Source of the DNA: Nitrospirota bacterium
GTDB lineage: Bacteria > Nitrospirota > Thermodesulfovibrionia > Thermodesulfovibrionales > JdFR-88
Length of the DNA: 47,156 nt
Direction: 5' to 3'
Assembly: GCA_021813405.1 (NCBI GenBank)
Contig: JAKAKS010000045.1
Span: 1 to 47,156, forward strand
Positions 1 to 47,156 of this stretch are shown here, one piece after another (position 1 is the stretch's first letter; each line of letters starts with the position of its first letter). Made by a program: the position numbers and the translations under genes. The notes beneath the pieces are model-generated. The model was not told the DNA's origin, searched no databases, and saw only the letters and a list, made by a program, of their open reading frames with translations.

Positions 1-1
1 C

Positions 2-1693
2 TACATAACCGGGAACGCCCACATACAAAAGGGCATTACCCTCCGGTCGATACGCTGGGCGTTCACAACCGGGTATGAGTCCAACTGGCATCCGCTTACA
101 TGGATTTCACATATGATTGATTTCCAGTTTTTCGGGCTGAACCCGGCTGGCGCTCACATTGTCAACCTGCTGTTTCATATTGCAAACGTCCTGCTTCTGT
201 TTTATGTCCTTAATTTAATGACGAAGGCCGTATGGAAAAGCGCGTTTGTTGCAGCGCTTTTTGCGCTGCATCCGCTTCACGTGCAGTCCGTGGCATGGGC
301 GGCTGAACGCAAGGACGTCCTCTCCACGTTTTTCTGGATGCTTACAATGGCAGCCTACTGCCGGTATGTCCAGCGTCCGCAGGCAAAAAGATATCTGATG
401 ATTATCCTGTTTTTCGCCTTGGGGCTGATGTCAAAACCGATGCTGGTAACACTTCCCCTGGTGCTCTTGCTTCTGGATTACTGGCCCCTCCAGCGGTTCG
501 ATGAAAACTCCGCCACAAAACGGAAAATTACCGGCCAGCTGGTTTTGGAAAAAGCGCCACTGTTTATCTTGTCAGCTCTTTCGTGCATTGTTACATATAT
601 CGTCCAGCAAAGAGGCGGGGCGGTCCAGTCTTTAGCCATGAAGCCGCTGGGGCTCCGGATCGCCAATGCCATGGTGTCCTATATTGTCTACATCTGGAAG
701 GCCCTCTGGCCGGACAACCTGGCCATCTTTTATCCATATCCAAAATCGCTGCCAGATTGGCAGGCCGCCGGGGCTGGCCTGTTACTGTGCGCCATTTCTA
801 TTGCCGTGGTCCTCATCGCGTTCAGGGGTTTAAAGAGGCATGGATATCTGGCAGTCGGATGGTTTTGGTACCTGGCCACGCTGGTGCCGGTCATCGGCCT
901 TGTACAGGCAGGCAGGCAGGCCAGGGCAGACCGTTATACATATATTCCTTTGACGGGGCTTTTCATAATAGCAGCCTGGGGTTTGCCGGAGCTCCTGGGA
1001 AAATTGGAGGTCCGGGGAAAGGCCCTGATTGCCCTGGCAGTCCCGGCGCTTGCCTGCCTTGCGGTCATAACTTGGCAGCAGGTCTCGTACTGGCAAAACA
1101 GCACAACACTCTTCGGGCACGCCATAAAAGTTACAGATGAAAACGATCTTGCCTATTACAATCTCGGGGTTGCCAGCGCAGCCAGCGGAAATTACAGCCA
1201 GGCCATCTTCGATTATGAAAACGCAACCAGGATCAACCCGCTTTATTTCAAGGCTTATTGCAACCTGGGGGCCACCTATGCAATCCTGGGCAACTACGCG
1301 CAGGCCGTCCGTTATTACGACAGGGCAATAGAAATTCAGCCTGGAAAAGCTGTTACTTACAACGACAGGGGGGCCGCCTATTACAGCCTTGGCAACAACA
1401 ACCAGGCAATCCTGGATTATAACAAGGCCGTTGCACTCGATCCGGGCATGTTTCAAGCCTATTACAACCGCGGCAAAATTTACATGTCATCTGGCAAGTC
1501 CGCTCCCGCGTATGAAGATTTCAGCAGGGCCATTTACATCAACCCGGAATTTGCCCCGGCCTACTTCCGCCGGGGAATTATCATGGACAAGCTGGGGCAC
1601 CCTCAAAGGGCCGTCAGCGACATGACAGCGGCAGCCAGACTGGGCAACAGATACGCACAAGCATTTTTATTTGCCCGCGGAAAAAACTGGTGA
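2..1693 (+). CDS. TMTC-like membrane protein with C-terminal TPRs (5' partial)
   Basis: The frame is open from base 2 and enters from outside the window, so this is a 3' fragment. The residues before the first ATG at 113 read YITGNAHIQ and then WHPLTWISHM. They match the conserved block of TMTC/PMT-like proteins, so 113 is an internal Met and not the start. The N-terminal half is a series of hydrophobic helices including the family block WAAERKDVLSTFFW, which fits a GT-C-fold membrane protein. The C-terminal ~190 residues hold about five TPR units (for example AYYNLGVA, AYCNLGATYA, TYNDRGAAYY, AYYNRGKIY, AYFRRGII). Relatives are annotated as O-glycosyltransferase-like, but no catalytic residues can be assigned here. 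The gene converges on the sigma-54 activator with only 7 bp between stops. A second family member lies at 29198-31138. Confidence 0.85.
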   Translation, partial: YITGNAHIQKGITLRSIRWAFTTGYESNWHPLTWISHMIDFQFFGLNPAGAHIVNLLFHIANVLLLFYVLNLMTKAVWKSAFVAALFALHPLHVQSVAWAAERKDVLSTFFWMLTMAAYCRYVQRPQAKRYLMIILFFALGLMSKPMLVTLPLVLLLLDYWPLQRFDENSATKRKITGQLVLEKAPLFILSALSCIVTYIVQQRGGAVQSLAMKPLGLRIANAMVSYIVYIWKALWPDNLAIFYPYPKSLPDWQAAGAGLLLCAISIAVVLIAFRGLKRHGYLAVGWFWYLATLVPVIGLVQAGRQARADRYTYIPLTGLFIIAAWGLPELLGKLEVRGKALIALAVPALACLAVITWQQVSYWQNSTTLFGHAIKVTDENDLAYYNLGVASAASGNYSQAIFDYENATRINPLYFKAYCNLGATYAILGNYAQAVRYYDRAIEIQPGKAVTYNDRGAAYYSLGNNNQAILDYNKAVALDPGMFQAYYNRGKIYMSSGKSAPAYEDFSRAIYINPEFAPAYFRRGIIMDKLGHPQRAVSDMTAAARLGNRYAQAFLFARGKNW

Positions 1694-1700
1694 GCTTTTT

Positions 1701-3254
1701 TTACTTAAGCGAGGCCGCAGTTATGCCGTACTTTTTCATTCTGTAAGCCAGCTTCCTTGGGGTGATCCCCAGCGCGGCCGCCGTTTTCTGCTGGATAAAA
1801 CCGTTTTCCTTGAAGGCCTTTATGATCCTCTGCTTTTCCAGGCTCTGCACCTCCGCCCCAAGCGAGCCTTTATCATCCTGCCAGGCCGAATGCTCCGCCG
1901 CCCCGCCCTGGGGAGAAAATGAAAAGACGCCATGCGGCAGGTCTTCCCTGCTCACAATATCCCTTTCGGCCATGATTGCTATGCGCTCTATCGCGTTTGC
2001 CAGTTCGCGCACGTTGCCCGGCCACGGGTACTGCACAAGTTCATCCATGGCATCCTTGGCTATCGCCACTTTTTTCCTGTAAGCGCGATTGAATTTCTCA
2101 AGGAAATAACCGGCCAGAAGCGGTATGTCCGCCTGCCGCTCCCTCAATGGCGGCAGCACAACGGACACCACGTTCAGACGCCAGTACAGGTCATTCCTGA
2201 ACGCGCCTTTTTTCACTTCCTCCTGTAAATTCCTGTTGGTGGCCGTTATTATCCGCACATCCGCCTTGATGGATTTGGAGGAGCCAAGGCGCTCAAAACT
2301 CTTTTCCTCAAGCACCCTGAGCAGCTTTGCCTGAAGCACCAGCGGCAATTCGCCTATCTCATCCAGAAATATTGTGCCGCCCATAGCGGCCTCAAACCTT
2401 CCCACCCGGCGCTCAGTGGCCCCGGTAAACGCACCTTTTTCGGAACCAAAGAGTTCCACTTCAAGCAGATTTTCAGGCAGGGCCGCGCAGTTCACCGCCA
2501 CAAACGGCCCCCTGGCCCTCGCGCTCTGGTAATGAAGGGTCCTGGCCACAAGCTCCTTGCCTGTGCCAGATTCGCCCAGCAGCAGCACCGTGGTGTCCGT
2601 TTCGGCCACCTTCTGCACCGTCTTCAAAACGCCCTGAAGTTTTTCGGACCTTCCTATGATATTTGGCAGGCTGAAGCGTTCGCGCAGTTCGCGTTCCAGG
2701 GTCTGCCTGCGGTCGTCTGTCTTCCTGTATATCTCCCACAGCGCGATGAACTGGGCCAGCAGCGACGCCACTATCTCCAGCACCCGCAGGTCGTCATCCA
2801 CGCCGCCCCTGCTTGCCGAATAGATGCGGTCCGCCGTTATAACGCCCAGCGCTTCGCCCTTGAAAATTATAGGCACGCAAAGGAAGGATATGCCTTCCTT
2901 GTCCGGCCTGGAGCCGGTTTTATTGAGGAACTTGGGCTCGGTCCCGATATTTGGTATGAACATCGCCAGGGCCTTTTCTATCACCCTGCCCACGATGCCC
3001 TCGCCTATCTTGTACTTGCCGCGAAGTATCTCTTCCTTGGTAAGGCCGTGCGCGGCCACTATGCGGATTTCTTTGGAAGAGGGGTCCAGCAGGAACACGC
3101 ACCCGCGCTGCATCTCCAGAAGCCCCGCCAGGGCCTGCATGGCGGCGGTAAGATTGCCTTCCAGGTCGAAGGAGGCGGTAAGAAGCCTGCTTACCTCCAA
3201 TATGGCGGCAAGCTCCCGGTTCTTTCTTTCCAGGTCCAGTGATTTAACTTCCAT
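1701..3254 (-). CDS. NifA-like sigma-54-dependent transcriptional activator (GAF-AAA+-HTH)
   Basis: A 517-aa enhancer-binding protein that would use ATP to open sigma-54 RNA polymerase complexes. An N-terminal GAF sensor domain spans about residues 20-175. The AAA+ domain shows Walker A GESGTGKE (227-234), the sigma-54 contact loop GAFTGA (274-279) and Walker [12 protein letters not shown] (293-303). It continues through the R-finger region (ITATNRN) and WPGNVREL. A Fis-type helix-turn-helix closes the protein ([23 protein letters not shown]). Overall order and the C-terminal HTH resemble NifA/AnfA, but no nif genes are in the window and the GAF ligand is unknown. There is no receiver domain, so it is not a two-component regulator. 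A possible target is the sigma-54 promoter at 28991-29008, though PilR-type regulators are more usual there. Confidence 0.9.
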
Positions 3255-3354
3255 TTAAAATTAGCGCCTTTCGTGGTCGGCAATGCATTGCCGTCAAATG
3301 TAGTCTAACGGCCAGTCTACAATTATGTCAATCCATGTCCCGCCCCGATTTCCG

Positions 3355-3383
3355 TTGACAATACAGCCTTTTGCGTCTATATT
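3355..3383 (+). promoter_or_regulatory. sigma-70 promoter for the AT-hook protein gene
   Basis: A perfect -35 TTGACA (3355-3360), a 17-bp spacer and a -10 TATATT (3378-3383). Transcription should start near 3390. That leaves a ~20-nt leader containing the Shine-Dalgarno GGAGGT at 3402-3407, five bases before the ATG at 3412. This is the best sigma-70 match in the window and implies strong constitutive expression. Confidence 0.8.
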
Positions 3384-3411
3384 ATCGTGAAAATAGCAAC
3401 CGGAGGTAACT

Positions 3412-3723
3412 ATGGACATATTACAAACCATTAAAAAACAGAGCGCAAAACAGATCGAAGAGTTGAAAGAACTGAGCGGCAAGCTTTCAGGGAAACTCAA
3501 GGACGTTATCGGCCTTATCCCGGAAGACACACGGCACAAAAGCATTGAGGAATTCTTAAACAGCATAAGAGAGGGCGTCCTCGGCAAGGCCCCGCGCAAA
3601 TATGCAAAAAGAACAAAAAAGGCAGCCGGAGCTAAAAGAAGGGGCAGGCCCAAAGGGACCAAAACCACAACCAGTGGCGGAAAGAAAAAAACGGCCGCAT
3701 CGGAAACCCCGCCAGCAGAATAA
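3412..3723 (+). CDS. Small basic protein with an AT-hook-like tail
   Basis: A 103-aa protein with a strong promoter and ribosome binding site just upstream. Residues 1-60 are charged and probably helical (MDILQTIKKQSAKQIEELKE onward). Residues ~62-100 are rich in Lys, Arg, Ala and Gly and contain RRGRPKGT, an AT-hook core (GRP flanked by basic residues) that binds the minor groove of AT-rich DNA. This layout, a helical oligomerisation segment plus a basic tail, resembles histone-like or nucleoid-associated proteins. The exact family is not recognised. It is a single-gene unit between the divergent sigma-54 activator and a convergent HD-GYP gene. A nucleoid or regulatory DNA-binding role is inference from the motif. 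Confidence 0.8.
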   Translation: MDILQTIKKQSAKQIEELKELSGKLSGKLKDVIGLIPEDTRHKSIEEFLNSIREGVLGKAPRKYAKRTKKAAGAKRRGRPKGTKTTTSGGKKKTAASETPPAE

Positions 3724-4095
3724 AAAAAATTAATTGATCGACATATCGGAGGGCCGGGGCAGCAGATTTGCCTCTGCCACTACCGATGCATTTGGCCGGT
3801 GCCAGTTGCTTGTCTGTTTTTTCAAGGGCGGTGTTCGAATGAAGCAAGGCGGATTCCCGCCCCGGATTCCTTGTTGAAAAACCCTGTCAAGGCCTCTTTT
3901 TTAGTGTTCAAACCAAAACCTGTAACTGACCGGTTTTATGCCGTTTTTCAGTTTTCGCTGTTCAAACCCGTTCAAACCCGCGGCTTTTAAACACCACTGT
4001 TTGCCGGCAGCTTTTTCCGGCTTTCCGGGCATCATTTTTCAATGAGCAAATAAGGGCCAAATCCCCCTCACAGGCGCATTTTAACCTGGCCAGAG

Positions 4096-4141
4096 ATGAC
4101 ATGGTCAATATGACACAGGTCATGAAGTTGGTGACATGGGG
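4096..4141 (-). repeat. Copy A of a 46-bp four-heptamer intergenic element
   Basis: On the minus strand this reads as a 46-bp sequence that matches 43257-43302 at 40 of 46 positions without gaps. Against the symmetric copy B, the four heptamers here are ATGTCAC, ATGACCT, GTGTCAT and ATGTCAT, with the same 7-bp spacings. It may be a binding site for a multimeric protein or part of an RNA unit. It lies between two convergent gene ends. Confidence 0.75.
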
Positions 4142-4168
4142 AATGATTTCTCACAGGAACAGTTGCAG

Positions 4169-4226
4169 GGAGCGGGCTTAGTCCAGGACACCCACGGACT
4201 CAGGAGAACTTTCGATAGCACGCTCC
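4169..4226. other. Nested inverted repeats, possible structured RNA
   Basis: An outer stem GGAGCG (4169-4174) pairs with CGCTCC (4221-4226), and an inner stem AGTCC (4180-4184) pairs with GGACT (4196-4200). Read on the minus strand it lies 28 nt before copy A of the 46-bp element. No T-tract follows on either strand, so it is not an obvious intrinsic terminator. No known RNA family was recognised. Confidence 0.4.
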
Positions 4227-4421
4227 TTTCTCAAGTCTCCTCAAATATCGCCACATTTTAATGAGAGTTTTCGGTGGTTGTATTAATAAATGATTCCTTT
4301 TAAACATCCTCTCCCCTTATTGATCCCGGTGTCAATTAATAGGTGTACTTTACAACTTTCGATCAACAAGCAATACTTCGGCCTTAATGCAAATGGGCGA
4401 GGCGGTAAAAACGAAAAAAAC

Positions 4422-6386
4422 TCAGCAGAGCGCGGCGTAGCCGGCCTTGCCCAGGAGTTCCTCGGCCTTCAGGTCCAGCATGTCCAGAAAGGCGCTTACG
4501 ACAAGCGGGTCGAACTGGGTGCCGCTGCCCCTGTAAAGCTCGCCTTTGGCCTCTGATATTGTGCGCGCCTTCCGGTAAGACCTGTCCGTCATCATTGCAT
4601 CGAAGGTGTCCACCACGCTAAGTATTCTCGCTTTAAGTGATATCTCCTCCCCGGCCACTCCGTAAGGATATCCCGTGCCGTCGTACCTTTCATGGTGCTG
4701 GAGGATGGTGGTGCGCACTCCTTCAAGCGTGCCAAGCGGGCCAAGTATCTCGTCGCCAATAAGCGGGTGAGCCTTTACCATGCTGAACTCGGCATTTGTA
4801 AGCCTGCCGGCCTTGTTCAGAATATTGGAGTCCACCCCGATCTTGCCGATATCGTGCAGGATGGCAGCATGCTCCAGGTTTTCAATCTCCTTGTTGTTCA
4901 GGCCGATGTGGCGGCCAAGCTGCACTGATAAGGTTTTTACCCTCTCGGAATGGCCGCGGGTATATTTGTCGTTTGCCTCAAGCGCGTTGACCAGGGCCTG
5001 GATAGTGCCGAAGTAGTTGGACTTCACCGAATCGTACAGCCAGGCGTTTTCGATTGATATCATTGCCTGGTTTGCAAGGGTGCTTAGAATTTCCAGCTCA
5101 TCCTCTGTAAAGTGGGAACCGTCCTTTTCCAGCAGGATGCCGCCAACTACCTGCCCTTTCATTTTCAGGGGCACGCCTATGGCAAACAGCCCGCCTTCGT
5201 CCAAGGCGTTCCTTGCAAACACGTTGGAGCCCCCGGCAAGCAGTTTCTTGTAGAGCGGGTGGGCCTCTATCATGTAATCTGAATGGCCCTCCACCCCCAT
5301 CCCCTTATTGTATTGGAGGGCCAGATTTCTACCGCCGCTTTTTTTGAGGTATATGGAGCCCCTCTCCACCTTCAGCAGTTCGGCGGTACTCCTTATAACC
5401 AGTTTTATAAGCTCCTCCGTCTCCATAATGGAGGAAAGCACCCTACCCACTTCGCTTATGCGCTTGAGCCTGTCAACCATCTTTTCCAGCTCTATGTTCT
5501 TGGTTTTAAGCTCGCGCGTAAGGCTGAGAATGGCCTTGTTTGCAGTCTCAACCTCTTTTATCTTGAACTCCAGCTGGCCGTTAAGCTCCTCCAGGGTGCG
5601 CTTGTGTTCCAGCTCCGACCGGGCCCTGCTTATCTCCCTCTCCTTGCGGATGTCCTTTTCGTAGAGCCGCTTGACCTCCTGAATGGAACGGTTGAAGGAG
5701 TCCGCCAGGATGGCGAATTCGTCCCCCGTCCTTACATCCGCCCTGGCCTCAAGGTTGCCGGCTTCAACACTGCGCGCCGTGGCCAGTATGGCGTTGAGTG
5801 GTTTCAGTATCTTCTTTGAAAACAGCAGGCTGAGCATTACCGAGACCAGAAGTATGGTAATCACGTTTGAAAATATAAGGATGTGCCGCATGGACCGGAT
5901 TACGGCCCCGGAACGTGAGAAGTCGTACCTTATCTCCACTATTCCGTTTGTTTTTATGTTCGGGCTATGGCAGCCGTAGCATCGCGGTTTGTTGTATACC
6001 GGGGCAAAATGCAGAAGAACGTTGTGCTGCAGCACCGGGGCAAACCTGCCCCCGTCCTTGAGGTACAAGGATTCGGGCGACCTGTAGCCAATCTCGGACT
6101 GTTCCTTGGAATTGAGTATGTAGCCGTCCGGCGATACTATCCTGAGGCTTAGTATCTCAGGGGAGCGCCCGATGTTTTCAAGTATCTTGTGGACCTCATC
6201 GCTTCTGCCCTCGCTCATATCCATCTCCACGCTTCTGATTATCATGTTGCTCATGGAGGACATGGTTTCCACGTCGTTTTTCACCATCTTTTTGGATTGG
6301 ATGCGAAGGACGGCAGCCGTTGACAGACCTACGGATATGAGAATAACCAAGCCGATAATGCTTATAATCTTTGCTTTTAAAGACAT
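4422..6386 (-). CDS. HD-GYP cyclic-di-GMP phosphodiesterase with periplasmic heme-type sensor
   Basis: A 654-aa membrane receptor. There is a TM helix at residues ~7-27, then a periplasmic region with a c-type heme motif CYGCH (C136, C139, H140), then a second TM helix at ~165-190. Next come a HAMP domain, a coiled coil rich in Glu/Lys/Arg and a GAF domain (~320-445). The C-terminal HD-GYP domain has HDIGKIG (from H511) and HHERYDGTGYP (from H564). HD-GYP enzymes hydrolyse cyclic di-GMP, and the catalytic HD and GYP motifs are intact. The single CxxCH suggests covalently bound heme sensing redox state or a gas, by analogy with deltaproteobacterial heme sensors; the ligand is inferred. It is transcribed divergently from der. 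Confidence 0.9.
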   Translation of the reverse strand: MSLKAKIISIIGLVILISVGLSTAAVLRIQSKKMVKNDVETMSSMSNMIIRSVEMDMSEGRSDEVHKILENIGRSPEILSLRIVSPDGYILNSKEQSEIGYRSPESLYLKDGGRFAPVLQHNVLLHFAPVYNKPRCYGCHSPNIKTNGIVEIRYDFSRSGAVIRSMRHILIFSNVITILLVSVMLSLLFSKKILKPLNAILATARSVEAGNLEARADVRTGDEFAILADSFNRSIQEVKRLYEKDIRKEREISRARSELEHKRTLEELNGQLEFKIKEVETANKAILSLTRELKTKNIELEKMVDRLKRISEVGRVLSSIMETEELIKLVIRSTAELLKVERGSIYLKKSGGRNLALQYNKGMGVEGHSDYMIEAHPLYKKLLAGGSNVFARNALDEGGLFAIGVPLKMKGQVVGGILLEKDGSHFTEDELEILSTLANQAMISIENAWLYDSVKSNYFGTIQALVNALEANDKYTRGHSERVKTLSVQLGRHIGLNNKEIENLEHAAILHDIGKIGVDSNILNKAGRLTNAEFSMVKAHPLIGDEILGPLGTLEGVRTTILQHHERYDGTGYPYGVAGEEISLKARILSVVDTFDAMMTDRSYRKARTISEAKGELYRGSGTQFDPLVVSAFLDMLDLKAEELLGKAGYAALC

Positions 6387-6490
6387 AATATCAATAAACT
6401 AAATGCAATTTCCGTACCGCCCTTAAAATAGCCGGAAATTGCGCCATTTAAAACAGAAACGGCCAAGTTCGGTATGGGATTTCACGCAAT

Positions 6491-6512
6491 CTTGAAGATT
6501 TCTTGAAGATTT
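6491..6512 (+). repeat. Perfect 11-bp tandem repeat in the HD-GYP/der divergent gap
   Basis: CTTGAAGATTT occurs twice head to tail (6491-6501 and 6502-6512), one helical turn apart, in the 180-bp gap between the divergent HD-GYP gene and der. The period and position suit a direct-repeat operator, but no matching regulator family is recognised. Confidence 0.6.
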
Positions 6513-6566
6513 GCACGCAAAGCTTTTCTGTTTTTTTTAAAATATAAAACTGAGGTAAAATTCAGG

Positions 6567-7895
6567 ATGTCAAAACCAATAATAGCCATAATAGGAAGGC
6601 CAAACGTAGGCAAGTCCACACTTTTTAACCGCATGACCGGGCAGCGGAAGGCCATTGTGGAAGAAGTGGAAGGCGTTACCAGGGACCGCAACTACTCCGA
6701 AATCGAGTGGGGCGGGCGCAGATTCTTGATCGCGGACACCGGCGGGCTGCTGCCGGGGCAGAAGGACATAATATTCGAGGAGATGGGGCGGCAGACGATG
6801 CTGGCCGTTGAGGAGGCCGATCTGATAGTGCATTTACTGGACGCCCAGGCCGGCCTGACAGCCAGGGACGAGGCCATAGCCGGGATGCTGAGGGAATCCG
6901 GCAAGAAAGTGCTGTGGGTGGCAAACAAGATAGACGGGCCCTCAAAGGAGCCCCTGCTATATGATTTTTACAGGCTGGGCGGTGAGGTGCTGCCGGTATC
7001 GGCGTCCAACGGGTACATGTACGAGGAACTGATGGACAGGCTTGTCTCCATGCTGCCTCCGCCCAGCCCCATGGAAAATGAGATTCTGGAGTCCCTGCCC
7101 AGGATAGCCGTTATCGGCCGCCCCAATACCGGAAAATCAACGCTCATAAACTCGCTTTTAACCAGGGAAAGACTGGTTGTAAGCCCAGTGGCCGGCACCA
7201 CCAGGGACGCCATAGACACGGTATGCACATATTACAAAAAGAAGTACATGTTTGTAGACACCGCAGGGATAACCCGGAAGGCCGGGCGGGCGCTGGACCA
7301 GTACTCGACGGCAAGGGCCATGAAGGCCCTGGAACGCGCGGACATGGCCCTGATAGTGATAGACGCTTCGGCGGGCATCGTTGCCGCGGACCAGAAGATA
7401 GCTGGAATGGTGTACGACTATAAGAAAGGGGCCGTATTCCTGTTAAACAAATGGGACCTTGTGGAAGACCCGGACGCCGCTTTCAAAAAACTTGGTGAAG
7501 AGCTGAGGCGAAAGCTCTGGTTTTTCGGGCACGCCCCGGTGCTCACCACTTCCGGCACAGCCAGAAAACGCATAACGAAGGTGTTTCCTCTTATAGATTG
7601 CGTACTTGAGGAACGCGCCAGGACTGTTCCCCCCGCAAAGCTGGGGGACCTGCTGCGGGATGCGCTTGCCGAAAAACAGCCTCCCGTATACCATGGCAAA
7701 CGGGTCATCGCCAGCTCGCTGGTGCAGATAGGCGTAAGGCCGCCTGTTTTCGCGCTTGTTTTGAACGAGCCGGAAGGCATAAATGAGCAGTACCTGAAGT
7801 ATTTTGAAAAGAAGCTCCGGGAACGGTTCCCATTCTCCGGCACGCCGGTAATAGTGGTGAAAAAGAAGGCCGGCATGAAAACGGTCCGCCGTTGA
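6567..7895 (+). CDS. der: GTPase Der (EngA), 50S ribosome assembly
   Basis: A 442-aa double GTPase required for late 50S subunit maturation. The first G domain starts at once with GRPNVGKST (G1), the switch block RDRNY and DTGG (G3), and VANKID (G4). The second starts around residue 180 with GRPNTGKST, TTRDAID, DTAG and LNKWD. The C-terminal KH-like domain ends in the basic stretch KKKAGMKTVRR. Length and order are normal for Der. The start ATG follows a TAAAAT box by only 5 nt and has no clear Shine-Dalgarno, so the leader may be very short. The stop overlaps the start of the next gene (TTGA), which implies translational coupling with the YihY-family gene. Confidence 0.97.
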   Translation: MSKPIIAIIGRPNVGKSTLFNRMTGQRKAIVEEVEGVTRDRNYSEIEWGGRRFLIADTGGLLPGQKDIIFEEMGRQTMLAVEEADLIVHLLDAQAGLTARDEAIAGMLRESGKKVLWVANKIDGPSKEPLLYDFYRLGGEVLPVSASNGYMYEELMDRLVSMLPPPSPMENEILESLPRIAVIGRPNTGKSTLINSLLTRERLVVSPVAGTTRDAIDTVCTYYKKKYMFVDTAGITRKAGRALDQYSTARAMKALERADMALIVIDASAGIVAADQKIAGMVYDYKKGAVFLLNKWDLVEDPDAAFKKLGEELRRKLWFFGHAPVLTTSGTARKRITKVFPLIDCVLEERARTVPPAKLGDLLRDALAEKQPPVYHGKRVIASSLVQIGVRPPVFALVLNEPEGINEQYLKYFEKKLRERFPFSGTPVIVVKKKAGMKTVRR

Positions 7896-8707
7896 TAAGG
7901 ATTTTAAAAATATTGCCTGGCAGCCTCCGGGATTTTCTGCGCGATGGCGGATTCATGCTGGCAGCCTCCCTGGCTTACTTTGGCATTATGGCAATGGTGC
8001 CGCTTAGCATACTTATAATCCAGCTTACCGGATGGCTGCTTGGCACGTATGCAGGGTTTTACAGGTTTTTTGCATCCAAGCTCATATTGATGTTCCCCGA
8101 CGGAGCCGGCAAAACGGCTTCACTCATACAGGCGCTGCTTGCTTCAAACAGGGCCGGGCACCTGAGCCTGTTTTTTTACATCTTCCTTTCCTACGGGTTG
8201 TTCCTGGATATAGAGGCTTCCATGAATGTTATATTCAAAACCGGCAGGAAAAGGCATTTCTTTCTCTCGGTCCTCTTTTCGTTTTTCATGATAACCCTGA
8301 CCGGAGTGCTGACACTTTTTGCTTTCGCTTTTTCCACAATGGAACCGGTGCTGCATTCATTCGGCCACACCCTTGGGCTTGGCAGCGGATACACCGTTTT
8401 GCTACGGTACATAGTGCCGTTTTCATTGATTCTCACGGTTTCAACCAGCATTTACGTAATCCTGCCGGCAAGGAAAGTACGCTTTGTGAATGCGTTAAAG
8501 GGGGGCATATTTACCGCCTTGATGATGGAACTGGCAAAAATAGCCTTCTCGGTTTACCTTGAAAGGATCATCCCGAGGATCGGCATTATTTATGGCCCCC
8601 TATCGGCATTTGTGATCCTTCTTTTATGGATATTCTATTCGTCCTGCATATTCCTGCTTGGCGGAGAAGTAGTGCACGGGCTGGAGTCAAAAAGAAGCGT
8701 AAGGTAA
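7892..8707 (+). CDS. YihY/BrkB-family inner-membrane protein
   Basis: A 271-aa polytopic membrane protein of the YihY/UPF0761 (BrkB, formerly 'RNase BN') family. The conserved N-terminal block is visible (FMLAASLAYFGIMAMVPLSI). It is followed by about five more hydrophobic helices and the family's late segment GIIYGPLSAFVILLLWIFYSS. The transport or structural role of this family is unsettled. The TTG start overlaps the der stop by 4 bp, so the two are coupled. The 55-aa gene at 8735 follows 27 bp later, making a der-yihY-small gene operon likely. Confidence 0.9.
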   Translation: MIRILKILPGSLRDFLRDGGFMLAASLAYFGIMAMVPLSILIIQLTGWLLGTYAGFYRFFASKLILMFPDGAGKTASLIQALLASNRAGHLSLFFYIFLSYGLFLDIEASMNVIFKTGRKRHFFLSVLFSFFMITLTGVLTLFAFAFSTMEPVLHSFGHTLGLGSGYTVLLRYIVPFSLILTVSTSIYVILPARKVRFVNALKGGIFTALMMELAKIAFSVYLERIIPRIGIIYGPLSAFVILLLWIFYSSCIFLLGGEVVHGLESKRSVR

Positions 8708-8734
8708 ACGCGTTTACCGGAAAGGGAAATCGGA

Positions 8735-8902
8735 ATGGACCTGACTGGAAAGATTGTTGAAGTAGGCACGCCGGACATGGCCTACACTGGAATACTTATA
8801 GAGATGGGCGAGACCGAAATACATCTTGAAACGGAAATGGGATGGGTGGTGATACCGTCCGGCAATGTCGTTTATTTAAGGGAGCTTGAGCCCGGGGAAT
8901 AA
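8735..8902 (+). CDS. 55-aa small acidic protein, possible Sm-like barrel
   Basis: A short ORF reading MDLTGKIVEVGTPDMAYTG, then an alternating beta-like pattern (ILIEMGETEIHLET, GWVVIPSGNVVYLRELEPGE). The ATG is preceded by a purine-rich AAAGGGAAATCGG and lies 27 bp after the YihY-family gene, in the same operon. The pattern of a leading G-x-I-V-E-V strand, a central glycine turn and short hydrophobic strands with a late IPSGNVVYL resembles small Sm/Hfq-type or OB-like barrels. No established family is recognised. The codon use is like its neighbours and there are no internal stops, so I consider it a real small gene of unknown function. Confidence 0.7.
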   Translation: MDLTGKIVEVGTPDMAYTGILIEMGETEIHLETEMGWVVIPSGNVVYLRELEPGE

Positions 8903-9123
8903 ACTATTGCACCTGGATTTTAAACGCCCGGCAATTTAATTTTTTCTGACAATTGACAACATCCTTGCCCGGATGTAGCTTTTAAGCAGTTGTAACAGGT
9001 ACCTTTCCAATACCATCAAAGCCCAAATGCCCTTCCCGGTTAATGCACTGGCCGGAACACTTGCAAACTGCCCCGAATCAAAACCACGGTGGCTCTATCT
9101 GGACCAAAGAGAGGCAATAAACC

Positions 9124-11274
9124 ATGGCTGCATTTTTTAGCCGAGCGAATAAATACAAATCCCTTTTGCTCTTTTTATTCATCCTGCTTTCCAGCGCTTA
9201 TGTTGTTTCAAGTTGCGGCAGCGGTAACGGGGCCGCACCGGCGGGCAATGGAGGGGCGGCGGCGGGTGGAACAGACCCGGCGGTATACACGGTAATTTAT
9301 AACGGCAACGGCAGCACAGGCGGCAGTGCCCCGGCAGACCAGAACAAGTATCAGCAGGGGCGGACAGTTACTGTTTCCGGCAACACCGGTAATCTGGCAA
9401 GGCCCGGATATTCATTTTCAGGATGGAACACCAGCACAGACGGAAGCGGCACTGCATATGCAGCCGGCCAAACATTCACGATGGGCACTGAAGATATCAC
9501 CCTGTACGCCGTATGGACCAGCAATCCCACCTATACAATAACTTACGACGGCAACGGAAACATGGGCGGCAGTGTCCCCGTGGACCAAAACCAATACCAG
9601 CAGGGGCAGACAGTCACCGTGCTTGGCCCCGGAAATCTTTCCAATGGCAGCGAAACGTTTGCTGGCTGGAACACCCAATCGGACGGCAACGGCGCCCCGT
9701 TTCAACCCGGGCAGAAGTTTCAAATGGGTTTATCCAATATCACCCTGTATGCCAAATGGACAGGCGCCCCAACATACAACGTATTTTATAACGGCAATAA
9801 TAATACCGGCGGCAGCCCGCCTGCGGACACTAACAAGTACCGGCAAGGCCAAAGCATTACCGTGCTGGGCAATACCGGAAATCTTGCAAGGACCGGCTAC
9901 ACATTTACCGGCTGGAACACCCAGGCAAACGGAAGCGGAACAACATATCAGCCAGGTTCGCAGTTTCCCATGGGTGCATCCAATACCACCTTGTATTCCT
10001 TATGGACCAGCGATGCCACTTACACCGTTACCTATAACGGCAACGGCAATACGGGCGGCACTCCCCAGGCAGACCAGAACAAGTATCAGCAGGGGCAGGC
10101 GGTAACCGTGCTTGGCCTGGGCAATCTCACGAATACCGGTTACGTCTTTGACGGCTGGAAGGATGGAAACGGCAATGCGTATTGGCCCGGGCAAACGTTT
10201 GCCATGGGCGCCAATAATGTCACATTGTACGCGCAGTGGGCAAGCCCGGCGTCCCGATACGCTTACGTTGCAAACTATTCCGATAACACAATATCCCAGT
10301 ACACGATTTTATCAGGCGGGATGCTGGCGCCTTTATCACCTGCTACGGTTCCTTCCGGGCCGGAGCCGTCTGCCGTTGCGGTTGATCCGTTGGGCAGGTT
10401 TGCTTACGTGACAAACGTTGGCGACAACACCATTTCGCAATACAATATAGGCGCGGACGGGACGCTAAAACCGATGGCCCCGGCAACTGTGAGTACCGGC
10501 ATTTGGCCATCGGCAATTACGGTTGACCCGTCTGGCAGTTACGTTTATGTGACAAATGACCGCGACAATTGTTCCAGCAGTTCTTCCAATACCTGCGGCA
10601 CGGTATACGGGTTCAAAATAGGCTCAGGAGGGGCGCTCACCCAGGTGTCCAGTATAGATGCCATACAACATCCCGAATCCGTGGCCGTAACCCCATCGGG
10701 CGCATATGCCTACGCGGGAAACGAGTCCGACAGCACCGTGTCACAGTACACGGTAGGCGCAAATGGAACGCTCTCTTCAATAAGCTCCGCCTGGGTTTTT
10801 ATTTACAATGCTTCGGATGCCGGTTCCGGACCTGAATCAATTGCAATTGACCCATCCGGAACATACCTCTACACGGCGGACCGAGGCTCCAACACCATAA
10901 CCCAGTTTACGATAGGGGCCAACGGCAATCTAAAATTAACAGCTTCGTTTCATACAGGCTCTTCGCCGTGGTCCATTACGCTGGCCCCCTCCGGCAAATA
11001 CGCCTATGTTGCAAATACCGGCGACAATACAATTTCTCAATACACCATAGGGACAGAAGGAGCGCTTGTGCCGATGAGTCCCGCAACGGTCCCCGCGGGG
11101 GCTTCGCCCAGGTCCGTTACAGTGGACCCCTCCGGCGCTTACGTGTACGTGGCTAATGGGGGCGATGGCACCATATCCCAGTACACGATAGGGGCGGGCG
11201 GGGCGCTGACGCCAATATCACCCGCAACAGTGCCGGCCGGGACGCGTCCGCAAGCTATTGTAACGGCGCGGTAG
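9124..11274 (+). CDS. Secreted protein with four InlB-type repeats and a seven-bladed YVTN-like propeller
   Basis: A 716-aa exported protein. The N-terminus has basic residues, a hydrophobic core (LLLFLFILLSSAYVV) and SSCGSG, an imperfect lipobox, so it is probably a lipoprotein. A Gly/Ala-rich linker leads to four ~78-residue Listeria-Bacteroides (InlB B) repeats, each with YNGNG, a D-x-N/T-K/Q-Y-x-Q-G turn, GWNT or GWKD, and a closing LYAxW. From about residue 375, seven repeats of the type YAYVAN-x-DNTISQYTIG with AVAVDPSG form a beta-propeller of the lactonase/YVTN class. No enzyme residues can be assigned. InlB-type repeats occur in bacterial surface proteins, so a role in adhesion or surface binding is inference. 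AGAGAGG at 9108-9114 supports the start. The repeats are nearly identical and may vary in number by recombination. Confidence 0.88.
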   Translation: MAAFFSRANKYKSLLLFLFILLSSAYVVSSCGSGNGAAPAGNGGAAAGGTDPAVYTVIYNGNGSTGGSAPADQNKYQQGRTVTVSGNTGNLARPGYSFSGWNTSTDGSGTAYAAGQTFTMGTEDITLYAVWTSNPTYTITYDGNGNMGGSVPVDQNQYQQGQTVTVLGPGNLSNGSETFAGWNTQSDGNGAPFQPGQKFQMGLSNITLYAKWTGAPTYNVFYNGNNNTGGSPPADTNKYRQGQSITVLGNTGNLARTGYTFTGWNTQANGSGTTYQPGSQFPMGASNTTLYSLWTSDATYTVTYNGNGNTGGTPQADQNKYQQGQAVTVLGLGNLTNTGYVFDGWKDGNGNAYWPGQTFAMGANNVTLYAQWASPASRYAYVANYSDNTISQYTILSGGMLAPLSPATVPSGPEPSAVAVDPLGRFAYVTNVGDNTISQYNIGADGTLKPMAPATVSTGIWPSAITVDPSGSYVYVTNDRDNCSSSSSNTCGTVYGFKIGSGGALTQVSSIDAIQHPESVAVTPSGAYAYAGNESDSTVSQYTVGANGTLSSISSAWVFIYNASDAGSGPESIAIDPSGTYLYTADRGSNTITQFTIGANGNLKLTASFHTGSSPWSITLAPSGKYAYVANTGDNTISQYTIGTEGALVPMSPATVPAGASPRSVTVDPSGAYVYVANGGDGTISQYTIGAGGALTPISPATVPAGTRPQAIVTAR

Positions 11275-11315
11275 TGGCTGGATTTTAGATTTGAAGTTTT
11301 AAATTTGATGCCGGT

Positions 11316-11344
11316 TTGACGGCTTTCAGCTTTGATGTTATAAA
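11316..11344 (+). promoter_or_regulatory. sigma-70 promoter for the DUF948-YtxH-DUF1992 operon
   Basis: -35 TTGACG (11316-11321), a 17-bp spacer and -10 TATAAA (11339-11344). The start site would be near 11351, giving a ~90-nt leader that ends in AAGGAGGG before the GTG at 11443. Confidence 0.7.
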
Positions 11345-11442
11345 ATACTTAGGGTTTAAAGCTTGTTATGCGTGCTGTTAAACGGCCTTGGCTGGGCGGC
11401 GGGAAGCGCGGCCAGGGCATGAAAGGAGGGCCTTACCGTTAA

Positions 11443-11847
11443 GTGAAAGACACCCTGGAGATCATCATCCTGTTGCTTTCGGGTGTTGCTTTAGTCCTTC
11501 TGATAATCGTTTTAATTGAGTTTAGAAAAACGATCCAAAAACTGATCGAATTCCTGGCTAAAACCGAGCAGACCATTATCCCGATTATCGACGATATGAA
11601 TGCTGCCGTAAGGAACATAAAAGAAATAACTGAAGACGTGGACGGGGCCGTCGGCGACCTGCGCAGCGTAACAACGGCTGTAAAAGGGCTGGCCGGGCAG
11701 GTGCAAGAGGCATCTGACATGATAGGCCAAACTATCTTGAAAACGCGCTCAAGCATCCACGGCGTAAAAGCTGGTTTTTCAGCGGCATTAGGGCTTTTAG
11801 GCAAAAACCTTTTTAAGAAAGGGGATACCGGATATGATGGAGAGTGA
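11443..11847 (+). CDS. DUF948-family membrane-anchored coiled-coil protein
   Basis: A 134-aa protein with one N-terminal TM helix (IIILLLSGVALVLLIIVLIEF), then an amphipathic helical region with repeated hydrophobic heptads (ERNIKEITEDV-like, DLRSVTTAVKGLAGQV). This is the DUF948 pattern, a family often encoded next to YtxH proteins and linked to envelope stress. The start is GTG, preceded by AAGGAGGG. The 3' end overlaps the next gene by 14 bp, so the two are translationally coupled. It probably sits in the inner membrane and acts with its partner; the molecular role is not known. Confidence 0.85.
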   Translation: MKDTLEIIILLLSGVALVLLIIVLIEFRKTIQKLIEFLAKTEQTIIPIIDDMNAAVRNIKEITEDVDGAVGDLRSVTTAVKGLAGQVQEASDMIGQTILKTRSSIHGVKAGFSAALGLLGKNLFKKGDTGYDGE

Positions 11848-12169
11848 TAATAAGGGCGGGACCGGCAAGGTCCTGATGTTTTTCCTTCTGGGCGGGCTTG
11901 TGGGGGCCGCGGCGGCCCTGCTGTACGCGCCCGCATCAGGGCGCGACACCAGAAAGCGCATAAGGGACCTGGCTGACGACGTCAGAAACCGGGTGTCTGA
12001 TTATAGCGACGATGTGAAAGAGCGGATATCCAGCGGCATCGAGAGGGGAAAACATAATATCGCCAGTAAGAAGACCATGATCAAATCCGCAATAGAGGCT
12101 GGCAAGGAAGCCTATTCAAGGGAAAAAGAGCGTTTCGAGCACGGAAACGAGGAGGGGCAAAGCCTTTAA
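11834..12169 (+). CDS. YtxH-domain protein
   Basis: A 111-aa protein with a short TM segment (VLMFFLLGGLVGAAAALLYAP) followed by the signature PASGRDTRKRIRD and a long charged helix that ends in EKERFEHGNEEGQS. This is the YtxH/'gas vesicle-like' family, induced by general stress in Bacillus. It is the middle gene of the DUF948-YtxH-DUF1992 operon and overlaps the gene before it. The stop is 3 bp before the next start. Confidence 0.88.
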   Translation: MMESDNKGGTGKVLMFFLLGGLVGAAAALLYAPASGRDTRKRIRDLADDVRNRVSDYSDDVKERISSGIERGKHNIASKKTMIKSAIEAGKEAYSREKERFEHGNEEGQSL

Positions 12170-12172
12170 TTT

Positions 12173-12532
12173 TTGGATATACTTCAAACCATAGCGGAAA
12201 GAAAAATCGAGGAAGCGGCCAGAAACGGCGCTTTTACCGGCCTGCCCGGGGCCGGCAAACCGATAAAATTTGAGGACGAAAGCTTAGTTCCTGAAGACTT
12301 GAGGCTTGCCTGCCGGGTGCTTAAAAACGCCGGGTTTGTGCCGCCTGAAATAGAGCTTAAAAAAGAGATATTCAACCTGTCCTGCCTGCTTAAATCCCTG
12401 GACAGCAAAAGCGAACGCATCAAAAAACTGCGGGAACTGGATTTAAAGCTGGCCAAACTGGGGGTTATGCTTAACCGGCCTGTGCACCTGGAAGAATATG
12501 AAAGCCGTTTTTACGAAAAATTCCTGCCGTAG
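12173..12532 (+). CDS. DUF1992 (DnaJC28-type) protein
   Basis: A 119-aa protein matching DUF1992, the domain conserved in DnaJ homologue subfamily C member 28. Hallmarks are the opening AERKIEEAARNGAF, the turn LPGAGKPIKFED, and the PEDLRLACRVLKNAGFVPPE block. There is no J domain here. The start is TTG at 12173, 3 bp after the YtxH stop. Function is unknown. Its place as third gene in the operon suggests an accessory role in the same envelope or stress response. Confidence 0.88.
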   Translation: MDILQTIAERKIEEAARNGAFTGLPGAGKPIKFEDESLVPEDLRLACRVLKNAGFVPPEIELKKEIFNLSCLLKSLDSKSERIKKLRELDLKLAKLGVMLNRPVHLEEYESRFYEKFLP

Positions 12533-12615
12533 ATATTCGTCCAAGGGCCATAAAAACTCTACACTAAATTAGAAAAGTTTAAAAAAATCCAGCAGGGCAA
12601 TTTTCTACTAAAAAC

Positions 12616-12705
12616 TGGCGGAGAGGCAGGGATTCGAACCCTGGGTGAGGTTGCCCCCACAACGGTTTTCGAGACCGCCCCGTTCAACCGCTCCGGCACC
12701 TCTCC
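12616..12705 (-). tRNA. tRNA-Ser(CGA)
   Basis: A 90-nt tRNA on the minus strand. The acceptor stem GGAGAGG pairs with CCTCTCC, the T loop reads GGTTCGAATCC, and the long variable arm (GTGGGGGCAACCTCAC region) is typical of serine tRNA. The anticodon loop CTCGAAA gives anticodon CGA, reading UCG. The 3' CCA is encoded (TGG at 12616-12618 on the plus strand). Confidence 0.95.
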
Positions 12706-12710
12706 ATTTT

Positions 12711-12744
12711 CAGGCAATTTCAATTTCAGATTTCAAATTGCCTG
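12711..12744. repeat. Inverted repeat at the tadA 3' end (dispersed AAATCTGAAAT-type repeat)
   Basis: CAGGCAATTT (12711-12720) pairs perfectly with AAATTGCCTG (12735-12744). The loop is made of AATTTCAGATTTC-like sequence. It spans the tadA stop and the gap to tRNA-Ser. No T-tract follows, so it is not a standard terminator. Similar AAATCTGAAAT/TTTGAAATT stretches appear at 11281-11310, 16465-16490, 36086-36100 and 36518-36530. Confidence 0.55.
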
Positions 12745-13203
12745 TTTACTGCTTGCTGCCCTTTTCCCCTCGAAAAAGCCCTTCAGTAAACGGACGCATT
12801 CTTCTTCCAGAACGCCCTTTATAATCTTTGCCCTGTGATTAAGGCGGCTGTCCGCCGGGATTTCATACAGGCTGCCCGCGCCGCCTCCTTTTGCATCCGG
12901 GCATCCGAACACCAGTGTATCAATCCTGGAGTTCACGATGGCCCCTGCACACATCGGGCAGGGCTCCTTGGTTACATACAATACAGAGCCGGTCAAACGC
13001 CACCTGCCAAGGCTGGCAGCCCCTTGCCTCAAAGCAAGTATTTCGGCGTGCGCCGTGGGGTCGTTGAGGGCTTCCTTCATATTGTGAGCCTTTGCAATCA
13101 CCTGCCCTCCGGCCACCAGCACGGCCCCAACAGGAATATCCGAAGGAAGGGCCAGCCTGGCCTCGTCAAGCGCAAGCCTCATGTAGTAAGAATTGTCGTC
13201 CAT
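12733..13203 (-). CDS. tadA: tRNA-specific adenosine deaminase TadA
   Basis: A 156-aa zinc deaminase that converts A34 to inosine in tRNA-Arg(ACG). The catalytic HAE motif (THAEILALRQG, Glu as proton shuttle) and the zinc-binding PCPMCAGAI motif are intact. The N-terminal MRLALDEARLA and the DIPVGAV strand are typical for TadA, and the length is normal. An extended -10 box lies 21 bp upstream. The C-terminal codons are formed by the inverted repeat at 12711-12744, so the last residues (SSKQAI) are probably not conserved. Confidence 0.95.
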   Translation of the reverse strand: MDDNSYYMRLALDEARLALPSDIPVGAVLVAGGQVIAKAHNMKEALNDPTAHAEILALRQGAASLGRWRLTGSVLYVTKEPCPMCAGAIVNSRIDTLVFGCPDAKGGGAGSLYEIPADSRLNHRAKIIKGVLEEECVRLLKGFFEGKRAASSKQAI

Positions 13204-13224
13204 TTCAAAGATCCGGAATGGTTA

Positions 13225-13233
13225 ATTATAACA
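13225..13233 (-). promoter_or_regulatory. Extended -10 promoter box for tadA
   Basis: On the minus strand this reads TGTTATAAT, an exact extended -10 (TGnTATAAT). No good -35 is seen 17 bp upstream, as expected for extended -10 promoters. The predicted leader to the ATG at 13203 is about 14 nt and carries no clear Shine-Dalgarno. Confidence 0.6.
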
Positions 13234-13262
13234 TGTGCCAGCCGCCCTGGATTTGCGGCTTG

Positions 13263-14576
13263 TTATCTGGAAGGCCTTCCAACGGAATAGTAGGCAAAGC
13301 CCGCTTCGAGCATCTTCTGCACTTCATAGACGTTTCTTAAATCAAAAAAGTTAGGGGATTTCATCAGCTTTTTTATTTCACCCAGTTCGAGGTTCCTGAA
13401 CTCATTCCATTCCGTTACAAGCACGGCGGCGTCCGCGCCCTTTGCCGCGTCGTAAGGGTTTTCAGCGTAAAAGACCCCCTTCGGAAGAAACCGGGATGCA
13501 TGCCCGGCCGTAACTATGGGGTCATAGGCCCGGATGTGCGCCCCATCTTCCATAAGGCCGCTTATTATACGGGCAGACGGGGCCTCGCGCATATCGTCCG
13601 TGTTGGGCTTAAACGACAGCCCCAGGACGGCTATTGTCTTGCCTTTTACGGGGCCAAGTGTTTCCTTTATCTTCCTGAGCATCAGGGATTTCTGGGTTTC
13701 GTTTACACCCACAGCGGCACCCACTATCTCCAGGTCCAGGCCATGCTCTTTTGCAAGATTCAGAAGCGCCCTGGTGTCCTTGGGGAAACAGGACCCGCCA
13801 AAGCCGGGGCCGGGGTGAAGGAATTTTGGGCCGATACGCCTGTCCAGCCCCATCCCTTTTGCCACCATGTGGACGTCCGCCCCTATCAGCTCGCAAAGCC
13901 TGGCCATCTCATTAATAAATGAAATCTTGACCGCAAGGAACGAATTGGAAGCGTATTTAATAAGCTCGGCAGTCTCGATGTCTGTTCTCACGATTGGCGT
14001 TTCTATCAGGTAAAGCGGACGGTAAAGGTCCATCAGGACGGCCTCGGCCCTGGGATTGTCCGAGCCGATAACCACTCTGTTGGGCCTCATGAAATCCTCT
14101 ATCGCCGACCCCTCGCGGAGGAATTCCGGATTGGATGCAACATCAAAACTGGTTTCATTTTTCAGGTGAGCGGAGATAAGTTTTTTAAGTTTACTCCCGG
14201 TACCCACCGGCACCGTGCTTTTTGTGACGATGACCTTGTAGTCGTCCAGGTGGGCCGCAATTTCCCTGGCCACCTCTTCCACGTAGCCCAAATCCGCGGA
14301 ACCGTCCCCCCTTGGCGGCGTCCCCACGGCTATGAACACCACCTGGGAAGAATTCACGGCATCGGCCATCCTTGATGTGAATTGCAGCCTGCCCTTTTTT
14401 ATATTCTTGGCAACCAGGTCATCCAGGCCGGGCTCAAAGAACGGGACCTTGCCCGATTTCAGGGACTTTATCTTTTTTTCATCCCGGTCCATGCAGACCA
14501 CGTGGACGCCGTATTCCGCAAAACACGCCCCGGTGACAAGCCCCACGTAGCCGGAACCTATAATCCCTATGCGCAT
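13263..14576 (-). CDS. ugd: UDP-glucose 6-dehydrogenase
   Basis: A 437-aa enzyme oxidising UDP-glucose to UDP-glucuronate with two NAD+, which supplies uronic acids for surface polysaccharide. The N-terminal Rossmann motif is GSGYVGLVTGACFAEYG. The linker has NPEFLREGSAI, and the catalytic cysteine lies in GFGGSCFPKDTRAL. The C-terminal domain has VLGLSFKPNTDDMREAPS. Length and motif order are normal. The related UDP-N-acetylmannosamine dehydrogenases are less likely given the NPEFLREGSAI block. It is divergent from the radical SAM gene and separated from tadA by 59 bp on the same strand. Confidence 0.95.
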   Translation of the reverse strand: MRIGIIGSGYVGLVTGACFAEYGVHVVCMDRDEKKIKSLKSGKVPFFEPGLDDLVAKNIKKGRLQFTSRMADAVNSSQVVFIAVGTPPRGDGSADLGYVEEVAREIAAHLDDYKVIVTKSTVPVGTGSKLKKLISAHLKNETSFDVASNPEFLREGSAIEDFMRPNRVVIGSDNPRAEAVLMDLYRPLYLIETPIVRTDIETAELIKYASNSFLAVKISFINEMARLCELIGADVHMVAKGMGLDRRIGPKFLHPGPGFGGSCFPKDTRALLNLAKEHGLDLEIVGAAVGVNETQKSLMLRKIKETLGPVKGKTIAVLGLSFKPNTDDMREAPSARIISGLMEDGAHIRAYDPIVTAGHASRFLPKGVFYAENPYDAAKGADAAVLVTEWNEFRNLELGEIKKLMKSPNFFDLRNVYEVQKMLEAGFAYYSVGRPSR

Positions 14577-14625
14577 TTGTGCCCCTTGAAAGACATGTCC
14601 TTTAATTTATTGTATTTCCAAAAAC

Positions 14626-14655
14626 TTGTCAAAATTTCAAAACGGCTGATATGCT
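14626..14655 (+). promoter_or_regulatory. Promoter for the radical SAM-rng-larE operon
   Basis: TTGTCA (14626-14631), an 18-bp spacer and TATGCT (14650-14655), only 5 nt before the ATG at 14661. There is no Shine-Dalgarno in the gap. If used, the mRNA would be leaderless or start just inside the first codon. Confidence 0.5.
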
Positions 14656-14660
14656 AAAAA

Positions 14661-17123
14661 ATGACTTTTTCACTCTCTAAATTCGAGCGGCCTTCCAGGT
14701 ACATAGGAAACGAGGTAAACTCGGTGCGCAAGGACGCGCCCGTCAGGATTGCATTTGCCTTCCCGGACACCTATGAAGTAGGCATGTCCCACCTCGGGCT
14801 TAAGATTCTGGCCCGCATAATAAACCAGCTGCCGTTTGCCTCCGCTGAAAGGGTGTTCCACCCATGGACGGATATGGAGGCGCATCTGAAGCACAAAAAA
14901 GAGCCGCTCCGTTCCCTTGAAAGCGGCACACCTCTGGGGCTGTTCGATGTTGCAGGATTCAGCCTTCAATACGAGCTTTCATTCAGTTCGGTGCTCAATA
15001 TGCTTTTGCTGGCGGGGATGCCGCTTTTTTCGGAAGAAAGATTAAAGGACGGCTATCCTCTTGTAATAGCCGGAGGCCCGTCGGCGGTAAACCCGGCCCC
15101 GCTTGCCCCTTTCATAGATGCCTTCCTGATTGGCGACGGCGAGGAAGCCATCACGGAGCTGGCGGAAACCGTTTACAGGTGGAAGACCGAAGGCGGTGTG
15201 TCTGAAGGCAAAGAGGCCCTGCTAAAGGCTGTGTCGGAGATACCGGGTTTCTATGTTCCCCAGGTACACAAAGGAGGCTCCAGGATAACCAGAAGGATAA
15301 TCCGGTCGCTTGAGGACGCGCCATACCCTGAAAACCCCGTGCTGCCTTACATGCCCATAGTGCACGACCGGGTAAATATAGAGATATCGCGCGGATGCCC
15401 GATGGGGTGCCGCTTCTGCCAGGCCGGCATGATCTACAGGCCGCTCCGGGAGCGCTCCCCCCGGCGGATACTGGAACTGGCAAAAAAATCCCTTGCCGCA
15501 ACAGGCTACGATGAAGTCTCGTTTACGTCCCTTAGCGCCGGCGACTACAGCGCCCTGCTGCCACTGATCAGGGAATTCAACCACACTTTCTCGCCCGGGA
15601 CGTGCGCGGTATCCCTGCCTTCCCTAAGGGTAAAGGCCCTGAACCAGGAGGTGCTGAAGGAGATAAAATCCGTCCGGAAGACCGGGTTTACCATAGCGCC
15701 GGAGGCCGGAACAGACCGGCTGCGCGCAGTCATAAACAAGGACCTTACGGAAGAGGATTTCGACAGGGCCGTGGGAATGCTGTTTAAAGAAGGATGGCTT
15801 ACCATAAAGCTTTACTTCATGATAGGCCTGCCCACCGAAACCGGCGAGGATGTGGAGGCGATCCCGCGCATGGCAAGGAAGGCCTTGAAAATGGCTGCCG
15901 GGTACTCGCGCAGGGCCTCCGTAAACGTGGGCGTATCCACCTTTGTGCCCAAGCCGCACACGCCGTTCCAGTGGTGCGGCCAGGAGCCCATTGCGGAGAT
16001 AACCAGGAAAAAGGATTTTCTGAGGAAGGCGCTCTCCGGCAGAGGGCTGAATTTCAAGGGCCATGACGAGCGGATGAGCCTTCTTGAGGCGGCATTTGCC
16101 AGGGGGGATGAATCCCTGTCCAGGCTCCTTCTGGAAGCCAATAAGGCCGGGGCAAGGCTGGATGGATGGAGCGAAGTATTTGATTGGGGGAAATGGATTT
16201 CCGCCATGGACCGCTCCGGCGTGGACGCCGCCGCTTATGCCGCCAGGGTTTTTTCTCCGGAAGACGAACTGCCCTGGGCGGTAATAGACCCAGGGGTAAG
16301 CGATGCGTTTTTGAAACGGGAATACGAAGCCGCCCTGGCCGGAAGAAAAACGCCCGGATGCACTCAGAACTGCTCGGGATGCGGGCTTTCGCGCGAATGC
16401 GGGCTGCTTAAAAACGCCCCCGGCCAGGTGGAAGCCGAAGCAGCTTCTTCTTCCGGGCCGGTCCCAAATCTGAAATCTGAAGTTTCAAATACAGCGAGGA
16501 TACGGTTCGAGTTTTCCAAGGCATCGCCATTGGCAGACCTTTCTCATCGTGAGGTCATCTCCGCAATTTCACGCGCAGCACGGAGGGCCGGACTGCCGGT
16601 TGAATATTCCAAGGGGTTTCACCCCGCGCCAAAGCTTGCCCTGGGGCCGCCGCTGGGCGTGGGGGTAAAAGGGCTTAAGGAATGCTTCGATATGGTTTTT
16701 GACGGCAACGTCTCCCCGGAAGAGGCCATGGGGCTCCTGAACGCACAGCTTCCGCCGGGCCTGTCAATAAGCCGGGCCGTCCCCATAGGGCGGCAGGATG
16801 ATTCGCTTCAAAGCTTCATATCGGTTTACGATTATGAGATAATAGGCATTGTCCCTGAAAAGGCGGCGGAGTTTCTTGCAAGAGGTTCCTCGCTTGCCGA
16901 AAGAGATAACGGCAAAAAAACAGATATCCGTAAAATGGTTGAAAGCTGTGAGAAAACAGGCGCGGACTCCGTATTGCTGAGAGTGACGGACACTGAAGAG
17001 GCCAAGCCCAGGCTTGATGAACTGGTAAAAGAGATATTCGGGGCGGAGCTTTGCGATGTGGACGCAACCAGGGTTGGCATGTACGGCAGAAGCGCCAGTG
17101 AATTAAAAGAGCCCTTAAAATAA
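14661..17123 (+). CDS. B12-binding-type radical SAM protein fused to DUF2344 (TIGR03960/TIGR03936)
   Basis: An 820-aa fusion. The N-terminal half is the TIGR03960 radical SAM family, with a Rossmann-like front part (VRIAFAFPDTYEVGMSHLGL) and the [4Fe-4S] cluster motif CPMGCRFC (C246, C250, C253). Near residue 570 is a second cysteine group (CTQNCSGCGLSREC) that could hold another metal centre. The C-terminal ~210 residues are DUF2344/TIGR03936 (ARIRFEFSKASPLADLSHREV, EYSKGFHPAPKL). The two parts are often neighbouring genes beside RNase E/G, and here they are fused and followed by rng with a 1-bp overlap. The linker is partly built from a dispersed repeat at 16465-16490. The reaction is not established; the conserved link to rng hints at RNA modification (inference). 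Confidence 0.9.
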   Translation: MTFSLSKFERPSRYIGNEVNSVRKDAPVRIAFAFPDTYEVGMSHLGLKILARIINQLPFASAERVFHPWTDMEAHLKHKKEPLRSLESGTPLGLFDVAGFSLQYELSFSSVLNMLLLAGMPLFSEERLKDGYPLVIAGGPSAVNPAPLAPFIDAFLIGDGEEAITELAETVYRWKTEGGVSEGKEALLKAVSEIPGFYVPQVHKGGSRITRRIIRSLEDAPYPENPVLPYMPIVHDRVNIEISRGCPMGCRFCQAGMIYRPLRERSPRRILELAKKSLAATGYDEVSFTSLSAGDYSALLPLIREFNHTFSPGTCAVSLPSLRVKALNQEVLKEIKSVRKTGFTIAPEAGTDRLRAVINKDLTEEDFDRAVGMLFKEGWLTIKLYFMIGLPTETGEDVEAIPRMARKALKMAAGYSRRASVNVGVSTFVPKPHTPFQWCGQEPIAEITRKKDFLRKALSGRGLNFKGHDERMSLLEAAFARGDESLSRLLLEANKAGARLDGWSEVFDWGKWISAMDRSGVDAAAYAARVFSPEDELPWAVIDPGVSDAFLKREYEAALAGRKTPGCTQNCSGCGLSRECGLLKNAPGQVEAEAASSSGPVPNLKSEVSNTARIRFEFSKASPLADLSHREVISAISRAARRAGLPVEYSKGFHPAPKLALGPPLGVGVKGLKECFDMVFDGNVSPEEAMGLLNAQLPPGLSISRAVPIGRQDDSLQSFISVYDYEIIGIVPEKAAEFLARGSSLAERDNGKKTDIRKMVESCEKTGADSVLLRVTDTEEAKPRLDELVKEIFGAELCDVDATRVGMYGRSASELKEPLK
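16465..16490 (+). repeat. Dispersed AT-rich repeat inside the radical SAM/DUF2344 linker
   Basis: CAAATCTGAAATCTGAAG followed by TTTCAAAT encodes part of the linker (PNLKSEVSNT). The same kind of sequence is otherwise intergenic in this window, for example at 12711-12744. It therefore appears to have been inserted in frame into the gene at a domain boundary. Confidence 0.5.
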
Positions 17124-18622
17124 TGAACAATATAATAGTAAACGTTACAGGCCAGGAGACACGGCTTGCCCTTCTGGAAGGCGGGCAGGTGGTGGAGGTA
17201 TATATTGAACGGAAGAAAAATGCCAGCCTGGTAGGCAACATTTATAAAGGGAAGGTGTTGAGGATACTTCCCGGCATGCGCTCCGCCTTTGTGGACATCG
17301 GGCTTGAAAAGGCCGCCTTCCTCTACGTGGCGGATATACGCACAGATATTGTTGACGATTACGCCGCTGTCTTTGAGGATGAGGGCTTGTCAAACCTGGA
17401 CTTTCTTCATTCCAAAAGGCACGACCTTCAGATTGATGAGCTTCTTCACGAAGGGCAGGAGATAATCGTCCAGGTATCCAAGAACTCGATGGGCACCAAA
17501 GGGGCCAGGGTCACCTCCTACATAACCATTCCGGGCCGCTATCTTGTCCTGATGCCAAATCTGGAGCACACTGGCATCTCCCGCCGGATAGCAAGCGAGG
17601 AAGAACGGGGCAGGCTCAAATCAATAATGGATTTGATAAGGCCCAAAAATTTCGGTCTAATTGTAAGGACGGCCAGCGAGGGGGCCACCCAGGAAGAGCT
17701 TTCGGGGGACCTGGATTTATTACTGCAGCTCTGGGCAAGCATACAGAAAAAGACCGAAAAATGCGGCGCGCCATGCCTCATATATAACGATCTGGACCTG
17801 GTGTCCAGGAGCGTGCGGGACCTGATGACCACAGGGGTTGAAAAGCTGACGATAGACTCCGGGCCGGAGTACAACTCTGTCCGGGAGTTTGTGGGAAATT
17901 ACTTCCCCAAACTGGTGGATAAAATAGAGCTTTACGACGGCAGCGAGCCCATATTCGATTATTACGGGGTGGAGGTGGACATCTCCCGCGCCCTTGGCAG
18001 GAAAATCTGGCTGAAGTCCGGCGGGTATATTGTAATAGACCAGACCGAGGCCATGTCCGTTATCGACGTAAACACGGGCAAGTACGTGGGCAAGGAAGAC
18101 CTTGAAGACACTATCTTCAGGACCAACCTTGAGGCCGTCAAGGAGATTGCCTACCAGATAAGGCTGCGAAATCTCGGAGGCATTATCATAATTGATTTCA
18201 TAGATATGGAAAAGACCGAAAACCGCCACAAAATCTTCAGCGCCCTGCAGGACGCCATGAAAAAAGACAGGGCCAAGACCACAATCTCGCAGATAACGGA
18301 ACTGGGGCTTATACAGATGACCAGGAAAAGAGTAAGGGAAAGCCTTACGCGCACCCTCCTGGAACCGTGCCCATATTGCGAAGGCAGAGGCACGGTAAAA
18401 TCGGCAGTTGCCCTGTGCTATGAGATATTCAGGAAGGCCGAAAAGATGGCCAGGCATGGCATAAAAAAGGTGATCATAACCGCCCACCCGTCGGTAGCTG
18501 AACTTTTTCTGGATGATGAGCGGCAAAGGCTTGAAGACCTTGAAAGCGCTTACGCAATGAAGGTGATTGTTAATGAAAACCACGCGCTCCACCAGGAGAA
18601 TTACGAGATAACGGCGCAGTGA
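17123..18622 (+). CDS. rng: Ribonuclease G (Rne/Rng family)
   Basis: A 499-aa endoribonuclease that processes 16S rRNA 5' ends and degrades mRNA from 5'-monophosphate ends. The S1 domain starts with YKGKVLRILPGMRSAFVDIGLEKAAFLYV. The catalytic region has SGGYIVIDQTEAMSVIDVNTGKYVG with the Mg-binding aspartates (VIDVN and IIIDFIDM). The Zn-link motif is CPYCEGRG near residue 415. The length is typical of RNase G; the long C-terminal scaffold of RNase E is missing. The ATG overlaps the radical SAM stop by 1 bp, and the stop overlaps the larE GTG by 4 bp. Confidence 0.95.
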   Translation: MNNIIVNVTGQETRLALLEGGQVVEVYIERKKNASLVGNIYKGKVLRILPGMRSAFVDIGLEKAAFLYVADIRTDIVDDYAAVFEDEGLSNLDFLHSKRHDLQIDELLHEGQEIIVQVSKNSMGTKGARVTSYITIPGRYLVLMPNLEHTGISRRIASEEERGRLKSIMDLIRPKNFGLIVRTASEGATQEELSGDLDLLLQLWASIQKKTEKCGAPCLIYNDLDLVSRSVRDLMTTGVEKLTIDSGPEYNSVREFVGNYFPKLVDKIELYDGSEPIFDYYGVEVDISRALGRKIWLKSGGYIVIDQTEAMSVIDVNTGKYVGKEDLEDTIFRTNLEAVKEIAYQIRLRNLGGIIIIDFIDMEKTENRHKIFSALQDAMKKDRAKTTISQITELGLIQMTRKRVRESLTRTLLEPCPYCEGRGTVKSAVALCYEIFRKAEKMARHGIKKVIITAHPSVAELFLDDERQRLEDLESAYAMKVIVNENHALHQENYEITAQ

Positions 18623-19431
18623 GCCAGGAGAAGCTTTCAGGTCTTACCGCTTACCTGGAAACGCTTAAGAGCGCGGTGCTTGCCTATTCAGGCGGAGTAG
18701 ACAGCACGTTTTTATTGAAGGCGCTGAAACTTTCGGGAATCAAGGCGCTGGCGGTCACTTCCACATCGGAGAGCCATCCGCAATGGGATATTGAAGACGC
18801 AATCCGGATGGCCGGCCTCATCGGCGTGGAGCACAGGCTGATCAAGACCCGCGAGCTTCAAAATTCAAACTATTCCCAAAATCCGCCGGACAGATGTTTT
18901 TTTTGCAAGGACGAGCTCTTTGCCCAGTTGCGGCAAATAGCGGACCGGGAAGGCATAATCAATGTGCTGGACGGCTCCAATGCCGACGATTTAAACGATT
19001 ACCGGCCGGGGCGGGAAGCGGCGCTAAAACATGGCGTAAAAAGCCCGCTAATAGAGCTGAATATAGGCAAGCAGGAGATACGCCGCTTTTCAAGAGAGCT
19101 TGGCCTTTCCACCTGGGACAAGCCGGGGTCGCCCTGCCTCTCGTCGCGCATACCCTATGGCACGCCTGTTACACCCTATATACTGGGCCGCATTTCCGAA
19201 TGCGAGAACGCCCTGAGGGAACTGGGGTTCAGACAATTGCGCGTCCGTTACCACGGGGAAATAGCGCGGATAGAACTGCCTCCGGAAGATTTTGAGCGGG
19301 CAGTATCAATGAGGGAGGCAATAGCTGAAGCCTTGAAACCATATTTCAAATACATTTGCCTGGATATCGAAGGCCTCAGGCCCGGCAATCTTAACATGGA
19401 TGTTTTTTCAAGTGGAAAACATCAGGCTTAA
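18619..19431 (+). CDS. larE: ATP-dependent sacrificial sulfur transferase LarE
   Basis: A 270-aa PP-loop enzyme that donates sulfur from its own cysteine to make the nickel-pincer nucleotide cofactor of lactate racemase. The PP-loop is YSGGVDSTFLLKA. The PDRCFFCKDELF motif and the sacrificial cysteine in PCLSSRIPYGTP (C173) are present. The start is GTG, with a 4-bp overlap with rng. The 3' end overlaps the next gene by 32 bp. The other cofactor genes (larB, larC) and larA are not in this window. LarE-like proteins may also serve other nickel-pincer enzymes, so the substrate is open. Confidence 0.93.
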   Translation: MSQEKLSGLTAYLETLKSAVLAYSGGVDSTFLLKALKLSGIKALAVTSTSESHPQWDIEDAIRMAGLIGVEHRLIKTRELQNSNYSQNPPDRCFFCKDELFAQLRQIADREGIINVLDGSNADDLNDYRPGREAALKHGVKSPLIELNIGKQEIRRFSRELGLSTWDKPGSPCLSSRIPYGTPVTPYILGRISECENALRELGFRQLRVRYHGEIARIELPPEDFERAVSMREAIAEALKPYFKYICLDIEGLRPGNLNMDVFSSGKHQA

Positions 19432-20557
19432 AGACTGCGCCAAATGCGCCGCCTGCAATGCAGGCTGTCCGTTATTTGCAATCAAACAGAACGAATCGTG
19501 GGCCCCAAGGGGCTTGCTGGCGCTTGTTGATGGAATGCTGGCCGGGAAAACCGCACCTGGGCAGGCAGGGCCGCCCCAGCCGCCCTCGGGGTTGAAAGAA
19601 AGGCTCATGGGGTGCGCTTTGTGCGGGAAATGCAACAGCATCTGCCCTGTTGGGCTTAAGCCGGCAGAAATAATCTATTCCGGCAGGGCTGCCATAAGCA
19701 GGGCCGCCCGGAAGGACCGTTTTCTTCTGAAACTTGCGGCAAAACTTGCGGTTAGAAACCCCGCGCAGGCGGTGAAGGCCGCAAAGGCCGGGATGAAATT
19801 CAAATTTGTAAGGTCCGCTGTGCCTTTCCCGCTGGAGTTTCCAGAACACCCGCTACGGGATGAGGTGCAGGTTGTAAAGCCCGCCAAAACAATAGGAAGG
19901 GTGGCGGTATTTGCCGGGTGCGCCGCCAGCTATCTGATGCCCGATGTCGGGGAGAGCCTTATAAACCTGCTGGCCGCCCTTGGATACGAAGTGGTGCTGC
20001 CCAGGGCCGAAGTCTGCTGCGGCGCGCCCCTGCGTGCGCTTGGCCTGGAGGATGAGGCAAAAAAGCTTGCGGCCAGGAACATAGGCATATTCGGCAAATT
20101 AAACGCGGAGGCTGTAATAAGCCCGTGCCCAACATGCGCCCACGCCCTCAAAAACCAATACAAAAATCTTGTGGGCCAGGGCATTCCGGAGGCTGTCGAG
20201 GCAACAGGCTTCCTCGCCAAAACGCTCGATCTTGATAAATTGAACAGCGCCGCTGATAAAGAAAACCTGCTCTGGCATAACCCCTGCCACCTGGGGCATG
20301 GGCTTAAGACAGATCCTTCCGAAATACTGAAATCACTGGGCATAGAGCGCACTCCGGATGACTGCTGCGGGTTCAGCCTGTCTATCACGTCAAAGGAGCT
20401 TGCGGCCGAATTCCTTGCAAAGCGCGTTTGCTCGCTTAAAGGCCACGCAAAGGTAATCACCTCCTGCCCGGCCTGCATCATTCAGCTGAAAAAAGGCGGC
20501 GTAAACGCCTCCCATATAGTGAACCTGCTGGAAAAGCGGCTTTTGCCCTCCGGCTGA
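19400..20557 (+). CDS. GlcF-like Fe-S subunit of a 2-hydroxyacid oxidase (CCG domains)
   Basis: A 385-aa cytoplasmic Fe-S protein. Two [4Fe-4S] motifs of the ferredoxin type are at the N-terminus (CAKCAACNAGCP and CALCGKCNSICP). They are followed by two CCG domains (CCGAPLRALG and CCGFSLSI), each with upstream cysteines (FAGCAAS, SPCPTCAHA, SCPACI). This is the layout of GlcF, LldE/LutA-type and heterodisulfide reductase HdrD-like subunits. The FAD partner (GlcD-like) is not adjacent. The start overlaps larE by 32 bp, which couples the two genes, and suggests a link to lactate or glycolate oxidation (inference). A GTG at 19412 is an alternative start. Confidence 0.88.
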   Translation: MFFQVENIRLKDCAKCAACNAGCPLFAIKQNESWAPRGLLALVDGMLAGKTAPGQAGPPQPPSGLKERLMGCALCGKCNSICPVGLKPAEIIYSGRAAISRAARKDRFLLKLAAKLAVRNPAQAVKAAKAGMKFKFVRSAVPFPLEFPEHPLRDEVQVVKPAKTIGRVAVFAGCAASYLMPDVGESLINLLAALGYEVVLPRAEVCCGAPLRALGLEDEAKKLAARNIGIFGKLNAEAVISPCPTCAHALKNQYKNLVGQGIPEAVEATGFLAKTLDLDKLNSAADKENLLWHNPCHLGHGLKTDPSEILKSLGIERTPDDCCGFSLSITSKELAAEFLAKRVCSLKGHAKVITSCPACIIQLKKGGVNASHIVNLLEKRLLPSG

Positions 20558-20635
20558 CCGCCAGCCTACCCTTTCAAAACAACTTCGGAGTATACTAACG
20601 GCTTATTGGCCTTGAGGCTTGAAAAGACACGAAAC

Positions 20636-20640
20636 GGAGG
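20636..20640 (+). promoter_or_regulatory. Ribosome binding site that fixes the transaldolase start
   Basis: GGAGG at 20636-20640 lies 5 bp before the ATG at 20646. The frame is also open from an ATG at 20619, but the transaldolase fold starts with [12 protein letters not shown], so 20646 is the start. Confidence 0.8.
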
Positions 20641-20645
20641 ACAGC

Positions 20646-21299
20646 ATGAAATTCTTTATCGATACCGCCAACCTGGACGAGATCAAAAGCGCCTGGGAGA
20701 TGGGCGTGATAGACGGGGTGACCACAAACCCCAGCCTTATAAGCAAGGAAAACATGGAGCCGGTGGCGCTCATAAAGGAGATATGCTCCATAGTAAAAGG
20801 CCCCATAAGCGCGGAGGCTGTATCTCTTGAGGCAAAGGCAATAATAAAAGAGGCAAAAGGGCTTGCAAAGATAGCTGACAATATCGTCGTAAAAGTCCCG
20901 ATTACGGAAGACGGCCTCAGGGCGGTAAAGGCCCTTTCCGCGGAGGGAATAAAGACAAACGTAACGCTGGTCTTTTCGGCCCTCCAGGGGCTTCTGGCCG
21001 CAAAGGCAGGCGCCACTTACGTAAGCCCGTTTGTTGGGCGGCTGGATGATATCGGGCAAGTGGGGATGGAGCTTATCTCGGACCTGGTCACGATATACGA
21101 AAATTACGGTTTCAGAAGCGAGATAATAGTGGCCAGCATCAGAAACCCCGTCCACGTCCTGGACGCCGCCCGCACCGGGGCGCACGTGGCCACAATACCT
21201 TTCCAGGTGATAAGGCAGCTTGCAAAACATCCATTAACTGATATAGGGATGGATAAATTCCTTAAGGACTGGGAGAAGACAAAAGGGAAGAAGTCTTAA
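20646..21299 (+). CDS. tal: Transaldolase (small TalC/FSA-type)
   Basis: A 217-aa TIM-barrel aldolase of the pentose phosphate pathway, moving a dihydroxyacetone unit between sugar phosphates. The signature [21 protein letters not shown] and the Schiff-base lysine in [15 protein letters not shown] are present. [26 protein letters not shown] closes the barrel. The short length puts it in the TalC/fructose-6-phosphate aldolase subgroup; the two activities cannot be separated by eye. A TATACT box at 20591-20596 may be its own promoter. A strong terminator follows the stop. Confidence 0.93.
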
Positions 21300-21322
21300 T
21301 CCCGTAATCCGGCAAAAAAGCA

Positions 21323-21351
21323 AAGGCCCCGGTTGGGGCCTTCTTTTTTTG
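21323..21351 (+). terminator. Strong bidirectional intrinsic terminator after tal
   Basis: A perfect 8-bp stem AAGGCCCC (21323-21330) and GGGGCCTT (21335-21342) with a GGTT loop, followed by CTTTTTTTG. On the minus strand the same stem is followed by TTGCTTTTTTG, so it also ends transcription of the tRNA-Ala gene. Confidence 0.92.
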
Positions 21352-21354
21352 TTA

Positions 21355-21427
21355 TGGACGGTAAGGGATTCGAACCCTCGACCCCCACGTTGCGAACGTG
21401 GTGCTCTCCCAGCTGAGCTAACCGCCC
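21355..21427 (-). tRNA. tRNA-Ala(CGC)
   Basis: A 73-nt tRNA on the minus strand without an encoded CCA. The acceptor stem GGGCGGT/ACCGTCC includes a G3-U70 wobble pair, the alanine identity element. The anticodon stem CCACG/CGTGG encloses TTCGCAA, giving anticodon CGC (GCG codon). The T loop is GGTTCGAATCC. Confidence 0.95.
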
Positions 21428-21476
21428 TGCCTTTTGAAGTATCATTTTAACATATTGTTCCTTGCCGCAATCCACG

Positions 21477-21485
21477 TGCTATAAT
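21477..21485 (+). promoter_or_regulatory. Extended -10 promoter box directly before the TlpA-like gene
   Basis: TGCTATAAT is an exact extended -10. Only 5 nt separate it from the GTG at 21491, and there is no Shine-Dalgarno. Expected transcription start falls at the GTG, so the mRNA may be leaderless. Confidence 0.55.
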
Positions 21486-21490
21486 AGAGC

Positions 21491-22009
21491 GTGCATAGAG
21501 TTTATAAACTGATAAACTCTTTTCCCCTGGTTTTATTATTCCTTGCCGCCACATTTCTGCTTTCCGCTGCCGGGGCCGCATATGCAGCTTCCAATGCGCC
21601 GGCTTTCTCGCTTCAGGGTGTGGATGGCAAGGCCTACAAACTTTCTGATTACAAGGGGAAAGTGGTCCTGCTCATATTCTGGTCGCTGGACTGCCGCTCA
21701 TGTGTAAAAGAGATGCCTTCCGTTGCCAGCCTGAAAGCGAAAATGAAGGGAATGCCTTTCGAGGTGCTTGCTGTATCCGAGGCGGACTCCGCCGGGCGGC
21801 TTAAGAAATACCTCTCCCGCACGCCGCTTCCATTTCCCGTCCTGATGGACAAGGACGAGGAGGTCGGGCAGGACCTTTATACCGTATTTGGCCTGCCAAG
21901 GGCCTACATCATAGGGAAAAACGGGGATATCCTCGAAAACATACCGGGGCAGAACGACTGGGCAGCCCCCGGAAACATCAAAAAAATAGAAGAGGCACTG
22001 GGGAGATGA
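21491..22009 (+). CDS. TlpA/ResA-like thiol-disulfide oxidoreductase, exported
   Basis: A 172-aa protein with a signal peptide (FPLVLLFLAATFLLSAAGAAYA, likely cleavage after AYA) and a thioredoxin fold of the TlpA/AhpC-TSA class (APAFSLQGVDGKAYKLSDYKGKVVLLIFW). The active-site CxxC is present as DCRSCVKEMPS, with the cis-Pro region FGLPRAYIIGKNG. It would act in the periplasm as a reductant, for example in cytochrome c maturation. The start is GTG at 21491 with an extended -10 box only 5 nt away. The stop overlaps the following lipoprotein gene by 4 bp. Confidence 0.9.
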   Translation: MHRVYKLINSFPLVLLFLAATFLLSAAGAAYAASNAPAFSLQGVDGKAYKLSDYKGKVVLLIFWSLDCRSCVKEMPSVASLKAKMKGMPFEVLAVSEADSAGRLKKYLSRTPLPFPVLMDKDEEVGQDLYTVFGLPRAYIIGKNGDILENIPGQNDWAAPGNIKKIEEALGR

Positions 22010-22347
22010 AAAAAACACTGGTCTTGATGGCGCTGGCGGCAGTATTGGTTATGGGTTGCTCGCAACGGTTCGTAATGTATAAAGACGGCAGGGCATATTA
22101 CTTCGCAAGCAGACAGCAAGGCATCTCAAAAATGATCTGTGACAGCGGGGACCTGGCCAGGATTCTTAAAAGGACAACATCCATCCCCGAAGCCACCCGG
22201 AAGGAGCTTTATGCAGGAAGCTGCGTAAAACCGTCTCCTGAAGCCACCGAAAAGACCTATGAATCGCTGACGCCAAAGCAGAGGGAGGAACTGCGGCAGT
22301 CATTCCGGGCGGAAGGCTACGAGATAAACTACTTCCCCTGCGGCTGA
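22006..22347 (+). CDS. Small lipoprotein of unknown function
   Basis: A 113-aa protein with a lipoprotein signal peptide (MKKTLVLMALAAVLVMGC, lipobox VMGC, C18). The mature part has YKDGRAYYFAS, three further cysteines (ICDSGD, GSCVK, FPCG) and ends in NYFPCG. It is coupled to the TlpA-like gene by a 4-bp ATGA overlap, so its cysteines may be substrates or partners of that oxidoreductase (inference). No known family recognised. Confidence 0.8.
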   Translation: MKKTLVLMALAAVLVMGCSQRFVMYKDGRAYYFASRQQGISKMICDSGDLARILKRTTSIPEATRKELYAGSCVKPSPEATEKTYESLTPKQREELRQSFRAEGYEINYFPCG

Positions 22348-22421
22348 GACTAGACCGTGCCCCCGGTCGGGGGCAAAAAATACAGGGGCAAAAAAGCATA
22401 AGGAGACGCGTGTCCTCCTCA

Positions 22422-22430
22422 TGTTATAAT
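22422..22430 (+). promoter_or_regulatory. Extended -10 promoter box upstream of the 758-aa membrane protein
   Basis: TGTTATAAT is an exact extended -10, 8 nt before the TTG at 22439. No Shine-Dalgarno lies between. The paralogue at 38.6 kb has the same kind of box at 38610-38618. Confidence 0.55.
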
Positions 22431-22438
22431 CATGTACT

Positions 22439-24715
22439 TTGACGGCAGACCGGCCAGAGATTGAACCCGCAAGAAGCACCGCCGGTTTAAAGCCGGCCCT
22501 TGCCGCATTTTCCGCTTATCTTCTGCTATCCATCGTGATGACCTGGCCGATGGCGCTGCATTTCTCCACCGGAGTAATAGGCTCCGGCAGTGACGATCAG
22601 ATTTTCATATGGAATTACTGGTGGATAAAGCACGCCATTGTTGACCTGAAGACAAACCCGTTCTACACGGACTACCTTTTTTACCCTCACAGAACCGGAC
22701 TGGTCCTGCACGCGCTTATATTCCTGAACGGGCTTTTTTCCATACCACTTCAGTATTTTCTGCCCCTGCCCGCTGTTTACAATCTGTTTACACTGCTTGC
22801 TTTTGCACTATCGGGGCTGGGTGTATTTCTGCTTGCTGGCAGGCTGGTTACAGACCGGAAGGCGGCATTCGCGGCAGGGCTCATATTTGCTTCATTCCGG
22901 TGCGTTGAGCCCTACAACATTTCCATGACCCAATGGGCACCTTTTTATCTGCTTTTCATTTTGAAGGCTTTCGATAAAAAGGAAGGCTGGTTGGCAAGCG
23001 CCTTTCTAGCCGGCCTTTTCCTTGTATTCAACTTCTTTACCGATTATTATGTGTTTCTTGCCGTCTGCATCTTTACCGCGGTTATATTTGCGTATTACTT
23101 GATAACAAAAGCTCAAAAACCGGCTGAACTTGCAAAAAGGTTTTCGCCTGTTTTGTTAATATCTTTGCCTTTCGTTCTCCCGGTAACCTGGGCCGCTTAC
23201 AGGGAAGGCATGTCGGGCAGCGGGCTGGGCAAGTACAGCCTGAAAGGAATCGGCATAACTTTAAACGTTGCCGATATAGCCGGTTTTTTCTCTCCAAGCA
23301 GTTCAAATCCGGCAATTGGAAGATTCTCCTTCAGCCACCTTCTAACCGGGCAGGAAAACTATTCTTACCTGGGGCTAATCGCGGTATTTTTCTCGGTTTA
23401 CGCCCTTTTTAAAACACGCCTGGACAAGGAGTGCAAATTATGGGCGGTTTCAGCTGCCGCTTTTCTTTTATTGGCAATGGGGCCTTATCTTCACTTTCTG
23501 GGGAAACAAATACCCGTGCCTTTGCCGTATAAATTGTTCACCCTGAGCGGCTTTTTAGTGCATTTCAGGGACCCGGTGCGTTTGAGCATATATGCGGTCC
23601 TTTCGTTGTCCATGCTCGCGGCGCGCGGCATGGAGGCGGCTTTCAGGAAAAGGGCCTTTCTTTTTTCGATTGTGCTGCCGCTAATCCTGCTTGAGTATAT
23701 TGCCATCCCGTACGGAATTTTTGAATGCAAAATACCGCCAATATATAAAAAAATAGCCCAGGATAAAAATGCACGGACAGTGCTTGAAATACCAGCTTTC
23801 ATCCACTGGGGCTTCGGGTATGAGGGATATCCGGCCGATTTTCAGCTTTACTACCAATCCCTGCACGAGAAGAAACTGTTCAACGGTTATTTTTCGCGCG
23901 TGCCCTCAAAAACATATTGGTCTTATTTCAATCTGCCGGTTTACAGAAGCCTTTTGGTGATGCCCTCTCTTTTGACAAACAGCTCCACTATGAATTCGGC
24001 CCGGTCTTTTGATAAAAAGATCGCCCCATACTTCCTGGACGTCTACGGCGTGGATTATGTGGTTGTGCACCGTGTGCCACCGGGCAAAACGGACAAGAAA
24101 TTTTTAAAAGAATACCAGGCGGCTGTGCTTCCGCAGGAACGATATTTAAACAGCGTATTGGCACTGAAGAAAATTTATGATGATGCAAAACTTGCCGTAT
24201 ATAAAACAGAGTATACTCATTCAAATATTACATCAGTAAAGGCCTCTACTTCCGCCTCAATACTTTATCTTTATGACGGCTGGATAAACGGCCTCAACGC
24301 CGGCAATTACGGATATGCCATTGCTGCGGGAAAGCAATCAGTACTTCTGACAAACCTGAACGCTTTTATCAGTTACGAACTGGACCTGCAATTGAACCCA
24401 AACCCGTCACTTATCGATAAACGGGTTGAGGTTGGGATAAACGGGAAAAAAATAGCGGTTCTGTCCCTTCGCAACGGCTGGAATCTCTATAAAGTTGGCA
24501 TCCCGCGTTCACTGGTGAAAAACGGCCTCAACAAACTTTATTTCCGGCCTTTCTCAACGGTAATGTCCCGAACGGCATTTAAAGGGACCTGGTCAAAATT
24601 CGCGATCGGCAATCCCTATTTAACCTCCCCCGGTTATTGGGAGCAGGACAACTCAAAATTCGGCCAGCCCGAAGTCTCGTTTGCATTACATAAATTTGTT
24701 ATAACAAGGAAATGA
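22439..24715 (+). CDS. Large GT-C-like membrane protein with C-terminal beta domain (paralogue 1)
   Basis: A 758-aa protein with about 11 TM helices in the first ~420 residues, then a soluble region of ~330 residues. The first extracytoplasmic loop carries GSGSDDQIFIWNYWW, an acidic loop placed like the catalytic Asp of GT-C glycosyltransferases. Later landmarks are FYTDYLFYPH, FNFFTDYYVF and HFRDPVRLS. A beta-rich C-terminal part has SILYLYDGWINGLNAGNYGY and YWEQDNSKFGQP. It is clearly homologous to 38648-40843. The start is TTG 8 nt after an extended -10 box. The 4-bp ATGA overlap couples it to a GT4 glycosyltransferase. A role in building or modifying a surface glycan is inferred from topology and context; no family name is certain. 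Confidence 0.82.
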   Translation: MTADRPEIEPARSTAGLKPALAAFSAYLLLSIVMTWPMALHFSTGVIGSGSDDQIFIWNYWWIKHAIVDLKTNPFYTDYLFYPHRTGLVLHALIFLNGLFSIPLQYFLPLPAVYNLFTLLAFALSGLGVFLLAGRLVTDRKAAFAAGLIFASFRCVEPYNISMTQWAPFYLLFILKAFDKKEGWLASAFLAGLFLVFNFFTDYYVFLAVCIFTAVIFAYYLITKAQKPAELAKRFSPVLLISLPFVLPVTWAAYREGMSGSGLGKYSLKGIGITLNVADIAGFFSPSSSNPAIGRFSFSHLLTGQENYSYLGLIAVFFSVYALFKTRLDKECKLWAVSAAAFLLLAMGPYLHFLGKQIPVPLPYKLFTLSGFLVHFRDPVRLSIYAVLSLSMLAARGMEAAFRKRAFLFSIVLPLILLEYIAIPYGIFECKIPPIYKKIAQDKNARTVLEIPAFIHWGFGYEGYPADFQLYYQSLHEKKLFNGYFSRVPSKTYWSYFNLPVYRSLLVMPSLLTNSSTMNSARSFDKKIAPYFLDVYGVDYVVVHRVPPGKTDKKFLKEYQAAVLPQERYLNSVLALKKIYDDAKLAVYKTEYTHSNITSVKASTSASILYLYDGWINGLNAGNYGYAIAAGKQSVLLTNLNAFISYELDLQLNPNPSLIDKRVEVGINGKKIAVLSLRNGWNLYKVGIPRSLVKNGLNKLYFRPFSTVMSRTAFKGTWSKFAIGNPYLTSPGYWEQDNSKFGQPEVSFALHKFVITRK

Positions 24716-25800
24716 AAATACTCCATTTCCTATATGACCACATGGGTAATCCCTGGGTGGGCGGCGGCGGCGCAGTACGCGCGGAAGAAATAAATAAAAG
24801 GCTGGCGGCACGCCACAAAATAACCGTTATAAGCGGCATGTATCCGGGGGCAAAGGATTATGTAACCCACGAAGGTATCAGTCATATTTTTTTAGGCTCC
24901 AGCCGCAACAATTACATTGCAAGCACCTTCTGCTACGCCGCAAAGGCGGCGGCCTATCTCCGCAAAAAAGCAGACGAAGCTGATATCATTATTGAGGACT
25001 TCGCCCCATGGAATCCGGTCTTTTCTTTTATCGGGATAAAAAAACCGGCAATTCTTCAGCTCCATCATAAAGAGGCAAACCTGTTCAGCCGTTTTTTTGT
25101 TTTCGGTCTTCCGTTTGCGGCGCTTCAGGGAATATATCCCCGTTTTTTTAAAAACATTATCACCGTTTCCAAAAGAACGGCTGAACACTTTGCGCTAAAA
25201 AATGCGGCAATAATATCCAACGGTATAGATGAAACCCTGCTGAAAACAAACCAGCCGGAGGGAGACTACGTCCTTTTTATCGGCAGGCTGCATATTTTTA
25301 ATAAAGGGCTGGATATTCTGCTGGATGCCGCACATGACATAAACACAAAAATCCTTATTGCTGGCAAAGGCCCTGATGAGGAAAAGATCAAGGAGGCAAT
25401 TAAAGAAAAAAGCCTGGAGGAAAAAGTAATCCTGGCCGGTTTTTTAACTGAAACACAAAAACGGGACATACTTGCCAGGGCAAAACTTTTCGTGCTGCCT
25501 TCCAGGTACGAGGGGCAGGGCATAGTGGTACTGGAGGCCGCCGCGTGCGGGAAGCCGGTTGTTGTGAATGACATACCGGAGCTGAGGTTTGCTGTGGAGA
25601 ACAGGTTTGGGCTAGCCTTTAAAAAAGATGCCCCGCAGGCCCTTGCCTGCCAGGTGAATAAACTTTTGGACGACCAATCCGCACGGTCTCAAATGGCTGA
25701 AAACGGCAGGGCCTTTGCCGCCGGTTATACGTGGGAGAAGATAACGGAAGAATTCGAGGGCTTTCTAATCAGCTGCGCCTCTTTACGTTCTGCCGGATGA
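24712..25800 (+). CDS. GT4-family glycosyltransferase
   Basis: A 362-aa GT-B enzyme. The N-terminal domain starts MKILHFLYDHMGNPWVGGGGAVRAEEI with the glycine-rich acceptor loop. The C-terminal donor domain has YVLFIGRLHIFNKGLDILLDA and the EX7E region PSRYEGQGIVVLEAAACGKPVV. It is coupled to the upstream membrane protein by a 4-bp overlap. Sugar and acceptor cannot be read from sequence. The 3' end overlaps the convergent DUF2723 gene by 18 bp. Confidence 0.9.
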   Translation: MKILHFLYDHMGNPWVGGGGAVRAEEINKRLAARHKITVISGMYPGAKDYVTHEGISHIFLGSSRNNYIASTFCYAAKAAAYLRKKADEADIIIEDFAPWNPVFSFIGIKKPAILQLHHKEANLFSRFFVFGLPFAALQGIYPRFFKNIITVSKRTAEHFALKNAAIISNGIDETLLKTNQPEGDYVLFIGRLHIFNKGLDILLDAAHDINTKILIAGKGPDEEKIKEAIKEKSLEEKVILAGFLTETQKRDILARAKLFVLPSRYEGQGIVVLEAAACGKPVVVNDIPELRFAVENRFGLAFKKDAPQALACQVNKLLDDQSARSQMAENGRAFAAGYTWEKITEEFEGFLISCASLRSAG

Positions 25801-27888
25801 AGATGCCATGCGAATGCTGATTCCCGCGTCCTTCATGGTTTTATCGTAAAGAGTTTTAATGTTATCCAGATATACAAGCAGGCCGTTTTTAACCAGGTAG
25901 CTGTATTTTGCGGCAGCCTCATTCGAGCCTGCTTCGGAAAGCATTACGTATTCAAGCACATGGGCCATGTCCGCCATCTTGGTGCCGGAAAAGTTCTGCT
26001 CCGTCCACCTGAGAAACAGCAACGGGTTCCCGTTCTGCTTCCTGGCCAGCACGTTTATGAAATATGGCAGGAAATTCTCCGGGTCCACAAGCCTGAGCGC
26101 ATCTTTCCCGAGTGCCGCATCCTCAGGCCCCGGATTTTTTAATGAAAGGTCCGTCAGAAGAGAAAATCCGTATAAATTTTTTATCTCGTTGGAAAGAAAA
26201 ATCCCGTTTGGCGCGGATGCCGACCTTTCAAAATTCAATTTCCTTGTATTTTTAATTATAAAATCATCCAGTTTCTTAACCGGGGGATTGCCATTGAACA
26301 CTGCCATATAAGAGAGCGGGCCATATTTCTCAATCCGGTACCTTCCCTTAAACTGATTCAGTAAAGCATTGCCAATAGGAACGAAAAATTTGCCCTCGCC
26401 GGCCTTATCATCCAATGCTGCCCGCTTGACAACCAAATTGTTCCCCTCCTGCTTGACGAAGCTGAAAATATCTCCATTCAGGCAAAGAATGGACGAGCCT
26501 CTCGCGCTGTACCTGTCTGCGCGGGGGTCTTTTGTAAATGCCAGGATGTCTTCCCTGTACCTTTCAACCCACTGAATATAATAATCTCCGAATGCCGGAT
26601 TATCGCCGTAAAGTATGTATACGCTTTCCGGAGGCATTACACTCAGGCTGTCCCTGGCCCTGTCATAGGCCAGGTAATTCCCAGAGGCCGAATGGCGCAG
26701 GTCGGAAGGAATATAAAACACCGGCACAATCAGAAGCACGCCTGCGGCACTGACCGTTCTCAACCCGCTTTTTTTCAGAAAAAAATACAGTCTGCTTGCC
26801 TGCATGGCAAATATTACGCACAGTATATAAAGCAGCGGCACATAATAGCGGCGCACTTCCTCTATGTTTTTTTCAGACTGGATTGTGCCGGTCAGTGTCA
26901 TCCTGGGCAGAATAAAAATCCACGGCGCCACGGCAAGAAGAAGATAACGGTCCTGCTTGTTTTTAATAAAAAACAGGAGAGCTGCAACAGTCAAAAGAAC
27001 CCCGGCCGCAACCGGGCCGTAATTAGCCGTTATTACATATTTAACCAGATTCCAAAATCCCTGCCACCACATGGAAAGTCCGGCCGCACCGCCGCCCCCT
27101 ATGTATTGCAGAGATTGAAGGCTGCTTGTAGAGTACGTTTCCCTCAGAAAAATAAAAGGGAGCCGGGCAAACGTGTCGGCAATGCTGAAAATGAAGCCGG
27201 AATCCTTCAAAACAATGCTCCTCAGCACAATATGCAGATTTATGAAGGAGCCGGCCACAAGAAATATAACGGAGTATAGGATAATGGCTGGTTTTTTAAA
27301 AATCAGCTTGAGCGCCGGATAAGCTACCGGAAGCAGCAACAAAGCCAATGTGTGGTGATTGCCGGTCCCAAGCCCGAACAAAAAAGCTGCTGCATAGACA
27401 TACCTGGCATCCTCTTTCTCCAGGGCCTGCAAACCCAGCCAGAGGACAAGCAGACAAAAGGCAGAGTTTAGCGTGAACACCTCCGCCTTGAGAGACTCGG
27501 AAAAGGTCAGGGGCAGAAGCGCCGAAAGAAAAGCGGCTGAAAGGGCCAGCGCCTTGCTTACGCCAAGCCTGCGGGAAAGCCAGAATACAAACATAAAGGC
27601 TGCGCAGGCTGGGACTGCATCTGCCAGGTTCGTCCTGTATGCTATGGAACCCGCGGGCAGGAATGTAAAGAGCTTGCCTATGGTTATAAGCAGCGGATAC
27701 CCCGGCGGGAAGGCGGTAGACAGATAATAGCTTGCCGCCGTAAATATGGCGCTGTCCGCCGCGTAAATAATGGGAGCAAGATTTACAAGGAGAAACCAAA
27801 GCAATATAAGCGCCCCGCCACCGGCAATAAACAGATCGCTTTTAAAAATGCCTTTAATACGGACGGCGCGGGTTTCTACTGTGGCCAA
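25783..27888 (-). CDS. DUF2723-family membrane protein
   Basis: A 701-aa protein with about 11 TM helices and a soluble C-terminal part of ~250 residues. The DUF2723 signature is present in the first loop: DSAIFTAASYYLSTAFPPGYPL, where D-x-x-x-F and the PPGYPL block match the family. GNHHTLALLL is a second family block. DUF2723 belongs to the GT-C superfamily and resembles protein O-mannosyltransferases. It is the last gene of an operon with two pilin-like genes and overlaps the second by 13 bp, so its acceptor could be a pilin (inference). Confidence 0.85.
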   Translation of the reverse strand: MATVETRAVRIKGIFKSDLFIAGGGALILLWFLLVNLAPIIYAADSAIFTAASYYLSTAFPPGYPLLITIGKLFTFLPAGSIAYRTNLADAVPACAAFMFVFWLSRRLGVSKALALSAAFLSALLPLTFSESLKAEVFTLNSAFCLLVLWLGLQALEKEDARYVYAAAFLFGLGTGNHHTLALLLLPVAYPALKLIFKKPAIILYSVIFLVAGSFINLHIVLRSIVLKDSGFIFSIADTFARLPFIFLRETYSTSSLQSLQYIGGGGAAGLSMWWQGFWNLVKYVITANYGPVAAGVLLTVAALLFFIKNKQDRYLLLAVAPWIFILPRMTLTGTIQSEKNIEEVRRYYVPLLYILCVIFAMQASRLYFFLKKSGLRTVSAAGVLLIVPVFYIPSDLRHSASGNYLAYDRARDSLSVMPPESVYILYGDNPAFGDYYIQWVERYREDILAFTKDPRADRYSARGSSILCLNGDIFSFVKQEGNNLVVKRAALDDKAGEGKFFVPIGNALLNQFKGRYRIEKYGPLSYMAVFNGNPPVKKLDDFIIKNTRKLNFERSASAPNGIFLSNEIKNLYGFSLLTDLSLKNPGPEDAALGKDALRLVDPENFLPYFINVLARKQNGNPLLFLRWTEQNFSGTKMADMAHVLEYVMLSEAGSNEAAAKYSYLVKNGLLVYLDNIKTLYDKTMKDAGISIRMASSSGRT

Positions 27889-28337
27889 GGATTGAAAGGA
27901 GTTCCGTTCTTGAATCCGGTATTGTCCAAAGTGAAAGTAGCGTCCCCAGAAACAGGCCCCCTCACAGGGAATGCAGATGCAATATAAACGTTGGTGGATG
28001 GCACCACAAGCTCATAATTGTAATTATTTAACGTGCCTCCGGCTGCCTTTTGCGGGGTAAAACATGTAAGCCAGTTTAATCCATTTGTTACAACGCCGCC
28101 GCTGGTCTCGGTCCAGTCATATGTTTGCGGCGGATTAGTACCTGCGGGCAGATACTGGTTGCTCTCAGAGAAATACTCCTCCAGGCAAAGCGAAAGCCCC
28201 TGCAGGTTTGAGGCGGCCTCCTGCCTGGCCGCGCTCTTTTCGTAACCGCGATACATGGGGATGGCTATGGCCGCAAGAATGCCCATGATTGCTGCCGCTA
28301 CAAGTAATTCTATGAGAGTAAACCCTTTTTTATCCAT
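27876..28337 (-). CDS. Type IV pilin-like protein, PilE/minor-pilin type
   Basis: A 153-aa prepilin. I chose the ATG at 28337 because it gives the short leader MDKKG followed by [22 protein letters not shown], with cleavage before Phe and Glu5 in place. The frame upstream to 28388 runs through a terminator hairpin and lacks an ATG. The C-terminal region with two cysteines (LSLCLEEYFSESNQYLP and LTCFTPQKA), FTLDNTGFKNG and NPWPQ is typical for PilE/COG4968 pilins. It sits between the major pilin gene and the DUF2723 gene. Partial read-through from the pilin promoter past the 28377-28398 hairpin would give lower expression, as expected for a minor pilin. Confidence 0.88.
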   Translation of the reverse strand: MDKKGFTLIELLVAAAIMGILAAIAIPMYRGYEKSAARQEAASNLQGLSLCLEEYFSESNQYLPAGTNPPQTYDWTETSGGVVTNGLNWLTCFTPQKAAGGTLNNYNYELVVPSTNVYIASAFPVRGPVSGDATFTLDNTGFKNGTPFNPWPQ

Positions 28338-28376
28338 TTCTAAATATAAAACATACACTCGTTTAAAATAAAGAGA

Positions 28377-28398
28377 GGGCAGGGGCAAACCCCTGCCC
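28377..28398 (-). terminator. Terminator/attenuator hairpin between the two pilin genes
   Basis: An 18-bp inverted repeat (GGGCAGGGG and CCCCTGCCC around a 4-nt loop). On the minus strand it is followed by TCTCTTTATTTT. It lies 18 bp after the stop of the major pilin gene and before the minor pilin gene. This arrangement would lower expression of the downstream pair relative to the major pilin. Confidence 0.7.
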
Positions 28399-28415
28399 TT
28401 CCGGAAAAAACAGAA

Positions 28416-28928
28416 CTAAACGCTTGCGCAGTCCAGCGATATGGATTCCAGCGCGGCAGAGGTCCCGTCGCTTTCCACGCCTATTTCTATTATGCTGCCA
28501 GCGCCAGGGGGATTGGTGGCGCAAGCCCCTTTTATGTCGTCAGCCCCGATGCCACCATTGGCAGTGTCGATGATGTAGACTTCTCCCTTGTTGTAACCAC
28601 CAACAGTAGCAGGGACAGCGGTAGTTGCCGTAAAGGCCGGACTTGTGGAATCCCACGGGTCCCTCTTTATGCCGTTGGGGGCCAGACTGTTAACGGCCGA
28701 CTGGGTAACGTCGGCAGAATCATATGAGTATTTCGACATCTCGGCCTGGATATACCTTGTTGCCGCGTCGAAGTTCTCCTGCACCGCCTTGTTCTTTGCG
28801 TTTTTCTGGTAGCCCATGTAGGCCGGTATGGCGATGGCGGCCAATATACCAATGATCGCCACGACAACCAGCAGTTCGATAAGCGTGAAGCCCTTCCTGT
28901 TCCTTGCGCGTCCTAATGTCTTTAACAT
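28416..28928 (-). CDS. pilA: Major type IV pilin (PilA-like)
   Basis: A 170-aa prepilin with a 13-residue basic leader ending in Gly ([13 protein letters not shown]), then [24 protein letters not shown] with Glu5, the classic class III signal. The globular part includes two cysteines (GACATNP and LDCASV) that could form the D-region disulfide. GGAAGGAGG lies 7 bp before the ATG, a very strong ribosome binding site. A sigma-54 promoter at 28991-29008 and a dyad at 29059-29075 lie upstream. The hairpin after the stop and the strong expression signals point to the major subunit. Confidence 0.92.
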
Positions 28929-28990
28929 CTTTCTTCCTCCTTCCCTTTTTATAAGGGGTTATGGTTCGTCCAAAAATGACGTTTTTTACA

Positions 28991-29008
28991 ATGCAGTTTT
29001 GATGCCAA
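28991..29008 (-). promoter_or_regulatory. Sigma-54 promoter of the major pilin gene
   Basis: On the minus strand TTGGCATCAAAACTGCAT carries GG and GC separated by exactly 10 bp, matching the -24/-12 consensus TGGCAC-N5-TTGCW in most positions. The start site would be near 28981, giving a ~50-nt leader that contains the strong Shine-Dalgarno. Sigma-54 control of pilA is well known (PilS/PilR). Confidence 0.78.
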
Positions 29009-29058
29009 AAATAAAACCTTAATTTTCAAATAGTTACGAATATGATAAATGCCCCTTA

Positions 29059-29075
29059 TTGACAAAAAATGTCAA
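29059..29075. promoter_or_regulatory. Upstream dyad, likely activator site for pilA
   Basis: A perfect inverted repeat TTGACA-AAAAA-TGTCAA, centred about 86 bp upstream of the predicted pilA start, the usual distance for a sigma-54 enhancer. TGTC-type half-sites are reported for PilR. The 18-bp core TGACAAAAAATGTCAACC (29060-29077) recurs exactly at 31771-31788. Confidence 0.6.
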
Positions 29076-29197
29076 CCAGCGTCTGCTTTCCGGCTAGTTC
29101 TGTTCCATGGCTTCAAGGGAATCGTGATCTGCATTACATTCAGAATATCCCGATGTGGATTGGCGGAAAAAAGGGCATATGGATTAAAATCAATTTG

Positions 29198-31138
29198 ATG
29201 TATTTAAGCTATAAAAACCGCACTGCCTTTGCAATCTTGATACTGGCAACTGCTTCCTTTGTCCTCTATTGCAATACCCTTCAAAATGGGTTTGTCTGGG
29301 ACGATATTGGTGTAATCAAGTCAAATGTATGGATAAGAAACGTGAAATTCATACCTGAGATACTCACTCAGAACGCCTGGGGATTCATGAATATGGAATC
29401 CAGTTATTACAGGCCGGTTATTCACCTGGCCTACATGCTCGTTTATCACATTTTTGGCCCGGGGCCCTGGGGATTTCACCTGCTTAATATTATTTTCAAT
29501 GCCATAAGCACAGTACTGGTATTTCTTTTGGCCATGGAGATTGTTGAATTGTCCGGAGCCACTGATTCCCGGGTTTTTGGAATTGCATTTCTTTCCGCAC
29601 TGCTCTTTGCAGCCGACCCTATTCATACGGAGGCGGTTGCATTTGCGGCGGCTTTCACGGAATTGTCTTATACGCTTTTTTATCTGGTTTCATTATATTT
29701 TTTCGTGTTGTGGCGAAAAGGGAAACTGAAGGAAGGCATTTACCTTTCCTGTCTCTTTTTTGTGCTCTCGTTCTTGAGTAAAGAGACTGCGCTTACGCTG
29801 CCCCTGGCCATTGCGGCTTTCGATATCGCCTTCCCCGGTGTGGCCCGCCTGCATGAGACCCGCGGGAAATTGCACAGGGTAAAGGTTTACCTTCCATATT
29901 TTGTCTTGTCAGCAGTCTATTTTGCAATCAGATTAAAGGTGATCGGGCGCGTTGCCAATTCTACGCTCGGCCTCCACCTGACTGCATTTCAGTTATTTCT
30001 AAACGCGATTGTAAACTTTGGCATGTACCTGGGCCAGCTTGTTTACCCTTTCAATCTAAACGCCTATCACGTGTTCCACCCCGTTCATTCGGTGTTTGAG
30101 TGGAGAAGCATCTTTTCACTGGCCGCCTTGCTCTTATTTACTGCCTTAATATTTTTATCGTACAAAAAGAACAGGCTTGTTTTTTTCGGCCTTCTTATAA
30201 TAATCATTCCACTTTTACCGGCTTTTTATCTGCCCGTCTTCCAGCCTGGCAGTACTTATGCCGAGCGGTATCTCTATCTTTCGTCCGCCGGTTTTTCCTT
30301 GAGTGCAGCATATTTCATTTGTACCGTCGATGGCGCAAAGACAAGGGTTGCCGCCCTGGCGTTTGCCGCATTGATTTTGATTGCATATTCTAAAGCAACG
30401 GTTTACAGGAACGCCGTTTGGAAAGATGAGGCCAGCCTTTGGACAGATACCGTTAATAAATCACCTAATGGGTGGGTGCCTCATTACCAGCTAGGCATTG
30501 TGCTGAAATCGAAAGGCGAGTACGTCTTGGCCGCCAATCATTTCAGTGATGCCATGAAACTGGCGCCCAATGCTCCAGGTCCTGTTATTAATTTAGGTTA
30601 CGCCCTGATAGCGATGGGAAAGGTAGACGAAGCTGAAAAAAGGTTTAAAGAGGCCATCAGGATGATGCCGCTTTACAGTGACGCACACCTTGGATTAGGG
30701 GCGGCATATGCCATGAAGGGCGATGACCTTGATGCTAAACAGGAGTTTATAGTGGGCATAGGGCTGAACCCTACGGCATGGCAGGGCCATTGCGCTCTGG
30801 GACTGTTGTATTATCAAGAAGATCAGTTTATTCAAGCTTTGCAGGAATTCAGCAGAGCCCTGTACATAGATCCATATTCCGGGGGGCTGCATAGAAATAT
30901 CGGGCTTGTATATGTTGGTCAGGGCTCTTTGGATAAGGCAATCGTACAGTTTAAGACCGCTATCAGGTTGAACCCCGCCGATCCGGAAAATTTCATCTGC
31001 CTGGGCAATGCATACCAGAAAAAAGGGCTGCGGAACCAGGCGGAAGAGAGTTACCAGGCAGCCCTGAAAATAGACCCCAAAAACAGTGAAGCTCAGGAAG
31101 GTTTAAAGGCGCTTGCGGCTACCACTCCCCGGTATTAA
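29198..31138 (+). CDS. TMTC-like membrane protein with C-terminal TPRs
   Basis: The frame is open from 29069, but family similarity begins only at NRTAFAILILATASF, so the ATG at 29198 is my preferred start (29153 is possible); neither has a strong ribosome binding site. The N-terminal ~400 residues form about ten TM helices with the family motifs NGFVWDD (an acidic first loop), SSYYRPV, FAADPIHTEAVAFAA and LSFLSKETALTLP. The C-terminal ~230 residues are six or so TPR units (for example VPHYQLGIVLKSKGEY, AHLGLGAAYAMKGD, GLHRNIGLVYVGQGS, NFICLGNAYQKKG). Similar architecture is seen in TMTC O-mannosyltransferases. It lies between pilin genes and converges on the third one with a 20-bp overlap. 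Confidence 0.85.
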   Translation: MYLSYKNRTAFAILILATASFVLYCNTLQNGFVWDDIGVIKSNVWIRNVKFIPEILTQNAWGFMNMESSYYRPVIHLAYMLVYHIFGPGPWGFHLLNIIFNAISTVLVFLLAMEIVELSGATDSRVFGIAFLSALLFAADPIHTEAVAFAAAFTELSYTLFYLVSLYFFVLWRKGKLKEGIYLSCLFFVLSFLSKETALTLPLAIAAFDIAFPGVARLHETRGKLHRVKVYLPYFVLSAVYFAIRLKVIGRVANSTLGLHLTAFQLFLNAIVNFGMYLGQLVYPFNLNAYHVFHPVHSVFEWRSIFSLAALLLFTALIFLSYKKNRLVFFGLLIIIIPLLPAFYLPVFQPGSTYAERYLYLSSAGFSLSAAYFICTVDGAKTRVAALAFAALILIAYSKATVYRNAVWKDEASLWTDTVNKSPNGWVPHYQLGIVLKSKGEYVLAANHFSDAMKLAPNAPGPVINLGYALIAMGKVDEAEKRFKEAIRMMPLYSDAHLGLGAAYAMKGDDLDAKQEFIVGIGLNPTAWQGHCALGLLYYQEDQFIQALQEFSRALYIDPYSGGLHRNIGLVYVGQGSLDKAIVQFKTAIRLNPADPENFICLGNAYQKKGLRNQAEESYQAALKIDPKNSEAQEGLKALAATTPRY

Positions 31139-31586
31139 TAATATCTGTTTCGTTTACAGCCGTAGTGCCGTCGCTATTGGCCGAGATTGTAATGTTGGCG
31201 CCGCTGGCGCATGCAACGCTTATATTGTCCGGTGATATCAGGACTTGCCCAGACCCAACTGGGCCGTTGTTTGTAAAGGCAGGCAGTGTAGAATTCCATG
31301 GGCTCCTTTTGTCCATGCCGCCGGTCAGGGAAGCCAGCGCAGACGTTGTCACATCCTGCGGGGAAATGCTGTACATGTTTATTTCCCCCTGCACAAACCT
31401 GACGGCGGCATCAAAGTTCTCCGCGGCGCCTTTTTCTTTCGCGTTCCTCTGATAGCCCAGATAGGCAGGAACGGCAATAGCGGCCAATATTCCTAAAATT
31501 GCCGCAGCAACAAGCAATTCGATAAGTGTAAAACCTTTTTGCCTGTATTTTGCCAGGGGGATTCCGGCTTTGCTCTTGTAACTCAT
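31119..31586 (-). CDS. Type IV pilin-like protein, third pilin gene
   Basis: A 155-aa prepilin with leader MSYKSKAGIPLAKYRQKG and mature start [50 protein letters not shown], which closely follows the major pilin at 28416-28928 (shared NAK, ENFDAA and [16 protein letters not shown] blocks). It is probably a paralogous or alternative major pilin. The globular region has one cysteine (VACASG). The ATG at 31586 has no Shine-Dalgarno, and a TATAAT box lies 8 nt upstream, suggesting a leaderless or mis-assigned start. It ends 20 bp inside the convergent TMTC-like gene. Confidence 0.88.
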   Translation of the reverse strand: MSYKSKAGIPLAKYRQKGFTLIELLVAAAILGILAAIAVPAYLGYQRNAKEKGAAENFDAAVRFVQGEINMYSISPQDVTTSALASLTGGMDKRSPWNSTLPAFTNNGPVGSGQVLISPDNISVACASGANITISANSDGTTAVNETDIINTGEW

Positions 31587-31594
31587 CCGGGGGT

Positions 31595-31600
31595 ATTATA
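31595..31600 (-). promoter_or_regulatory. TATAAT box next to the third pilin gene
   Basis: An exact TATAAT on the minus strand, 8 nt before the ATG at 31586. The -35 region is weak (ATTTAT, 17 bp away). The overlapping sequence GG-CCCGGAAATT-GC also has sigma-54 spacing, but that would place the start inside the gene. Confidence 0.4.
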
Positions 31601-31770
31601 CGCAATTTCCGGGCCGGATAAATGATAAACTGAAATTCAGAGGCCGGGTTTGGCTAAAAAACGGGTTAACTTATTAATTCCACAAGAAATAACTATTGCC
31701 GTCACGTTTTCCGTCCCGTTTACAAAAACTTGAAACCCCATTATGTGATGGCTGACACAAGTCCGCCAAG

Positions 31771-31788
31771 TGACAAAAAATGTCAACC
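31771..31788. promoter_or_regulatory. Second copy of the pilin dyad
   Basis: TGACAAAAAATGTCAACC is identical to 29060-29077. It lies about 190 bp upstream of the third pilin gene (minus strand) and 70 bp upstream of the activase gene (plus strand). Orientation is the same relative to both pilin genes, which favours a pilin activator site. Confidence 0.5.
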
Positions 31789-31857
31789 CCGTCCCGCTTT
31801 CTATTTGTGGTATCTTTTTAGAGGGCGTTTTCAATCAGGCTGTATTGGAGGGTTCTT

Positions 31858-34800
31858 TTGTTTTTTGCGGGGATTGATGCCGGTTCCGTTAGCGTAAAAC
31901 TGGCCATATTAAACGAAAAAGGCGAAAAGGTCTGGGGGGGCTTTTTAAGGCACAAGGGGCATCCGTTGAAGGCCGCCCTGGAATTGCTGAAGGCCAAGGG
32001 CCCCGGAAACATAACTTTCGAAGAGACATCTTTCGCCATAACCGGTTCCGCCGGAAGGCTGCTTGCCTCCGTCTTCGGCCTTGTTCCGCTTAATGAAGCA
32101 GTGGCCCAGGCAGCTTCCACCCGCAAACTTTTTCCGGACATCAAAAATATAATCGAGCTTGGCGGCGAAGACTCAAAGCTGATAATCCAGGGGGAAAACG
32201 GGATAGAGGATTTTTCCATGAACTCGGTCTGTGCTGCGGGCACGGGGTCTTTTTTGGACCAGCAGGCCGAGAGGCTGAAGCTGAGCATAGAAGAATTTTC
32301 AGAGATGGCGCTTAAATCTGCAAACCCGGCAAGGATTGCGGGAAGGTGCAGCGTTTTTGCCAAGTCCGACATGATCCACCTCCAGCAGATTGCCACCCCC
32401 GTGGAGGACATCGTATCGGGCCTCTGTTTTGCCGTGGCCAGGAATTTCAAGGGCGCGATCATGCGCGGACGCTCGCTTAAGGGGCGGGTCTCTTTCCAGG
32501 GCGGCGTGGCGGCCAATAATGGAATGGCCCGGGCATTTAAGGAAACCCTTGGCCTGGACGATCTGTTCATACCGCCTGATTTCGTGCTGATGGGCGCAAT
32601 AGGGGCCGCGCTAAAGACGATGGAAAACCCTCAGGATGCAAGCTTGCGTATTGACCCTGCGCTGTTGGAGCAATACCTTGAACGCGGACAATCCAGCCGC
32701 GGCGGCCACAAGCCGCTTCTGGCAGAAGGCGACAGGTTCAGGCAGCGGCATATGAAGGCTCACAGCGCCGTCAGCTCCATGGATGAAAAAAAAGGCAGTT
32801 CCCCCTTCAAGGCCTGGCTTGGCGTGGACATAGGCTCCATCAGTACCAATGTGGTGCTTTTAGATGATAACGGCCGCTTGCTGGCCAAACGATACCTGAT
32901 GACCGCCGGAAGGCCGCTTGAGGCCGTAAGGCAGGGGCTCAGGGAAATTTACGATGAGCTGGGCGGCAACATCCAAATAGCCGGGGTTGGCACCACGGGT
33001 TCCGGCCGGTACATGATAGCCGACTACATCGGGGCAGACGTAGTAAAAAACGAGATTACCGCGCAGGCAACAGCCGCGGCCTTCATAGACCCGGAAGTGG
33101 ACACCATCTTCGAGATAGGCGGGCAGGACTCCAAATACATATCGCTTAAAGACGGCGTGATAGTGGATTTCGAGATGAACAAGGCGTGCGCCGCCGGCAC
33201 CGGCTCCTTCCTGGAAGAGCAGGCCGAAAAGCTGGACATCTCCATAAAAGGCGAGTTTGCAGACCTGGCGTTTTCCTGCCAGAGCCCGCTGCGGCTAGGC
33301 GAGAGGTGCACGGTGTTCATGGAGAATTCCCTTATGGCAGGCCTTGGCAAAGGCGCCAAACGGCAGGACGTGCTTGCCGGGCTGGCCTACTCCATAGTCC
33401 AGAACTATATAAACCGCGTTGTGGCCGGGAAACCCGTGGGCAAAAAAATTTTCTTCCAGGGCGGCGTTGCGTTTAACAAATCGGTGGTGGCGGCTTTCGA
33501 GAAATACCTGGGGGTGGAAGTAACCGTGCCGCCCAACCATGACGTAACCGGCGCAATAGGCATGGCCCTCCTGGCAAAGGAAAATGCCACGCCGCTATCA
33601 ATAACAAAGAGTGCCTTTAAGGGCTTCAGGGAAATAGAGGCAAGTTCTTATAACGTGTCCTCTTTTAAATGCCAGGGGTGCTCCAACGTATGCGAGATAA
33701 ACCGGGTAAACGTTAAAGGCGAAAAAACGCCGCTTCATTATGGCGGAAGGTGCGAGAAATACGACATAAAACGCAAGCCGGCCGGGATACGCAACTATTT
33801 CAGGCTCCGTGAGGAGCTGCTCTGGAAACATCAGCTCTCGCTGAAACCGCTGTCCGGAAGGCCGGTTATAGGCATCCCGTACATATTTTTCTTTGAGGAC
33901 CAGCTGCCCTTCTGGGGCGCGCTTTTTCACGAATGCGGCTTCAACGTGGCGGTATCGCCAAAGACCACGCGGGAGATAGCAAGCCTTGGGCTGGAGAGCG
34001 TGCTTTCAGAGGCGTGTTTCCCGGTAAAGGTGGCGCACGGGCATATAAGATACCTTATTGAAAAAGGCGTGGATTCCGTGTTTGTCCCAAGCTTCATAAA
34101 CCTGAACACGGCTGATGAGGAATACCCGTCCGGCCAGGCATGCCCGATGACACAGACCATCCCCTACGTGGCAAAGGCGGCCCTGAAAGGCCTGAAATCC
34201 TTCAGCCCGCCTGTAAGCATGTCCATGGACAACCGCAGCCTGGCAAAAACATTAAGCCCGCATCTCGAAGCGTTAGGCGGCGCAAGGCAACTTTCGCAGG
34301 CAATAAACAGGGCGCGCGCAATACAGACGGAATTCCTCGCCTCCATAAAAGAAGAAGGGGCAAAATTTCTTGCAGACATTTCCTCCGGCAATGAAAGCGA
34401 AAAGGCCGTTGTCATCCTGGGCAGGGCCTACAACGCATACGACAAGGGGATGAACCTTGAGATACCTGAAAAACTGTCCACCCTTGGAGTGCGTTCCATA
34501 CCGATGGACTTTTTGCCGCTTGCGGACGTGCAAATCCGGCAGGACTATCCCCAGATGTACTGGCGCAGCGGCCAGCAGATACTGAAAGCGGCCAGGTTCA
34601 TCTGCAAACACCCAAACCTTTATCCAATCTTTTTAGGCAATTTCTCCTGCGGGCCGGACTCTTTTTTGCTCAAGCACCTCAAAAAGGAATTTTCCTGCGC
34701 CGGAAAACCTGTGCTGCATATAGAAATTGACGAACACAGCGCGGATGCAGGGGCCATTACCCGTTGTGAGGCCTTTTTAGACAGCATAGGCAAAATGGCC

Positions 34801-36063
34801 CCGGCCATCAAGGCGGAAGAACCTGCTCCGAGGAAAACCGAAAATAAAAAATTGCGCGCCCGCGCTGCTGTCAGAAAAAGGACCGTGTACATCCCCCGCA
34901 TGTCCGACCATGCCTTTGCCCTGAAGGCCGGGTTCGAACATTGCGGCGTGCCAGCCGAAGTGCTGCCGCCCTCGGACGCAAGGACGGTGGCGCTTGGGGA
35001 ACGGCATGTATCGGGCAAGGAGTGTTATCCCTTTATGGTCACCGCCGGCGACATGCTGAAGCAGGTGCACGCGCCCGGATTCAAGCCTGGCGAATCCGCC
35101 TTCTTCATGCCTTCGGGCACAGGGCCATGCCGGTTCGGGCAGTATCATGTCTTTCACAAGCAGATACTGGAGGACATGGGAATCCCGGATGTCCCCATAT
35201 TCGCCCCTAACCAGGACCATGGTTTTTACGGGGAACTGGGCATGGTGGGCAAGGATTTTACCCTTACGGCCTGGAAAGGGATTGTGGCGATAGAGCTGCT
35301 GATAAAAAACCTTCACGAAACAAGGCCTTACGAAAGTCAGCCCGGCAGGGCCGAAGATGCGTACCTCCGTTTCCTGCCCCGGATATGCGAAGCGGTGAAG
35401 GGCGCAAACGGGATAAGGACCGTCCTTTTGGAGATGAAGGAGGAGTTTGCCGGCATTCCCAAAACCAATACCGGCAAAAAGCCGCTTGTGGGCGTGGTGG
35501 GCGAGATATTTGTCCGGTCCAACCGGTTTTCAAACGAGGGCCTGGTAAAGAAAATAGAGGCGCTGGGCGGCGAGGTGTGGCTGGCGCCGGTTGAGGAATG
35601 GGTTTATTACGTGAACCTGATGTCGCTAAGGAAAGGCCTTGCCCGGAAAGACTGGAAGCCGCTTCTGGAGACAGCAATAAAGAGGTTTTTCCAGGAGCGC
35701 ATCGAGCATAAATATCATAAGACTTTCGCTGGCTGCTTAAAAACACTGCATGAGCCGTCAACCAGAAAGATACTGGGAAATGCCGCGCCCTATGTTCACG
35801 ATTCGTTTGAGGGCGAGACGGTGCTCAGCATTGGCAAGGCCGTGGATCTTGCCCGCCGCGGGGCGTCCGGAATAGTAAACGCCATGCCGTTTGGGTGCAT
35901 GCCAGGCACAATCGTAACGGCGCTTCTGCGCAGCATCAGCCGCGATTACGGCATACCGGCCATCAGCATGCCTTTCGACGGCACCGAATCCCTCTCTAAT
36001 ACGCTTCAGCTGGAGGCCTTTATGGACCAGGCGAAGCAGCGCGGCAGTACGACAATTCGATAG
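31858..36063 (+). CDS. Double-ATPase 2-hydroxyacyl-CoA dehydratase activase family protein
   Basis: A 1401-aa protein with two ASKHA ATPase modules of the BcrA/BadF/HgdC type followed by DUF2229 and dehydratase-like regions. Module 1 starts GIDAGSVSVKLA (from residue 4) with ELGGEDSKLI and CAAGTGSFLDQQAERL. Module 2 starts GVDIGSISTNVV (residue 322) with IGGQDSKYI and CAAGTGSFLEEQAEKL. The CAAGTG cysteines would ligate the bridging [4Fe-4S] cluster. Residues ~603-615 add CQGCSNVC. The rest carries conserved cysteines, for example EACFPVK, GRAYNAY and NAMPFGCMPGT. Relatives reduce a partner enzyme by ATP-driven electron transfer; here partner regions seem fused. The substrate is unknown. The TTG start has GGAGGG 5 bp upstream. 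Confidence 0.9.
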   Translation: MFFAGIDAGSVSVKLAILNEKGEKVWGGFLRHKGHPLKAALELLKAKGPGNITFEETSFAITGSAGRLLASVFGLVPLNEAVAQAASTRKLFPDIKNIIELGGEDSKLIIQGENGIEDFSMNSVCAAGTGSFLDQQAERLKLSIEEFSEMALKSANPARIAGRCSVFAKSDMIHLQQIATPVEDIVSGLCFAVARNFKGAIMRGRSLKGRVSFQGGVAANNGMARAFKETLGLDDLFIPPDFVLMGAIGAALKTMENPQDASLRIDPALLEQYLERGQSSRGGHKPLLAEGDRFRQRHMKAHSAVSSMDEKKGSSPFKAWLGVDIGSISTNVVLLDDNGRLLAKRYLMTAGRPLEAVRQGLREIYDELGGNIQIAGVGTTGSGRYMIADYIGADVVKNEITAQATAAAFIDPEVDTIFEIGGQDSKYISLKDGVIVDFEMNKACAAGTGSFLEEQAEKLDISIKGEFADLAFSCQSPLRLGERCTVFMENSLMAGLGKGAKRQDVLAGLAYSIVQNYINRVVAGKPVGKKIFFQGGVAFNKSVVAAFEKYLGVEVTVPPNHDVTGAIGMALLAKENATPLSITKSAFKGFREIEASSYNVSSFKCQGCSNVCEINRVNVKGEKTPLHYGGRCEKYDIKRKPAGIRNYFRLREELLWKHQLSLKPLSGRPVIGIPYIFFFEDQLPFWGALFHECGFNVAVSPKTTREIASLGLESVLSEACFPVKVAHGHIRYLIEKGVDSVFVPSFINLNTADEEYPSGQACPMTQTIPYVAKAALKGLKSFSPPVSMSMDNRSLAKTLSPHLEALGGARQLSQAINRARAIQTEFLASIKEEGAKFLADISSGNESEKAVVILGRAYNAYDKGMNLEIPEKLSTLGVRSIPMDFLPLADVQIRQDYPQMYWRSGQQILKAARFICKHPNLYPIFLGNFSCGPDSFLLKHLKKEFSCAGKPVLHIEIDEHSADAGAITRCEAFLDSIGKMAPAIKAEEPAPRKTENKKLRARAAVRKRTVYIPRMSDHAFALKAGFEHCGVPAEVLPPSDARTVALGERHVSGKECYPFMVTAGDMLKQVHAPGFKPGESAFFMPSGTGPCRFGQYHVFHKQILEDMGIPDVPIFAPNQDHGFYGELGMVGKDFTLTAWKGIVAIELLIKNLHETRPYESQPGRAEDAYLRFLPRICEAVKGANGIRTVLLEMKEEFAGIPKTNTGKKPLVGVVGEIFVRSNRFSNEGLVKKIEALGGEVWLAPVEEWVYYVNLMSLRKGLARKDWKPLLETAIKRFFQERIEHKYHKTFAGCLKTLHEPSTRKILGNAAPYVHDSFEGETVLSIGKAVDLARRGASGIVNAMPFGCMPGTIVTALLRSISRDYGIPAISMPFDGTESLSNTLQLEAFMDQAKQRGSTTIR

Positions 36064-36086
36064 TAGTGCTGTGGCACTGCTGTTTT
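36062..36086 (+). terminator. Probable terminator after the activase gene
   Basis: AGTAGTGC (36062-36069) pairs with GCACTGCT (36074-36081), one G-U pair included, with a TGTG loop and followed by GTTTTGAATTT. The stem starts at the stop codon of the activase gene. Confidence 0.55.
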
Positions 36087-36180
36087 GAATTTGAAACTTT
36101 AAGGCAGCGCAGGTATAATTAGGCTCTCAGGGGGATGGCCAATCTCCCTAAGCCAATCCAGAATGCAAGGAGGTGATGCA

Positions 36181-36276
36181 GTGGGTAGCGTAGTAAAGTG
36201 GCGTAAGAAGAAGATGTCCAAACACAAACATAAAAAGCTCCGCAAAAAGATGAAGTTTGCAAGAAGGAGCAAATAA
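36181..36276 (+). CDS. bS22/mS38-like small ribosomal protein (AURKAIP1/COX24 domain)
   Basis: A 31-codon gene. The product reads GSVVKWRKKKMSKHKHKKL and then RKKMKFARRSK: very basic, with the conserved pattern KxRKKxMxKHKxKKLxxKxK of the AURKAIP1/COX24 family, whose bacterial members bind the small ribosomal subunit decoding region (bS22, homologous to mitochondrial mS38). The start is GTG at 36181, preceded by AAGGAGGTGA (36167-36176), a full-length match to the 16S anti-Shine-Dalgarno. An in-frame ATG alternative at 36176 runs into a stop after four codons. A 69-aa gene follows 12 bp later. Confidence 0.85.
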   Translation: MGSVVKWRKKKMSKHKHKKLRKKMKFARRSK

Positions 36277-36288
36277 AGAAGGCCCGCC

Positions 36289-36498
36289 ATGAAGGAAGAT
36301 ATCGCCCTCAAGGAACATATCAAGCTAGTCGAGAAGGAAGTTGCAACTCTCACCGGCAAGCTTGCGGGAGTGGATTGCCTTTCTGAGGACCTGGAAGATA
36401 TAAAGGCAGAGCTTAAGGCCCTGAAGCTGTTTCTTGGCCGGCAGTTCCCTGATTTCAAAAAGGAATTCCCGGAACTGATCGGAAAAGTCCAGGCCTAG
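36289..36498 (+). CDS. Small coiled-coil protein of unknown function
   Basis: A 69-aa protein, MKEDIALKEHIKLVEKEVAT and onwards, rich in Lys, Glu and Leu with heptad spacing. It ends in the motif-like FLGRQFPDFKKEFPELIGKVQA. It is predicted to be a helical hairpin. It starts 12 bp after the ribosomal-protein-like gene in the same direction, so the two probably form one unit. No family recognised. The overlapping minus-strand frame (36458-36099) is a shadow. Confidence 0.65.
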   Translation: MKEDIALKEHIKLVEKEVATLTGKLAGVDCLSEDLEDIKAELKALKLFLGRQFPDFKKEFPELIGKVQA

Positions 36499-36540
36499 AT
36501 TAAACCTCGGGTTTGGGATTCCAAATTTCAAGTACTTACT

Positions 36541-36559
36541 GGAACCTGTCTCAGGTTCC
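36541..36559. terminator. Hairpin between convergent genes
   Basis: A perfect 8-bp stem GGAACCTG (36541-36548) and CAGGTTCC (36552-36559) with a 3-nt loop. It touches the stop codon of the minus-strand hydrolase gene and lies 43 bp after the plus-strand 69-aa gene. Neither side has a T-tract, so it is a likely end-of-transcript hairpin with weak intrinsic termination. Confidence 0.45.
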
Positions 36560-37305
36560 TAATAAAAGCGCGTGACCATCACCCCGGCAAACGGCATGCC
36601 TTTCGCATAAAGGCCAAAGGGGACTTTAGCGACCATGCCGCCCCGGGCCTTGGTGCCGTGCGCGTGCACCAGGTAAACCGTGCCGTCCTGCACTGCTATT
36701 ATCCCCATATGGCCGATTATCTCTCCCACAACCCTCTGCTTCGGGTGCTTCACAAAAAACACGATATCGCCGTCCTTGAAACGGGGCAGCGCCCCGGTGA
36801 TAAGGCTTTTAGGCAGGATATTTACAAAGGGGATGCCGCGGGAGCCTTCCATCTTTTCCGTTTTCCCAAGGCTGGCCGTAACATCACGGCCCCATTTGCC
36901 GCTTAGGATCATGTCCTCGCCGTACTGGAAGCGGTCGTCATAATTAAGCACCTTGCCGGCCTTGTCCACGCGGCCCATGTGTTTAAACCGGAGATAGAGC
37001 GCCTCCCGCCTGGCACCCTGGGGGGTATTTGAAAAGGCAAGCTCAGTGGACCTGAAAACGTGATACATGCAGTCCACGGCGCTGTCATGCACTATCTCGG
37101 CATTCCTTACGTATGCGCCCAGGGGGTCCTTGTCATAAGGGGTGCCGATGAATTTCCGGGCAAAGAAGGCTATGCGGTCCGGCCTGGAAAGCGAATGCGC
37201 TTTTTTCTGGAGGGCCAAAACCTCCGAATCTGAAAACGCGTAACAGGCCGAAGGGATAAACACAAGCAATAAACAGGACACAAGGTAAATCCTGGCTTTA
37301 GCCAT
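36559..37305 (-). CDS. DUF1460-like exported hydrolase (NlpC/P60 fold)
   Basis: A 248-aa protein with a signal peptide (IYLVSCLLLVFIPSACYA). The mature part has FIGTPYDKDPLGAYVRNAEIVHDSAVDCMYHV, with Cys in the DC position of NlpC/P60 enzymes. A later GEIIGHMGIIAVQDG supplies the His, and VYLVHAHGTKARGG follows. The order GTPY-x-DC-x-GH is that of DUF1460 (Pfam 07313), a family of N-acetylmuramoyl-L-alanine amidase-like peptidoglycan hydrolases. I chose the ATG at 37305, which has GGAGT 8 bp upstream, over the TTG at 37308. It is the second gene of an operon headed by the Crp/Fnr regulator, 12 bp apart. Confidence 0.8.
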   Translation of the reverse strand: MAKARIYLVSCLLLVFIPSACYAFSDSEVLALQKKAHSLSRPDRIAFFARKFIGTPYDKDPLGAYVRNAEIVHDSAVDCMYHVFRSTELAFSNTPQGARREALYLRFKHMGRVDKAGKVLNYDDRFQYGEDMILSGKWGRDVTASLGKTEKMEGSRGIPFVNILPKSLITGALPRFKDGDIVFFVKHPKQRVVGEIIGHMGIIAVQDGTVYLVHAHGTKARGGMVAKVPFGLYAKGMPFAGVMVTRFY

Positions 37306-37317
37306 CAAGGCACACTC

Positions 37318-38004
37318 CTACTCCTCTTTCGAAATCAACTCCTGAAGTCCGGACATCGACTTTATTTTAATCCTGCCGTCCTTTTCTTCCAGGACGCCCG
37401 CTTTTTTAAACTTGCTCATGGTCCTTATCGCGGTCTCCACGGTGGTGCCGGACATCTCCGCAATATCCTGTTTTGTAAGTTTCATGCCTATGCCCGCGCC
37501 ATCCACCAGATCTCCTGCGCCGGATTTTTTTGCCAGTTTCAAAAGCAGCGAGGCTATGCGCGCCTCCACCCTGCCAAGGGCCAGCTCCCGCCTGGACTCC
37601 AGGGAGTCTGTCAGCCTGCCGCCCAGTTCCGCAAAAATCTGCTTCATAAGTTCCGGGTTGCGCCCCAGGGCCTCCATGAAGTCCTCCCGCCTCATCTTCA
37701 AAAGCACGCTGTCTTCCATGGCAACGGCATTGGCCGGATAGGGGATGTTCCTTACCACGGCCACCCCGCCAAAAAAATCCATTGGGGAGATAAGCTCAAG
37801 TATTATTTCCCTGCCGCCCGGAGACAGCTTGGTTATCTTTACCTTGCCCTCAATGACAATATAGAACCACCCGGGCGCATCGCCTTCGGAAAATATGGCC
37901 TCGCGCTTTTTCCGGGTCTCTTTTTTTAAGGCTAATGATATCCGTTCAATCTCCTGCCTGTTTAAATCCCTGAACAGGCGGACGTTTTCAAGCTCCAATG
38001 GCAT
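37318..38004 (-). CDS. Crp/Fnr-family transcriptional regulator
   Basis: A 228-aa regulator with an N-terminal cyclic-nucleotide-binding-like beta barrel (EAIFSEGDAPGWFYIVIEGKVKI, GGREIILELISPMDFFGGVAV) and a C-terminal winged HTH (LTKQDIAEMSGTTVETAIRTMSKFKKAGVLE). It has no cysteine cluster, so it is not an FNR oxygen sensor. The ligand pocket does not show a clear cAMP motif. I chose the ATG at 38004, with AGGTG upstream, over the TTG at 38040. It heads the operon with the DUF1460-like hydrolase. The dyads in this window (TGAC-N-GTCA type) resemble Crp/Fnr sites and are candidate targets, but that is speculation. Confidence 0.9.
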   Translation of the reverse strand: MPLELENVRLFRDLNRQEIERISLALKKETRKKREAIFSEGDAPGWFYIVIEGKVKITKLSPGGREIILELISPMDFFGGVAVVRNIPYPANAVAMEDSVLLKMRREDFMEALGRNPELMKQIFAELGGRLTDSLESRRELALGRVEARIASLLLKLAKKSGAGDLVDGAGIGMKLTKQDIAEMSGTTVETAIRTMSKFKKAGVLEEKDGRIKIKSMSGLQELISKEE

Positions 38005-38105
38005 ACACCTAGAATAAAAGAAAAGGGTGCCTTGGGACAATAGATATTCATCTCATGTATTCCATACCTTGCCGCTTTCATATACAATCTGGGAAAAGGA
38101 GACCT

Positions 38106-38570
38106 ATGCCGCATTTCGGACTGATAGACGAGGAAAAACTGGGCCCCATCCAGGGCCCCCTGATGCGCTCCAGGCTGCACATAAGGGGCGGCAGAAGACG
38201 GATCATCTCCGGCGACATCGCAAACGGGATACTGGCCCTGTATGACGCCCTCACATCCGCCATGGACTTTTACCTGGCATCCCACCAGGAATTGCGCGAC
38301 AGGCTCATCGGGGCCGGGGAAGATATACTGTCGGACAGGAACCTCTTCCTGGCCTTCCAGAAAAACGGGATCATCCCAGACAATTTTGAGTGGCAGGAAC
38401 TGGACTTTGCCGTCCAGCTTGCCCTGGGGCGGAATATGGGCAACTACAACTGGCGCAAACTGGCCGGCAAGCTGGAGGAATGCTATATAAGGCTTGAAGC
38501 CGCGCCCTTTGACGAAGGGGCGCTGCCCGCACCGCAGCCCGAACCCTTTCTGCCAGGCAAAACCGCCTGA
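38106..38570 (+). CDS. Conserved-looking hypothetical protein, 154 aa
   Basis: A 154-aa soluble protein. MPHFGLIDEEKLGPIQGPLMRS leads into RLHIRGGRRRIISGDIANGILALYDALTSAMDFYL, then helices with DNFEWQELDFAVQLALGRNMGNYNW. The ATG at 38106 has GGAG 7 bp upstream, so I prefer it to the upstream frame opening at 38055. It is divergent from the Crp/Fnr gene. I do not recognise the family; there are no TM segments or metal motifs. Confidence 0.7.
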   Translation: MPHFGLIDEEKLGPIQGPLMRSRLHIRGGRRRIISGDIANGILALYDALTSAMDFYLASHQELRDRLIGAGEDILSDRNLFLAFQKNGIIPDNFEWQELDFAVQLALGRNMGNYNWRKLAGKLEECYIRLEAAPFDEGALPAPQPEPFLPGKTA

Positions 38571-38609
38571 ATTACCTCTGAAACAGGGCCATGCCGCCCA
38601 GCGGGCCTG

Positions 38610-38618
38610 TGATATAAT
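38610..38618 (+). promoter_or_regulatory. Extended -10 promoter box upstream of paralogue 2
   Basis: TGATATAAT is an exact extended -10, 30 bp before the preferred TTG at 38648 and 8 bp before an alternative TTG at 38627. The -35 region is poor. Confidence 0.5.
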
Positions 38619-38647
38619 TACAAATCTTGGTCCGCCCGGAGAACACC

Positions 38648-40843
38648 TTGCAAACGGCCCCGCCCGGCTGGAGAACCGCCGTTTGGGCCTTTTTTGCCTA
38701 TTGCGCATTGTCCGTGGTCATGACCTGGCCTGCGGTCCTCCATTTAACTACCAGGGCGCTTGGCGGCGGCGGTGACAGCGTAGAGTCGCTATGGAATTAC
38801 TGGTGGGTAAAGCACGCCCTTATAGACCTGAAGACAAACCCTTTTTTTACCGATTACGTTTATTATCCGCATAAAAACTCGCTGGCCCTGCACACCCTTG
38901 TTTTCCTTAACGGGCTGCTTTCCATCCCGCTTCAATATATTCTGCCCCTGCCCGCTGTTTACAACATTTTTATCATGCTTGCCTTCGCCCTCTCCGGCTT
39001 TGCCGTGTTCCTTCTGGCGCGCCGGTTTGTGGAAGACAACCGGGCCGCTTTCCTTGCCGGGCTTATCTTCGCCTCTTTCCGCAGCGCTGAAGGCCATGCG
39101 GGGGCGCTGGTTACGCAATGGATACCATTCTACCTTCTTTTCCTTCTAAAAGCGCTTGATGAGGACGAGGGCTGGCTGAAAAACTCGCTTCTGTCGGGTC
39201 TGTTCCTGGCGTTCAATTTCTATACCGATTATTATCACTTCCTGGGGGCATTGATATTCACTGCTATCGTGCTCCTGTATTATCTGCTTAAAAAAGAAAT
39301 CCGGCCGGCTGCAATGGCAGGGAGGGCGCTTCCAGTTGCGGCCGTGTCCCTTCCGTTTGTCCTGCCGGTAGTATGGATGGTCTTCAGGCAAGGCGCGCTG
39401 GACCACGGGTTAGAGAAGGTAACCAGGGTGGAACCGGTAAACGTTACCGACCTGGCCGGTCTTTTCTCGCCAAACAGCCTGAACCCGGTGCTGGGCAGGA
39501 TCTCTTTCAATCATTTTTTTACCGGGCAGGAAAGTTATACATACATGGGGGCAGTGGCGGCGTTTTTTTCGGTGTACGCTCTTTTCAAACTCCGGAGGGA
39601 AAAACCTCACCTTACATTATGGGCTGTTTCAGCGGCAGTTTTCCTTGTGCTTTCCATGGGAACGCATCTGCATATACTGGGACGGGTCACCCCTGTGCCG
39701 CTGCCGTACAGGCTGCTCATGCAAGGGTTCCTGAAACACCTGTGGAACCCCATCCGTTTGTTCGCTTACGCAATGCTGTCCATCTCTGTGCTGGCGGCCT
39801 GCGGCATGGAGCGGGCCTTTAAAAAGAAAGGCGCCCTGCTTTTTCCAGTGCTGCTGCCAGCCATCCTGCTAGAGTATACTGTTGTGCCGCAAATTACCTT
39901 CGATTGCAGAATCCCGCCCATATACAAGACAATCGCCGCGGACCGCAACGCGCAGGCCGTGCTGGAAGTGCCGGCCTTTGTGCGCACCGGCATGGACAAC
40001 TACGGCCACGGCGCGGACGAGGCCCCGCTTTATTACCAGACGTTCCATGGCAAAAAACTTTTTGGGGAGTCCCTTTCCCGCGTCCCGCAGAGGGTCTTTT
40101 TGTCTTATTTGAATCTGCCGGTTTACAGAAGCCTGTTCCTTGGCACCCGGCGCCTGCTTCAGGCCAGGGACACCGATAAAAAGGATGCGCAGGATTTCCT
40201 GGACCTTTTCGGTATAGATTATGTGGTGGTGCACCGCACTGAAGAGTACGCCGGATTTTACGAGGGATACCTGAGGGATGTGCTTCCAATGGACTTGATT
40301 TACTCCAGTCCCGCAATCGCCGTGTACAAGGCGCAACATGACACTGGCGGCAGCCTTACCGTGCAGGCATCCACGTCCGTGTCCGTATTGTACTTATACG
40401 ATGGATGGATAAACGGGCTCAAAAGCGGCAATTACGGATACGCGGCCTCCTGCGGCAATAAGGCCGTGCTTCTTGCAAACCTGAAACCCCTCACACAATA
40501 CAGGCTGGACCTGGTGCTTGCCCCGGACAAAAAGATTAAAAACAGGCTGGTCCGGGTGGCCATAGACGGGAAGGCGCTTGCCAGCCTGGCCCTGAAGGGC
40601 GGCTGGAACATTTACAGGGTCAATATCCCGGCAGGCTTTGCCGGCAGCGGGCTAAAAAAGATTAGTCTGATGCCCGCAGAAAAGATAGATATGGCGTTCA
40701 CCGGCGGCACGCTGTGGCCCAGATTTGCCGTCCCCCTGCCATCTGATTACCCTCCGGGTTACTGGGAGCAGGACAATTCCAGATTCAAGGATGTAAAAAC
40801 TTCATTTGCGCTGCACAGCTTTACGTTAAAAAAGGTGAAGTAG
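38648..40843 (+). CDS. Large GT-C-like membrane protein with C-terminal beta domain (paralogue 2)
   Basis: A ~731-aa paralogue of 22439-24715 with the same layout: about 11 TM helices, first loop GGGGDSVESLWNYWW, then HALIDLKTNPFFTDYVYYPH, LPLPAVYN, FNFYTDYYHF, HLWNPIRLF, and a beta-rich C-terminal part with SVSVLYLYDGWINGLKSGNYGY and PPGYWEQDNSRFKD. I prefer the TTG at 38648 because GGAG lies 6 bp upstream (38638-38641); TTG at 38627 is the longer option. The paralogues share short identical DNA stretches, so the duplication may not be ancient. Unlike paralogue 1 it has no adjacent GT4 gene. A surface-glycan role is inferred. Confidence 0.82.
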   Translation: MQTAPPGWRTAVWAFFAYCALSVVMTWPAVLHLTTRALGGGGDSVESLWNYWWVKHALIDLKTNPFFTDYVYYPHKNSLALHTLVFLNGLLSIPLQYILPLPAVYNIFIMLAFALSGFAVFLLARRFVEDNRAAFLAGLIFASFRSAEGHAGALVTQWIPFYLLFLLKALDEDEGWLKNSLLSGLFLAFNFYTDYYHFLGALIFTAIVLLYYLLKKEIRPAAMAGRALPVAAVSLPFVLPVVWMVFRQGALDHGLEKVTRVEPVNVTDLAGLFSPNSLNPVLGRISFNHFFTGQESYTYMGAVAAFFSVYALFKLRREKPHLTLWAVSAAVFLVLSMGTHLHILGRVTPVPLPYRLLMQGFLKHLWNPIRLFAYAMLSISVLAACGMERAFKKKGALLFPVLLPAILLEYTVVPQITFDCRIPPIYKTIAADRNAQAVLEVPAFVRTGMDNYGHGADEAPLYYQTFHGKKLFGESLSRVPQRVFLSYLNLPVYRSLFLGTRRLLQARDTDKKDAQDFLDLFGIDYVVVHRTEEYAGFYEGYLRDVLPMDLIYSSPAIAVYKAQHDTGGSLTVQASTSVSVLYLYDGWINGLKSGNYGYAASCGNKAVLLANLKPLTQYRLDLVLAPDKKIKNRLVRVAIDGKALASLALKGGWNIYRVNIPAGFAGSGLKKISLMPAEKIDMAFTGGTLWPRFAVPLPSDYPPGYWEQDNSRFKDVKTSFALHSFTLKKVK

Positions 40844-41151
40844 GTTTCAAAAAGCATATCTCTTTATTTTGTATCTTTTTTGGCGGCATGCGCCGATACG
40901 CCTGTTTTTTCATCAGGTTTGGCTTTTTTGGCGGGCGGTGTTCGTCTGCGTTGGGGCGCGGTCTTATCCCCAGGGTTAATCGTGGCGCCATGCGCGGCTC
41001 ACATGAATAAGGCAAACGGCCATCGCCGCTTGACTACCGGCAGGTCCGCCGCGCCCACTTCGCTCGCTACCGCCATGCGTCCCCTGATACGGCAACCTGA
41101 AGCCAATTCTGAAGAGCTTGCTTTAGAACTGGAACAGAATGAACATCCGGT
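40844..41151. other. Intergenic gap without a supported gene
   Basis: 308 bp between convergent genes. Weak frames on both strands (40880-41194 plus and 41015-40821 minus) run into flanking genes and have no ribosome binding site or recognisable domain. I see no terminator with a proper T-tract and no repeat. Confidence 0.5.
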
Positions 41152-41877
41152 TCAGGGCAGCAGGGATTCCACAAGTTTTTCCAGCTCGGAATAATCACTG
41201 AACCTGCCATCGGGCTTCAGCCCGTCATATGGGCCGTTGCCGCTCCTGAAAAGCAGGCATTTCATTCCTGCGGCCTTTGAGCCCTTCAGGTCCCTGTCCG
41301 CATTGTCGCCGATGTAAACCGAGTCTTCAGGCCTTACCCAAAGCCTTTTCAGCGCTTCTTCAAAAAGCCTTGTGTCTGGCTTCCTGTAACCGAACCGGGA
41401 AGACAGTATGCGCGTCCTGAAAAACCGGGTAAGCCCAAGCATCTCCATCTCGGGGTCCGTAAATACCCACTGCGCGTCGGAGACCACCGCCAGCCGGTAA
41501 TTGCGTGAAAGCCTGGCCAGCGAATCGTAAACGCCCTGGAACACCCCGAAACGCTTTCTTGAAAGCGACCTGAACAGCATGGCGGCGGACATCACCTCAT
41601 TCCTGCCCGGGCCGGACTTGCCGTACCTCCTCATGATGGAGCGGAAAATGTTATAAACATCGATGTCTGCATGCGCCTGCCCGCTTTGGCCCAGCGCCAT
41701 CCTGATCTCTATCTGGTATTCCTTGCGGAGTTCCTCGGCAGTTATCCGCACAGAAAGATAAGACAGGTATTGCGCCAGCACGCCGTATATCCACGGCTCC
41801 TGCTCGTCCGTCTGGATGTCTATCAGCGTGCCATAGAGGTCAAAAATAACCGCCTTCCTCAAACCCTGAGCCCCCAT
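41152..41877 (-). CDS. HAD-family hydrolase
   Basis: A 241-aa haloacid-dehalogenase-like phosphatase. Motif I is VIFDLYGTLID (Asp nucleophile and general acid position altered to Tyr, D-x-Y as in many family members). Motif II is in LAVVSDAQ, the lysine motif III in FGYRKPDTRLFEEAL, and motif IV is IGDNADRDLKGSKAAGMK. It is the second gene of an operon with the APH-type kinase, overlapping it by 19 bp. A phosphatase paired with a small-molecule kinase suggests a phospho-metabolite cycle (inference). Substrate unknown. Confidence 0.9.
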   Translation of the reverse strand: MGAQGLRKAVIFDLYGTLIDIQTDEQEPWIYGVLAQYLSYLSVRITAEELRKEYQIEIRMALGQSGQAHADIDVYNIFRSIMRRYGKSGPGRNEVMSAAMLFRSLSRKRFGVFQGVYDSLARLSRNYRLAVVSDAQWVFTDPEMEMLGLTRFFRTRILSSRFGYRKPDTRLFEEALKRLWVRPEDSVYIGDNADRDLKGSKAAGMKCLLFRSGNGPYDGLKPDGRFSDYSELEKLVESLLP

Positions 41878-42860
41878 TTAAGGCACCGCGTGGCCTCAAG
41901 GGCCAGGTCGCGCCTGTATTGGCGCCCAAGGTAGTTGTTCCTTGCAATCCGGAACTCTGCCAATGCCATATAGAGCGGGTTTTTCATCGTTACGCTCCGG
42001 AACGCGGCCCTTTTGCCCCTGCCTTCAGGGCCGCAGTAGCTTGAAAGGAAATGGCAGATGTAAGGCTCCGCCGCGTAAGGGTTGCCGGTCCTCCATAAAA
42101 AGGCGTGCTTCAGTTCCCCGCAAATCATGCCTGCGTCAAAGACGGCGTCCGCGTCCTTCATCCTCTCCAGGTCAATTGCCACAACGTCTCCATTCTCCGT
42201 GAACAGAAAATTAGTAGGTGTGGCGTCCCCGTGCACTATCGAGGCCCGGTCTGCGGAGAGCCGCGGCCTTTTCAGCCATTTTTCAACCAGCTTTAAAATG
42301 CCAAGCCTTTCCTTCTCCAATAAAACATTTTCAGCGGCCAGCTTTGAAAGCACCTTCTGATAATAAGCGAATACCGGTTCCAGGTCCACCCGTTTGCCGT
42401 TAAGAGTTCGCCTGTGCAGCGCAGAGAGAAACGAGGCCAGCCTGGAGAGAGTTTTTTTCAGCGGTCCGGGGTTCTTTTCATAGACGGCCTTTTTTATGAA
42501 ATGGTCCAGGTTCTTGCCGCTTATGAACTCCTCCACAAGCGCAAGCCCTATCCTTTCGCTTCTGCTTATTGGGCGCACAACGTAATGCGGCGAGGCATCA
42601 AACCCGTAGCGGCGCACCTTATGGAGTTTTTCGAATTCGCTTTTTATCCGCAGCGCACGCGCGGGCTTGGGGTCGTCAGGCAAAAAGAATTTGCCTATTA
42701 TGGCCATGCGGGATTTTTCCTCCGTGTACTTGTACACCCGTCGCTTGGATATGAGGTCCACGTGAAATACCGGGTCCTTCACCGAAGGGCACACGTCCGT
42801 TTGGAGGATTTCATAGAGTGGGTCCGCCATGGAAAGCGTCCCCAGATAGCCGGGCTCCAT
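41859..42860 (-). CDS. Aminoglycoside-phosphotransferase-fold kinase
   Basis: A 333-aa protein with the APH/choline-kinase fold. The catalytic loop is IVHGDATPTNFLFTE (HGD-x4-N) and the metal-binding Asp is in VVAIDLERMKDAD. The N-terminal lobe has KRRVYKYTEEKSRMAIIGKFF. An ATG at 42830, with GGGGA 9 bp upstream, is an alternative start; the ATG at 42860 has no Shine-Dalgarno but a TACAAT box 7 bp upstream. It precedes the HAD gene. There is no reason to call it an antibiotic-resistance gene; glucan or sugar kinase-like roles are as likely given the nearby glycogen genes. Confidence 0.85.
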   Translation of the reverse strand: MEPGYLGTLSMADPLYEILQTDVCPSVKDPVFHVDLISKRRVYKYTEEKSRMAIIGKFFLPDDPKPARALRIKSEFEKLHKVRRYGFDASPHYVVRPISRSERIGLALVEEFISGKNLDHFIKKAVYEKNPGPLKKTLSRLASFLSALHRRTLNGKRVDLEPVFAYYQKVLSKLAAENVLLEKERLGILKLVEKWLKRPRLSADRASIVHGDATPTNFLFTENGDVVAIDLERMKDADAVFDAGMICGELKHAFLWRTGNPYAAEPYICHFLSSYCGPEGRGKRAAFRSVTMKNPLYMALAEFRIARNNYLGRQYRRDLALEATRCLKWGLRV

Positions 42861-42937
42861 TTATCAGATTGTAGCACCGAAAATGCCGCCTCCAAAATTC
42901 CGGTGGTTTTTACCGGGCCGCCTTTCCGGAATTTGGT

Positions 42938-42943
42938 TATAAT
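42938..42943 (+). promoter_or_regulatory. TATAAT -10 box of the small unit upstream of glgP
   Basis: An exact TATAAT. The start site would be near 42950, giving a ~33-nt leader with GGAGGG before the ATG at 42983. The -35 region is weak. Confidence 0.45.
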
Positions 42944-42982
42944 TCCGCAGCTTGCAAAAAATCTGATGGAGGGATTGGATTG

Positions 42983-43111
42983 ATGCAAAAGTTAGCGGGG
43001 CTGCTTGGTGTTTTCCTGAAATGGGCATTATCGGTAAATGTTATAGGAGGTTGCGCCCGATACAGGATTCCAGGATGTTGTGACCTGCCTGGCTCCGGCT
43101 TTCGTGCTTAA
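42983..43111 (+). CDS. Candidate 42-aa small protein or leader peptide
   Basis: The ATG at 42983 has GGAGGG (42968-42973) 9 bp upstream and a TATAAT box 39 bp upstream. The product starts MQKLAGLLGVFLKWALSVNV and ends IGGCARYRIPGCCDLPGSGFRA. The first ~23 residues are hydrophobic with one Lys, and IGGC resembles a lipobox, so it could be a very small lipoprotein or membrane peptide. Three cysteines are near the C-terminus. No family is recognised. The hairpin-rich stretch and terminator that follow mean it could instead be the leader of a structured RNA. It is too short to be sure it is translated. Confidence 0.4.
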   Translation: MQKLAGLLGVFLKWALSVNVIGGCARYRIPGCCDLPGSGFRA

Positions 43112-43219
43112 GCAGGCCTTATACACAGACAGGATGGGGAACAACTTGCTATTACGTTGTCACGGCGGTAGACGCCGGAGGTGAACCGGGAGCGCCTTGT
43201 CAAATGTGTGCAGTCCCGA
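43112..43219 (+). ncRNA. Candidate structured RNA segment before the terminator
   Basis: Several short hairpins follow one another: CCTGC/GCAGG around 43085-43117, ACAAC/GTTGT around 43145-43165, CGGCG/CGCCG around 43168-43183 and CCGG/CCGG just after. They lead directly into the terminator at 43220. I compared it by eye with cobalamin, TPP, GEMM, SAM, glycine and 6S motifs and saw no match. Confidence 0.3.
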
Positions 43220-43248
43220 GTGCAGCAATAACTCTGCTACACATTTTT
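43220..43248 (+). terminator. Intrinsic terminator upstream of glgP
   Basis: GTGCAGCA (43220-43227) pairs with TGCTACAC (43235-43242) with one mismatch and a 7-nt loop, followed by ATTTTTAATTCTT. It would end the small unit before glgP and separates it from the 46-bp element. Confidence 0.65.
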
Positions 43249-43256
43249 AATTCTTG

Positions 43257-43302
43257 CCCCATGACATCAACTTCATGACATATGTCATATAGACTATGTC
43301 AT
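43257..43302 (+). repeat. Copy B of the 46-bp four-heptamer element
   Basis: Four heptamers are placed symmetrically: ATGACAT (43261-43267), ATGACAT (43275-43281), ATGTCAT (43282-43288) and ATGTCAT (43296-43302). The two inner ones form the perfect 14-bp palindrome ATGACATATGTCAT; each outer one is 7 bp away. Together with the leading CCCC the sequence matches 4141-4096 (minus strand) at 40 of 46 positions. It lies about 225 bp upstream of glgP. Confidence 0.8.
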
Positions 43303-43407
43303 GGCCGTCCGTGTTTCAATGTATGCGGCGGAGAGGGAAAATTCAAGAGAATAAAAGAGGAATGGAGGATTGAACAGACTGAACAGAAAAAACGCAACAA
43401 AACCCTT

Positions 43408-43432
43408 TAAAATCAATAGATTGCAGATTTTA
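43408..43432. repeat. AT-rich inverted repeat upstream of glgP
   Basis: TAAAATC (43408-43414) and GATTTTA (43426-43432) form a perfect 7-bp inverted repeat with an 11-bp centre, in the likely glgP promoter region. Possible operator; no regulator can be named. Confidence 0.45.
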
Positions 43433-43527
43433 ATTTGAACATATAAAAAAAGGGCTGTAAAAGACCCGCCCCCCTATCGCCAACCTCGCTGTATTGCGCT
43501 AGAATGTAGCGTTAAGGAGAAACACAT

Positions 43528-45717
43528 TTGGCCGACGGACTTCAGCAGAAACTTCCACCGCAGGTGCCGGAGCAAATCTCCGGGCTTGTGGACCTGGCGT
43601 TTAATCTCTGGTGGAGCTGGCACCCCTCGGCGCGCATGCTGTTTAAGATGCTTAACCGCGCGGCCTGGAAGCTCTCCGGCCATAACCCTGTGCGCATGCT
43701 CCACGAAATTGACAAGGAAACTTACGAAAAAGCCCTTGCCGACCCCGCTTTTTTGAGGCACTACGAGTCCGTAATAACCCGCTTCCGCACGGAAGTGGAA
43801 GACGGCCAGCACTGGTTTGCCGAAAACGTAACCGGCGCCCAGGCAAACCCAATCGCTTTTTTTTCGGCGGAGTTCGGCCTGCACCGCTCACTTCCGTTCT
43901 ACGCAGGCGGGCTTGGCTTTCTGGCGGGCGATTTCATCAAGCAGGCAAGCGACCTTGCGTTCCCCATGGTGGGGGTGGGCTTCATGTACCCTGAAGGCTA
44001 TCTGCGGCAGAGGATAACAGCCTCCGGAATGCAGCAGGACGAGGACGAGCCGCTGGACCGCGCCAATGCCGCCATCTCCAGGGTAATGGACGGCAACGGC
44101 ATTCCATTGCTCGTGAAAGTCCCGTTTGTGGAGCCACCTATATATATCGGGATATGGAAGGTGCAGGCGGGGAAGGTGCCCGTTTACCTTCTGGATACAG
44201 ACATAGACCAGAACGACCCCTGGAACAGAAAGATATCTTCCCACCTTTATATCGGGGATGTGGAGCAGAGGCTCCGGCAGGAGATTGTGCTTGGGCTTGG
44301 CGGCTCTGAAGCCCTGGATGCCCTGGGCATAACGCATTCCGTGCTCCATTTAAACGAAGGCCATCCGGCGTTTGCGATACTGGAGAAGATAAGGGACAAG
44401 GTGGCCGCCGGGGCGGATTTTGAAAAGGCCCTCGAGGAAACGGCAAACACAACCGTTTTTACCACGCACACCCCCGTTGCGGCCGGAACGGACGTGTTCC
44501 CGTTTGAGCTGATGGAAAAATATTTTACTTCCTGCTGGCCGGAACTGGGATGCAGCAGGGAGAGGTTTTTCTCGCTGGGCATCAATCCGGAGGCGCCCAG
44601 GGCCGGGTTCAACATGACCGTGTTCGCACTCAGGTGCTCCAGTTACAGAAACGGGGTAAGCAACAGGCACGGCCAGGTGGCCCGCAAGCTCTGGCACAGT
44701 CTCTGGCCGGACAGGGCGGAAAACGATGTGCCCATAGACCACGTTACAAACGGCGTGCACGTGCCTACATGGATAGAGCCGAAGATGGAGCGGCTGTTTA
44801 CAAAACACCTGGGGTACGACTGGCTCTCCCGGCATGACAGCCAGGGCATCTGGGAACTTGTGGACGACATACCGGATGTTGAACTGTGGAATACCCATTA
44901 CTGGCTGAAAATGAAACTTATCTTGAGGATACTTGAAAGGGGAAGGCAACGGTGGATAAATACCCAGCCGGACCCGCGCATAATACTGTCTTCCGGGGTG
45001 CTTCTGGACCCCAACACCCTTACCATCGGGTTTGCCAGGCGGTTTACCGCCTACAAGCGCGCCGGTCTTTTATTCCGGGACCCAGACAGGCTGAAGCGCA
45101 TCCTGAATGATAAATGGAGGCCGGTGCAGATAATATTTGCCGGCAAGGCCCATCCCAATGACAACGAAGGCAAAAGGATACTCCAGCAGATATTCACAGC
45201 CGCCGAGGACCCCTCCTTTGCCGGCAGGATAGCCTTTGTGGAGGATTATGACGAACAGCTGGCGCAATACCTTGTGCATGGCGTGGATGTTTGGCTGAAC
45301 ACACCCAGGCCGCCCATAGAGGCCTCCGGCACCAGCGGGATGAAGGCCGCCATAAACGGCGTGCCAAGCCTCAGCGTGGCGGACGGCTGGTGGATCGAAG
45401 GGTTTAACGGAAAAAACGGCTGGATATTTGGCGGCCCTGAAGATGCGGACATAAACAACTCGGACTCAAATGACGCAATGGACGCCCGCGATGCCGAAGC
45501 CCTGTATAAGATTTTAGAAGAACAGGTTGTCCCTCTCTTTTATAGCGTGGGCGATAACGGCATTCCGCACGGCTGGGTTGGCGTAATGAAGCAGGCCATA
45601 TCCGGCACGGCCGCCCGGTTCAGCGCCATGCGCATGGTGAAGCAGTACGCAAAAAAATTCTACCAGCCAGCCTTGAAATCCGCCGCTGCCCAACTGACTG
45701 AACGGGCCCCGGCCTAG
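43528..45717 (+). CDS. glgP: Alpha-glucan (glycogen/maltodextrin) phosphorylase, short type
   Basis: A 729-aa enzyme that releases glucose-1-phosphate from alpha-1,4-glucans using PLP. It belongs to the TIGR02094 group with an N-terminal DUF3417 segment ([15 protein letters not shown]). Landmarks are [47 protein letters not shown], and the PLP site [15 protein letters not shown] with the Schiff-base lysine K606. [14 protein letters not shown] and [12 protein letters not shown] are also typical. The start is TTG at 43528 with AAGGAG 8 bp upstream. It converges on the glycogen synthase gene with a 4-bp overlap, so synthesis and breakdown genes are adjacent. Confidence 0.95.
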
Positions 45718-46937
45718 CCGGCTTTAACCGCACTTACCTCCTCATAAAATTGTACTGTCTTCTCCGCAATGGCAGCCCAGCTGAAATCGCGCTGCACGCG
45801 CCTTCTGGCCGCAGCGCCCATTTTCTGCCGGAGCTCCGGGGCCTCAAACAGCCTGTTTACCGCCGCGGCAAACCGGCGGGGAAATTCTCCCCGCCCTGCG
45901 CCCGCCTCAAAATCCACCAGTATGCCGGTTGCGCCATCTTCCACCACCTCCGGTATCCCGCCCACGTTGGAAGCCACAACCGGTATGCCGCTGGCCATGG
46001 CCTCAAGGTTTATTATCCCGAACGGTTCGTATATGGAGGGGCACAGGAAGATGCAGGCGTTTGCGTACAGGGCCGCAAGGGCATCCCTGGGAACATGCTC
46101 TTTTATCCAGAAGACCTTATACCCTTCAGTCCGCAGGCGGTTTACAGACTGCGCAACATCGGCCTCCATGCCAGGAGACTCCGGGGCGGCGGCACAAAGC
46201 ACAACGGAGAGGGCCGTGTTGATATGTGGGACCGCCTCCAGCAGCAGTTCAATCCCTTTTTGCCGGGAAAGCCTGCCTATAAAGAGCGCATAGGGTTTTT
46301 CTATTTGCGAAAGACCGTGCCTGCGGAGCGTGCTGCCTTCCGGGTCGGCCCCCGGCGCAAACTCGTCCGTGTCTATGCCGTTATGGATTACCTTTATCTT
46401 GCCCTGCGGCACGCCCTGGAGCGCGGCAAGATCGGCGGCCATGGCCCCCGAAACCGCTATCACGCCGTCCGCGGCGGCATAGGAATTCTGCTCTATCCAC
46501 GCGCTTACGCTGTAGGCCGCCCCAAGCTGCTCCCCCTTCCATGGGCGGGACACCTCCAGGGAATGGGCCGTAAGCACCAGTGGTATGCCATAAAACTTTT
46601 TGGCCAGCACTCCGGCCATGTGCGCATACCACGTATGGCAATGGATGATATCGGCCTGGTTGGCCAGCCCGGCCATTTCCAGGTCCCTGGAAAGCGTATC
46701 CAGCATTGCCTTTATGGCCTGGCCCGGCGCTTTAAAATCGGGCCCGGCGCCAATGTATTGGACGCTGAGGCCCCCTTGCTTCAGCCGTTCAGGGTTTTTC
46801 CCCGGCGAAGAGGAGAAGCAGAACACCCGCACCTCATGCCCCAGTGCGGCAAGCGCCCTGGAGAGGTACTCAGCATGCACCCCGGCACCGCCGTAAACGA
46901 ATGGGGGATATTCGCGGGTAAGAAGGGCCACCCTCAT
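45714..46937 (-). CDS. glgA: GT4-type glycogen synthase (TIGR02149-like)
   Basis: A 407-aa GT-B glycosyltransferase. It starts MRVALLTREYPPFVYGGAGVHAEYLSRAL, where the YGGAGVH loop is diagnostic for the short GT4 'glycogen synthase' group seen in actinobacteria and many other phyla. The donor domain has ALFIGRLSRQKGIELLLEA and the EX7E block CPSIYEPFGIINLEAMASGIPVVAS. In actinobacteria the group makes maltose-1-phosphate from ADP-glucose (GlgM) rather than extending glycogen directly, so the exact activity is open. Pairing with glgP supports glycogen metabolism. A TAACAT box lies 6 bp upstream of the ATG and there is no Shine-Dalgarno. Confidence 0.88.
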   Translation of the reverse strand: MRVALLTREYPPFVYGGAGVHAEYLSRALAALGHEVRVFCFSSSPGKNPERLKQGGLSVQYIGAGPDFKAPGQAIKAMLDTLSRDLEMAGLANQADIIHCHTWYAHMAGVLAKKFYGIPLVLTAHSLEVSRPWKGEQLGAAYSVSAWIEQNSYAAADGVIAVSGAMAADLAALQGVPQGKIKVIHNGIDTDEFAPGADPEGSTLRRHGLSQIEKPYALFIGRLSRQKGIELLLEAVPHINTALSVVLCAAAPESPGMEADVAQSVNRLRTEGYKVFWIKEHVPRDALAALYANACIFLCPSIYEPFGIINLEAMASGIPVVASNVGGIPEVVEDGATGILVDFEAGAGRGEFPRRFAAAVNRLFEAPELRQKMGAAARRRVQRDFSWAAIAEKTVQFYEEVSAVKAG

Positions 46938-47131
46938 ACCCTGATGTTATCCCAGAAATGAAGGGCTGGAAACTGCCAGCGCGTCCGGGCAGGCGTTGCT
47001 ACTTGCCCCGATTTGCCTTTTATGCTAAAAGGAACTTGTTATTCGCATTTCCGGCTAAACCTCATTGAAATCCCCGGAGGGGAAATGATAATATTACTTT
47101 TCATTTTAATATTAAAGGAGTTTTCCCTTTA

Positions 47132-47156
47132 TTGGCTGAAGTCATCCCCTTCAGGG
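47132..47156 (+). CDS. Start of a DUF1015-like gene (3' partial)
   Basis: TTG at 47132 follows AAAGGAG (47114-47120) by 11 bp and reads MAEVIPFRG up to the window edge. That opening matches the typical N-terminus of DUF1015 proteins (MAxIxPFRGLRY). Only eight codons are visible, so the call rests on that match and the ribosome binding site. Confidence 0.5.

Follow-up and report, generated by a model that had tools for sequence, protein, structure and literature searches.

A four-heptamer promoter element dispersed over a Nitrospirota chromosome and its apparent link to a domesticated Mu-like phage

The promoters of phage Mu offer the nearest model for the element described here. Mor of phage Mu binds a dyad centred at -43.5 (PMC4390567). 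Our locus resembles the Mor-dependent Pm and the C-dependent late promoters in that the genome encodes a PF08765 activator and Mu-like late genes would be driven by the element; as at Pm, the dyad lies upstream of or overlaps the -35, with its centre near -43 to -45. Classical Pm works without a -35, whereas here a -35-like TGGACA or TTGACA stands 19 bp from the -10, and where in Mu a few phage promoters each have a single dimer site, we found a double dyad about 60 times across the chromosome.

The GTA regulons constitute a second point of comparison. The Caulobacter GTA regulator GafY has about 20 sites or promoters (PMC11150451), and GTA regulons in general (Caulobacter GafY/GafZ with IHF, Rhodobacter GafA) share with our system a domesticated phage cluster with a repressor and an activator, as well as unlinked accessory promoters and the involvement of antitermination (PMC11150451). 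As expected of a GTA cluster, the winged-helix gene of the operon is conserved in relatives, nearly always as a single copy. Unlike these regulons, the present system would use another activator family, and its targets, about 60 or roughly three times those of GafY, are mostly non-coding units with 3' box arrays of their own; its particles are putative.

Other likenesses concern the parts of the repeated unit. As in rRNA leader antitermination (boxB-boxA, NusB/NusE), a leader hairpin is followed by a boxA that matches the genome's own 16S leader; in contrast to rRNA leaders, this boxA sits on short dispersed units under a phage-type promoter. As in pac and cos sites (the SPP1 pac boxes, the R sites of lambda cosB), an HTH gene lies beside an array of short repeats with an AT-rich separation of fixed length, but here there are dozens of chromosomal copies, the HTH proteins are only weakly TerS-like and a packaging role is putative. 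Finally, dozens of short intergenic copies, protein-coding relatives and mostly non-coding members recall MITE and REP repeats, from which the units differ by lacking visible terminal inverted repeats and by a promoter and array that are under constraint at orthologous loci, their mobility being putative. Our own reading, which we hold to be probable from the sequences compared, is that a phage-type activator, most likely one of the Mor/C family, would bind the element as a tandem-dimer operator, which is common to a Mu-like operon, to two HTH genes (HTH-A and HTH-B) and to the dispersed units.

The element and the unit that it heads

The window analysed here is a stretch of 47,156 nucleotides of contig JAKAKS010000045.1, and it holds two copies of the element (Table 1). 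A reading of the DNA made from the sequence alone had described four heptamers in copy 1: all four are indeed perfect, with 0 such matches expected in 100 shuffles. The second copy that it reported (4096-4141, minus strand) was reproduced, with 40 of 46 positions identical and the same spacing. That reading also took the element to be symmetric over 42 bp, which holds for the 28 heptamer bases and not for the spacers (nAACTTn and ATnGACn), conserved yet asymmetric because the right one contains the -35. Homology between the two copies spans 73 nt at 77%, that is, beyond 46 bp. Copy 1 lies upstream of a glgP-like gene and co-directional with it, as had been said; copy 2 had been assigned to a convergent gap, but its neighbours, an HD-GYP gene (4422-6386) on one side and a sigma54-activator gene (1701-3254) on the other, are both read from the minus strand like the element itself. 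Copy 1 has neither a boxA nor a good -10. A plasmid search with the copy locus returned nothing relevant.

Table 1. Coordinates of the two copies of the element and of their associated features in the window
Feature	Position	Strand	Description	Evidence
Copy 1 operator	43261..43302	+	ATGACAT-n7-ATGACAT/ATGTCAT-n7-ATGTCAT; right spacer ATAGACT with -35-like TAGACT	Pattern search and alignment
Copy 1 degenerate -10 position	43314..43320	+	TTTCAAT (family consensus TATGAT), about 19 bp past the -35	Alignment
Copy 1 3' module, type A	43368..43457	+	TTGAAC at 43370, CTGAAC at 43379, TTGAAC at 43435, then ATATAAAAAAAGGG	nhmmer E=1.6e-15
Copy 2 operator	4096..4137	-	Four heptamers, differing at one position from the generic pattern; -35 TTGACC	
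Copy 2 -10	4079..4084	-	TTAAAA	
Copy 2 boxA	4036..4047	-	GCTCATTGAAAA, with a GC hairpin before it	rRNA leader comparison
Copy 2 3' module, type A	3890..3977	-	TTGAAC three times, then ACTAAAAAAGAGG	E=2.4e-15

The window has further repeated features of its own: an ORF at 9124-11274 with InlB/Listeria-Bacteroides-type internal repeats (GYTFTGWNT-like units), and a pair of paralogous genes (22439-24715 and 38627-40843) 16 kb apart, with stretches about 74% identical at the DNA level.

We compared the 12 genomes of the family, distributed over six genera (g1 to g6), of which the genome of the window (G000) and its sister species (G001) both belong to g1. The pattern search of whole and related genomes that the sequence-only reading had proposed gave 62-63 sites in G000 and 49-51 in G001, with 0 in reversed controls. 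A 28-nt version of the motif found 39 copies in G000 (reversed control 0), while the generic four-heptamer pattern matched 60 times in G000 and 49 times in G001, the remaining ten genomes of the family having no match. An asymmetric pattern and a position-weight matrix gave 62-63 and 51 (for the matrix, 0 in a reversed control of 268 kb). A motif scan over 84,980 species matched only one organism, a Nitrospirae MAG corresponding to G001, and exact motif scans of viral contigs gave 0 relevant matches.

An alignment of 30 copies is conserved from an AAAACC lead-in across the 42 bp to the -10, and the flanks differ beyond these limits. The promoter elements stand in register: the -35 (TGGACA or TTGACA) in the right spacer, a 19-bp gap, and a -10 of TATGAT (also TTAAAA or TATTAA). 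The 42-bp motif overlaps the -35 of this predicted sigma70-type promoter, and its inner dyad is centred at about -45 relative to the start site inferred from the -10. The earlier statement that the element is not tied to one promoter is right in that copies occur at many different loci, and has to be amended in that each copy itself belongs to a promoter. At two loci (L178, G000 C20:21846, and L188, G000 C17:188267) the boxes are bidirectional, with -35 hexamers on both sides, and are conserved in G001.

The homology outside the 46 bp, also sought at the suggestion of the sequence-only reading, amounts to a shared architecture of about 150-450 nt across the family. Downstream of the promoter, a GC hairpin of modest support (mean z -0.7) is followed by GCTCTTTGAAAA; because GTTCTTTGAAAA stands in this genome's own 16S leader, some 60 nt ahead of the 16S, we read GCTCTTTGAAAA as an rRNA-type boxA. 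With at most one mismatch it is present in 37 of 63 copies and in 0 of 46 background windows, and about 40% of copies have no good boxA. A 3' module, for which a zero-mismatch pattern proved too strict, was found in 57 of 63 copies: a pair of GAAC boxes at 9-10 bp from each other, then AT-rich DNA, a third GAAC box and an A-run. The distance from the second to the third box is 54-57 bp in 77 of 78 modules, and an element normally has boxes of a single type, either TTGAAC or T/CGGAAC. At the locus of copy 2 the sister species (L118, G001) has TGGAAC-type boxes instead of the TTGAAC of the window, a mismatch which suggests that one element may have been replaced or converted by another.

Genes under the element and the candidate activator

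In G000 (contig C50) and in G001 (C81) the element lies directly upstream of a Mu-like operon, which encodes in this order an M15 endolysin, a TM protein, a wHTH protein (phrog_436), a short coiled protein or small ORF, the large terminase, Portal_Mu (E 7e-111), Mu Gp36 and Gp37. The wHTH gene of the operon occurs in all six genera of the family, nearly always in one copy per genome. Two other copies would drive paralogous HTH genes, HTH-A being followed by a TTGAAC module and HTH-B by a TGGAAC module, and two precede secreted or tail-spike-like proteins. Most copies outside the phage operon and the HTH genes are non-coding. Of the genes that follow the 63 sites, 31 are co-directional and 32 convergent, so the boxes do not serve as leaders for a particular set of genes. 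Contig C10 of G000 has a second Mu-like cluster (L195, L156, L159, L205), which includes a terminase of its own and two further Mor homologs; no box was found in the stretch read.

The recognition helix of the HTH proteins correlates with the type of box: GSVHNI-x-K goes with TTGAAC (seven genes from three genera) and ASVHRIAK with TGGAAC. These proteins match HTH_23 at 1e-5 and give single weak matches to DUF1804 and to the PHROG terminase small subunit; searches of viral contigs and phages for relatives of the family found none. The genera g1, g2 and g6 all have relatives of the HTH genes, and g3 has a degenerate one; three genomes (G007, G008 and G009) have elements with no HTH gene detected, G007 and G009 being fragmented assemblies. 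In g2 and g6 both the promoter of the HTH genes and their TTGAAC module are homologous to those of g1, and both genera also possess non-coding dispersed elements of the same build. One g2 element (L246) contains an internal HTH-gene remnant with stops (tblastn E 8e-12). A general origin of the elements by deletion from the HTH gene was considered and rejected: it is clear in only 1 of the 22 g2 and g6 elements examined.

The operator of g2 and g6 differs from that of g1: it reads TAAACTGTTTA, with the inner dyad ATAAACTGTTTAT, and forms 13-bp dyads without the full four-heptamer symmetry. The lysis promoters of these genera carry the matching TAAACTCTTT or CTAAAGAGTTTAG, and the TAAA-centred form TAAACTnTTT is common to these promoters and the dispersed elements. 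Since the lysis promoters match the dyad of the dispersed elements, the operator changes jointly in the phage operon and in the dispersed elements. The lysis promoter of g4 reads CGGACACCGAGTTCATGTAGCCTGTCATATGGACTCCTTCAATCC..TTTATCC, and g3 and g5 align with g4, the three having homologous operators at this place (TGTC..GAC..TCA..TTTATCC). The sequence-only reading had suggested that two regulator dimers could bind here, and this agrees with the anatomy of the element, with the conservation of the heptamers above the element middle and with the joint operator change.

Which protein would bind this operator? A Mor/C protein (PF08765) is over the cut-off in G000 and G001 and occurs in 10 of the 12 family genomes. 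Its gene adjoins that of a CI/S24 repressor in g1, g3, g4 and g5, and lies within or adjacent to the Mu-like cluster in g2 and g6. An alternative binder is the LuxR/GerE-type regulator encoded divergently beside the lysis operon, a substitution that would leave the operator and the regulon unchanged. GerE-type proteins can use palindromic sites. In both G000 and G001 about 130 bp separate the box from the start of the LuxR gene, homologs are found near the lysis operon in G004 and G005 (g4 and g5), and all family genomes have one. We nevertheless think LuxR an unlikely binder: in g3 its gene is off the lysis-operon contig, and in g2 and g6 the phage cluster holds Mor and not LuxR. The recognition helices point the same way. 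That of Mor tracks the operator class (ERQVRRIL-like versus E-x-WVRRI), whereas that of LuxR (SPGTVN/SPGTIN) is nearly invariant across genera with differing operators, and Mor is therefore favoured. The conserved Mor/C-family protein is thus the most likely binder of the operator, with LuxR/GerE also a candidate.

Dispersal, constraint and the 3' array

The copies are more evenly spaced than expected by chance, with the caveat that the assembly breaks at some copies: only 2 of 30 intervals are shorter than 10 kb, versus 8.8 expected (P 0.0017), and the median spacing is 25 kb. When sites near contig ends were dropped, 1 such interval remained versus 5.7 expected (P 0.010). For 42 of the 63 sites of G000 an ortholog was found in G001. 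Identity over these 42 pairs is 96.1% in the heptamers, the most conserved part, 93.9% in the spacers, 90.2% in the promoter and 90.5% in the 3' module, versus 84.1% in the element middle and 68.2% upstream. The sequence just upstream of the box is non-homologous in about half of the orthologous pairs, as if it were an insertion hotspot. Many boxes have a repeated stretch directly upstream, GAAGGGGTACACCGCATCCCGCC..GATATATTGAGGTGAGGGGTATCAG..CCAAACACCAGCGCACTGCC (L004, L009, L015, L024-L026, L121, L125), and a further dispersed repeat, GCGGAAGCGGTTAGTGAGTGCAGTGGGCCGCGCG..AGACGAACACCGCCC..AAAAAAGTAAAA, lies close to several elements, in either orientation (flanks of L001, L035, L037, L058, L113 and L148).

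The units might also be decayed, non-autonomous MITE-like repeats derived from the HTH-gene unit, whose promoter and array would persist merely as the ends of the element. Their dispersal between genes in unrelated contexts would fit such an origin, as would the HTH-gene remnant of L246, the 21 of 63 G000 sites for which no ortholog was found in G001 and the different box types of the two species at the locus of copy 2. We consider it improbable all the same. No terminal inverted repeats were visible at the boundaries of aligned copies; no empty site or target duplication was found in the sister-genome regions compared, all of them element-bearing; at the 42 orthologous loci the element middle is less conserved than the heptamers, the promoter and the 3' module; the spacing is more even than random; and the same operator stands upstream of the phage operon, which is no such element. 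The sequence-only reading had proposed a mobile or RNA unit. It was right in that most copies head a dispersed, mostly non-coding unit, of which mobility and RNA function are both putative.

The units might instead act in trans as functional non-coding RNAs, either sponges or regulators, that are induced along with the phage system; to this we give a slim chance. They have their own promoter, a leader hairpin with boxA and mostly no ORF, and a boxA is expected where an untranslated RNA must escape Rho. Against this, the middle regions are not conserved between copies, Rfam matches in the window are limited to tRNA, and the spacing of the boxes is fixed within about 2 bp while the intervening sequence varies, as would be more natural for a DNA site. 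Because the GAAC boxes looked as if they co-varied, a structured RNA had been a candidate, which was rejected for the 3' module: its consensus RNA fold has an energy of 0 in three sets. Since no consensus fold was found and the length is fixed, a DNA-bound array is favoured. Finally, sites of nucleoid or chromosome organisation (SlmA, MatP, ParB or KOPS-like), with the palindrome as the functional end, could account for a symmetric sequence in some 60 evenly spaced copies, but we give them hardly any chance, the unit being directional with promoter elements in register, the strands mixed within contigs and the operator common to the lysis operon in every lineage examined; a nucleoid-protein site, named by the sequence-only reading, is unsupported as the primary reading.

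A proposed network and its significance

Under the tandem-dimer operator reading, the system would work as follows. Inactivation of the linked CI/S24-type repressor, a step that we infer, would allow the activator to act and to switch on the Mu-like lysis-packaging operon, the small DNA-binding proteins HTH-A and HTH-B and about 57 dispersed units. It would do so from an operator whose centre lies about 45 bp before the inferred start site and which overlaps the -35 of a sigma70 promoter, the promoter spacer being 19 bp. The untranslated units would probably be shielded from Rho by the rRNA-type boxA, where present, and the three-GAAC-box DNA array of each unit is probably bound by the cognate HTH protein: HTH-A on TTGAAC and HTH-B on TGGAAC. 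The dispersed units would be relatives, at least one of them a clear deletion derivative, of an HTH-gene unit common to three genera.

What the arrays may serve for, be it packaging, regulation or no more than their own spread, is a more speculative matter. They could be pac-like loading sites for a domesticated Mu-like particle, so that host DNA would be packaged from many defined starts and not at random, a proposal to which we assign a small chance. A Mor-class activator would then co-induce the packaging operon, two small-terminase-like HTH proteins and about 57 evenly spaced GAAC arrays, and we put this forward equally tentatively. The small terminase of RcGTA has no DNA-binding domain (PMC6854486) and pac DNA of the SPP1 type may wrap around the small-terminase ring (PMC4737164); a pac-like role is therefore worth testing, and the arrays offer a candidate, open to test, for the means by which GTA-like particles select the DNA that they package.

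The units also present a case of rRNA-type antitermination signals on dispersed non-coding DNA, and the joint change of operator and Mor across genera constitutes a natural experiment on specificity change. Since the same promoter would also drive the phage operon, the bacterium seems to have connected dozens of units, evenly spaced and for the most part non-coding, to a phage that it has domesticated. One cryptic palindrome would in this way be tied to a network that spans the genome and originates from a phage, in a phylum that has received little study.
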